Source: Cliona cf. orientalis | Lineage: Eukaryota; Porifera; Demospongiae; Clionaida; Clionaidae | NCBI GenBank assembly: GCA_963930775.1 | Contig: OZ005691.1 | Coordinates: forward strand, 6,755,000 to 6,818,999 | Length of the DNA stretch: 64,000 nt | Direction: 5' to 3' | Part shown: positions 1 to 64,000 of the stretch, in pieces | How positions within the stretch are numbered: position 1 is the first letter of the stretch | Layout of the letters: every line of letters begins with the position of its first letter | Made by a program: the position numbers and the translations under genes | Notes under the pieces: model-generated | Databases searched by the model: none | The model's input: only the letters and a program-made list of their open reading frames with translations | What the model was told of the DNA's origin: nothing

Positions 1-89
1 TGTGCACACTAATAAAAATTATTAACGATTTATAGCACCGCCCACATTTCAAGGCTTATCACTATTCACATCATATCCACCTAAAATTA

Positions 90-530
90 CATCCCCAGTA
101 GCAATTCATTTTTCTGTGGTTATGAGATAATTACCCGAAAATTCAGGGCCTCCATGGAGCCTTTCTGAGACTTGAAAATCGGTAGGAATGTCGAGTATCT
201 GACACATATATTCATTAAAAGCTGAGTGCTACTTTCTCGGACAAGTACCGCTGGCCGAACTTCATGCGTTTTCTTAGCTGACGTAATCCCGGGGATAAAG
301 AAAGCTAGCCTTGCGCTACATATAGCATCATCACAACCGATCTGAAGTTTGGAAGCTGTACTGCACCGTTGAGTTCGTCCCCTGTGATTAAAGCATCGAA
401 ATTTTTCACTGTCGAGGTCGAGTCGGTCTCAGACTCCATCTCTGCGATGGAGGCACCAGCATCAATTTGGCTTGTAGACGCTGCACGCACAATATTGACG
501 ACCTATACCATATTATGCACCATTAGAACT
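90..530. repeat. Dispersed repeat, copy A
   Basis: The block contains CATTTTTCTGTGGTTATGAG, AATTCAGGGCC and CCGATCTGAAGTT, all of which recur near 2640-3210. A third copy, split by other repeats, lies at 62330-62585 and 63605-63785. It ends with a 'gacgacctttacca'-like string that recurs elsewhere in the window. No credible coding frame. It is probably a non-autonomous transposon of unknown class. Confidence 0.7.
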
Positions 531-2630
531 AAGCACCTCTGGGTAATATTGACTCCAGAATGTCACCTTTTCGCATTCTTCAGGCCACCATATTGTAAGT
601 GGACAGTTCAGTCCAATTCTGCCCTGCCGTCGTTTTGAAGTAGCTCGCTTTAGTCGCTGCTGGGGCCATAGCCAGCCATGCCAATGGGCTGTCTGTTAAC
701 GTCCCATGTCCAGCGATGCCGAGAAAGAAAAAATTTAGCTTGGGTCAAATGGCTTCTGGTCACCTCCCACTCATATGCACACACGCACGGACAACTATAA
801 TCCTAGTATAATGAACTGGTAACGATAGTATAATGATATAATGAAAATGATATGTATTAGCTAAAATTAATGATTTTAGCCTGGGGATTAGGCTACTGTT
901 GCACTGTGCATCTTTCTTTGCCCTTGGCAGCCCAATAATAGACCTACCACTCTAAGAGGTCTATATAAGTGAATTGAGAGGTCTCTAAGTGAAATAATGG
1001 ACCTCCAACTGACCAATCAGATTGCTGTATTTGTTACAACTACAGTGTATATTCTAAAGCTCACTATTACTTGCTCTCATCCAAAAAATTTTTAACTTAC
1101 ATAGGTTTCTCCTGTAATATCCACATAATTGCATTTCTGACTGATACAGGCCTTCACCACTGGTTCACCGTACAACTGAAACTAATGAAAAACAATCATT
1201 GACAACAAGTTATTATAACACGTGCACACTCCAAATACTAGCTGTTGGCCAAGTTTGCAAAGGCCCATGTACAATGTACACAGGTATGGGTAGCTACCAA
1301 TAAAATTTGGTCACAATACTAGAGCTCTGAAGAGCACATCACCCCCCCCCCCCCCCCCCCCGGCGCTAGTTGCATCCTGCTTGCATCCATTTGCAGCAGA
1401 GTGCATTTGCAGGATCTGTAGCATGAGCCCTGTTGACGACTTTTACTTACATACTGTGCTAGGTTGTGTGCATGCCTATCGCACATGGCCTGCAGTGCGA
1501 TAGGCATGATCAACAAACGTGGTGTTTGCAACGTTTGTGGGGCTTACCAAAAGATTCGAAGCATAATGAAGCAAGTTTTTTGACGGATATGTCGTGATCA
1601 TGAGTCGCTCAGATGTCGACCAAGATCTCCAGATTCAGTGATTTTATGCTGATAGACGACGATAGGCAGACACAACCAATTAGTTTAACCCTTGCACATG
1701 TGCATGGGGTAATAACCCTATTAGGAGAACAGCTGTTTATTTCTTTCTGTGTCAACATAGGAGTGGGTTGGAAATGGAGCTACAATATGGACATACCAAG
1801 TGCAAGGTACCGTACGTGTATAATGGAAAGTTTTCACTGGTGCAAAATTTTGGAAATGCACGCTAGCCCTTCAAAAGATATTTTTGTGGTTTTAATTTTC
1901 ACACCATCTCCATGTCACGACCACACCCTGTCCATTGTGCACATGCAGCTGCATGTATGATGTCCCGTTTTGCCGACCATTTAAATTTCGCGGCATACAA
2001 CTGATCCATGAAAAAATTGCATGCGAAAATGTCCTGCTGTGCAGTAATTAATGATGCTTGCACCATGAGTAATTGCCAAGAATTTACTTTTTATTATGTT
2101 GGGGGTACAGGATCATGGATGATGTTTTTTGTAACAAGCTCTATGCTTTACTACCTGGCAACGATACTTGCATGAGAGTACATGATATGATGATAGTCCA
2201 ACTTAAAGGCCATGAAATGGCTCTAACAGGCCAAGTGAGTCCTCAATCTTATGATGACCAATCCTAGAAACGTCATAATATTCAGTTAACAATCTTTTCC
2301 ATTTGTGCAATAAGACAATGGAAAAGAGTATCCAGCTGAAGTCAGGCCCTCCAAACTGCAGTTGGATGTTCTTACCACTGGCCACGGGCTACTGGACCTC
2401 TTGGAGTTGGAGCAGAATGAATTTGGAGAATCTGGGTTCAATTCTCTGCTGAATCTCAACTTCTTTCAAAAGCTACATAGTTAATTCCATCTTTCAACTA
2501 AAATCAAAGCCAGGGCTATATTTAGCATACTTCTAGAGTGATGGTTATGTACTCAACGATGCAGGAACTAACTACAGAGGAGGTTGGACACGATCATGAG
2601 CACAAAAAATGGGCATATTGCTCCATAATA
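531..2630. other. Non-coding stretch, mostly repeats
   Basis: No gene supported. It holds a run of C at about 1341-1361 and one copy of another dispersed repeat (about 1490-1720). The remainder is AT-rich DNA in which I see no exon of the flanking dehydrogenase-like gene. Confidence 0.5.
1490..1720. repeat. Dispersed repeat with CTTACCAAA/GATTCGAAGCATAATG, copy 1
   Basis: The string GATTCGAAGCATAATGAA recurs at about 14520. The element ends in 'taacccttgcacatgtgcatggggtaat', a form close to the ends at 14700 and 25970 ('ccttgtgcatgcgcgcggggtaat'). A related terminus appears at 48720. These look like diverged copies of one non-autonomous family. Confidence 0.6.
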
Positions 2631-3215
2631 TTTATTATGTCCTTGGTAACAATTAACTTTTCTGCGGTTATTAGGTAATTATGATGTAATTATGATGAAA
2701 CCTATGGTGTAATCTCTTAGGTAATCTATGAGGTAATTATGAGAAAATTCAGAGCCTCGATGGAGCCTTTCTGAGACTCGAAATTCAGTGAATATGTAGA
2801 GTATCTTGTGCGTGTATCCAGCAAATACCTTACAAGCAGCGTGTTGCCTTCTCTGACGAACAGCGACGGCCGAACTTCACACGTTCTCTTGGCTGACGTA
2901 ATCCCGTGGATATATAGATAGCCCTGCGATTATATAGAGCACGCACTAGTCTGGCGGGCCAGCCCCTCTCTTGAAGGGGCTGGCCCGCCAGACTAACCAC
3001 GCACAGCGTACCGATCTGAAGTTCGGAAGCTGTACTGCGCTGTTGAGTTCTTCTCAGCTTTGAAACTTTTCACTGTCGAGATCGAGAGCCACTCTCAGAC
3101 TCCAGATGATCAGAGTCTAGTCTGCGACTGAGGCGTACTGTAGCTGTACCGTGAACCCACTATATTGACGACCTTTACCACACGCACCATTTCCACTATG
3201 CAGCTACCAAGGACA
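2630..3215. repeat. Dispersed repeat, copy B, with an inserted hairpin
   Basis: Second copy of the 90-530 repeat: TTTTCTGCGGTTATTAGG, AATTCAGAGCCTCGATGG, CCGATCTGAAGTTCGG. It is interrupted at about 2951-2996 by a near-perfect palindrome built on TCTGGCGGGCCAGCCCC. Copy A lacks this hairpin at the same place, so it is a later insertion. Confidence 0.7.
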
Positions 3216-3489
3216 TGGTGAAGTTTTCATTATAACACTGTACAAAACTTGCAATACATGTACAATTGATTCTCATCCCCATGGACCCATCCCAATTTTT
3301 ACAGGCGAATTTGCTATTGTGTGTGCACAGTAGCGACCCTTTACCAAATATCAAGAAAAATATAGTGTACTGATGAAAAATACCCCAATCTTTGGAAAAA
3401 GGTGCAAGTAAGTTATTTTATATGGCCTTAAAGATGTGAAACCATGTTGAAATCCACAAGAACAGAAGATCCAGTGCCATACCCCACCT

Positions 3490-3835
3490 TAGTCTGCTGG
3501 GCTAGTCTCGTTCCCAGGCCCTTCAAGAGGAGGAGGAGGAGAGAGGGCCTGGTACACATTGCACATGCATGTGCCGGGGACCCCAGAAAAATGCAGATAC
3601 TATCATATGCATGTACTCTCCGTTTATCACCCATAGAATTGTACGTCATGCATGCAGAACCCATGAAATGATCACTACGGTAATGCGACCGGTCGCTATG
3701 GAGACCCCAGCGCATGCATGTGCAGTGTTTACCAGGCTCTTTCTCCTCCTCCTCTTGAAGGGCCTGGAAATGAGGCTATCTGGCGGGCCAGCCCCTTCCC
3801 TGTTGTGAAGGGGCTGGCCCACCAGACTAACCCCA
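3490..3835. repeat. Fold-back element (CTAGTCT-type)
   Basis: The left side reads GCTAGTCTCGTTCCCAGGCC CTTCAAGAGG and the right side CCTCTTGAAGGGCCTGG. It is followed by a second hairpin built on GGCGGGCCAGCCCCTTC / GAAGGGGCTGGCCCACC that ends in AGACTAAC. It belongs to the same hairpin style as 2951-2996, 10200-10345, 19243-19333 and 51594-51670. Confidence 0.65.
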
Positions 3836-4914
3836 CCTGTCCACCCCGTGAACTTCTTTCAAATTGAAAAAATTTGGTCCTCAGAATATATGGCAACACC
3901 AAAGACAGTACAAGTATGATTCTAGCATGCTTCTTTCACGGTTACAACATTAGATCTCTGTTTCAGCTTCAGATTTAGCCATAGTTTACACATCCCTACC
4001 AGGTACACTCACAAATGGCATTCTTTTGAACATGTACTATAGTTGCATACCAAGGTAAGGCAACTGCAAATAAATTAAAACAGGACAACAGGCAGAATAG
4101 TACAAGACTTTAATTCCGAGCGAAGCGAGGTCCTCTACTCGGACTTGGCCGAGATCGTATGGCTTCAATGGCTACTTTTCGTGTGCCCTCTAAAATTTCA
4201 TTCTTGCTCGCCACGGTGAATCAAGCTCCATCACCAGCTCTAAGGATTTCAAACATGGTCAGCTACATTCATGAAGAACCATGGTAGTCACAGATCCACA
4301 GTTTTTCCGATTTCGTTCAAAGGACCATAAAATGGTATGTCGACTTTAAAACCTCGCCCTTCTTCGTACAATTCGATACTGGTTTCTTTTCAGTAGCAGT
4401 GAACATCAAACATGGATTTCTATCTTGTGAAACTCTCACAGAATGTACGTGGCTACAGCACCGCTGAACTGAATCATCCCCAAAAGTCTTTTTCGCGACG
4501 TTCAAAATGATCATCTTCTGTTGATCGGAGATCTCTGGATCGTTTGCTTACATCAGTGATATTAGACCTTGTGGGCTACCTATTCGCTAACTCTTAGCTT
4601 TAGTGCTATCACCAGCGTCTTTCAGTTGAAACTTTTGCAATCGTAATACTCGACTATGGAGTATCTAACTAAGTTAGCGCAAAACACACCCCCTACATGC
4701 ACGTGGTCAGGAGTACGTACATGCATGGGCCATCTTCATAATTTCCGTTTATTTGAGCTGAGTGAGGATGTTTATGCACGAAGTGTACCGCTAGTTTAAT
4801 TAGGGTGCATGAAACGCTATTTTGTTGGTTATTGACTTTCATCATAATAATCACTCACTCCCTTTGGTACCCAGCAACATTATCAATCTTGGGCTGCTAT
4901 AGGCGATGGCTTAC
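3836..4914. other. Intronic/intergenic DNA without recognisable gene
   Basis: About 4110-4700 is less AT-rich and contains 'ccgagcgaagcgaggtcctc'. It has the look of an old repeat, but I found no second copy here. On the minus strand this is within the third-exon-ward intron of the saccharopine-dehydrogenase-like gene; no further exon could be found. Confidence 0.4.
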
Positions 4915-5272
4915 AGGTCCAACACAGTTAATTATGACAGTACATCTGGCACACATGGCCTCCAGTGAACCCAGGTCAGCAACATCAGCTACCAGAATAT
5001 CAACATCTTCTATCCCTGACGCTGGATTGTGTTAAAAAAAACAGTAACAAGAAGCCTAGTGAATCTCCTAAACTATGAAAAACCCAAATCACACCTTGTA
5101 GTGTTGCTCTAACTTTGGCCTCCTTTCTGCCAGCAGCAGCCCACTTGAGGGAGCTTCGTCCACCTCCCTGCAGCCGATACAGTTCTTCTGCAACGAACTG
5201 ACCGGTAAAACCACTTGCACCAAACAATATCACATCATAATCGCGACTTTTCATGCTTTTACTGTCAGCCAT
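4915..5272 (-). CDS. SCCPDH: Saccharopine dehydrogenase-like oxidoreductase, N-terminal two exons
   Basis: Exon 1 is 5272-5095 and exon 2 is 5021-4915, with GT..AG borders and phases that fit (1 then 0). The product begins MADSKSMKSRDYDVILFGAS and shows the Rossmann motif GASGFTGQFVAEEL. After a short variable stretch comes DILVADVADLGSLEAMC...VIINCVGP, which lines up with the N-terminal NAD(P)-binding half of animal SCCPDH. In that family the next residues are YRFYGEPVV, and no such exon was found between 1 and 4914. The rest of the gene is therefore off the left edge or lost; a donor (GTAAGC) after exon 2 argues that it continues. The family sits on lipid droplets/membranes in animals and its reaction is not well established. 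Confidence 0.8.
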
Positions 5273-5936
5273 GGCTGTCCTACCGCGTGTAGGATCAAGC
5301 TGGGAGTGGCCTCATGTTACGCCCACGAGGTAGCTACACAGCCTCACGCATGCAGAACGAAGCTAAAATTCGATTATCATGATATTAATATCAATGTTCA
5401 TATTCACATTAAAATGAAGCAACTGATCACAATAAAGGACAGACCTGCCTTATACAGTACAGATGTTATCAATAATGTCCATAATAATTATTATACAAGT
5501 ATTGTCAAAGACATAATAATAATTATCATAACAATACAGATAATGCACTTATAAATCTCCTAGCTCCTTCATCCTGTATTATATTATGAGTGATATGCAA
5601 GAATGTGTGCGCATGAGACAGTGAGAGATTGGCAGATTTATAGCCTCACATCAATTAATACAATCACTCCACAAAGGAATTCAGCATGTTAATAATTGCT
5701 CTGCTTTCTCCTTTGCAGGAGAGCCTGGCAATTGCAGTGATATCTTGGTCAGCAGTAAATTAATTAACTGCAAGGTTATATAATCAATCGTATTTATGCT
5801 AATAAAACACAAAATCTAATTAGTGCAATAAAATGAACTTTTCATAATGTATCTTAATGTAGAGTGTGACGACCTTTACCATAAAATCACTCAAAAGTTT
5901 AAAAAAATATTTTAGCATGCGTTCTATTTTGGTATA

Positions 5937-6417
5937 CAGTGGAACCCCGCTTAACAGACACCCCTCAACAGCGGACACCTGCGATATAATGGACAATTCT
6001 GAATGTACGGATTGTATTTCCATAGACTTCAATGTATTATTCAAACCCCCTCAACAGCGGACACCCCGCTATATTCCGTATAACGGACACTTATTTTGGT
6101 CCCATTTGAGCCTGTGCAACAGTGAACAACCTCGCATAACAGACAGATAGGCCACACCCACCATTAAAATCGGTCGGTTTCAGCGATCAGTAACTACAGT
6201 AAAGCCTAAATATGTCTCAAATTCTTGCTTAGAAGCTGTCAGTTAACAGATCTCTCATCAATACGGTCTTTTTCGTCATCCATAGTAGTGCTTTATCATA
6301 GCTTTCCACGATTATAGGAGGGGCATGGTCAACCACTAACCCCTGAGCTAGGGACACCTTGCTAAACCGGACAAACTTTTTGGTTCCAATGGTGTCCGCT
6401 TTAGAGGGGTTCCACTG
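5937..6417. mobile_element. Mariner/pogo-like MITE
   Basis: The terminal inverted repeats begin CAGTGGAACCCC (5937) and end GGGGTTCCACTG (6417). Each is flanked by TA, the target duplication of Tc1/mariner/pogo elements. The 481-bp body has internal repeats of the same theme (CAACAGCGGACACC) but no transposase frame. It lies between the dehydrogenase-like gene and SEH1. Confidence 0.85.
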
Positions 6418-6856
6418 TATAATAGTATAGTGATTACAGTCTCGACATATTACTCCCGTAGGCAAGAGTATGGATTTAGCAGGAGTACCGATTACAGAGT
6501 GAGAATACAATTACAGAGGTATAGTATATAGCCTTAGGGCAAATTCTATACTATTATCAATTAATACTCGTACAGCCAAATAGCACTTGCTGTCGCTCGT
6601 GCTATTACTGACTCGTAAGAGTATAGATTACTGCCTTAATTGTAGTGTGTGATTAATTATAATCATTATTATGATGATGTGTATTATGACAATGTAATAG
6701 TTGCCAGACCTTAATTGGGGCGTGAAATGCTACTACTGTATAGCAGGAAACTTTGGTAAGGTTTTAGTATAGATTGCCAAATTAAAAACTTGCCAATGCA
6801 ACATGCGCCTATACAGTATTCTTGAGCAATATCAGAGAATTTTGGTAAATTTCAGA

Positions 6857-9800
6857 TTACCAGTTTGAGTCTTTCCCCTTGTGTGATGGTCCACTCTGGT
6901 AAGGGGTGCTATAACTTGCTGGTTGCTGTTGAGAAGGAAACATTGAGCCAGATAGGGATGGCATTCCATCTGACTTCAATACGGATATGCACTTCCAGTT
7001 TTCAAGGTAATTTGCTGGCCAAATTAATAATTACAATAATGTGGCAGACAGTGCTTATCTGGCTAAAAATACTTATTTTTTAGGGGGAAACAAAGGAAGA
7101 CATACCAGGGGGGGTGAGTACAGGATCCATCCCTTGCAAAACATGGAAAGCTTAAGCATAACTTGGTGTTTTCCCCCAAGGAAAATTCAAGGCATGACAG
7201 GTGGGCATAGTTTGGGTGGAACCTGTGGCCACAACAAAGCACATGGATTATCCACTTTGTACATAATATTTTCCATGCTGCCTGCATATCAGTCACAATC
7301 TACTGGTCTTAAAGTATTGCTTAGATGGCTTTAGAAAACAGTTATAAGTGTTTTCCCTAGGATACCTAAGGCATATTGCCCCAACAAGCCTTCGGTGCGG
7401 AATTTGCTTTGATGTGGGAATAGAATTAGAGCAAAAGTTATTAGATGTAGGAGACAACTAAAATTAATGTAATGACACTGAATGCACCCTGCTGAGCTCT
7501 ATGTAAATAACCCCTTGGCAGTGGTGTTGAGTTAGCGCACTTGCTTACCTTTCCACAGTCTGACACAGCCATCGTCACCTGAAGAGGCCAAAATAGTCCC
7601 TGTTACATTCCATGTCACCCGCCACACCTGGGCTCCCTGATGGTCAAACTTTGCCGGGTGTCGGACATCTAGTTTTGTGTAGTACCCATGTGCATCGGAA
7701 CTGCATTTGTTGATATAATGTAGAGAGAACAGATAAATGTACACAGATCAATTATACAAAAAAATGTATTCAAACTATGTGGGTATCGTATGGTGGGTAA
7801 TTTTCAGGGGTGCTAATTTTCAAAGTCAGAGAAAGCACTTTAACTTTCATTGTTTTACATCTTTTGACAGCTATCTAGTTAAAGGAATGGAATGCACCAA
7901 CTACATGTATAAGCAGATGACATAATAGATACACAAGCTCAATCTTGCATGGTACGTGCTATACGGTATGATATCACTCAATTTTGTCACTGAGCCACTT
8001 CTACAATAGTACAAAAACTTGAGTATTGAGTTGCTAATGCTGTCAGCTGGATGATAGTAGTGATTGCTACTTGAGAAGAACTGGTTGTGCTTCCATGATG
8101 ATCTTGGCCATGCCCCTCACTTTAATAGCTTCCATGTGTGTTAATACACATACTAGAAAATAACAAAACCCACAAAAATTACAGGCCTACACTGTATGTG
8201 TATAATAGCAACCAGCTACCCAGAATACCTTACTTCTAAATTATCAGCACTCTGTACTGAATTACATGTATAATGTACCATAGAGCTGAAATTTTCATGA
8301 GAGAAAATTTTCACCAAGTCCATCTACCCCTGTATTGCAGAAACATTTCATGCAGTCTACTTATCAATGCTGTAGTATTCTCTATGCAATCATTAACACC
8401 GGACAAAAATTTACGATCAAGTTTTTAAAGCAAGCGGCAAACTTGTTGAAAACTAGTGCATAGTGCGTATACAAAGTTAGCATTCCAAAGCATGATGGAC
8501 ATTATAAATAGGGATGGCCCGGACACCCCCATACATGTATGTGTAATACATTACAAACACCCAAATATCTCCAACAGTTATGTAATGGTGGGTGATAATA
8601 TTATATAAGAGTAGGTATATATAATAGCCTATATGCAAGTCAAGAATACTCCAAGGATAGCATAAACAAGTCGACATCAATGGTTGCATGATAATAGAGA
8701 AAAGCAAGCGTAGGGTGGATGTGATTATCCCTAAAAATCTTTGTTTGTGTGCTTTTTGGCATTGCCACCCCTACTTCATCCTTCAACTTTATTTATACTT
8801 GTTATAATAATTGAGATGCCAAATGAAATTTCATCACACTATGGCCAAGAGTATACTCTTGCTATGGCACTCGGCAATAAACTGGAGTAGATACTAATGC
8901 ATGTATCCTTGTGCTGAAATTTTAGCTACATTTTCTAATATTATTAAAATAATCTTAGCAATAGTAGAGCATACCCTGAAGGAGAGAGGTGGATAATGTC
9001 CACATCCTTTGATGCCACAGCCAACATATGGTATGATCTACAGTGCAAACAATGATAGTAACTTAAACACCCGACAGACATAACACACCTTCCCAAGTTG
9101 GGTGCAAAAGCAACATCATGAACAGGATCAAACACAACTCCAACAATACTGTGAATATTTTGCCACTTTCTGAAATCATAATCGCAAGTTATCATCTACA
9201 ACATACAACGATGTGTATACAACTCGCCAGCTTGCTCACCTGGTATCTTCACTGTATTCAAATATTTGTAGTCTTGATGAAGCAACAGCTCCTGGATCAT
9301 CTATGCCTACCACTATCATTGGGGGATGAATCCTGAGTATACATGTACATGTATATGCATGTTCAATTAGTGGGTACAGTATTACATGGAGATACAGTCC
9401 ACCTTTTAACTATAACATTTACTTTTCTACTGTAAAGTTAGTATCCATTACTGGTTCACAGGGAAGTTCATGACAAAATACACACAGCTAGTGGCTGCTA
9501 GCAATTTTCATCAGAAAAGACTAAGAAATGTCCAGAGATACGTGTACGATGATCCAATTATGTATGCATGACCATACTGTTTACTGGACTAACCTCGAAG
9601 GATTCCACGAAAGACAACTGGTACCTGGCTTACAACTTAGTACATGCTACAGAAATAAACAGTCAAGATGATCATTAATTCATCCATTAGACTCACAAGA
9701 AGAGACCACTGACTGAGGTTCATAACATCAGGAGCCTCATAAATTCTTAGCTGCCCATCTGTGGAGCAAGTTGCCTGGATAGACATATTCACCATACATT

Positions 9801-10928
9801 GTACACCACAAATTCAATGCTTCCCTTACCAACTGTAGTCCGAGGTGCTTGGGGGCAAACTTGACATCGTTTACTTCAGTTCTGCTGTCCACAAGGCTTG
9901 CTCTCTTCACCTAATGGAGAGAAAATAGTTGTACTTAATGAAGCTCCGGATATAATGGCCAATTAGTACCCAATGAGTTTCCGCTGTAGCTTGAGTTGAC
10001 CGTTTTTGATCTCCAACTAAATTATTGACAATCAAAACATACATGTACATGTACGGCCCCACACAGGACAACTGCAGTAAATCAGGGGCAAGGGAAAGGG
10101 TGGCAAATTTTATTACTGGATACCATCTCCTATAATAGTAAACGGGGGTGCATTTACATATCACCCCTCCTCGGCCAATCCTAGTCTTGTGTCCAGCTAG
10201 TCTCGCAAGCCATACTCTTCAATCTCCGAGAGAAAGAGGGTACGAGACATCATGTAAAATGCCTCATTATTGCATTCCAGCAGCACAAACCTAAGTATGC
10301 AGTTACCAGACCATCTCTCTCTCAGATTGAAGGGTGTGGCTTGTGAGACTAGTGCCCAGACTCTTTAATTGTAAGTGCTGCTTACAAGCTAACCTTGTTC
10401 TTCCCAAATAGCAACAGTTCGATCAAAAGAGCATGTTGCTAACACCTGCCCAAACTCAGGATGGGCCCATGTCACTCTCCACACAGAACCTGCATGACAC
10501 TGTGTATCACAGAGTTCAGGTGTTATAATCGACAAGGAAGTCCAGTAATCCACAATTACCTTCCAGCTGGCCTTGCACTGCCACTGCCCATCTTCTCCTC
10601 TGTCTAACACCTACATGTATAAATAATGATATAATTATTTACATACGAAATTATGCACCTATATCCAGAGCATATTAAACGAGGACTATATTTACAATTG
10701 CAACGATACATTTATGATGTATATGTTAAGTTAGAGCATGGACTTTGATAGTTCTACTATTAAAGCACTACACGAGTGCATGGGTGGTATTTTAAATAAT
10801 GCCCACCACGCTATTACCTTGACACTTTGATCACTGGAACAAGTAGCCATGCGTTTTCCATAGAAGTCGTAGGCCACATCATGAATCAGATCCTTATGAT
10901 CGGTGGGGATATTTTTGGCTACGAACAT
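6857..10928 (-). CDS. SEH1L: Nucleoporin SEH1 (WD40 protein), 12 exons, complete
   Basis: Exons: 10928-10818, 10610-10560, 10499-10394, 10016-9970, 9910-9830, 9774-9697, 9646-9594, 9332-9240, 9169-9089, 9037-8975, 7700-7549, 7014-6857. Phases close exactly, giving 357 aa (human SEH1 is 360). Diagnostic stretches in order: [111 protein letters not shown] and NWKC near the end. The fourth exon is only 47 bp. SEH1 is a beta-propeller shared by the nuclear pore Y-complex and the GATOR2 complex of TORC1 signalling. The start is the conserved MFVAKNI. Its introns hold a MITE (7786-8150), half of a long-inverted-repeat element (8690-8805) and a fold-back (10200-10345). Nothing suggests a defect. Confidence 0.95.
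7786..8150. mobile_element. MITE in SEH1 intron (GGGTAATTTTC family)
   Basis: It starts 'tatggtgggtaattttcaggggtgctaattttc', nearly the same as the left end of the better preserved element at 63142. Both contain AGCTGGATGA...TAGTG and 'ttggccatgcccc/ttgtggccacgcc'. The right terminus is degraded here. Confidence 0.6.
8690..8805. repeat. Single arm of a long-inverted-repeat element
   Basis: 'agaaaagcaagcgtagggtgg...tttgtttgtgtgctttttggcattgccacccctacttcatccttcaactttat' matches one arm of the fold-back at 27759-28134. Only one arm is seen here. Confidence 0.6.
10196..10350. repeat. Fold-back element in SEH1 intron 3
   Basis: The arms are CTAGTCTCGCAAGCCATACTC / ...TGTGGCTTGTGAGACTAG, with a second inner pairing of CTTCAATCTCCGAGAGA against TCTCTCTCAGATTGAAG. 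It is non-coding. Confidence 0.7.
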
Positions 10929-11101
10929 ACTTGGACCAGTCGAGCCTCAGGCTATCTACTACGTAGCCACGCCCACGCAATAGCGGAGGTGGAACTTATT
11001 ATTACCCCGTACCCATTCTAATTAAGGCGCCTCTCTCATGAACGCGCCACTCACGCCAGAATCCTAATTTTCGCGCTCTAAGGTATGCGCCATGTTCCTA
11101 A
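10929..11101. promoter_or_regulatory. Upstream region of SEH1
   Basis: This is the DNA immediately 5' of the SEH1 start codon. It has CCACGCCCACGC at 10976 and several GCGCCAC strings, but no TATA box near the start. Assignment as promoter rests on position only. Confidence 0.35.
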
Positions 11102-11328
11102 TTACCGTATTTCTTCTAAAAATTCGGCCCTTCTAATTATTCGGCACCCTTTACCGAATGATTGAATATAGTCTCTAATTTTTCGGCAAAGGTCGTCATG
11201 TGTATATGCTATAAACGGGAATGGAATGCGCACGCAGACGGAATGTTGAATATTAACCTCTAAAAATTCGGCGAAGCTAAAGCAATATTGTTATTTTCAT
11301 GCCGAATTTTTAGAAGAAATACGGTAAT
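11102..11328. mobile_element. 227-bp MITE with 27-bp inverted ends
   Basis: The left end TTACCGTATTTCTTCTAAAA runs on into ATTCGGC, and the right end reads GCCGAATTTTTAGAAGAAAT then ACGGTAA, an almost perfect inverted repeat. The interior repeats TTCGGC several times. TA-type flanks are consistent with a Tc1/mariner-like parent. No coding capacity. Confidence 0.85.
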
Positions 11329-11639
11329 ATTTTTTTTCCAGGTGCGTTCTAATTAGAGCGATACAGGTATAAGCCCTGGAAGCCACGTTTTTCACACTTT
11401 CCGTCTAATTACAACGCGGCTCTAAAAGATGCGCCACCTGGACCAGAATGTTTACTTCCGTACTCTAACTATGCGCCACCCAAGATCGGTATACCGTACC
11501 GGTAATTATTTTTAGTGATGTGTTAAGGTACCATTAAATTGCGTGGGCGTGAGGTGGGGGATATGACACCTAAACCACATCAAAGTCATTAGTGAGGTGC
11601 ATGTTGTGTAACCACGCCCTTTTAATTGCACAGGTCTCA

Positions 11640-12510
11640 GGGGTGTGGCTGCTAGAGCCGGAAGTGTTCATTTAATATCCTCCATGGACCGGAAGCCGAG
11701 CCGGAAGGGAGGGGCCAGGCCACGCCCAAAACAGCCCCACCCTGTTCCCCAAGGACCACCATTCTCAATCAAGTGCCTACTAACCACCGGATGTCCACCG
11801 GAAGCCCACAATCAATGCCAATTAAAACACACAGCTTCCTCAAGGCCAAAACACACACAAACACTTGGAGGCCGTTCTGCCACACCGCCCACGCAAGAGC
11901 TCACCTCATTTCCTGTGTGGGCGGAGTAACAACACGTCATCGCAACCACATCCGCTTCAAACCATCGTCAGCTTCCGTCCAGCCGTACAGGCCCCTCGAT
12001 CGCACCGCCGTACAGTGCCTCATTAACAGACATGGCCTCACCTTTGACCTCCTGCCACGCCCCCAAAGCCTCCTCGCGGGGTTCAAAGGTCACCGCCGCT
12101 TCCGGGACACGCCCACCTATCGCCGAGGCCAAGTCCCAGGCGCCGATGTCCAAGCACTGGCCCGTGAAGCCACGCCCAATCGGAAGCAATAAAACCTGCA
12201 TTAACGCACACGCACACACTCCACACAGTGCCAGGAACACGCCCACATGCTTAATTAGGCCTAATAAGCTTTTTTTTTTGTCGTTGCGGTTAATAGTTAA
12301 GAAAGAATGCTTTGATCTTGCTTTGATGTGGGCAATTACCGGCCTTTTCTTCAGGGGCCACTTCCGGTCGCTAATTACACGCGCATAATCATCCCTGGCC
12401 GATTCTGGACACGCCCACCTTCGACCAAAAGCACTCGTATGGCCTCTTCGGCCACGCCCCTTCACGATTCGCTAATTGAATTAGCCATTCCTGACGCTCA
12501 CGCCCACGCA
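11640..12510. promoter_or_regulatory. GC-rich island with dense CACGCCC and CCGGAAG motifs
   Basis: The island has eight CACGCCC (KLF/Sp-like) motifs: 11721, 12056, 12108, 12171, 12238, 12410, 12453 and 12499. Six CCGGAAG/CTTCCGG (ETS-like) motifs lie at 11658, 11689, 11701, 11798, 12099 and 12361. Base composition is far above the AT-rich surroundings. A 165-codon open frame on the minus strand (12465-11968) contains one hydrophobic segment but resembles no family I know. The island lies 0.7 kb upstream of SEH1 and 1.4 kb past the 3' end of SACM1L. It could be a CpG-island regulatory block or an unrecognised GC-rich gene. Confidence 0.45.
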
Positions 12511-12878
12511 ATTAAATGGTACCTTAATTAGATCGGATACGGTAATAAATATATATACTTAACACCAAGGGCATATAGACCCCCCCTGCAATAATACATG
12601 TAATAATAATAATAAGAGCGCTCAGAAGCAAAGTGGGCTAACCCACAATTAAATGTACCCCCGAATCTTGAAAATATTATTTTATTATTTCAAGGAAGCC
12701 GGCACACTAAGTAGAAAAAATAATGGTCCAGAAACTTCCATAGTACACCCAGATTTGCATAGTAGAGCCATACAATGCAAGCAGGGAGCATTTTCTAGCA
12801 CACGATGCACCTCTCTAAATAACGCTCGCCAGGGCTACAACTGTATGGCTTCCCTGTATAAACATATGGGAAACACTC

Positions 12879-13106
12879 TAAAGCCCCATTTATACGTAGG
12901 GCTTAACTCGGGTCAGGATCCGCGTTAAACTAACTCGCTTATGTGTAAACGCGCTAATCCACTTGTAAACCGAATTAGTTGACCCGGGTTGTAACCCACA
13001 TCCTGATGTGGATTAGAAATGGGTTAAGGTTACGTGCATAGTAGATATCTTAACTCGGGTCAAGCACGTGCGTGTTAATCCGGTTCAGTAGTTTGGTACG
13101 TGGAAA
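12879..13106. mobile_element. MITE with AAGCCCC...GGGGCTT ends
   Basis: The left end 'aaagccccatttatacgtaggg' is mirrored by the right end 'acgtggaaacggggcttaaa'. Inside are repeated AACTCGGGTCA and TTAATCC-type strings facing each other. About 228 bp, no coding frame. Confidence 0.7.
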
Positions 13107-13133
13107 CGGGGCTTAAAAGACATAGCTTTATTT

Positions 13134-13173
13134 ACCCTCGGCGCATGCGCCGCAGGGTTACGGTAGTCGTTCT

Positions 13174-13262
<89 letters not shown>

Positions 13263-13749
13263 TGTCCGTCTGTTACCACGAAATCAGCTGCCCATCTCGT
13301 TTTTACGTCGCAAACAAATTTTTATAGGGTTCTTTATGGTGTTTTCAACATTTTTACCGTTTGGCTTTCCCTGAAAACGCTTCGTTCAAGAGTTTAATAT
13401 GGCGTCATTTGCTGGTCATCGCTTCCTTCCTCGCTCCCTGGCGAACTTGGACGGCCAAACGAGACAGCGATGGAGCTCGAAAGGTATATATGGTTAGTTA
13501 TAGATCCAACAACACGACTGGTTCATCACTGATCGTACTACACTGGCAGAGAAGCTTCTTGGCTATCTCTGCATGCTACAAAATGCTGACACAGCATTAC
13601 ACACGTGATACTGCTGGACATTACGCAATCGCATGCAATGTGCATTCTTGTGGTTACTCTGACATTGTGCTAGGAAGCCCATAGGCCTATAGGATGGATG
13701 TAAGCATCTGCACTAATGCAGTACTGCTCAGTGCTTGCGCGCCGAGGGT
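13134..13749. mobile_element. MITE-like element carrying the TG microsatellite
   Basis: The left end ACCCTCGGCGC (13134) is inverted at GCGCCGAGGGT (ends 13749). The head, CGGCGCATGCGCCGCAGGGTTA, recurs almost unchanged at 48660 (TTGGCGCATGCGCCGCAGGG). The microsatellite begins right after this head, so the element probably carried the TG seed. Confidence 0.65.
13173..13260. repeat. (TG)n microsatellite, about 88 bp
   Basis: Almost pure alternating TG/GT. The cysteine-valine and threonine-histidine frames across it are artefacts of the repeat. Confidence 0.95.
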
Positions 13750-13949
13750 TTTGCACTATAGTACTTCATTTCTAAGGTGTGAATCAAAAAATTCTCTCGA
13801 TCATTCATGATTTGAGCCATTCTGCATGCCCGTAATATAAAAATTATACAGTCCCAACCATTCCCCAGAGTCCCAATAATTAAAATCTTTTTTTCCTACT
13901 TAGTGTATAAATAATAATAATTATTATGGACTAATACACACACTATATT

Positions 13950-16900
13950 CTATGTGGTCTTCAGTCTCTGCATCAGTCGAGGATTGTTAACAAATTCAGG
14001 ACCATTCTGACAAATACCAACAAGGGTGGCTACAACAGCTCCTCCCCAAAAAACAATGTATAGCATTTGAAAACCAGAATCTGCAGAAAGTATAAGATGG
14101 TAGAAATAATTATATGTTTTGGGTCCACTGACTTACTCCTTACTCTACACTAAACACAGCAGTAAGGTATAGTCACCATTATCAGGAGTATATTTACTTC
14201 TTTGTTATAATCATTAAACAAAATCGAGTGTGACTTTACATGTATTAGCATCCATACAATAAATATTATTATTAATAGATTTTCAAACACATAATGTATT
14301 ATGGTATGAGATCATCAATCATTGTGTTCGTGACTTGACCAGAATGCAATCATTCTAGAGCACATACTCTGTGCACTACATCTGCATCCTGCAGTGGATT
14401 TATCCACACAGTGAGATGAGCAGTATGCTTGAGATTATGCCCATGAATAGAAAACACATGGGGGTGTGGTTGATAGGCATGGTCAACAAAATATTATGAT
14501 GCTCATGGGCCTTACCAAACGATTCGAAGCATAATGAAAGAAATTTCTCAACAATTTCGATGGATTTGTTGCGCTTACTAGTCGCTCATGCAGATACCTA
14601 CATGTAGATCTTGAGATCTGGCGATTTTTGTGCTGATGACTACAAATAGATCTAGAGAGACAAACCAATTGCTTTACAAACCCTTTGCTGCGCATGCACA
14701 CGTGGGGTAATTATGCAGTATTTAGGTAGACCACTACAAATCTTGAGCACAGCTACAGGTAGTGCAGAGCACATGTGGTGACTACCCCTTGATTAGAAAC
14801 ATAACTATTACAACACTGAACAAGATAATAATTAAGACACATCCCCACAATTTCACATAGCAGTTGGAGACATTTACGAGCATTCCGACTCAACAAACAA
14901 GCATTTAATATACTTTGGTAAAAACTTAGCTGAAAGCGGAGAACGCTCATGCATGCAGTATACATATTATTACTAAACGCTGACAGTAATGTTATGGTTG
15001 ATACCACTGAGATTGCGAGTCAGGATTGGTGTTAAAATAATAGTTTTGTTACATGAAGATAGCATTTTGGGGTAGTGCTACAATAATTGTGCAGATGTGT
15101 GTGTTTCTAAAAATTAATACTAACAGCAATGCTGGCCGGGTTGCTAGACTACAGACAGCAGCTATACTGTTGTCATAGTCTTAGTCACAAAACAATTGAT
15201 AGTATTGCAATTTTGACTCTGATTTTCTCATCACAGTAGAAGTATACTAGCCAAAATATTAATTTACATACATGTACTATGTACAAGTATGTTTAATGTC
15301 ACAATCATGGGATAATGTGGCTAGTATGTATGAACAGTACATGCTCACAAAACATAGGGACATAGTTCACGTACAAACAGTCCTGCCTATATAGCACCTA
15401 TGCATTAGTATCGTGCGCATGCACAGATGGAAGCTGCACAAACTTTGAACCTGTACCAATTATTGCATTGGCCACACCCCTCACAGCAAGTAGTTGCTCT
15501 GGCTCCCTATAATACCGCAGCTCATTTCAAAGGTCACTTCTGATTGGTCAAACCGGCTAAAATTGGTCACATGAAGGGGCGGGGTTTGGGTTTGGTATAG
15601 GGTTTTTGTATGGAAGTGTTTGAAAACAGCTGTGGGATATTCCTGGCTCCAACTAAGTGTGCAATGGTGACGTTTTCACTCTGCTCAAATGTCGCTACCG
15701 GACTACCGACAGGTATGACAAAGAACAGACCTCACCTCTTGCTTCGCTCGAGGCTCAGTGGCTAGCACCAGGGCCTGCTTAGCAGGCCTCTTGAAACGCA
15801 CGTTCGACAATGCGTCTCTAGCTGTAGCTATGGCCTGAGGCATTAAGGTCACTCTTCTTTGTGCACACGGCCCTACAGTTCTGACCAATCCTGAGCCTTG
15901 TAGTGCGGACTTTCTCTCCGCCCGCGCTGCGCGTTCATAGCAACCGGGCGCATCCAGGACGCGTATCCATGCCCTCATGTAATGACACGGACTATATAAG
16001 AAAAATGATCATCTGAAAAATATTTTTCGTTTTATATAGTATAATTAGTCTCGTCCCCAGGATCAAGTCTGGGGACGAAAGCACGGGCTCATCTGTCACC
16101 CAAAGATACAAGCTTGGCCTTATGCACTATAAAGCGATGACTACATGTATGCAACTCACTCCATTCTAAGACGAGACCATAGCTATGATGGGACACAATT
16201 ATTGCTCAAAATCAGGATGAACAGTACGCTTTTAGTCATTAGCAGTAATGCTAATGTACGTGTACTTTTAATTAAATCTATACACACTGCAACTACAGAT
16301 TACATTCCTGAGTTTGCCATATAGCCTGAATCCTGATACAGATCTGAGTGGACTCAACCGTTTATGGTACTAGGAACTGAAAAATGGCCGACTTACATGT
16401 AGCTATGCTAAAAACAAAGAGTAAGCTATAACTCGTGAGAGAAAGGTTTTTAGTGAAATCCCTTAGTTGAAAACCTTTGGGGTTCGGTGCAAAATTGGCG
16501 GATACATTTTGTTGCATAAAATTAAATATCCTATAGTTACATAATGAACAGACAAATAGACTACTGTAACCTCATGCCCATGCATGCCAAGCATTAATAA
16601 GCACCTTATACATCATTTCTTAAGCCCTATCTCTGCATACTATTTGAAAGAATACAACAGTCGTGGCATTATATGGGTAGGGGGCTTACTGGTTGGCAGA
16701 AGTAAAGTCAAAAACAACATGGCTACTCCAATCAGCAGTACAACAGGAAACTGCAAATAAACGATATACACATACATCAGATTGCGTACATACGTGTACA
16801 GACTATTACTCTTCTAGAGGGTGGTTAATACTTCCTGGTACTCACCACTTTATAGCGCCAAGTTCTCTGAACATAAAGTGGTGACTGTGCATTTCTTTCC

Positions 16901-19900
16901 CACTGATCAACGATGTAATTTCCAAGAAACAAATCAATGGAGTCCTATATTTACATGCAAGCTTAGATCATTAATTATACAGTCCGTATAACATTGTATT
17001 ACAGTCATGAACTTCGTAAAGGCTTTTCTGACATAATATTATACTAAGACCTGTCTATATCCGTCTTGAAAGTTGTTATAGTAGTAACGAATAGCAGAGT
17101 TATAACCATCTTTCAACGCCCCCAAGAGAGTCCTTTTTCCAGTTCTGCAATTTTAGCAATACAAATGCAATTTATATTTGCACAACACCAAGCTGATTAC
17201 ATGTATACCTTGTGAAGTCTGTCTTCAATGCACCAGTTCCAGTATACTGCTTAGCACAAAAATCAGCATTATCAGCCCACACTATAGGAACGATATTATA
17301 TATTCTCGTGAGAGTACAAGTTTAACTGAAGATACATGCATGCAGTTGAGAGTGAATCTTGCAAGCCAGCCCAAAAGGGTCTGGTTAACAATCCACGTGT
17401 CACTACGGAGTGCATAAGTAATAGTTCGACATTGTTCATAAAGGTTATACGTAATTTAGACGACCAAAGGGCCATTCACAGAATTCCAAACGAAGTGAGG
17501 GTTGTACGGGCCCTAATATGCAGATGTGCTTTTATTACATGTAGCTACCATGCATTGTTTATTACATTGCAAGTGCTACTTTTTAATGATCTACTAATAA
17601 TAATTAGTACCATAGTGCAAGTGATCCTATCACAACTTACCATTCTTGAATTTATTTTCGAAACTATACTTGCTTTCTATAGATTCATTTACAGATAAGA
17701 TTTTCAAACACTACAGTTTGAAAAAAGTGAAGCATGATTACAATAGTAGAAATTATATATTACCTGTAATTGCAGCGATAAACTCCTACGCCCTAGCATA
17801 CTCTGTACAACATTTGTTCTATCTAGACAGTCAATGCAGTTGGTCCTAAATACACCTTGCTGAACAGACATCACAGATCCACCAGGATCCATCATGAAGT
17901 AACTGCAAGTATAGAGCATATAATCTACAAGTAATCCAAGCATCAGGAAAGCAGCCACAAATCAACATATATGCACATGTACAATAAAGTGTAGTGCAAC
18001 CACTGTTTATGTTAATGACGGCCAAGCGCTAAAATACCAGTAAGTGAGCGATATTATCAGTCAAAAAACATCGAATTACTTTGCAAGTGTGATATACATG
18101 TACATGTACACTATAATAATGAAAAGTATGGGAGTGGGTGTGGTTAACCGTACAGCAAATATAAAATTTCTGTTATCCAAATGTTTACATTTAGGGCTGG
18201 ACAAAGGCCTTCAGAAGTTGAACTATATTATCACGAATAAATTAAAGAAAGCCTTAATGTTAAAGGTTGATCCCATATGCAGTCCCATGCACTGTTGAGC
18301 AGTACCATGTAACTCGGCCGAGCAATGCACAATGTTTACACAAACAATGATAGTTGCTCTTAGCTTTATTCCTCTGCGTTTCATACACGTGATAATAAAA
18401 CCCACATCTCTCGTATATACAGGTATCAAAAATTACCCAAATTCTTCCTGTTTTGCAGTCAACTGATTGAGAAGTATGGAAAGCCTATGCCAGCGGAGTT
18501 TGCTGCATTCTTTGTGGAAATCAAACCCGCAATAGCTGGAAAGAACAAGACAGACAATTATCAACTGCTTTATGAGTTCATATCTCCATATACTTCACTA
18601 GACAACTCCCAAGAGAAGTAATGGTAGACTGAAACGCTTCTCCAAGTTTCTTCTCAGAACCTTTTTGGTCCACCTGGAAAGGTATATACAACACACCAGG
18701 TCCACGTATTGATGTTGCAGAACTAGCTTCCAGTCTATACGTAGACCCCAAAATTAATTCTTGCTGACGTCAGCAAAAATGTGCTGAGTGTGCACAACAC
18801 ATTCAGGGTCACTGCATGTATAGTGGCCCTCATACAGCCAAGTGAAAGTGAGCCACTCCAGTGTGTTTAGAATTTTAATAAGTTTGGAATGAATGTGTAC
18901 TTTTCTCTAGGTGGAGAATTATGGCCGTCTGAAAAATCAACCATTAAATTTGTGTATGCTTGTCTTACCAGATCGATACCTACATGTACCCTTCAAGCCC
19001 AAGAAAAGAAACTATAACTATCCATAAACAGTACCTCTGTTATGATATCAATTGCACTTACAATTTTGTCATGATGGCAGCTTTTGTACAGCCATTATTC
19101 GATTTTTGTTTCATTTTTGCCAACTTGATTTTTTGTATGATTTTGGGGTGGTCCACACCTCGAGTTTTGGCGCTCCATATATCTTTGTTTCCACAAGATC
19201 TTCAAGGAAAATGAGTGTTGAAGGCTATAACTCCGTCTAGTCTAGCCTCGTCCCCAGGCCATCCCACATTTTCAATGTTACATGCTTCCCCCTTTTCTGC
19301 GTACATTGAAAACGTCGGGGACGAGGCTAGTGTCTAGTCCGCTTGTAAATATATGTAGCTTACAAACTTTTGATAAAACTGGACTCTATGGCTATTTTTT
19401 GGCAGGGCACTTCTTCCCCAGTAAAATAATTATTTATTGTACAAAGATAGCATCTCATTGGTCCCCACCTAAGTACATGTTGATGACGTAAATGTGTGTG
19501 GGTGAGTGCTATCGCGCAAAGTGCAAGCAGCTGAGGCTGAATCCTGGGGTCTTCATGTAGACTGTTCGTCCATAGGCTCCGACCAAGAGCAGAACCCCAG
19601 CACTGTACTTTGAAACTTACAAGATTAACGACGACTTGTTGACCATAGTTCACAATTTGTTCATCCAAATGTTTCCTCATAGCAATGACCTGTAATATAT
19701 TAATGTACAGGTGTATACACAACAGAGTTAATCTAGAGTAAAGCCACAGAGACTGTGGGCCTATCCAAGGCTCAAAATATTTTAGCCCTCAAGTATACAT
19801 GTAGATACATGTATAGGTTATATCACGAGGTGCAGGTCTTGCTCTACAGGGTTTCCACACCGAGGCTGTGTAAATCACGAAGAGACCGAACCGAGTGATG

Positions 19901-22900
19901 TACCCAACTTGTACCATGGGCTACATGGCCCTGATAACACATCTACGGCCTTAACAACTACAGCGCCGGCCATAAAGGCTCAAGCGTGTACCTTAAGCAA
20001 CAGTTCAAAACATTATCATAGATATTAATGCATAGTAAGCCAATGCCGTCTTCTTCCTTGACATTCAGAACCACAATACTATCGTCGCTGCATGCAAAAG
20101 GCTAGCCATGTCATCGCTGTCTTCAGGGTTTCATTTAGGGAGAGTAGCCACCATCCATACACGCAAATACATGTACATGTAAAAAGTTCAAATGGTGAAA
20201 GTGTCCAAAGCGGCAGTTTTGCTCATATTTAACACATACATGTAAACTAGCTGAAGTTTCGTCCTACATGTATAGGTTACATCACGAGGTGGAGGTCTCT
20301 ACGGGATTTACACACCGAGGGCCGGAGGCCCGAGGCTGTGTAAATCGCGTAGAGACCGAACCAAGTGATGTAACCGACTTGTACCATGGGCTACGTGGTC
20401 CTGACAACGTATCTACGGCCTAGCAACTACAGCGCTGGCCATAAAAAGCTCGAGCACGTACCTAGCAACAGTTCAAACCATCGTCGTCGATCGAGTCGAC
20501 GCTGGATATCGATGCACACGCCGTTTTCTGTCCAACTCGAGCTTCTTCCTTGACATTCAGGACCACAATACTATCGTCGCTGCATATAAAACTTGAAAAG
20601 GCTGGCCATGTCATCGCTGTCTTGATTTCAACTCGAGGTAGTCAGAGTGCAGCTCAGTTTGCTGACTTGGCAATCGTTCGCTCCACCCATTCAATTAACG
20701 CGGTAAGACCTGCCCACTAATCATCTGCATACAGTACTCTGCATAGCAATAGAGCTCTGTACTTTACCTCTTTCACTAACAAAAGATGCTGTAACTGCCC
20801 TAGCAGGCATGATCATGTAAAATTTCATAGCCTCAGAGGTAGGTGACTATCTAGATAGACACCTCCTAGGAGGTGTCTATTTTATTTAGACACCTCCTAT
20901 AAATCAATCTGATTGGTCAGAATGTTACAACCATGGTACAAGCAGTAGGAGACACATCCGTGCAACATTTGACTATTAACATCATCATGGATAGTCTTTG
21001 CCCCCCTTTAACTCTGCAATTGTCGTGTTTGCCCCCTTGACAAAAATCCTAAATGAAACCCTGGTCTTGATTTCAATTCGAGGTAGTCAGAGTGCAGCTC
21101 AGCCTGACTTGGCAATCATTCGCTCCACCCATTCAATTAACGTAGTTAAGACCGGCCCACTAATCATGTAAAATTTCATAGCCTCAGAGATACATGTAAG
21201 GTGTCTAAATATTTAGACACCTACAAGTATCGGTTACATCACAAGGTGGAGGTCTCTACGGGATTTACACACCGAGGGCCGGAGGCCCGAGGCTGTGTAA
21301 ATCGCGTAGAGACCAAACCGAGTGATGTAACTGACTTGTATATGTGTACCATGGGCTATGTGGTCTTGACAACGTATCTACAGCCTAGCAACTACAGCAC
21401 CAGCCATAAAAGGCTCGAGCGCGTACCTAGCAACAGTTCAAACCATCGTCGTTGATCGAGTCGACGCTGGATATCAATGCATAGTGAGCCAACGCCGTTT
21501 TCTGTCCAACTCGAGCTTCTTCCTTGACATTCAGAACCACAATACTATCGTCGCTGCGTACAAAAGGCCGGCCATGTCATCGCTGTCTTGATTTCAATTC
21601 AAGGTAGTCAGAGTGCAGCTCAGTTTTAATGCTGACTTGGCAATCGTTCACTCCACCCATTCAATTAACGCAGTACGTAAGACCTGCCCACTAATCATCT
21701 GCATACAGTACTCTGCATAGCACTATAGCTCTGTACCTTGTCTCTTTCACTGCTGTAATCAAACAAAAGATGCTGTAACTACCCTAGCAGGCATGATCAT
21801 GTAAAATTTCATAGCCTCAGAGGTAGGTCTAGACACCTCCTAGGAGGTGTCTATTTTATTTAGACACCTCCTATAAATCAATCTGATTGGTCAAAATGTT
21901 ACAACCATGGTACAAGATTATTTAGACACCTCCTACAAAGCAACCTGATTGGTCAGAATGTTACAACCATGAGAGGCTGTACTCTCCTTCACCATTCTAT
22001 GACCCCTTCATGCTTGCAAGGGCTGCCCTTTCACGGCCCTACTTATGACACACACATACTCTACATATACCGGTACACGAGAAGCGACCCCCCCCCCCCC
22101 CCCAATTATTCCGACTTTCTATGCAAGTAGTATACAGTGAGCAGTGTTCTCCCCAAAGGCATGTCAGCTCAATAAGCCTTCAGTACAGAATTCCCTTTGA
22201 CGTGGAGAATGGGAATAACACAAAAGCTTTGAAGTGGCTACAGGCTCCACCCACACATGCCCTCCTATCATGTCTTGAAATTTACTTGAGAATACTGGTG
22301 AGGTGATGAACATGTATATGCCTACCATGCAATACTGTACCACCTACATGTACAAAAGTATCCTCGACAGAACTCACCTGCTTGCCAGTAGAGTCAATGA
22401 GTGGCCTTGGCTTATACTTGAGAGTTGGACGTTGTGACCAGTACAAGGGAATTGATCCACGAGTCTGAAACACATACCACACAGATAATTATTCTTAAAT
22501 TCCAAAAGCATCATAGCATAATAATAATATTATGCTGGAGACCTGATGCTAAGTATATAAGGCTTGCTTGCAATTGAGGTTAGCATTTTTAAAAACCCAC
22601 TAGCAGAAATACCGAGATAAACGAGCACCAGGAGGGGGTGTTATTCATGATATACAGAAATGTTGTAGCATCTTGGAATAATTATTATAGCAAACTTTAG
22701 CAAGGCTTTAATTTGGAAATTTGATAAATTTTCAAGTCACAAAATTCAAAATCACCAACCGATTTAAATAGCTATTTTGCCCACTTTAATGTTGGCCATA
22801 TGCTTTCTGCTCATATACATAACATAGCAGAATATTATGCAGGTAAAGGTCATCAACAGGTTCATACGTGCTGCTACAGCTGTGCAGGGTGCAGATGCGG

Positions 22901-25900
22901 GTACATGCATGTACATGTATGTGCTCTATAGAGCTACAATTTCAATTTTTGTCTGGGGTTGGCCCACTAACCATCTACACAACCAATAAACCATTCCACT
23001 GTTGAATATTATAGTCATAGCCATCGCGTTGATTCCCATCTTGGCCTACAATCATATTATATCTACATTGTTGTAGGTTTACGGCAGGAACCTGGATGAA
23101 CTGCCTGTGCAAATGTACCTACGTGTATATACAATCACCTGCAGGGGTAGATCCAGGATCTATCAGAGGGGGGTTTAAGCCACGTCCACTTCGCTCATTG
23201 ACCATGCCCATTTCTCGCTAGATTGCATGTTTGTGGTCTGTAATGCTCTCAAAGACTTCAAATCGACCAAATATTCACTAAGAAACATCCAAGTAGGTGA
23301 GCTAGAGGCAGAGGCTTTAGTACTGCAGCTAGCTAAAAGGAAGGGGGTTCTATGAAACCTAGATTCTATACTACTACACAGGCTAAGTCAGAAAGGGAGG
23401 TTCGTCCGAACCCATCGAATCCCCTCTGGACCCGCCACTGACCTGAACAAATGATGCTCGATAATCACAATATATCATCATCTGCTCTGTTTCCACATAG
23501 TTAGCAACATTCCCATCATCATCAACACCACGAATGAAGTATCGAACACCTGTAATAAATAAAAATTAAACAGGTAAAGCACATAGATAAAGCAGAAGAA
23601 CTTATAAACATGATATTGTACATGTACTGACTAACCAGCTCTAAGTGCACTTCTCCTGGAGATTAGAATAAAGGAAAAGCGTTTGCTATTTATCTCAACT
23701 GCACTGACAGAAACAAAGCCATGGATCATGGGAACAATGAATCTGCGGAGCTCTGGCTGTACAACAAAGTCTCGAAGAAGATGTGCATTCCAAACAAATC
23801 GTTCATCAGCCCGTTCAAACAGAGACAGTTGATTGAACTGTGGCTTTGTTTGGAGGAGGTGATGCTTTCGCTGAAGAGAGTGGGTCAAATCATATGTATT
23901 GGAGTAGTAAAATCCAGGTGTTGCAAGCACTCTCTTGATCATAGAGAGATATATCTGATTATCCCGATCCTGCAGTAAGTAAACCCCTCCATGGACAAAT
24001 TTTCACGCTGATCTTTGTCATGTTATGTATATTACTTGGTAAAACTCTGGAGTTTCAGACATGTACCTACAGAGTTTCATGAGCACCCTGTACCCTAGGA
24101 CTAGATATACATGTACATTGATAACACTTTGGATGGTATACAAATTTCCTCCAGAATATGTATGATCCAATTTAACATACGGAATAAGGTTTATGAATTC
24201 TCATAACGTGTATGTATGGAGCGATTGACAACCTTTACTAGAAAAGCGCACATTTTGAAATTTCCATTCGTTAAGTTGGTAATAGTACTACCTGGCTATA
24301 AGAGAGATGAATGGTGCTTTTAGAGAATGGTATGACATCAAAGCTGGTTATGCAGTATACTGCATGTCCATCAATACTTCCAACCAGGGACTTATCAGTG
24401 GCAATAATAAGGTAGGGACCTGAATAATAATTATTATAAAAAAAATATTATGTTGTACACATGTATATGCAGATACAATAATAATTTCGTTCCATGGCTG
24501 TAACATTCTGATCAATTATAGGAGGTCGACGTCTTGGCAGATCAATAAAATTATAATATTTATCCACCTACGTGTATACTTCTGAGGCCATGAAATTTTA
24601 CACTGCTACATGCACGAGGAGGCGGGATATAAAAGGGCCAGCCCTGGACGGAAGCAATGTTTATTTTACCACATCCATCACATGAGCCAATATGGCTGTA
24701 TTACAAAAATTCGCGAGTTGACTGCCATGGCGCCAGCTATTTTACACATGACAGACTATATAGTCACAGTATAGTACAGAACAGAGCAAACCGGTGTTGG
24801 CGCCATAGCGCAAATATAAAGAAAGCGCGAGATACACCAGAGACACCTTTTCGAAGGCACCTGTAAGGAAAAAATGGCTACTTTGAATGAGCAGAGAAAG
24901 AAGCGCGCGAGAATCGGATTTCGCTACACAATGGAGCTGAACTTTGCCAGTGACGATAGCAAGAAGGCGTTCTTGTCGAGGGTGGAGAGCCCTAAGCAGA
25001 GACTCGCTCCCAGACGCTCACCGCCACTGGACAGTTGCGAGCTACCTAGCTCTCTATTGGATATGGCTGAAGCCACTTCTCCACCTGCATGCTACCATGT
25101 GCACTGGAAATCAGTTTCGAAGCCAGGCAGTCCCTACAGGATCTATGACAATGCTGGAAAACTCAGGTGTGTATTAGATACATGTAACTAGCTTGGTCAT
25201 AAACAACAAACTGTTGTGCTTTAGGATTCTTTGTACCCGGTGATGAAGGCAATGATGAAGCCCAATCATCGTTTGTGAGCGCAAGATGTTTGAGGGTCTT
25301 TGCGCTGGGCTCACAAACCATGTCAGTGCCAAGCTAGTGCACGAAAGATGATCAAGACTGTTCAGGTGTGCATAACCCATTCAAGTGAACTCACCAAGTA
25401 TTTAGATGGTGTTTATGCATGTACCTCAGAGAGGACATGTCCTTCGTGTCGAGTTTCAGTGTCAGCAGTGTAATGAAAATGCTGCTTAGCTGTACTGGGG
25501 GTCCCGGTGACACTTGAAAAAGCACTCTCTGCACCCAGACTAGGAAGATATGAATTTCTATCAATATTTGTTGTAACAATAGTAGTACAGCTATCTTAAA
25601 TTATAATTGGCTCCATAGTGCTTCAGAGTTCAGTCACTTTCGACATCACGAGCATTATTTAGAACATCGACGATCTTTACCAGTCATATAATTGGCCACT
25701 TAGTTGTGCACATGAACAGAAATCACAATGGCCATGCATCATGCATTGTGGGCACTGTCAATAGGCGTGGCTACGGTGGCCAATAAAAAGGCACTATTTG
25801 TGACGCTCGTGGACCTTATCCCTCGATTTGATGCACTCTGAATCCAGTTTTTCGAATTCGATTAATTCGTTGTCTTTACGAGTCATTTATATCTCGAGAT

Positions 25901-28900
25901 ATGTCGATTTTTGTGCTAACGACAACAACAATGACGACGACACGACCGATTACTTTACCCCCTTGTGCATGCGCGCGGGGTAATAACAATACAATGATCA
26001 TCACTAATCAAACAGCAAACAGCATATAATATGTATAGGTTATATCATGAGGTGGAGGTCTCTACGGGATGTACACACCGAGGGCCGGAGGCTCGAGGCT
26101 GTGTAAATCGCATAGAGACCGAACCGAGTGATGTAAACGACTTGTACCATGGGCTACGTGGTCCTGACAACGTATCTACGGCCTAGCAACTACAGCGCTG
26201 GCCATAAAAGGCTCGAGCGTGTACGTAGCAACAGTTCAAACCATCATCGATGGACATCAATGCATAGTGAGCCGACACCGTTTTCTGTCCAACTCGAGCT
26301 TCTTCCTTGACATTCAGAACCACAATACTATCGTCGCTGCGTACAAAAGGCCGGCCATGTCATCACTGTCTTGATTTCAACTCGAGGTAGTCAGAGTGCA
26401 GCACAGTTTTTACTACTGCTGACTTGGCAATCATTCGCTCCACCCATTCAATTAATTAACGCATCAAGATCTGCCCACTAATCATCTGCATACAGTACTC
26501 TGCATAGCATGTATTTTATCTCTTTCACTGCTGTAATCAAACAAAAGATGCTGTAACTACCCTAGCAGGCATGATCATGTAAAATTTCATAGCCTCAGAG
26601 GTACACGTAGGTGTCTATCTAAATAGACACCTCCTAGGAGATGTCTATTTTATTTAGACACCTCCTATAAATCAATCTAATTGGTCAGGATGTTACAACC
26701 ATGGTACAAACAGAGATATACCTCCTATTAGATGTATAATTCCAACAAGTGTGCAAATATCCGTTGTACTTGTGTCATGTCCAGAAGGAACACTGCTCTT
26801 ATCTGCAAGTAACATAATATCATCATAGAGTCGGTAGACTCTATAAGTAGGGATGGCCCGGATATGCCATATATGTAATACATTACAAATACCCAAATAT
26901 CTCAAAATAGGTAATTTTGTGAAATTTCTAAGTGTGAAAATCAGAATCTCCAGCAAATTGCGCATCTAGCAAGACCAAGATTATTCATCAAAACAATTGT
27001 ACATGCCAGAACAAGAAAGAATAGCCCATTTCTCATTCTTTCTTTCTTTCTTTCTTTTTCATTATCAGGGCTAACTCAAGACTGTCTGGACCGCTCGCCT
27101 TAGTTTTCATATAAATCCACTCTATTTTGTAGCACGCAGGTCCATGGCACGTTTATTTGGCGTTATCTCTACAGCTACGTATACGAAATGGTGGCGGCGC
27201 ATTAACTAGTGGGTGTGTCTGATACGCCATTTTGTTATACAATGCGCATGCTCAGAATATGTTGTCATGGTGAAATCATGTGACTACGGTCAGGGGCGTG
27301 GCGCGCGCAATGCAGCATGAACTGCAATACCGAAACGCGTACAATGTAACTGGCCTGGCTCGAGCTCGATTGCTCAGCGCTCAGACACTCGCGGCGCTCA
27401 GTTCTAGCTTCGAGCTAGGCGCCAGGCTCTCCTGCGCGAGCTAGCTATAGCTTAGTTAACTAGGCCAGTGCGAGCTGAGCGCTATACCGGCAGTGACCTA
27501 GGTATCAAGAGGCTTCCAGCCTCAGCAATCAGCACTGCCACTGATATTAAACAAGCCAGTTCACAACTTGAAGAGACACACCGCTACCTGGGCAGCCTTC
27601 TTTGTCAGCCACCTTGAAGGGAGTGGCTAAGACTTTGCGCGCACGTGCAAACTTCGGTACCTCCCATCTACTACTACTTAATTACACTGACAGTTGAATG
27701 AGCAAGCCATTTAAGATGGCATTGATAAATATGCTAAGAGCAATAAAAAAGAACAGAAACAAGTATAAAAAAACAATAAAATTGAAGGATGAAGTAGGGA
27801 TGGCAGGATCAAAAAGTACACAAACAAGATTTGTAAGGCATAAGCATCTGCTATACATCCCTACACTTGCTTTTTGAGGGGTGCAGAAACTAAGTGCAAC
27901 TGAATCAAAACTGACTATCCTGAACCATTGTGACAACCAGAGAACAACCTGAATGTCTCCCACATGCCACACTCGACAAATACATCAACATTAATAGCTA
28001 GGTGCATAATAATTGAGAAAAGCAAGCGAAGGGATGTATAGCAGATGCTTATGCCTTACAAATCTTGTTTGTGTACTTTTTGATCCTGCCATCCCTACTT
28101 CATCCTTCAATTTTATTGTTTTTTTATACTTGTACTAATATTGTGCATTTCTTGCTTGTATCATCAAGGGTGGGATCGCACTACGTCCAGGGCTGCATGC
28201 AGCTGCAATCAATCTTGAAGAATAATCTTATAATCTCACCAATTATATTGACCCTTCACCCAATGATTAAACGAGCATGCGCCGTATAAAAGGGGCGTGG
28301 TCAGGCCAAAAAATGTCATTCGCTAAAATTTTGAACTTACAAAATGGCTGCCTTCTGCCAAGTGACCGTTCTCGCACTTTTACACCCATAGACACACACT
28401 AACAACTGTCAAAAACGCGAATAAAAGCAAGAGCGCTCCAAATAGAACTTTCTGCACGTGTTCGCATATTATTTGTTTCGAAGCTGATCTGTGATATAAT
28501 GTCGAGTTCTAATTCCTCCCGAAAGCGTCATCGCTTCACTCTACAAGCGACTTTCTCGACTTACCGGGAGAAGGAAGCCTTTGAGCGTCGATTTGAGGCC
28601 GTTTGCAAGCTCCTACAACCCGTAGGAGCCCCCACTCTAGACAATCACGGTGTGTTATGCGCCTTGTTGGATGCGGTAGAACGGAATGCGAGACCACAGG
28701 ACAATTCCCCGGGTAATGAGCGCGTGGAAACAAGGAGCTTTCTACGAAACAGTGGTAAGGCTGAGTATGTGCAGACTATATATGATAGCTATGTTCAAGT
28801 GTGTATGCATCACATAGGAGTGTATGTAAGTGATGAGCACCAGGAAGACCAAGCATTGTTTGTGACCGAAGAGTGCTGTTTTTCTGACCTGGTTGAAGGA

Positions 28901-31900
28901 CTCTGCTCCCCATGTCCCTGTGGGCTGACAATAAAGCCATGGGCTGTGGAGTCTATCAAACAGGTTACAATATTGTAGCGTCAAGTATAGCAAGCTGTTT
29001 GTCATGATCTTCTTGTCCCATAGAAAGGTCATGTGTTGCGTGTGCTGTTCTCTTGCCGCCGTTGCCATCGGCAAAGGAGGACATGGTCAAGTTCAAGAGT
29101 ACTCAGTGGGCTCTACTTAGCTAATCAGAAGTAAATTTTAGTGTCGAGTAGAGTGGTTATATTACCGTTTGTGTTGTTGTAGGTTGGTTCATGGTTTCAC
29201 TTGCGCTGGTGTGTTGCCTACTCAGTACATCAACTTTTCCAAGTTTTCAGGCATGGGCAGTGTTGGACATGGCTACATCAGACAAGGTAATTGTCATGCA
29301 TATACACTGGTTTATTTCAAGAATTCAATAACATTTCAGTATACAATCGCCGTGGGTACATTGGCATAGTGGATCGTTTGGCCGAGCAATTCATGAAGAA
29401 AGCAGTGGAAGAGGTGGAGACCCTCCCAGACTATGTAACAAAGGGAGAGGTTTGTATAAACGTACATGTACATGTATACAAATGAGTGATGTTCTATGTT
29501 CACAGTGGGTCATCACTGACGCCAGACATGACTCAACTGCTAATGCCTACCACACCACTGTGCCTTGCCTTTCTGGAAGGTGACAATGCTTTTCATTGAC
29601 AATACTAATTGTTTCTATTGTACCCTATGTACATACAGTACCATGAAGATTGTTGGCATTTCTACCATTTCGCGAAGTGAACATCATGTGGCCCAAACTC
29701 GTGAACTTGAATGCACTAAGGTAGTTGTGCCCCAAGTCATTGCTCGAGGTAGGTTATATACAATGTGATGTATACTATAATGTGTTGTGTGTATGTGTAT
29801 AAAATTTGTGTATGTCCATCCAGGTTTGAAAATCGTTGAGATTGCACATGATATGCAGCTTGCTGTTGGACGCTATGTGAAGCAAGATCTCAAGCTCCTC
29901 AACTCCTTTGACACATGGCATGGTACGAAATGGATGGTATACTTTATATTTGAATTGATGCGACTACACCATTGTGTGTAGGAACCAAGAATGTTGCCAA
30001 GGAGCTCGCCAAAATCACCAAGGGCAGAGTAAGAGATCGTGATGTGACATGGTTTACTGAGCTTACGGATAAACGTATGCCACTTGTATGTACTGTGTAG
30101 TTATGTGGATAATGTAGTGTACTTTTTCAGGAAGAAGTATTAAAATTCATCTCTACTGGGCCATGAAAAACTGTGGTGGATGTTCAGATGCTCTCCGCAA
30201 GCTCATTCTCAACATACCCAACCATTATATGGTATTAGCAGTCGTTCGTCCTACGTCATACAATATGGAAGCTGTTCACGTATATATATTTACTTACAGG
30301 GAATCCACTCTGACTGCCATCCAAGTTCGTCATGTCATGATCCTGGATACATTCCCAGTAGGCTGGAGCTCACTAACCCTCAAGCATGTCAGGCACTGCT
30401 CAAAGGTTTGAAGGACACCTACGTGTACCGCTATGCCGATGACTTCTGTCGGGTATGTATGGTTTTCACAGTCAGTCCTCTTGCAATATTTAGCTTATAT
30501 TACATGTATACAGTGTCGCGACACTTACTGGGTGGAGAGTTTCAACCACCAGCTGCTCACATACTTACCGAAGCGGATTCACTTTTCCACCAGGGTGTTC
30601 AATATGAGAATGAACCTCGCAGTGATGGACTGGGTCAGATGCATGATTTATGCTGTTTGTATCTTTATATCTATATCGTTGTAAATTATGCAGAATGAGA
30701 ATGTGAATCGCACTCATACCAGTGTACACAAGGTGAAAGACCTTCGACGACCAGACAGGCGTACACCTATGAAGGTCCTAGTGGAGAAGACGTTCAAGTT
30801 TGTTGAGCTTGTGTGGACAGCATATGTTGATGACAACAAACCCGACATCAGGTATGTATCGTACATCATCCTATACTTTATATATTTATTATGTGAAAAT
30901 TGTTTTTTATCTTTAGAGAGATTGAAGATGAGGAGACTGAAGATGAGGAGACTGGTGACCTAGATGGAGAAGTTGACGATGGCACACTTTTATCCGAGGC
31001 AGAATCGGATGACGACTAAGCAATTTCACAAGACTACATGTATGTATAATATTATGTCACTGACTGATATGGTGTTACTGGCTCCACTTGCATATACTTT
31101 TGTTGCTGTTTAGGTTTATGTAATATGTATGTGCACTGACCTCACTTTCTCACCGAGTCCATACCGACCTCCTTGCCCACAGGACAGTATTGCTGATCTC
31201 ATCCACACAGGATAGTGCTATGATATTCGTATTCCCCCCCCCCCCTGTGCTATATTATTATGATATTCGTATTTTGCCCCCCCCCCCCCCCCCCCCGTGC
31301 TATGATATTCGTATTGTGTGTCCCCCCCATTACAGTGTTATGATATTCTTATTGTGTGTCTCCCCCAGCAGTTTCCCCGGTGACTACCATAATTATATCT
31401 CTTGCTTAAATTTAATCAAGTGCACTTTCAGCTTCGAAAGTAGACATATAATCTTTATATTCGCCATCATGGCTAGGATATCTTCTTCTGATTTCCTATA
31501 GACAGAAACATTATATTACCTATTTGATACAGTGCAATCCTTGCTTACTGTAATGACACATTTCGGAATTATTTCCCTCTTGTCTGCCCTTAGAGTTCTC
31601 CGCTCCTTTCTCAGGAGGTACTCCTCATCCTGGAAGACGCCGAGAGTGTTGAGCAACTTCCAAAACGCTTTGTACAATCTGTACCGCTTCTCATCATTCG
31701 CCGGATGGGGACCGCAGGCGCCGCGCAGGAAGTCAGGGGGCAACGCAATGACGCAAGGGGAACACAAACAGTTGGGGCAATTATTCCTGCCACGAAGAAT
31801 CGGACAACTGCTTGACTGCCGATAGCCTTCGGGGTGACTCGGAAAGGTAACACCTAAAGTGTCATATATTTGAGTATATTTTTACTGAGTTTGTACATGT

Positions 31901-33897
31901 AGCTACCTGTGCTACCCTGCTGCTGGGTCTCATTGTCAGTGGATGGTGGCTCATCCTCCTCGAGACGTACCCATCTCAGTTGAACCGTCAAAGCAGGCAG
32001 CTGGCTTTCATGGACCATACGGTTCACACGCGATACAAAAACTTGAGGAGGAGTGTGTGTATATTCTACTTTCACCTAGTTTTAGTAGTTTTGTGTTATG
32101 TTTATATTATTGTTCTTGGTTATATGATAGTACTGCTATGAATATCTTACTGTAATCACTCTCTTGTCAGCTGATGAGGCCATACTAGCGGCAGCGTGAC
32201 AGGACGGTTGAAGGACTTCTGGTTTGTGTGCATGTGGCTGGAGTAAACACGTGTCTAAGCTAACAGAGCGTGTCCGATCCTGTTGCGCTTGCGTGTTGTG
32301 TAGCCTCGAAAGACAGAGAATCGCGGGCATTCTGGACTAGTTTTGAATTTGAAATTCATCCGCCATATTTATGCGCATGGTCAAGAACTTCCGGCCTGAC
32401 CACCCCCCTTTTATACTCCGCCCTCATTGATCGCGATTCGCGAAAGTAACGCGTACGTACGGAATATTTATTCAACACATGCTCGTTTAACTGCAAGTGC
32501 CACCCTGTAAATACACTGCCTGATCAACCACAGAGTCTAAACCATTTCATTGCCTTCTCACCCGGCCCAGTTATACCAGTGATTTCCCACCCTAGTCTCA
32601 AACCCCAGGCTCGCTTTCTGGGGAGGGGAAAGAAAGCCTGTCTGGGCATGCATCAAAATTTCCAGAAATCCTCTGAATTCATATTTTGTCTGTTTATTAA
32701 TGTGAACCTTGCTTGACCTCAGAAGTATGCTTAAAGATTGATGTTGACCACCGTTCAAGCTAAGGACGCTTGTTGTCACAAATTTAGCTATTCCAAGTGA
32801 GCAATAATAATATAGACAGAGAAACTAAAGAAGTTTCGAGACACTTCAATTATTCAGATACCAATTTTGGAAGAATGGAAATGCATGTACATGTAGCTAT
32901 GTTGTCGGTCTTATGCGAGGATGTAGCCCCACCCACCAGTGTTTCATTTAGAGGGGGTGCCCTAGATTTTCCCCCCTAAAGTATTGAGAAAAATTAATTA
33001 ATACATTACCAAATACCAGTTAACACTTACGATTGATTCACCTGTTTGACTGCTAAAAACACTAATTTTTGGTCAAAATATAATATAGACCCAAAATGTA
33101 ATCTCAGAGGTCTTAAAAGTAAGTTATTTTCCTTGGGAGGGGGTATGCCCCCCCCCCCCACGAAAAATCTTGCCCACGTACTAATTACAAACCGAATGCA
33201 ACCTTACATTTTGGAAATATTCTGCCAGAACACCAGCGTCCGAAAATTGCAAGTTTTCATCAATTTTCGGACAATGCTTAATATCATAGGCGCCCAGAAG
33301 CAGAGCCAGATATCAAAAGTGGATTGCAAGACTGTCAACTTGTTCATCTACCACATCTCTAAACCATGACTGCAAATGACGCCTTTTGCATTCCAATAGT
33401 GGTACTTTTATTATTTGCTCATTTTTTCAATCAAATACATGTATTAAATACATGTATGTCAGGTTTCTGAAGCTCAAGGTTTGTTTTAAGGAGATGAGAG
33501 CAAATGAAGTCTATACAACATTCTTTAGAATAAATTGAGTCCTTAAGCTTCATCGCTTTGGAGTGCTTAGTATACCTTGTCCGTACGTGTCTGACCACGT
33601 GCACATGGTAGCTCTTTCTCCTCCTGCTCAAAAGGCCAGGGTACAAGGCTATCCCGTCATACACAAGATCTTATTAAGCAATCCCAAATAAGCACAAGAA
33701 TATACTCACCAATTAGAGAAATATCGAAATTCAGTCGATCTATCTCCAAGGCTTCCCTTGAGCCAGTCCCAGTAGGCACTAAATAGAATCGATCACTGGA
33801 AGTTATCCTGCAGCAAACAGACGTTTCATATCTTCATTCGACACATAAAAATAATCCACCCTCACAGCTTTAACGCCTGATGGGTTAGAGGATCCAT
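13950..33897 (-). CDS. SACM1L: Phosphatidylinositol-phosphatase SAC1, 17 exons, complete
   Basis: Exons: 33897-33866, 33807-33710, 26802-26722, 24419-24292, 23969-23636, 23549-23443, 22464-22378, 19689-19621, 18673-18594, 18535-18437, 17902-17764, 17710-17641, 17281-17209, 17144-17051, 16944-16846, 16750-16690, 14080-13950. All phases close, giving 593 aa (human 587). The start [11 protein letters not shown] fits the short N-terminal strand of the family. The catalytic CX5R loop is intact in [10 protein letters not shown] (about residues 393-402). Two C-terminal membrane spans follow (about 531-550 and 554-575). The tail RLKTT resembles the KxKxx retrieval signal that keeps SAC1 in the ER/Golgi, with R at -5. 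SAC1 dephosphorylates PI4P at ER contact sites. Introns 2, 3, 7 and 16 are swollen by transposons and repeats, including a whole two-gene transposon in intron 2; exons look undamaged. Confidence 0.95.
14455..14720. repeat. Dispersed repeat with GATTCGAAGCATAATG, copy 2
   Basis: It shares ACCAAACGATTCGAAGCATA and the 'aaccctttgctgcgcatgcacacgtggggtaatt' terminus with 1490-1720 and 25735-25990. It lies in SACM1L intron 16. Confidence 0.65.
15480..15980. promoter_or_regulatory. GC-rich block with CCAAT and GC boxes inside SACM1L intron 16
   Basis: GATTGGTC and AATTGGTCAC (inverted CCAAT boxes) stand 5' of GGGGCGGGG. The adjacent 15700-15980 segment is GC-rich, with a 91-codon open frame on the minus strand that matches no family I recognise and has a possible donor (GTGAGG) near its end. 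It looks like a promoter or the start of an unrecognised gene or element nested in the intron. Confidence 0.35.
16041..16185. repeat. Degenerate CTAGTCTCG fold-back
   Basis: AGTCTCGTCCCCAGGATC / GTCTGGGGACGA pairs, and AGACGAGAC stands at the far end. It is related in style to 19243-19333. Confidence 0.5.
19243..19333. repeat. Short fold-back element in SACM1L intron 7
   Basis: The arms CTAGCCTCGTCCCCAGGCC and CGGGGACGAGGCTAG form a hairpin of about 90 bp ending in 'gtctag'. Confidence 0.75.
19812..20140. repeat. Palindrome-headed repeat, copy 1 (partial)
   Basis: It begins 'tataggttatatcacgaggtg', carries 'ctgtgtaaatcacgaagagaccgaaccg' and 'catgggctacatgg', and stops early compared with the copies that follow. 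Confidence 0.75.
20271..20950. repeat. Palindrome-headed repeat, copy 2 (about 680 bp)
   Basis: The head is a long imperfect palindrome: GGTTACATCACGAGG..GGTCTCTACGGGATTTACAC..GAGGGCC / GGAGGCCC..GTGTAAATCGCGTAGAGACC..AGTGATGTAACC. The tail has a second palindrome built on AGACACCTCCTAGGAGGTGT followed by TTTAGACACCTCC. No coding frame spans it. Confidence 0.85.
21226..21990. repeat. Palindrome-headed repeat, copy 3
   Basis: Nearly the same as copy 2 along its length, with an extra repetition of the tail unit 'TTTAGACACCTCCTA...GGTCAGAATGTTACAACCAT' at about 21919-21975. Confidence 0.85.
22086..22103. repeat. Poly-C run
   Basis: Uninterrupted run of C, about 18 bases. Confidence 0.9.
23144..23440. 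mobile_element. MITE with GGGGTAGATCCAGG ends in SACM1L intron 6
   Basis: The left side GCAGGGGTAGATCCAGGATC is mirrored by CCCCTCTGGACCCGCCACTG on the right. About 300 bp, no coding frame. Confidence 0.65.
24600..25600 (+). pseudogene. Partial relative of the TTAA-element transposase (N-terminal exons only)
   Basis: A TATAAAAGGGCCAGCCC box at 24633 precedes an ATG at 24874. The first exon (24874-25165) encodes a basic N-terminus and a [15 protein letters not shown] region that parallels the [17 protein letters not shown] region of the intact transposase at 28499. A second exon from about 25224 ([20 protein letters not shown]) and a third from about 25434 ([14 protein letters not shown]) parallel [20 protein letters not shown] and [14 protein letters not shown]. 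The third exon runs into a stop soon after and no exon for the catalytic part was found before SACM1L exon 3 at 26722. I read it as a truncated, diverged copy of a sister element. Confidence 0.6.
25735..25990. repeat. Dispersed repeat, copy 3 of the 1490/14455 family
   Basis: It ends 'ccttgtgcatgcgcgcggggtaataac' and carries 'atgtcgatttttgtgctaacgac', parallel to 'ggcgatttttgtgctgatgac' at 14615. Confidence 0.55.
26033..26705. repeat. Palindrome-headed repeat, copy 4
   Basis: The same head palindrome (GAGGGCCGGAGGCTCGAGG core) and the same tail (AGACACCTCCTAGGAGATGT) as 20271-20950. It ends immediately before SACM1L exon 3, at the 'accatggtaca' flank. Confidence 0.85.
27036..27060. repeat. 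(TTTC)n microsatellite
   Basis: About six TTTC units. Confidence 0.9.
27100..27680. other. GC-richer intronic block, no gene assigned
   Basis: Contains GGGGCGTGGCGCGCGC at about 27294 and repeated AGCGCTCAG/GAGCTAGC strings. The plus strand has a short coding-like frame around 27510-27600 ([16 protein letters not shown]), but no start, partner exon or family match is visible. It lies in SACM1L intron 2. Confidence 0.35.
27759..28134. mobile_element. Fold-back element with about 110-bp arms
   Basis: The left arm (27759-27875) reads ACAAGTATAAAAAAACAATA..GAAGGATGAAGTAGGGATGG..TTGTAAGGCATAAGC. The right arm (28022-28134) is its close reverse complement. One arm recurs at 8690-8805. The strength of arm pairing points to a fairly recent copy. 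Confidence 0.85.
28284..28310 (+). promoter_or_regulatory. Left-end TATA box / subterminal inverted repeat
   Basis: GTATAAAAGGGGCGTGGTCA is repeated in inverse orientation near 32395-32417. The TATA box is 210 bp upstream of the transposase ATG. Confidence 0.7.
28499..31019 (+). CDS. RNase H-like transposase of the TTAA element, 14 exons, 577 aa
   Basis: Exons: 28499-28754, 28818-28963, 29024-29130, 29183-29286, 29340-29449, 29506-29579, 29639-29748, 29824-29922, 29982-30074, 30131-30231, 30300-30452, 30514-30633, 30694-30851, 30917-31019. Every junction has GT..AG and phases close. Intron 1 (28755-28817) is optional in that both spliced and unspliced frames are open. The N-terminus has Cys pairs CSPCPC (115-120) and CRRC (145-148), a likely zinc ribbon. 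The catalytic core has VITDARHDS (D246), IVEIAHD (D312), FDTWHGTKN and [11 protein letters not shown] (E459), with a following [10 protein letters not shown]. This order matches a large family of animal proteins often labelled P2X7-like or uncharacterised, with a DDE fold. The C-terminus is an acidic tail. I infer it is an active or recently active transposase. Confidence 0.8.
31225..31372. repeat. Minisatellite TGCTATGATATTCGTATT + C-run
   Basis: Four diverged units of TGCTATGATATTCGTATT/TGTTATGATATTCTTATT, each followed by a run of 7-20 C. It lies between the 3' ends of the two convergent transposon genes. Confidence 0.85.
31412..32330 (-). CDS. P2X7-type C-terminal (ballast/zinc) domain protein of the TTAA element, 245 aa
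   Basis: Exons: 32330-32151, 32075-31907, 31853-31549, 31495-31412. GT..AG borders and phases close. The product starts [20 protein letters not shown]; the first 115 residues are low-complexity, Ser/Gln-rich and unlike known domains. The C-terminal half has the Cys cluster CPNCLCSPC (142-150), C163, then [21 protein letters not shown] (C215) and, in the last exon, [16 protein letters not shown]. This is the spacing of the cytoplasmic zinc-binding ballast of the P2X7 receptor, which ends in an IPxCxxxxIRxxFP-type motif. There are no membrane segments, so this is not a receptor. The gene faces the transposase and starts next to the right end of the element. Its role in transposition is unknown; nucleic-acid or chromatin binding through the zinc cluster is a guess. 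Confidence 0.8.
32394..32418 (-). promoter_or_regulatory. Right-end TATA box / subterminal inverted repeat
   Basis: Reverse strand GTATAAAAGGGGGGTGGTCA pairs with the left-end copy. It stands about 65 bp upstream of the P2X7-domain gene ATG. Confidence 0.7.
32491..33709. other. SACM1L intron 2 right part, no gene
   Basis: A short C-run lies at about 33150-33160. It holds a few hairpin-like stretches (32594-32645, CTCAAACCCCAGGCTCGCTT) and no supported coding exon. Confidence 0.4.
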
Positions 33898-34148
33898 AGC
33901 CTGGTCCGGTACGTCCCCAGCCCCTTTTCTTATCTAGTCACGAGGTACTGTGGGTGCCAGCTAGCCCCTCCTCTTGTAATCGTGAAGGGGCTCTGAGATC
34001 TGGCAGCCAGACCACACGAGGTGATGAATTTTTTGCTGAGAGGCGGGGCCAGGGTTAAGGGGTTCAGGTATATATGGTATAGGTAAAGGTCGATATTAAT
34101 GGACTCCACTGAGCGTGAGCTCTAGCTCTAGTCCTTCACTAGCTCAAC
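33898..34148. promoter_or_regulatory. Divergent promoter SACM1L / MRPL52
   Basis: Only 251 bp separate the two start codons. Half of it (about 33898-34020) is a degenerate fold-back with CAGCCCCTTTTC / GTGAAGGGGCT arms. The rest contains GGCGGGGCC and 'ggtatatatgg'. Shared control is inferred from spacing. Confidence 0.6.
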
Positions 34149-36113
34149 ATGTTTTCAAGAATTTTCCTTGTATCTAGGTGCACTGCAAAGAGGGGTAAGT
34201 AGCAAATTTGTAATTATGGAGAACATTTTGACAATGATGATAATAGGGTCTAGTGTATCATGATGCAGGTGTTACACACCAGCCATGGGTATCACATATT
34301 CACATAGCAGCATCCTCATTGGCAGGTCAAACATGGCGATTAAGGTGAGCGAAATACAGTTGCAGGACATGCCTCTCAGAGAATAATTAAGATAATTTAT
34401 TCACCTCTTCCTCCATTCTTACACTGTATATTAAGGGTATTGATAATGTACATTTTATTGTAATTATAGGCATGGGCAGTCTAGGAGTGGAACTGAATAT
34501 GGCCCTCTGACTGATTTACCAGACTGGTCATTTGTAGGTAAGCATCAGTACACATGCCGTATACGTGGACATTTTCGTCAGGAGAAATTTTTCACCAACT
34601 TGACCACCTGCTCCTCATTGGCAAAAATTTTATGATGGTAAATTTGTGTCCTCTGTTAATGATTGCATAGAGGATTCCATGGTGATGTGACCTTTTAGCT
34701 CTGCCCCCTCTTATACTCTGCCCCACCCTCCTTTGTTCGTTCCTCTGACTTATGTACCCTGCTGCCGTGACTTGGAGGGCCCACAGTGGAGTCGCCCAAC
34801 TCCACCCCCGTCCACAGACCTCCAAGTCAACCAACCCTCTCTCCATCTACCTGAGACAAGACAAAGCTTTCATAAAAAGTATAACTACAACAACAGGCAC
34901 GTATGACATATAGAGAGAGCATTGCTACTTGTGAGGAGTTACTGCTAACTTCTTAGATATTCCTGTGAGAAACTCTCGGGGAGTCCTGATGTATAGTTGA
35001 TACACTGAACTTTCCCATCTCCCCAACATCTTGATTACAGAGTCATCAATTCCCTGCTCCACAGCAGTTGTTGCCGCGCCAATGCAAAAGCTGTATCCCA
35101 CATATTCTTTGCTGTTACGACAGAGGATGTCAAGATTTGCTCTCACCAATGATATGAATTGTTCCCTTGTCAAGAACTGACCTTCCTGAAACCGGACGAG
35201 GGGGCCTGGAGACATTCCCCTTACAGCAATGTAGGCTAGCAGGTTCGCTTGCTACCAGGCAAAGTTCATTATCCATCTTGCCCAAATGGACATCGATGCC
35301 ACTGTATTGGGCCGTCTTCATTCTTTTCAGGTGTACCCTGATGACTGTAGGGTTCCTATTGTTGTCCACTGCTACATGTACATCCGATACTGTCAAGTGG
35401 CTATTGGTGTCATATGTCCGTACTGAAGGAGCTGTGATTTCCCCCATTCTGAAGAAACCGAAAAACAGCAAGCTGCCCACAGCATTATGTAATCGGATTC
35501 GCTAGCTCTCACCGACCATAGTGTCCACAACTGTTTTAGAATTGCTGGTGTTATTGGCAAGCGAGTTCTCCCTGGCTCTGGAGACTTCAGTCGTCTGATC
35601 CCTCTCTCCACCAAGGACAGCTTGGGCATAGAGGTCATATCCGGGGTGTTCAGCCCCATCGAAATTTGCAGGTGCCTAATAGCTGATAAGTACTGTTTGA
35701 TAGAGGGGCCAATATGTTGTCAGCCCCTACTATATGTGAGGACTTGAGTTGACAGCAGTATACATCCACGAAGAAAAACAAACATTGAAGTAGGTGAAAA
35801 ATCTCCGCCTCCTTGCTTGAAGCACTGAACACCAGGTGGCATGGGAAGGCACAGAGTGTTCTTCATCTATGAATATTGCAGTGAAGGAGTTAACTCCTAT
35901 AGTGATAGCAGTGGTGTTATGGGGTAAAGAGTGGCAGGGAAAGGTAGTCAATTGTAGGTGTGATAAGCAAGCAGTGGTAGAGCTGCGCACATGGGATATG
36001 TATGTGCTCCAGAAACCACTAGTTTGGTGTAGTAATGACTATTCAACCTGTAGAGATGCATAGAGCCTTGAACCCAGGCTCACTTTTGGGGGAGGCAAGA
36101 AGTGCACTATCAG

Positions 36114-36146
<33 letters not shown>

Positions 36147-36965
36147 ACAATTAGTTGTTATATCGTTACTTTTGATTAAATTACACATATCAAATAATTA
36201 TTGATGTCTGAAGATCATAATGAATGGTTGATAGTTACAGTAGTTGTTACTATACCCAGATGGGACTGAAGCACCACCTAGCAAAGGACAAAAGAAGAGA
36301 AGAAAGAAGCGAGAAGCTATCAGAGTGAGTTTATATAAATTTGGTATTTGCATGAACTGTGAGACCACACCCACTGGGACTTGAACGTATCTGTGATAGT
36401 AGGTGTGGTCTATCTGGCCATATCATGGAAAGAAGTATTGTAGACACCACTACTAAGTAAGAAGTGAAAAAGGCTCATATTATAATAGTATGGCTAAGTG
36501 CAATCACCTACTACCGTAGATCGGGAAATTTTTACCGTTAAAAATTTTTCGCCAGTTGCTTAGGTGGCGAAAATTAAACGCGCGAAATATTTGAGTAATG
36601 TATGACGACCTATACCAAGTTTAGCCAGGCGGCGAAAATTAGACTACACAAAAAATTTACAAGTGAAATATTTTACTGGCGAAAATATCCCGATCTACGG
36701 TATACAGCCTATAATGTGGCTATCACCTGATTATGCTAACTTTTCTCTACCAAGCATACAAGCAGTAGGAATTGATATTTCACCAACCACTCGTGTGTGT
36801 GTTGGGGGGTGGCAGAGCAGAGGATTGGGGAATTGGGCATGCTACGTGCATGTGTATTTGCTCATGCGCCTTAATTCATTTACTTGACAGAGTCGAATGA
36901 TGACATTCATCAAGGAAATGAAGACTGCTAAAACAGACTTAACTGATGAAAACTCTCCGAAATAA
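34149..36965 (+). CDS. MRPL52: Mitochondrial ribosomal protein L52, 5 exons
   Basis: Exons: 34149-34194, 34269-34344, 34470-34537, 36260-36324, 36891-36965, all phases consistent; 109 aa against about 120 in mammals. The N-terminus [15 protein letters not shown] is an amphipathic basic targeting peptide. AGQTWRLR and then [13 protein letters not shown] / [20 protein letters not shown] match the family core (human YGPLTELPDWSY, RPAPPMKGQ). It belongs to the large subunit of the mitochondrial ribosome. Introns 1 and 2 are short, while intron 3 (34538-36259) holds a fossil retroelement and a 33-base C-run, and intron 4 holds a MITE. Confidence 0.93.
34920..36063. mobile_element. Fossil DIRS-like (tyrosine-recombinase) retroelement fragment
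   Basis: Recognisable parts are a tyrosine-recombinase region (minus strand, about 34925-35660) and an RNase H region (around 35650-36060, with stretches on both strands, so the copy is rearranged). No reverse transcriptase, gag-like part or element ends are visible. It is clearly broken in several places and incomplete. The remaining motifs are still easily read, so it is probably of moderate rather than great age. It sits in MRPL52 intron 3. Confidence 0.75.
36114..36146. repeat. Poly-C run, about 33 bases
   Basis: Uninterrupted C homopolymer, the longest in the window, in MRPL52 intron 3. Confidence 0.95.
36513..36702. mobile_element. 190-bp MITE in MRPL52 intron 4
   Basis: Ends TACCGTAGATCGGGAAATTT and AAATATCCCGATCTACGGTA are inverted. 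The interior repeats GGCGAAAATTA. The flanks are TA-like. Confidence 0.85.
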
Positions 36966-37324
36966 TGCAAGTATAATTATTGCTGAAACTACAAGTAAAA
37001 AGCATGTTACCAGTGTCATGTATGGGAAATGAATGGAAAATCTATGATAATATTATTGTTTCTTCTCTCACCTGGCCCTCAATGTTTACATATGTGCATC
37101 ATAAGTAGCCTACCAAACCCATTAGACATGACGCAGATGACATACATAAATGCACCATTCTATGATTTTTCCAAGGTAAAAAAATGTTATTAGTGTTACA
37201 CACTTATAAAATGTATATGCCTGTCAACATTGGTATCACAAACACAGCTATTATCATAGATATTATAGACTACGTAAACGTAGTCTTATAATATCTATGC
37301 TATTATGAAAGCTAGGTTTCAAGT
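36966..37324. terminator. Convergent 3' region MRPL52 / BAIAP3-like, with a strong palindrome
   Basis: At 37256-37301, ATAGATATTATAGACTACG is followed after TAAA by CGTAGTCTTATAATATCTAT, a nearly perfect stem of about 19 bp. It lies 24 bp past the stop codon of the minus-strand gene. A role in 3'-end formation is inference. Confidence 0.45.
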
Positions 37325-40300
37325 TTAGGTTAAGTTAGATAACCACTTGAAGTTGGGTTTACGCAGTTCCATTTTATTTAGTAACTTTCGCTTCAATTTA
37401 CAAAATTCTGTTGCTTCGCTGTCTCCAATTTCCCACCTTGCTTCTAGCTCATTCAGAATTGGAGTCTTGGAAACAGACATGAGTGGAAGTGTTACCTTTT
37501 TTCTTTCAGGAACAGACGTTGATTGTAGTGAGGTTATATGAGCAAGTAGCTTGGGTATGTCATTACAAGCTAGTGCACTGAGACCAATGAGCTCATTTGT
37601 GTCATGCTGAAATACAGCTGCAAGGAGAGTGGCACTTTCATTGCTTAAGTTATCTGAAGTTGTTGGCCTGCAATAATATGTTTAAAATGGGAACATGTAT
37701 GCAATGGAAAAGAACGACTCCCATATTATAATGTGTGACTAACATGAGAAATTCGGTGCTGAAAATTGGATTTATTGTTTGCTTTTGTGGACCTGTTTTA
37801 AATTGCATGTGAGAGCACTTTGGGAACAACTCATCAGGAACAAGAGATAACTCAACCAGAGGATCAGAGAGTCCTGCATGCACACACACAATTGGCATAA
37901 TAGCACATGGATTTTGATACCCTATTAATTTTTACCATTCTTAGAGACTTCTGGTAGGTGTTTTGCTTGAACTACTGCTACTTCAACAGCTTCCTTGTCT
38001 GTGAGATAAGCAACAATCAAATCAATAGTGCCAGCTGGTGCATGGTTAGCCTGCACTGCAGCACTCTGCCTTTCAACCAACTCTACATAGAACATGTTAA
38101 TCAATTCCTTCGTTGGTGTTTGGAGTAACTTCAGTCTCAGTTCCACTGTCTATAATATAGCAACGTGCACAGAATTTATAGGTAACTACTACCACTATGG
38201 TTGCTATATTATATGAAATAATCAAACCTTGCAAACTTCAGTGTCAAGATCCTCTAAACGTACTCCATTTCCATCACAATAAAAAAATCTTTTCAGCTCC
38301 CCAAGAACAAATTGGAATTGGCGATACACATCAGCTGTGCTGCTCTTCCTTGGAATTATTCCTATTTTTTCTTTCATCATGTCAACAATTGATCTCCAAA
38401 GTGGGTGCAAAATGCTGTATAGAATGAAATGTATTACCGGTACTTATGATTGTGTTATCTCCTCAACTTACCCTTGCAGTACTGGGGTAAGTAAGTAGTC
38501 TCCTAGTGTCTGTAGGTTGGCTGTGAGGTAGTCCAAAATTGGTTCAATTATCTGTAAGAAAGTGCGATGAATTATTCATGTTGGCTTTTATGGTCTGTGT
38601 ACCTCTTCATCTGTTAATTTTTCTGCCTTGTTTGGATTGAAATGGAATACATTCAGTGCAAAGTGAGGTACCAGCTAAAGTGATTGAAGCAGGATCATAG
38701 TAATTATTACAAAAGCTATTTCTGTATACCTCTGTTCCACTTCTAAGTCTGGAGCTCCCTGATACTGGGATAAGAACATCAAAGAAGTGACGCACATCCG
38801 TTGATAACTAAAATTGTTAGTAAGGCGTAGTGAGTTACTCCACCCAGAATAGTGATAGTAACATACCTTCTGAGCAATTAAGTCGAGGAAGTAAGATATT
38901 TTGTTGCTAATATCCTCATCATTGCTGATCATCAAATTGTCAACCAGCTGTCTAGCCTACAGTTGATCACCGCAAGTTAACTGATCCACCTTCCACACAA
39001 TATCATTGCTAGCTTACCCGTTCACCAATGCCTTCCTCTTTTTCAAGCCACTCATAATACTTTTCAAGTTCCATACTTGTTGGCATGTTGATCAGTGCCT
39101 TTCTGACATGGTACATGTTATTTAGCCCGATGCATAGCTATAAAATTAATATTATGGTAAGTAATTAGCACTTAATAATTGAAAATTCATCTGCTATCTA
39201 CCTTTTCGTGTACTCGGAATCTTCCATTTTCATCATATATTATTGAAGTATCATGTAATAAGAACTTGTATAGTTCATCTACATAGTACAGAGCAAGTTC
39301 TGATATACTCTAAATGTAAGGAGAAAGGTTGGTCAAAAGTGATCCAAGTATTGTACAATATCATGTATTACACACACCACGTGTGCCACACAATATTACC
39401 TACCTCGATTATTGTACAGAGGTAGCCATAAGCCTCTGCAGCTACAGGCCATTCCAGATTCTTCCAAAATGTTCCAATTTGCAATATGAAGTATGATGCA
39501 TCCACAGCTGATGATGAAAACCTTGCTTGATTCTCCATCTGCACCTCTTCAGGCTATTATTCATTTTTACAATACAATGTATCATGGAGGATTATAGCAC
39601 CACGGAGTTGAGGAGCATGCTTATACGAACACACCTTGTCCTTCTCAATGGCAAGTTCAATTCTCTCTCTGCCTTTCTTTAAAGCAGTATCAATCCAACT
39701 CACAGCCATGCTACTGAACCACAAATGATAACTGAGCACACGCAATCCATTGCGCTCCCTATACTCAATAATAGTTATTGTAGGCTGTCATTCATTGCAT
39801 TGCTATAATACCGTTCAGTCAATTGCATGCTTTCTGTCAGTTTGGCCATATCCTTGAATATCACGTAGAGTTCGTACATTATTGGGTCCTTTTCCTTTGA
39901 CCGTAGTTCTAGACGTGATATTATCTCACCAAAAAGCTGAAAATTTTTAAAGTTAAATACCACTTGCCTCCTTATTATTTACTCTTGCCGGTACTCACTA
40001 ATTTATCTAACTCCAGATAAAAGGCGGTGTAATAATCAATTCCAATCCTGCATGATCAAATCAACAATGGCTGAAGTAGCACCCACTGTTAAACCCCATC
40101 ACTGATAACTTGACTTACTCAGCAAAAATAGGGTTTAAATATTTCTGAACTCTTGTGCAGTTTCGTAAACAATGCAGACACAGACCACGAATGGCCACTA
40201 ATTCCATTCCAGACTGCGGATAATGAGCACACCATCACAGCAGAAACTGACTACACACTGATAACCTACACCAGCAGATACGGTCCCATCTCCAATCACA

Positions 40301-43300
40301 TGTTTTGACAAATCAAGAAACCACCTTGGAACCGAAACCTGTTGAAGAAATCCAGGCCCCAGTAAATTACATCTTTCCATAGCTATATCAGTATTATACC
40401 TCAATTGCTCAGTCCCATTGAGCACAAGACTTCAATAATACCTTACCTGTATGGTCAATATTAGTGCACTTTTCAGATCTCTATTCTCTACACTGAGGCG
40501 TTCCACCACTTCAGAAAAGGAGTAGATTGTTTGCAGTGTACTAAAAACAAATAAGTGAACTTAAATGTGCTGCGTACTACATAACATGCAAACATACTGT
40601 ATCATGTGTTTGATTTGAAGCAAATCATCAGCTGACTTCAAATTGAATACTGTCAGATGGTTTTGCATGTCGGTCAGCATGGAAGTCACGAGCTCTTGCA
40701 TATCAAATATTACCTGCTTCACCTGCATTATTAAAATTAATACAGTATATACATGTACAAGATAGCTACAATCCAGCATACATACCCACAAAGGTTTTGA
40801 CTGGCTATCATCAGATGACTTGGAGTAATTCTCTTTAATGGTCTTCATTATATCCTTTAGAGCTACAAAACTAACGCCATACTGTTTGTGGTACTCAACT
40901 AGGACTGAAAATTGCCTGAGTAGTGATAAGAGTGTCTATACATAGTGAGCTGTGATCAATGATACTTACACGCAGGCTTGTCGTAGTTCACTGAGCTTAG
41001 TCAGTGAAGCATGTTCTGTGATCAGACTCTTGGCTTCATTGCACAGTTGCACGTCCCATCTTCGATAGTATTTCTCTCTATCCTATGTTGAAATACTAAT
41101 GTAAAAAAACTAACAGAATAATAATAGAGCTCACAGCTTTGGCATCATGATCAACAAGCATTTTGAATAATAATTTGTGGCTTCTGTGTGCAACATCTGG
41201 AGGAGTACTGTCTTCAAGTCCAAGAACATTTAGGTGTAGCTTAACCTGGCCACGCTGATGCTTTCCTGAGTGTGAGTATAAAGCTAACGTCTTCTCTTCT
41301 CCTCCAACTGGCACGGTCCGCAGCAAGTAAAAACTCCTTCCTATAAAATTCTTGGCCTTTTTATCATAACTAGAATACACAAATCTTAGTGATTAAGGTA
41401 CAAATTTCTAATGCTGAGAACATGACACACAATTTCCTGGATGTCTTGATTGATTTGTCATCAGACCTACATTTAGGTTAGTGATGATTCTCTATAGTAA
41501 TTACATAAGTACTGTGCTACTTACCATACTTCTACAACAAGCAGTTCTTCCGAAACATCTTGCAATGGTCTGCAATAAAAATTGCTGATATACAAAGGAT
41601 TTTGATCCGTGTATAGCCCTCACAATTTGAAGCTCTCCTTCCATATGGGTGAGCTGGTGTTCTGCTTTGTAGAAGAGAAAAATATGTTGTCAACGAGGCC
41701 CTTCTCCAGCCAGACTTTCATATTGTCATGCAGCACTAGAGGATTTCTTTGATTGCGGCTGTGCAGAATAGTTAAGATGCATATTGGGTTGACTGCCGTA
41801 CGACCTTCAAGTGATAAATATAAAGATCAAACCAATGATCAGGATGTACCGGTACTTTTACCTTTACTGTCCTTCAGCTGAAGAGTATGGGCAGAATTGA
41901 CTACAACAAAATACATGATGCCAATGCAAAAATACATGTAGTGCATTATTTGCATTAAGCCAGTAATTATCCTACCTCTACAATGAAGCCTCAGATCACA
42001 ACTCTGCATTATTACATAAAATTAATGTTCATACATTAACATATTATTATAGTGGACATGCTATTGTATGTCTTACAAATGTATCAAGCACCTGTTTTTG
42101 TGTGGCTTTCTGGTACACCTTTTGAAACTTTTCATCATCAAATGTAAATACCTATAGATATTGATTCAACCAGTAGATCTCAAATATACAAAATTTTGCA
42201 TTGGAATGCTACATGTAATGCTATTTATCTGTACACATTTTTATCACAATACTGCTCACCTGCTTGACATAGGACACCATCTCTGGATGCTGTTCAAAGG
42301 AATATCCACTTAGTGACAATCCAGCAAGTGCAACTAGGCTAGTATCTTCCACCTAAAATAATAACATCTAAACACTAGTCCTGAGATATACAAATAATTA
42401 CAAATTTAAAAAAAGGCACCACTTGATGCATGCCTCAGACACTTACCTCACTTGCATCTACTAGTGACATATCCAAAAACGGTGTATCATATTGTTTCTC
42501 ACTATTCCTTTTTTGTGTGTTATTTTGGTCGGATGAAGACACCTCATCCTATGAAATACCCATCCATCGAGTAGATCATGGGGGAAAGAAAGGGTCCGAT
42601 AATTTTACTGACAGAAACTGTCCCCAAAATTTTTATATCTAGCTCACACAACTGTAGTCACTAACAGGCCTGTAGCCAGACTCATTGAAAGGAGCACAAT
42701 AAACTACTCAGGTAGACACATTATGTGCATTCAGAGTTAATTTTCTTCATGCTATCATACTAATATGTGGCCCAGGCAATAAACATTCATGCAGTTGGTA
42801 TCAGAACATAGATTCTAAGAAGAGCTCATCAGTTTGCAGGCAGGTTGTCAATTTCAGTCTGAAATGCATGTGCATGCCACTCCACCTACGGGCCTGACCA
42901 AGCCTAGCAATTATGGATCATCCTTACGTGTGCATACCTCATGATCATCCAGTGATACCACACCCTCATCCAGGGATACAGACACAGTCAAGTTACTGTA
43001 TTGATAGATGAAGATCTAGAGTGACAGTCTACACAAATTTAATTATTATGAACATTCTTATGGCTGCTATATTTATCGCTCTTACACAACCAAAATTAAT
43101 TATAGCAACCGCATAAGTCCTAGTGCAGCATGCCCGGCACACTGAAGTTGCCCACCTGAGAGAGATTTCTCCCTGCTCATCGTCCTGGGTTTCGGGGAGC
43201 TCTTGACGCCTTCCTGGATTCCCTGAGGAGACACTATATCTACCTCGAAGAGCATTAACTGGTAGTGATAGTTTCTTCTTCAAACTAAGTTGACTTTTTC

Positions 43301-43328
43301 TTGGCTTATGTGCTAAAGACGCGGCCAT
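37325..43328 (-). CDS. Munc13-family protein (BAIAP3/UNC13D-like), 31 exons, 1182 aa
   Basis: Exons: 43328-43156, 42995-42938, 42548-42447, 42352-42260, 42151-42077, 42003-41976, 41900-41862, 41804-41624, 41569-41525, 41466-41431, 41369-41135, 41082-40970, 40915-40786, 40722-40598, 40540-40447, 40338-40282, 40213-40119, 40047-39999, 39936-39812, 39758-39635, 39553-39404, 39309-39202, 39137-39018, 38956-38867, 38807-38730, 38674-38603, 38551-38472, 38414-38228, 38149-37936, 37873-37744, 37667-37325. Phases close. An acidic N-terminus precedes a first C2 domain (about 190-355; VSEELLVVEVW, NFIGRSFYLLR). A MUN helical region follows (about 356-955; MELVAIRGLCLHCLRNCTRV, FILQIGTFWKNLEWPVAAEA). 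A second C2 domain is at about 993-1150 (GLSDPLVELSLVPDELFP). Such proteins prime vesicles for SNARE-driven secretion. Two C2s flanking MUN and the length fit BAIAP3/UNC13D rather than classical Unc13, which has C1 and three C2s. Start chosen at MAASLAHKPRKSQ, the first Met upstream of a clean splice chain. Confidence 0.9.
42663..42900. mobile_element. MITE with AGGCCTGTAGCCAGA ends
   Basis: The left end AACAGGCCTGTAGCCAGACT is mirrored at 'cctacgggcctgacc'. It is related to the better copy at 50598-50892. It lies in intron 2 of the Munc13-like gene. Confidence 0.6.
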
Positions 43329-43462
43329 ACCTGATCTGCCTGTATTGAGTCACGCCCATCGACCCTGGATGCCCAAATTAGGATTTAGGTGCTGATAACT
43401 ACGTATACTGAGCTAACTGCGCAGGAGCTATTTAAATTCGAGACTGATTCTTCTCGATAGAG
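43329..43462. promoter_or_regulatory. Divergent promoter Munc13-like / WDR25
   Basis: 134 bp between the two start codons, with CACGCCCATCG at 43352 and no TATA box at a fixed distance. Shared bidirectional promoter inferred from spacing. Confidence 0.6.
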
Positions 43463-44704
43463 ATGGAAGCTTTGACGGCATACAACTCTGATAGCAGTGA
43501 CACTGTTAATGACAGTGATGCTGAGCCAACTACAGAATCAGAGGCACACTCAATGAAATTGCCCAATGACGGTGTGGACAGAAGAATACCTGTGTCAGTG
43601 AAGAGGAAACGATTCACTGGATATGTATCCAAGCGTAAATCAGTACGACTTGAGAATACAGTGCAAGATGAATTAATAAGTGTATTATCGACCTCATCTA
43701 GGGATACTTCTGTGTATTGGCTTTCATCTCAATCTACCAAGCAGTTTCATGATGCTCGACAGCGTCATTGTATGGTTCCTAAAAGCACCCCCTGCTTGAC
43801 CTTCACCCAGCACACAAAACCTGTTTTAGGACTGCATTGGCATCCCTCTGATGAACGACTACTTCTATCTTGCTCACTTGATGGGACTGTTCGATTATGG
43901 GATATTTTATGGCAAAAGGTGTGTGTTGCTACTTACAAAATGCAAGGGGTGCCAATGAAAAAGATTTTGTGGACAAAAAATACTACAATGGTTAGTGCAG
44001 GTTATGACAGTTGTGCTTTTTACACTGACGTGGAATCTGGTAGAGTTCTGTCAAAGTTGAAACACAACAGTCATGTGACTGCACTAGCAGTTCACCCTGA
44101 AAATACAAACATTTTGCTCACTGGTAATTCTAAAAGTGAACTCCACAGATGGGATTTGCGTTGTTCTAAACAAGTAACTGAATATAGAGGAGCCGGAGGA
44201 GCTATTCTTGATATTCTCTTCTTAAAAGATGGTGACCAATTTGTTGCATCTTCAGATATAGAAAGAAGAAGTGGTTACAGTCAGTCAGTGAATGTATGGG
44301 ATTGTCATTCTGGTGTTGTGCTGGCTAGTCAGCTTTATTTTGAACCTTACTCCTGTCCTTTCTTGAGACTACATCCTGTAGACTCGGTATTTCTTGCTCA
44401 ATCCAATGCAAACTACCTGACTGTATTCTCTAGCAAAAAACCCTACAAAATGAACAAATTCAAGCGTTTTGAAGGACATTCCTTAGATGGCTATAGTGCT
44501 GGATTTGATATAAGTAACGATGGTAGTATCATCTGCTCAGCAAATGCAACTGGGTCAATTGTACTCTATGACTATTTCTCGACACAACTTATAAAATCCA
44601 TACCACTGGCAACATCAAGCACACTGAGTGTAGACTGGCACCCCAAGTTACCTTCAAGTGTAGCTGTGTCAAGCTGGGATGGTCACATCTTTTATCTGCA
44701 ATGA
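43463..44704 (+). CDS. WDR25: WD repeat protein 25, single exon, 413 aa
   Basis: One uninterrupted frame starting MEALTAYNSDSSDTVNDSDA, with an acidic Ser-rich N-terminus (1-50) and a basic stretch (KRKRFTGYVSKRKSVR). A WD40 propeller runs from about residue 110 to the end. Diagnostic pieces: VLGLHWHPSDERLLLSCSLD, GTVRLWD, FEGHSLDGYSAGFDISNDGS and a C-terminal VDWHPKLPSSVAVSSWDG, which follow the order of animal WDR25 (related to the splicing factor PRP17). Human WDR25 is longer (about 544 aa), mainly at the N-terminus. Lack of introns is striking next to 20-31-exon neighbours; a retroposed origin or secondary intron loss are both possible. Function of the family is poorly defined; splicing-associated is plausible. 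Confidence 0.9.
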   Translation: MEALTAYNSDSSDTVNDSDAEPTTESEAHSMKLPNDGVDRRIPVSVKRKRFTGYVSKRKSVRLENTVQDELISVLSTSSRDTSVYWLSSQSTKQFHDARQRHCMVPKSTPCLTFTQHTKPVLGLHWHPSDERLLLSCSLDGTVRLWDILWQKVCVATYKMQGVPMKKILWTKNTTMVSAGYDSCAFYTDVESGRVLSKLKHNSHVTALAVHPENTNILLTGNSKSELHRWDLRCSKQVTEYRGAGGAILDILFLKDGDQFVASSDIERRSGYSQSVNVWDCHSGVVLASQLYFEPYSCPFLRLHPVDSVFLAQSNANYLTVFSSKKPYKMNKFKRFEGHSLDGYSAGFDISNDGSIICSANATGSIVLYDYFSTQLIKSIPLATSSTLSVDWHPKLPSSVAVSSWDGHIFYLQ

Positions 44705-44866
44705 ATACATGTATGTCTACCCAAATTCAATGTCCATGGATGATGATAAAAAATATTTCAATTTCAAGATATTCAATCCGGGTCCTACTATATACATAGC
44801 TGTTCTAATGGTCTACAGTTGTCACTCTACTAGTATAATACTCGAGTTCAGCAGTTATTCATTCGA

Positions 44867-51135
<6,269 letters not shown>

Positions 51136-51460
51136 TGTAATCGGTAGACTACTGACTATCCCCTTCAGAATTCAGGGCTCTGCTTCTGTGTGGCTCCGCT
51201 CAGTACTGATACAACTTCCTTCTCCGGCTCCAGGAAGTCAGGGCGGGGATCTAGTACGCGCACGCTAGCGAGCGCGCTAGCGCTATACGTGCACGCGCAC
51301 GCCCACTGGCGCACGGCCGCGTCAGGGTACAAGGTACGGCCGCACAAAATAACTGAACATGACATGACGAGCATTATGAAATTTTGAAAAGGGTAGTGCA
51401 GTGGGACGTGACCAGGTCGAGGTATAAACTTGCTCGTATTAAGACTTGATAATAATTATT
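51136..51460. promoter_or_regulatory. Divergent promoter GPI / SNRNP27
   Basis: 325 bp between start codons. It has a CpG-rich core (about 51236-51345) with CGCTAGCGAGCGCGCTAGCG and CACGCGCACGCCCAC, against AT-rich flanks. Confidence 0.6.
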
Positions 51461-54400
51461 ATGGGTAGGAGCCGCTCTCGATCTCGCTCTAGATCACCAC
51501 GAGGTGAGTATCATAATACCATGTCCAGAACACGTCAATACAAAGTACCAAAGTAAAAATTATATGATTTGGGCCGCCCATATTCCATGAGTAGTCTCGT
51601 GTACCAGACCACTCCCTCCTACGTAGCTACATCCAGAGCTGGGAAGGGAGTGGTCTGGTACACGAGACTAATTCCATGAGGTGATAATGAGTGAATGAGT
51701 ATTCATACTAGTGGTGATGAAAATCATCAAGCCTTCGCGAAAGTCAAGCGCTTTCTTTGAAAGCACACAGGCACGGGGCTGGTAGCTACTCCAAGCTACA
51801 GCAGTACGTCAGTTAGTTGCACCGGGTATTAATAGCCTAACTGTGCCTGAGAAGCTACTGTGAGAGTGAAAGTATCATAGATTGCAGAGGCGGCTGAGGA
51901 TAGTTCAGTTTGGGGGGGGGGGGGGGGGGGGGGACAAAGTCAGTCAATACACACCCACAAGCCTGATATTAGTACATACATAGAGCGTACAATGTCATAT
52001 TATTATATTATTAGTAGCAATACTCTTGTTAGTAGCCTTCCACTTTGGGGGGGGGGGCGCAGTTGCCCCCTGCCATGCGCAAAATTTTTGTGTTAGAAAT
52101 ATTCAACTTCAGTGCATGGAAGCATATTGGATGTCCAATCAACACATTATACTATACCAAGAGCACATGAGGGGCATACATCTAGAATTTATCAAAAACT
52201 TACATGTAACAATTTAGAGCGTTCTTCAAGAAGGCGTCGCTCTACTTCAAGAGAAAGAGATAGGCACCGAGAAGAGAAGAGCAAACACAGAAGGGATGGT
52301 GGTCAAGGTAAGAAATTTAGTGCATGTATACAAGCACCAATGTTTATGGGTGCTGAAGCACGTACATGTACACTAGTACTGTGCATATTCAAATGTTCTT
52401 TTCAACTTGAATTTGTCATTCAGAAGATTATAGTTTAAGATAAAGAGTTTGACTTGTTGAGAGATGGCAGCTTAATTAACCATGCACCTAATTCTGAATC
52501 CTAGTGCATGTAGAGTTTGCTAGATTAGCACTATAATAATACCATGTACATTAAAAATTTTGCTGGATAAAAGTCTCACCAAGCCCAGCTACCTTTGCAT
52601 TGGAAAATTTTGTGGAAAAAAATTTTGCCGATGCGATAAAGGTCGCCATATCCTCTATGCAATCTTTAATACAGGACAAAAAATTAATGTGATAAAAATT
52701 TTTTGCCAATGAGAGCAGGTGGCAAAATTGGTGAATAAATCTTGGGATGGTACCATACCGTAAACTCTGGTTATTAAGTGCACATTATTTAGGCCCCTCC
52801 AAATCAATTAGTAGTTTCTCATCCCCTCTGAGCTCAAAATTGATGCGGGCGGGCGGTGGTAATGGTCGTCAATATGTGTAATTTTTTGATGGTAATGGTC
52901 GTCAAAATCGCTTGCAAAAAAAGGAGGCGGTATACTTTTGCATTGTGCTCCTAATCACAAAATGCATGTGGGCGGAAATTAAGGGGGATGAGAAACTACT
53001 AATTGATTTGGAGGGGCCTTATTAAGTGCATGCTCTCTTCTCGTCACAAGCTATTGTTTGTTAAGCGCGTGCACTTAATAGGCATGGCATTCTATCTTGA
53101 CCTCAACAACAGGCTAGAAAGTAGCTATATGGAGTCCAGATATCTTTGGAGATAATATGATGGCTACGAATAACGCTGTCATGCAAGAAGATCGAATCTT
53201 CAGACAAATCGCCAGCACTCATCATCTTGAGTGGTAGCTATAAATGCTCGATTGATCGAGCCAGCTAGCGCTAGCGGGCTTCGCATCCAACACGTGCCCA
53301 AACGTTTGTGGGCGTGGTTATGTGCAGAAATCGCTAACACATATTGTACTGTAGAGCCCCAAATGTAATTTGAGATTCAACTATACATGTTTTAATTATT
53401 AACTCCTGCCAATGTAGGTAATAGACAAAGCAGATCACGGTCGCCTGTAAGAAGGCACAGATCAAGGTCAAGGTAAGTCCATTTGGACACTGGTTGTTCA
53501 GTACACCTCGTCTAAAATTATTGAAGTAGATTTGCCTACCCACCTTATCTTAAACCATTTACTAAGCACAGCCTGGTTTTTGATTAAGCTAACATGCCAT
53601 AAATAATTATTATAACCTCATGGCTTAACAAGCAACTAGTTAGTACATGACATTGTAGTACCAAAAATGATTGAATCATCCACAGTCTAAGACTCTTGAG
53701 CAAGTATGGAGATAGACATGCACTAGTATCTAGGTGTTTGCTATATTATGTTGTATACATACATGCAGCTAATACTTTTCATTTTAATTACATCCCGAGT
53801 CCCAATCAACAAAGAATATTCGGCCAACCTATGATGAAATTGCCATGAAACACTTTCAAAATGTTTAGCGCACATGAAGGGTTGTTGGGACCCAGAATTC
53901 GAACCTAGCGTAGAAGAGATCATGGACTATTGATGATATAATATGGTGATTCTCTCAATTGGCATTGATGTGGCTTATAGACTGTGCATGCGTACACAAT
54001 ATTGACGACCTTTACCATAATTATATACCTATCAGTCTGCACGGAGGGGTCAAATTTCTTATTCGTGCGGAAGTGAATCATGCACCCGAAAGTTAATTTA
54101 CACTATGGGGATTTTGTATGGGTGATGGCGGACAGAACAGCTGGTCAACTCTAGTTGACACTACGTGTCAGCAGTGCCGGTGCAAAGGATTTTGAGCCAA
54201 GAACTGATTGAAACAACTATATTATGAGCTACACGCCATCGTTTTAAGAGCTGTCCAGATGTAAGTCGTATAAAAAACAGCTCTCCAGCTGCTGCCACTA
54301 TCTGCAGTGATCCTCATTTCAACAAATTTCAGAATTTTTGAACATAATTATACTTATACGCCTGCAATGGACCTAAAACTTGGTATAGGATTTCAGTACC

Positions 54401-55650
54401 ATAGTATCTACTGCATACATTCTTTCGGAGGTACAGATTGGCCCTAGTTGGGATCTGTGAGGTGCATAAAACTGAAAACTTGGACTATAATCAAGGCCCC
54501 TAGTCGGAGTCTACCCAACGCTGATGACTGATCTAAATGGATAATCTTAAGAATCTGTCCTAACACTCTTCAGTAAAACAAACCCCATCTTCCAATTCAA
54601 TATAGTTTGTGAGTGATGGTCTACTTCATACAACACACTTGGAGATTTTTGTGTCTGGAGCATTTTCAGAATTTTTGAACATGGTGAAGACAAGCAGCCA
54701 ATCTTTTAAAAACACCAGTGTAGATCAAGGGCTTATAAGCCTTTGTGTAGATACATTACAACCAGTAGTTTAACATGTTATAACTGAATCTTGATTGTTT
54801 CTATTTGTAAGAGATTTTTTGGTGTCAAATCCTGATTTTTACAATATTATGGTGCACTTGGCTCCTTTGACCCCTGCTTGGCCCGCTGACCTTTTTGGCG
54901 GTGGCGCTAACATTAATTGTAAATACGCGTGTAAACGTATACAATCACCTTCACATAACATGTACGCAATACATTATCGTGAATGCGCGTACATTTGGCG
55001 CTCGCGCAATATGCTAGCCCCAGGAGCATACATCATCATGGCATGGCAACTCAAGTAAACAACATACTACCTGTATGAATAAGAAAATGTATGGAAAACG
55101 TGACCCCTTCGTGCAGACTGTATGCAGATACTGGGGATGTAGTTTTTCATATCATATTAATTATTTATGTATATGCCTGATAGCATGAACATAGTTATTT
55201 CCTAAAGGTGACTAATTATTTTGTGATTATGAAGTTGCCTGCCAATGTACTTTGTGCTTTTTAGCACATGATATATGCACTATGATGTGCATATCCAGTT
55301 CAACTTGAATGTTAAATTCTACTGCAATGTGATGCTGATGAATCATCTTGTAGGGAGCGTGAAAGGCATAATGGCCGTGATAGGGACAGAGATCGAGATA
55401 GAGACAGAGATAGAGATAGAGACAGAGGTAGGGATAGAGATCATGGTCGAGATCGCAGAGGAAATGAAAAAGCATATTCAAAATCACCGTGAGTATGAGT
55501 ATCTCTAGTCTTAGTGATAATACGATGATTTTTTATAGTGATAGAAGCCGCAAGAGCTCTGGTGGTGAGGATAGTGGAGAGAGTGAACTGGATGAAGAGA
55601 CTGAATTAATGAAAAAGATAATGGGGTTCAATAAATTTGACACAACTAAG
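51461..55650 (+). CDS. SNRNP27: U4/U6.U5 tri-snRNP 27-kDa protein, exons 1-5 (last exon outside window)
   Basis: Exons: 51461-51503, 52218-52307, 53418-53472, 55354-55488, 55539-55650; GT..AG and phases fit, 145 aa visible. The product starts MGRSRSRSRSRSPRG and continues as RS and RD repeats, then ELDEETELMKKIMGFNKFDT followed by TK. This matches the junction to the conserved C-terminus in animal SNRNP27, where MGF..FDSTKGKKV leads to about 40 more residues ending RGGFNRPLDFI. That C-terminal exon was not found up to 64000. The donor after exon 5 (GTTTGT) shows the gene continues. Exon 4 contains a run of (RD)n encoded by GATAGA-like units. The intron after exon 5 holds a 6.2-kb transposon. 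Confidence 0.9.
51594..51670. repeat. Perfect-arm hairpin in SNRNP27 intron 1
   Basis: AGTCTCGTGTACCAGACCAC (then TCCCT) and AGGGA followed by GTGGTCTGGTACACGAGACT are exact reverse complements, with a 27-bp loop. It is the cleanest member of the CTAGTCTCG-type fold-backs. Confidence 0.9.
51911..51933. repeat. Poly-G run
   Basis: About 22 G in a row; a second run of 10 G stands at 52047. Confidence 0.9.
52792..53023. mobile_element. MITE inserted in an older element
   Basis: GGCCCCTCCAAATCAATTAG / TAGTTTCTCATCCCC on the left is inverted at GGGGGATGAGAAACTACTAA / TTGATTTGGAGGGG on the right. It interrupts a region whose sides share GTTATTAAGTGCAC / TATTAAGTGCATGC, so it is nested. Confidence 0.8.
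53770..53965. repeat. Host repeat, uninterrupted copy
   Basis: 'acatcccgagtcccaatcaacaaagaatattcggcc ... gagatcatggactattgatgatataatatggtgattctctcaattgg'. The same order is found at 55741-55909, interrupted by the big transposon and resumed at 62085. Confidence 0.8.
53966..55353. other. SNRNP27 intron 3, no gene
   Basis: AT-rich, no supported exon. About 54070-54190 and 54880-55030 have higher GC but only short accidental frames. CATTTTCAGAATTTTTGAAC at about 54660 repeats 'ttcagaatttttgaacat' at 54330, hinting at an old tandem or dispersed repeat. Confidence 0.4.
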
Positions 55651-55740
55651 GTTTGTTCTTGACTTGAGCCTGGTCAATCATTTATTCCCATAAAAAGTAG
55701 GAGAGAATATGGCATGCAAAGATCAAAAACATTATTTTGT

Positions 55741-55909
55741 TATTACATCCTGAGTCCCAATCAACAAAAAAAAATTTGCCAGCCTATGATTAAACGATGA
55801 AACCTATGATGAAATTGCTGTGAAGACTGTTTCGCTCGCATGAAAGGTTATTAGCACCCAGAATTTGAATCTAGCGCAAAAGAGATCATGGACTATCGAT
55901 GATATAAGG
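55741..55909. repeat. Host repeat, left half of an interrupted copy
   Basis: Parallel to 53770-53945. It continues at 62085 ('tataaggcgattctctcagtttg') after the inserted element. Confidence 0.8.
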
Positions 55910-55986
55910 CAAGAGCGCATAATAAGATCGCGCGTACCGCGCGTGGGGGAGGAGGGGGAGGGGAGGGAAGGAGAGCGTGTAACTTC
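55910..55986. repeat. Left 77-bp terminal inverted repeat
   Basis: Reverse complement of 62008-62084 over all 77 bases. Palindromic CGCGCGTACCGCGCG core followed by a G/A-only run that could form a quadruplex. Confidence 0.95.
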
Positions 55987-56282
55987 ATATGTGTTGCACG
56001 GTGCCGGCACAAAATTTCAAATGTACTAAAAATAAAACTGTGGTCGCGCGCCGCATAGGGTTTGCGCTGCGCCGTCACCTATGGGCCGGCCAAGACCGGA
56101 AAGATTATCATCTGGGCTGGCCATGGGCGCCTGTTTGCCCGCGCTCAGCTGTGAGATCGAGATAGCTGAAAGCGCTTCAAGTACCGGGTACTACCAAGGC
56201 AGCGGAGACTCAATCGAGGACAAGGCGGCGAGATCGCTTCAGATCGGTACTACAAGGCTTATCGAGAAGAAAGATCGCTCGA

Positions 56283-59200
56283 TTGAATAGTGAGTTGTTC
56301 GCGCACGGTACTAACTTTGCAGAGCGTCCGAATCTGGTCTCTGAGATGGCGTCAGCTGCAGCACTACTGGCTCTTCGTGCTCATCTAACCAAGTCTGACT
56401 ACCCACACAAACTTGAGCGTTCCAGTGATGTAAGCCAGTTCTTGCAAGAATGTTATCCCAGCTTACCTGTGGAAGTAGTACCCGACGAGTCTGAGCCTAA
56501 AGGAAGCCTGTCGCCGCCTGGTCAGTGGATTATTGTGACGTCTGCTAGGTTCGTTCATCTATTTGATTCAAGCATTGGTCCAGTGAGACCTGCTAGGATT
56601 GTTTTCAAACCCGATGGCAAGCATACTTTTGAAGTATTAATGACTGTAACTTCAAGTGGTTCCTGGTACGACTCCCAGCCACCACATAAGGAGATCTCAT
56701 CCATGCTGGATGAGAATTCTGGATATGTTTTATGCCCTGGTATTAAATCGTACGAGTCTAATTTTTCAGACCACATCCGTTTCACTCCAAAAAAGCTTCG
56801 AGTTTGGAAGAATCCAGTCAGGTATGATTCAGATGAATGCTCACTTTGGCATAAGCCCAATAATACGCGTTGCTCATTGGACGATGACCTTTTTGATGTA
56901 TGTACAAGTTGCAAAACTTTAAAGCATCAACTCAATGCTATTAAGAAGCGAGCTACTGAAGCATCCCCTGGCCACAAAGAAAAGTGGGTGGATTCTTCAT
57001 CTTGTCGGCCATTCAAATATTTATCTCCTGCTAGCCAAACAGAACGTATCTCAAGAAATCGCACTGATCGTAAGAAGCTACGCAAGGCCCTTATGAAATA
57101 TGAAGACTTAAATGTGGATATTGACTCAGAACAAGATGCAGAGCTACAGCAGTTGGTTGCAACCATCGATGATAAAGGGCAGGGTGAATTAGAGAAAATT
57201 TTTACTGAGGCTGGTGAATGTGGAGATGAATTAAGGAGTATATGGGAGAAAGATGTTGCGTCAAGGAAACAGTTTTTTCAAGATCAAGTGAGAAACAGTA
57301 AGTATATTATTGTGTGTATGTATGTGCAGTATGTGTTGTGTGTGTGTGTGCACCAAGTGTGTGTACGTGTTGGACCACTGAAATGTACTTAGTTGGCTGT
57401 TGCCTAGCAACCAAATTTTTTTGCCAAATTGGTAGTTACCAGAGGGGTGCGGGTGATCATAGAGTAGGCCAATGATGAAAGGGGGTCATGGGTCAACAGA
57501 TAATTACAAGACTGTAATTTAGGTGCATTTGACCGTGTATCCCATGTACCTTGATTACAGTCTTGCAAATATAATGTATAGGTAAAATACTGCTATTTGA
57601 ATCAAACTTGGTGGTGGGTCCCAGATGGAAGTTTCAAGTGTATGGCCCATTTCATGTCAGCTATATTATAGTATGGATATTGATTGTTTAATTTTTATAC
57701 TCCAATAATTGACATAATTTACCTGTCATTGTGCATCAATAATAATATAGGTACGTCTAATAGTGGGAACAGGTGGAGCACCATAACATTTCGTATGGGT
57801 GAGGATCACAGCTCTATAATGATATTGTCAGTGTACTAATGTATATTATATAACATTAATACTCACAGCTATTATGTATTATTGTAGACTATTTCCCATT
57901 TCCCCTGTTACATAGGTACCGGGTATGTGCATCATGTACCGTATAGTGAGAAACTTTCGAGGGAGAAAACCCTCACAAATTTTGTGATTTTACAGCCACC
58001 TGCGAAAGTTTTCGCCGTGAAATGCTTCCTTCCTACCCATCTGTGAAAATTTTATCCCTCAAAAAATTTCTTTTATAATATCCCCCGCTAACAGTATAGT
58101 ATTAACATCATCACTTAATTAACTCATTGACACAATTATCACTCTTTTTGGTGTTCATGCACACCTCTTCCATACAATAGCTCTAGCTGTGTACTCCAGA
58201 TCTCCGGCTGCTTATGAAGCTCTAAAGGGGTTTGGAATACTGCAACTACCAGGAATATCATCATTAAAGTCTTACTCTTCATTCAATATGGAGAACCCTG
58301 GAATTACTTTTTGTGAGGAACGACTTGCAGTGGCAAGAGGGCAGTACCAACAAATGATTGACGAAAAACTAGTAGCTGGCGTAGTCCCTAATTGGGAAGG
58401 TATTTTGATATTTGATGAAGTGAAGGTTGGTCTAAAAATCCACTATCATGCAAAAACTGGCAAATTTATTGGAATGGCAATGTCATCGGATGAGCTAGGA
58501 TCACTACACGATGTATTCCAGACACTAAAACCTGGCCACCGGACCCAAAAAACATCGTATGTATTGCAGTATCTATGGAGATGTACTGTATCCAATTTTG
58601 ATATTTTGGGTCCCTATTATACTAGTGTGGAAGCTATGAAAGCTAAGCTGATATTGTCTACTTTGTTTGATGCTATGTACGCTTTTCAGCTTTATGGCTT
58701 CAAAACTAAAGCCATAATATGTGATGGAGCAAGCACGAATCTGTCGGCTGTCAAGGTCCTTACTGGTTTTGGGAGTGGAGCATATGGCCACAAGGAAGGA
58801 GAGGGTATCGAGGATGTACATGAAGTACAGGCATGGTTCACCAATCCGTTCACTAATGGAAAAGTGTATATCATCATTTGTCCATCACACCAGGTAATAA
58901 TTAACCATGATATCACTCTGCATTCTTAATTAAGACTTATGCAGCTAAAAAACATGGTTTCTGCGTTGTATTCATCCAAGCAAGGGAGAACAAAAGATTT
59001 TTTGTGTAATGGAATCACGTTTGGCTGGAGCACAATTGAAGACATGTTTGAGAGGGAGATGCAGAGAGCTCAGAGTGGTTCACTGAAGAGAGTACCTGGG
59101 CTAAAGGAGTCCTATGTACATAGAGACATATGGACAAGGCTTAATGTCAAGCCGGCTAAAATCATGCAGGTACACTAATATTGTATGCGCAAAATTACCA

Positions 59201-60304
59201 TGTTATCATTATGTAGCTATATAACTGCAGCAACAGTATGTGTTGGCGGAACTTGGTGAACACATACTAGAGAGTCAAGCTAACACACCTGGTACCAATG
59301 GTGATCAGATGACCTTGAATTACCTGCAGGCCTTGAACTACCTATTTGAACGTGGCTTTCTCTCCCATGACAAGATTACCTCCATGGATAGTCATGTTCT
59401 CTGTGGTATGGAGTATGGCTATGAGTTCTTAAGTGACTGGCTAGATGAACTGCTCGGTCAAGGTAAATAAATTATGAGTGATAAAATAAATAGTGTGATA
59501 CTTGATATTAATCCTCAGGATTGCTTCCAACCAATCCATACCAAAGGTCATTTCTTGCCTGGCAGGTAAACCACCCCATATAATACCCAATCATTACTGT
59601 GCTTTGCAGGTCAGTTGTCCAGTGGAAAGGGTCAACAGGCAGTGGCTCTGGGAGTGCTTAATTCAGTTGTAGACTTGTAGTACAGGGTACAAAGGCTATC
59701 AGTTTATATAGTGACAGGGACAGGTGCCATTCCCTAACACTTACTAGACAACTGACCTGCAAAGCAATAGCAATTTTCCCCAGTGTATGGCATGTGACCT
59801 TATGGGAATGGGGAGAATCCCAAAACCTTTGCTTAGCCATGGCCTCCACCCCACCATACTACTGAATAATGGTGATCTGAACATCCATGTTGCCTCTCTC
59901 CACCCCCCTCCAAACTAAATACTTGAAGGGAGGGAGAGAGACTGATTAAAGGGAGAGGGAGAGAGAAGATATGTAACCATTTTATTTGTTTTTAATAGAC
60001 ATGGGACTTGATGCGTATCTGCTGGTACGGATTCAAGTCATACTGTGAAGAATTTTTCAAAGCACATCCTCATGCATTTGTGGCCCCACTACGACTAAAT
60101 GGAAGTGCTATTGAAACAGTCTTTAGTCAACTGAAGCATGCAACGGGAGGCAATCTTACAGCTGTGTCCTATGCCCCGGCTAGAGCGCAGCTAATTACCA
60201 AACGGAGTATTCATGGTGTTCGTGTCAAGGATGACTATCGAAATGCACCGCTGTATATCAGAGAACAAGAACTCCCTTCCAGAAAGAGGCCTAGGAAGAA
60301 GTGA
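56283..60304 (+). CDS. P/THAP9-like transposase, 6 exons, 845 aa
   Basis: Exons: 56283-57297, 58181-58893, 58945-59169, 59231-59462, 59519-59565, 59999-60304; phases close. An inner start at 56346 (MASAAALLALRAHL) is equally likely and would give 824 aa. The N-terminal 330 residues have no THAP zinc finger; a Cys pair (VCTSCKTL) and a basic, helical stretch (RNRTDRKKLRKALMKYEDL) are visible. The RNase H-like core begins after YSRSPAAYEALKGFGILQLP. LIFDEVKVG (D about 417), KAIICDGAST (D about 520), NPFTNGKVYIIICPSHQLKN and, near the C-terminus, AIETVFSQLKHATGGN (E about 783) fit the P-element/THAP9 order. The tail SRKRPRKK is a nuclear-localisation-like signal. It would cut at the 77-bp ends. 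Family assignment by motif, not by search. Confidence 0.8.
57951..58085. mobile_element. MITE fragment within transposase intron 1
   Basis: 'accgtatagtgagaaactttcgagggagaaaa' faces 'gtgaaaattttatccctcaaaaaatttctt'. Similar in style to TACCGTA-type MITEs at 36513 and 49874. The insertion is in an intron, so it need not harm the gene. Confidence 0.5.
59601..59765. mobile_element. 165-bp inverted-repeat insertion in transposase intron 5
   Basis: The ends GCTTTGCAGGTCAGTTGTC (59601-59619) and GACAACTGACCTGCAAAGC (59747-59765) are exact reverse complements. The left arm carries TTTGCAG|GT-like sequence that could act as a decoy splice site. Confidence 0.8.
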
Positions 60305-60388
60305 GAGATAATAGCAATTTAATTATTTTTGTTTATGATGTTCAGAATTTTACTGTAATCATGAATAAATAATTTTATACAATGCTAA

Positions 60389-61704
60389 TTATTTGGAATC
60401 ACCAGCTGCCTTAACTTTTAAAGTTTCTCTTAGCATGATGGGAACTTCTAGGACAATTCCTCCCTGACGATTGAGAATCATTTGTCTGTTCTGTATTAAC
60501 TCATTTCCGTAGGTATGGACCATTTTCTTTACAAGAATTTGGTATAGTTTCGGTAAACTACTCTTAGATACCTCGTCTTTAATGCCTGCTTCATTACAGC
60601 TAAATTCAAAAGATTGTAGGAGTTTTGTGTCTTTTAGGATCTCCTCTTCCATCACCTTAATTGAATTAGCTCCATGCTTCCGTATGTACTCCTCAGATGA
60701 ACAGCGATGCATAAACGAAAGAACCTGCCATTACATGAGTACCAATATTTAATAACTATAATATTATTATACTGCTTGCAATGCTGACCATGCATGTGCA
60801 CGTAGTTTGTACAGTTCATCTTCCACAACTATCCCAGTGCCTATTCAGGACCCATGCAACACCCAAAGCCTACCTGAGACAAGTATCCAAGGAATTCTTT
60901 CTTCATAAACACCATTCCCCCATGCACATCAAGAAGACGGATATTGGAAGGCATGTCAATCTTTTCATGAGATAAGAGTTGCATGCGTTGCAGGATGGAG
61001 TGCTCATTGGTGTTTCTATGACTCTCTAAAGTCGAATATAATGCACTACCTCCCAGTCGGTAAAGTGTTGCTTCATCTACTTCAAATCCAGCCTCCTGAA
61101 ACTGATCCATCTCCATTTGCTCTCGGTCCAACAGTAGTACATCACCTTCCTTGAATTTCACCATTTGTTGCTGGCAAAAGTTAAAAACTGATCTGGTGAT
61201 GGATGTTAGGACTGTATTCTTAGTGCTATCAGAAGGAATGGGTTGTGCCTTATCTACTATCTCCTGCCAAGCCTTTTCTGACGCATATGGACTACTACTT
61301 TGTGTGTCAAGGCTCATTAACTGAGATTCCTGGTTTGATCCTGAGGATGTTGCCTCAGTATCAGGCCCAGGGCCATGTAACAGCATTCTCATAGAGTTCA
61401 TCCATATCATTTGCAGGCTGGCATACTTATTTCTTCCAACAGCCTCATTCACAAGCTTAATATACAGCTGGTGAAGCTCTGACACAAACTGCTTTAGAGC
61501 CGGATCTTTGCAACAGTCATTCCAGAACAGCTGCCTTTCGGGGAAATGCTGGAGATGGTACCCCTTTGACACTTCTTCCACAACACAAGTAACAATCTCT
61601 TCAGTTTCTACTTTAGCCAACTCTTCAGTCAAATACTTCAGCTGTCGCTTCTTTAGGACTCTATCCTCACTATTCAAGTACTCTGATGTTGCAGGAGTTG
61701 CCAT
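60389..61704 (-). CDS. Transposon-borne protein of unknown function, 2 exons, 388 aa
   Basis: Exons 61704-60874 and 60724-60389, GT..AG, both phase 0. I start at MATPATSEYLNSEDRVLKKR, because the frame upstream (to 61974) turns hydrophobic and low-complexity and is AT-rich like an untranslated leader. The protein is soluble, mostly helical, rich in Gln, Glu and Met. Segments include LKYLTEELAKVETEEIVTCV, FNFCQQQMVKFKEGDVLLLD and, in exon 2, LPKLYQILVKKMVHTYGNEL. No domain is recognised: no zinc cluster, no membrane segment, no DDE motif. It faces the transposase and ends 85 bp from its stop codon, so the pair is a convergent two-gene cassette. It may be a transposition helper or regulator; nothing in the sequence proves it. 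Confidence 0.75.
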
Positions 61705-62007
61705 GTGTATTTCATAGCCACTAGAATGACAACTGGTACTCCAATATAATGTGTATGCATGTATGTATACTGGGTATTTATAGCTGGTAGTACTTGGACA
61801 GTGTGGTACAATTATTGCCACAGACACGTGTAAGTGTACATACACAATTCCCCAAGCGCGTGCGTGAGCGATCGCGAGTGCAATTGTGCAAGTGTGGCCT
61901 GTGGTTACGTAAATGTGGGCTACTGCCACCACAAGTATTATGAGTCCAAACATGGGCAGTTCTAAATATAGCACGTTTGAAAAATTGTGCCAGGCAAGGA
62001 AAGTCCG

Positions 62008-62084
62008 GAAGTTACACGCTCTCCTTCCCTCCCCTCCCCCTCCTCCCCCACGCGCGGTACGCGCGATCTTATTATGCGCTCTTG
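62008..62084. repeat. Right 77-bp terminal inverted repeat
   Basis: Exact inverse of 55910-55986. Confidence 0.95.
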
Positions 62085-62329
62085 TATAAGGCGATTCTCT
62101 CAGTTTGCTTTCTTTGGTGAGCTCGTACTCTGGGGTTTTTTCCCTATTCAGTCTCGCACATGGCAGGTGGAGGTCACGTCCGGGTCAACCGGCTCGAGCC
62201 GCGTGCTCCAATAAAATGCAATATGGAGCATGTGAAGTTTGTCGCTGTGTCTGAGGTTGATAACGGCGGCGTGTACAGTAGCGCGGTGTAATACTTTTCA
62301 TAAGGGACAAGAGATGTAGTAAGTTTTTC

Positions 62330-62585
62330 ATTATGTCCCCAGTAGCAATTTACTTTTCTGTGGTTAGTATTATGAGGTAACCTAGCTATATCGTAATGAT
62401 AGGAAAATTCAGGGCCTCAACAGAGCTCTTTTGAGACCTGAAAATTCACTGAAGTATAGATTGACTTACACATATATCCAGTGAATACCTTAAAAGTTCC
62501 ATGTTACAAGTGCCACCGTTGTATGTAATTCCGAGAGTTTTCTGGGCTGACGTAAGGTATAGTGCTATATTATATACTTATTGCC
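62330..62585. repeat. Dispersed repeat, copy C (left part)
   Basis: 'tccccagtagcaatttacttttctgtggtta', AATTCAGGGCCTC and 'gggctgacgtaa' match 90-290. It is resumed at about 63605-63785 (ACAACCGATCTG..GTGATTAAAGTATCC) after two younger elements. Confidence 0.65.
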
Positions 62586-63135
62586 ATAGTAGAACGACGA
62601 TACCGGGAAATATCACGAGTTCATTGCCGCGTATTGTTACGAGTGCGAAGCACGAGTAACAATGCAAAAGGCAATGAACGAGTGGTATTTCCGAGGTATC
62701 GTCGTTCTACTATGGCAATAAGGTATTTATCGTATATTTAAGAAGCCTATTCTGTACTGGAGCTTTAGTAGCTCGAGCGGCAAAGCTAAGAAGGGACTGC
62801 TTTAAGTTTTGGTGATGGCCGCCGTCATTTCAGGCACCGAAGACTAAGGCGTATAGCTAAGTAAGGTAAGGGCAGCGGCGCCGTGGCTCATTTATCTAAC
62901 TCGGGCAACAAAAATGACTGGTAGCAGCAACTCACTTTCTTCTCTGGCGCTCAACGTTCAACCATTGTTCAACGTTTCAACACTGTATATATGGCGATCA
63001 TGTGACGAACACGACTGATACGGATTTTGCACGTGACGAACACGACTGATATGGGAAATTATCATACGTGTTTCCACCCACGCGTTTCCCATATGTTTGT
63101 ATTACGGGTCAAAGTTCAATATACGATAAAATATT
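62570..63135. mobile_element. Palindrome-headed element
   Basis: TATTGCCATAGTAGAACGAC then GATACC is mirrored by GGTATC then GTCGTTCTACTATGGCAATA (62579-62723). The outer strings TTTATCGTATATTTAAG (62727) and TTCAATATACGATAAAA (63115) are inverted too. Confidence 0.75.
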
Positions 63136-63141
63136 ATTATA

Positions 63142-63600
63142 CCATATGGCGGGTAATTTTCGTGGGTGCTAATTTTCATGGAAAGTCTAAAAAGGCCCTT
63201 AAAATTAATTTTCGTGGTTTTGAATTTTGTGACAGCAACCAGTCCGGGGGCGTGGCACTACTGCAAAAGCGATGATGTAATCGATACATGTGCTCGTGAT
63301 CTTCTTTGTTACTAAGCCATACCTACAGAGACTTGGACAAATAGCATGCGATATTTAATAGTATCGAAAACACTATCAGCTGGATGACAGTGACTACTGT
63401 TGCTTGCTAATACTGGAAAGTGTTGGCCGCGCTGCCAAGATGCTTGTGGCCACGCCTATCATCATGGACTTGGATAATACCATATTACTGTAGGCATTAA
63501 TTTTTATGGGTGGGAAAATTTCGCGACTGCCAAGTCAACCACGGAAATAACAAAAATAACGAAAATTAGCACCCCACGAAAATTACCCGCCATACGGTAG
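63142..63600. mobile_element. MITE, 459 bp (GGCGGGTAATTTTCGTGG family)
   Basis: ATGGCGGGTAATTTTCGTGG then GTGCTAATTTTC on the left is inverted at GAAAATTAGCACC then CCACGAAAATTACCCGCCAT on the right. It is the better preserved relative of 7786-8150. No coding frame. Confidence 0.88.
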
Positions 63601-64000
63601 CATGTGGATGGTATATAGCGTGCATGCGATACATGCATCACAACCGATCTGTACTGTGCTGTCGAGTTTATCTCTGTGATTAAAGTATCCAGACTTGTTA
63701 CTATATGTACTATGTACTTATATTGATGACCTTTTACCAACATGCACAAGATCATGCAGCTACTGGGGACATGGTCAAATGTTTATACCATCGCAATTGA
63801 ACCGTGTTTGCAGTCCGGTATAATATAGCTGGAAGATTTCAATAGAAAAAATTCTGTTGTGATGAAATTATTTTCTTCTTTTGGAATGCAGTGACCTGAA
63901 CTGTCTTGGCAAAAATGGATTTTGCCAAACTTTCCTGCAAAAGCCTGTGTTTTGCATGGCTGTTGATTATTGTGCATCTTGATTGTTCATGGTTGTTGAT
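63601..64000. other. End of window, repeat copy C (right part) and unassigned DNA
   Basis: Up to about 63785 it matches the right side of copies A and B. After that I see nothing; no exon of SNRNP27 was recognised. Confidence 0.45.

Follow-up and report, generated by a model that had tools for sequence, protein, structure and literature searches.

Structure of the unit

The window, that is, the whole 64,000-nucleotide stretch analysed here, contains a unit of 4,224 bp, counted with both of its TTAAs, which extends from the TTAA at positions 28267-28270 to the TTAA at 32487-32490 and carries two convergent, intron-rich genes. The span of 28271-32486 given in the original prediction is the same unit minus its TTAAs. 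The left end reads TTAA-ACGAGCATG and the right end CATGCTCGT-TTAA, the outermost nine bases (28271-28279 and 32478-32486) being terminal inverted repeats, as defined from the sequence and from a search of the genome for these ends. Just inside each end lies one half of a subterminal inverted block of 29 nt with 90% complementarity, at 28279-28307 on the forward strand and at 32393-32421 on the reverse strand; both halves contain TATAAAAGG, with TATA at 28285 and 32415, respectively, and the start codons of the two genes are located 214 and 232 bp inside these TATA boxes. The TTAA-bounded ends, the inverted TATA-bearing block and a complete element enclosing both genes had been predicted at this locus, and all three are present. 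Both TTAAs are assigned as the target-site duplication from the sequence and from the empty sites of the family described below, the site of the window copy not being among these.

The gene for the transposase is found on the forward strand at 28499-31019 and comprises 13 predicted coding exons (28499-28963, 29024-29130, 29183-29286, 29340-29449, 29506-29579, 29639-29748, 29824-29922, 29982-30074, 30131-30231, 30300-30452, 30514-30633, 30694-30851 and 30917-31019), whose joining across 12 introns, all of them GT-AG and in phase, gives a protein of 598 aa. The second gene, here called KolX, lies on the reverse strand at 31412-32183; its four predicted exons (32151-32183, 31907-32075, 31549-31853 and 31412-31495), also joined in phase at GT-AG introns, encode 196 aa. 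The introns of the unit measure 52-75 bp. Fourteen and four in-phase exons had been claimed for the two genes; the in-phase joining and the four exons of KolX stand, but the transposase has 13 coding exons rather than 14. Positions 31234-31330, which lie between the genes, contain poly-C tracts together with short repeats.

To the left of the element, exons encoding a SAC1 domain (Syja_N) are present on the minus strand at 22366-23969. Motif searches did not find the upstream first exon of this SAC1-domain gene, and the predicted placement of the unit inside an intron of SACM1L was not confirmed.

The transposase

According to Kojima & Bao (2022; PMC9587614), Kolobok elements are recognized by a TTAA duplication, a DDE transposase with a C/DxxH signature, a zinc finger between this signature and the catalytic E, and 5'-RR...YY-3' termini; the C/DxxH signature is common to four other superfamilies besides Kolobok. 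As judged from its motifs and profile matches, the protein of 598 aa belongs to the DDE transposases of Kolobok type, in line with what had been predicted. The Pfam scan of the spliced protein matched PF20700, “Mutator-like transposase”, with 28 bits against a cut-off of 26.5. The putative catalytic aspartates, assigned by motif, are residues 267 (VITDARHDS, 29518-29520) and 333 (VEIAHDMQ, 29850-29852), all positions here being on the forward strand. Between the second of these and the putative catalytic glutamate, residue 480 (WVESFNH, 30535-30537), lies DTWH as the C/DxxH signature (residues 353-356, 29910-29921); the glutamate was assigned by motif and by profile alignment to the transposases that accompany canonical ballasts in the same genome. 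Two candidate zinc motifs, NCGGC at 401 and DCHPSSSCH at 426, are found between DxxH and E, where the Kolobok zinc finger sits.

The relationship to the transposases beside canonical ballasts is visible in the comparison of C-terminal profiles, in which the window type (two sequences) matched the canonical-ballast type (three sequences) with a probability of 98 and an E-value of 1.7e-13 over 159 columns. By sequence, two canonical-ballast-side transposase loci match the window type weakly (E 9.6e-4 and 0.028). The window family was absent from the 59 hits of a PF20700 search of the genome, its match to this model requiring the spliced protein.

The second protein as a ballast relative

The 196-aa protein is, on profile evidence, a divergent relative of the P2X7 “ballast”. 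In the Pfam comparison, the window KolX alone reached 21.7 bits (E 2.2e-4) over 28 residues near its C-terminus, below the P2RX7_C cut-off of 23.5 bits, and the ballast label therefore needed the support of profiles. Nine of ten window-type KolX proteins match P2RX7_C when E-values up to 1 are allowed (best 6.1e-5). An hhalign comparison of these ten, which align well with one another, against six canonical ballasts of the genome gave a probability of 95.7 and an E-value of 9.1e-9 over 42 columns. The first alignment was built from nine of the 12 retrieved loci plus the window copy, leaving out L064, L069, L072 and the diverged L030, and the second from six of the 30 P2RX7_C loci. This second set matched solved P2X7 chains with an E-value of 2.6e-21; no PDB chain was matched by the window KolX on its own or by the profile of the window-type group. 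The predicted ballast relative is thus borne out by profile comparison, but not by the Pfam score of the window copy taken singly. The ballast similarity of KolX that characterizes Kol0 elements is likewise seen in the profile comparison and in the linkage described below, and is weak in the single-sequence score, which lies under the cut-off.

The homology is confined to approximately the last 40 residues and the cysteine motif. The window KolX has seven cysteines, and just four cysteine columns are invariant in the ten window-type proteins; a CC pair shared by all six canonical ballasts is absent from these ten. The seven or eight zinc cysteines in three clusters that mark the P2X7 ballast (the ZCD of PMC7016195) were not found as such in the window KolX, and the cysteine pattern suggests that window-type KolX proteins may have one zinc site instead of two. 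The predicted fold of KolX exon 3 alone reached a pLDDT of 41. Searching viral contigs with the KolX alignment gave 69 pattern matches, none of which was a relative. In three proteins with a canonical ballast (L034 1036-1878, L038 1492-2532 and L041 1489-2193), cysteine-rich stretches occur upstream of the ballast; they match no Pfam model above its cut-off and possibly represent a DNA-binding domain.

Copies of the element in the genome

The 13-base end of the element occurs 22 times in forward and 19 times in reverse orientation in the 216.8-Mb genome, while the reversed-letter control gave 5 and 1 matches. Among these 41 matches, 32 make up 16 pairs spaced 4.1-4.9 kb apart, and two more form one pair separated by 8.2 kb. 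The matches correspond to 24 loci, all of which were retrieved, and 19 of them are near-complete copies; the search for further copies with the same ends, proposed with the original prediction, thus had a positive outcome. The five others are three loci without a body (L026, L029 and L032) and two diverged ones (L025 and L030).

The suggestion that the element may be mobile is strengthened by the youth of this multi-copy family: for six of the 19 copies, the nearest copy is just 2-3 substitutions away, positions 31251-31346, which overlap the poly-C tracts, being excluded from the counts. Eleven of the 19 copies show no stops and no indels that break a frame; one of these eleven has lost a KolX splice donor, so that both frames and all splice dinucleotides are intact in ten. 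These ten include two copies with in-frame deletions, one whose length is greater by about 320 bp, the break being located in intron 1, and one with an incomplete right TTAA. Splice dinucleotides were conserved in 565 of 570 checks over the 19 copies. L023 was scored as disrupted on account of an insert of 222 bases in its exon 1.

Substitutions within the family look neutral (33 replacement to 13 silent changes in the transposase, 13 to 7 in KolX), as is expected for changes that follow insertion; purifying selection inside the window family was not seen in the substitution counts of either gene.

Several of the other loci retrieved are of an unusual structure. L025 (301-9900; G000:C16:5181038-5190937) is a near-perfect inverted repeat of about 8.2 kb, both ends of which are the right-end sequence of the family at 84-85% identity, and it is explained by a foldback element or else by an effect of the assembly. 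L029 and L032 (position 1001 in each) have family-like left ends with no transposase or KolX match within the 6.7 kb retrieved, and they are possible non-autonomous derivatives. In the diverged L030 (1001-5317; G000:C10:3047496-3054200), the KolX exons are on the opposite strand amid the transposase exons, that is, nested and not convergent, and the right end is without the terminal sequence of the family; C1:23262794 is a second locus with a similar non-convergent order.

Insertion at TTAA

For 17 copies, the 60 bases on each side were joined around a single TTAA and the genome was searched with the resulting junctions; L027 and L031 were left out, one end of each being incomplete. Among the best 40 of 1017 candidates, at least five of the 17 junctions (L016, L019, L020, L022 and L023) match unbroken repeats from end to end with 97-100% identity; 29 of these 40 matches belong to the site of L022, and the junction of the window copy is not among the five. 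Since the empty sites carry one TTAA, the element duplicates it. The window family thus inserts at TTAA and duplicates TTAA, sharing this Kolobok trait through the single-TTAA unoccupied counterparts of these five junctions. A one-sided boundary between L015 and L013 was suggestive as insertion evidence and has been superseded by these empty sites.

Linkage of KolX and the transposase

Apart from the 19 KolX loci of the window family, the genome contains 53 KolX loci of other window-type families and 30 P2RX7_C loci (32 hits, 28 of them over the cut-off). For the KolX count, 72 of 108 rows were taken, the 36 dropped being further pieces of loci already counted. An exon of a Kolobok-type transposase is found within 4 kb of 90 of these 102 KolX or ballast loci, and in 88 the arrangement is convergent; none has same-strand hits only. 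By class, linkage was found for 27 of the 30 P2RX7_C loci, for all 19 of the window family and for 44 of the 53 other window-type loci (42 of them convergent), whereas the simple chance of linkage is about 0.4% per locus. Conversely, 16 of 106 transposase loci, which were counted mostly as one piece per locus, have no KolX within 4 kb, a figure in which transposases far from KolX are under-sampled, the queries having come from KolX-bearing units.

The two genes therefore travel together in many related units, as the original prediction required, and in this genome most of the ballast loci found are transposon parts. The other 12 loci, which lack a transposase hit, could be remnants of broken units or genes that have been domesticated. 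Three of them are P2RX7_C loci (C1:21809103, C1:13519952, which is below the cut-off, and C1:32702327), which are truncated or possibly domesticated.

Relation to known elements

The arrangement of a transposase with a ballast-domain partner had been thought not to be described, which is wrong. Kojima & Bao report that Kol0 Koloboks, with sponges among their hosts, encode a transposase and KolX, that KolX has the cytoplasmic ballast of P2X7, and that P2X7 arose by fusion with a KolX, the likely origin of its tail (PMC9587614). Both the pairing of the genes and its link to P2X7 are thus already published, and the element, although real, is for the most part as expected. Among the open-licence PMC papers listed for KolX, the ballast and Kolobok, we saw no other on the pairing, and none that addressed the role of KolX. 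Rump et al. (2020; PMC7016195) described ballast proteins from a range of animals, a sponge among them, and found none outside animals; the word “transpos” is absent from its text. PMC9859053 describes the function of the nucleotide and zinc sites in the P2X7 ballast as unknown.

Like the Kol0 Koloboks (Kolobok-1_XT type), the window unit has a TTAA duplication, a DDE transposase with DxxH and a ballast-related KolX gene. The restriction of the ballast to animals in PMC7016195 makes an animal host probable, and the short introns and the hosts listed for Kol0 are compatible with a sponge. However, the termini of Kol0 elements are RR...YY, while those of the window unit are AC...GT, and the double-cysteine pair is missing from its KolX. 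The TATA-bearing subterminal repeats are a feature of the window unit, and they are not mentioned for Kol0 in the sections of PMC9587614 considered here. The core IPxC...IRxxYPxxxGxY is shared by the window KolX with the P2X7 ballast and nanor (PMC7016195), from which it differs in having no channel fusion and a different set of cysteines.

Two groups of termini coexist in this genome. Both ends of the window family start with TTAA-ACGAG, as does the sister family L063 (L075-L078), in which the left end of one copy is TTAA-ACAAG; neither family has the 5'-RR and YY-3' termini of Kolobok. The canonical-ballast Kolobok-type families (e.g., L033-L041, L043 and L051-L058) share convergent genes and a homologous transposase with the window unit, but their ballasts have WCxC and CC clusters, and their KolX-side end is TTAA-AG, following the RR rule, in six of ten pair comparisons with a clean boundary. 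AG-starting ends and TTAA duplications have also been described for Koloboks of Xenopus, one side of one element being ATAA (PMC6004289). Because RR termini are a defining feature and were not found here, we call the window unit a Kolobok-type variant and not a standard member. The new aspects, which are modest, are the AC (ACGAG) termini of this sublineage and a KolX without the double-cysteine pair.

Overall, the window unit is very probably a cut-and-paste DNA transposon, complete and mobile until recently, of the Kolobok kind that carries KolX, and within it represents a sublineage of its own.

A possible mechanism and the role of KolX

The mirror-image subterminal repeats suggest how the element may work. 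Each gene would be read inward from the TATA box of its repeat, which the symmetry of the two blocks makes likely. The DDE transposase would then cut the TTAA-flanked ends and join them into a new TTAA; with the duplication and the young copies observed, cut-and-paste at TTAA is highly probable, its chemistry being inferred. It may be speculated that transposase bound to the ends would also mask the TATA boxes and might thereby reduce the expression of its own gene.

Evidence of purifying selection on KolX comes from comparisons between families only. For exon 3, dN/dS was 0.05, 0.05, 0.06, 0.09, 0.13, 0.14 and 0.21 in seven of 13 between-family pairs, the values being rough in the four of these with dS above 2; the remaining six pairs, including all five with the window copy (pN 0.20-0.43), are saturated in dS. 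This conservation argues that KolX works for the element, which it probably serves, most likely in transposition. Since selection keeps it beside the transposase in many families, we somewhat favour a role for KolX as a transposition partner; it would most likely be a protein with a single zinc site that assembles with the transposase or with the subterminal DNA.

Purifying selection and frequent linkage would fit equally well with a KolX that faces the host, for example by countering silencing or by acting in transcription, and that is kept because copies bearing it spread better. The extra cysteine-rich stretches of the canonical KolX proteins L034, L038 and L041 agree with this, as does nanor of the zebrafish, a likely domesticated KolX (PMC9587614) for which a role in transcription has been hypothesized (PMC7016195); nothing in the present analysis points to a host target, however, and we regard this explanation, the main alternative, as rather unlikely. 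It is very unlikely that the second protein is unrelated to the ballast and its match convergent: the short match of the window copy just under the cut-off and the lack of a PDB match for the group profile would be explained, but the P2RX7_C matches of nine of the ten window-type proteins, the significant profile comparison, and a position and orientation identical to those of the partner in canonical-ballast units all speak against it. Least probable of all is the reading of the unit as piggyBac, or as a third TTAA superfamily, with an acquired KolX-like gene. The TTAA target shared with piggyBac and the termini that are not RR could suggest this, as could the small number of piggyBac families whose KolX-like C-termini are without most of the seven cysteines (PMC9587614). 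Against it, piggyBac has another transposase, and the window transposase contains DxxH, matches PF20700 as well as the transposases next to canonical ballasts, and in its Pfam scan gave no match to the piggyBac model DDE_Tnp_1_7 (PF13843) at E-values up to 1; in addition, none of the 102 KolX loci lies within 6 kb of the best 116 of 414 piggyBac candidates. Most of the piggyBac matches listed are on C1, a possibly repeat-rich contig that accounts for 37.5 of the 216.8 Mb.

Returning to KolX as a transposition partner, we put forward tentatively the possibility that the elements with ACGAG ends form a sublineage apart, either sister to Kol0 or nested within it, in which the termini changed and the ballast was cut to one zinc site while KolX was kept as an essential component. 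The discovery is a modest one, since the pairing and its link to P2X7 can both be found in print. Nevertheless, a young multi-copy Kolobok family with KolX and open frames makes the need for KolX in transposition and the role of its cysteines testable, and the presence in one genome of two groups that differ in both their termini and their ballasts provides a natural comparison. If the proposal is true, ballast proteins would be true transposition subunits in which end recognition co-evolved with the termini, and these elements would offer a direct assay for the original role of the P2X7 ballast.
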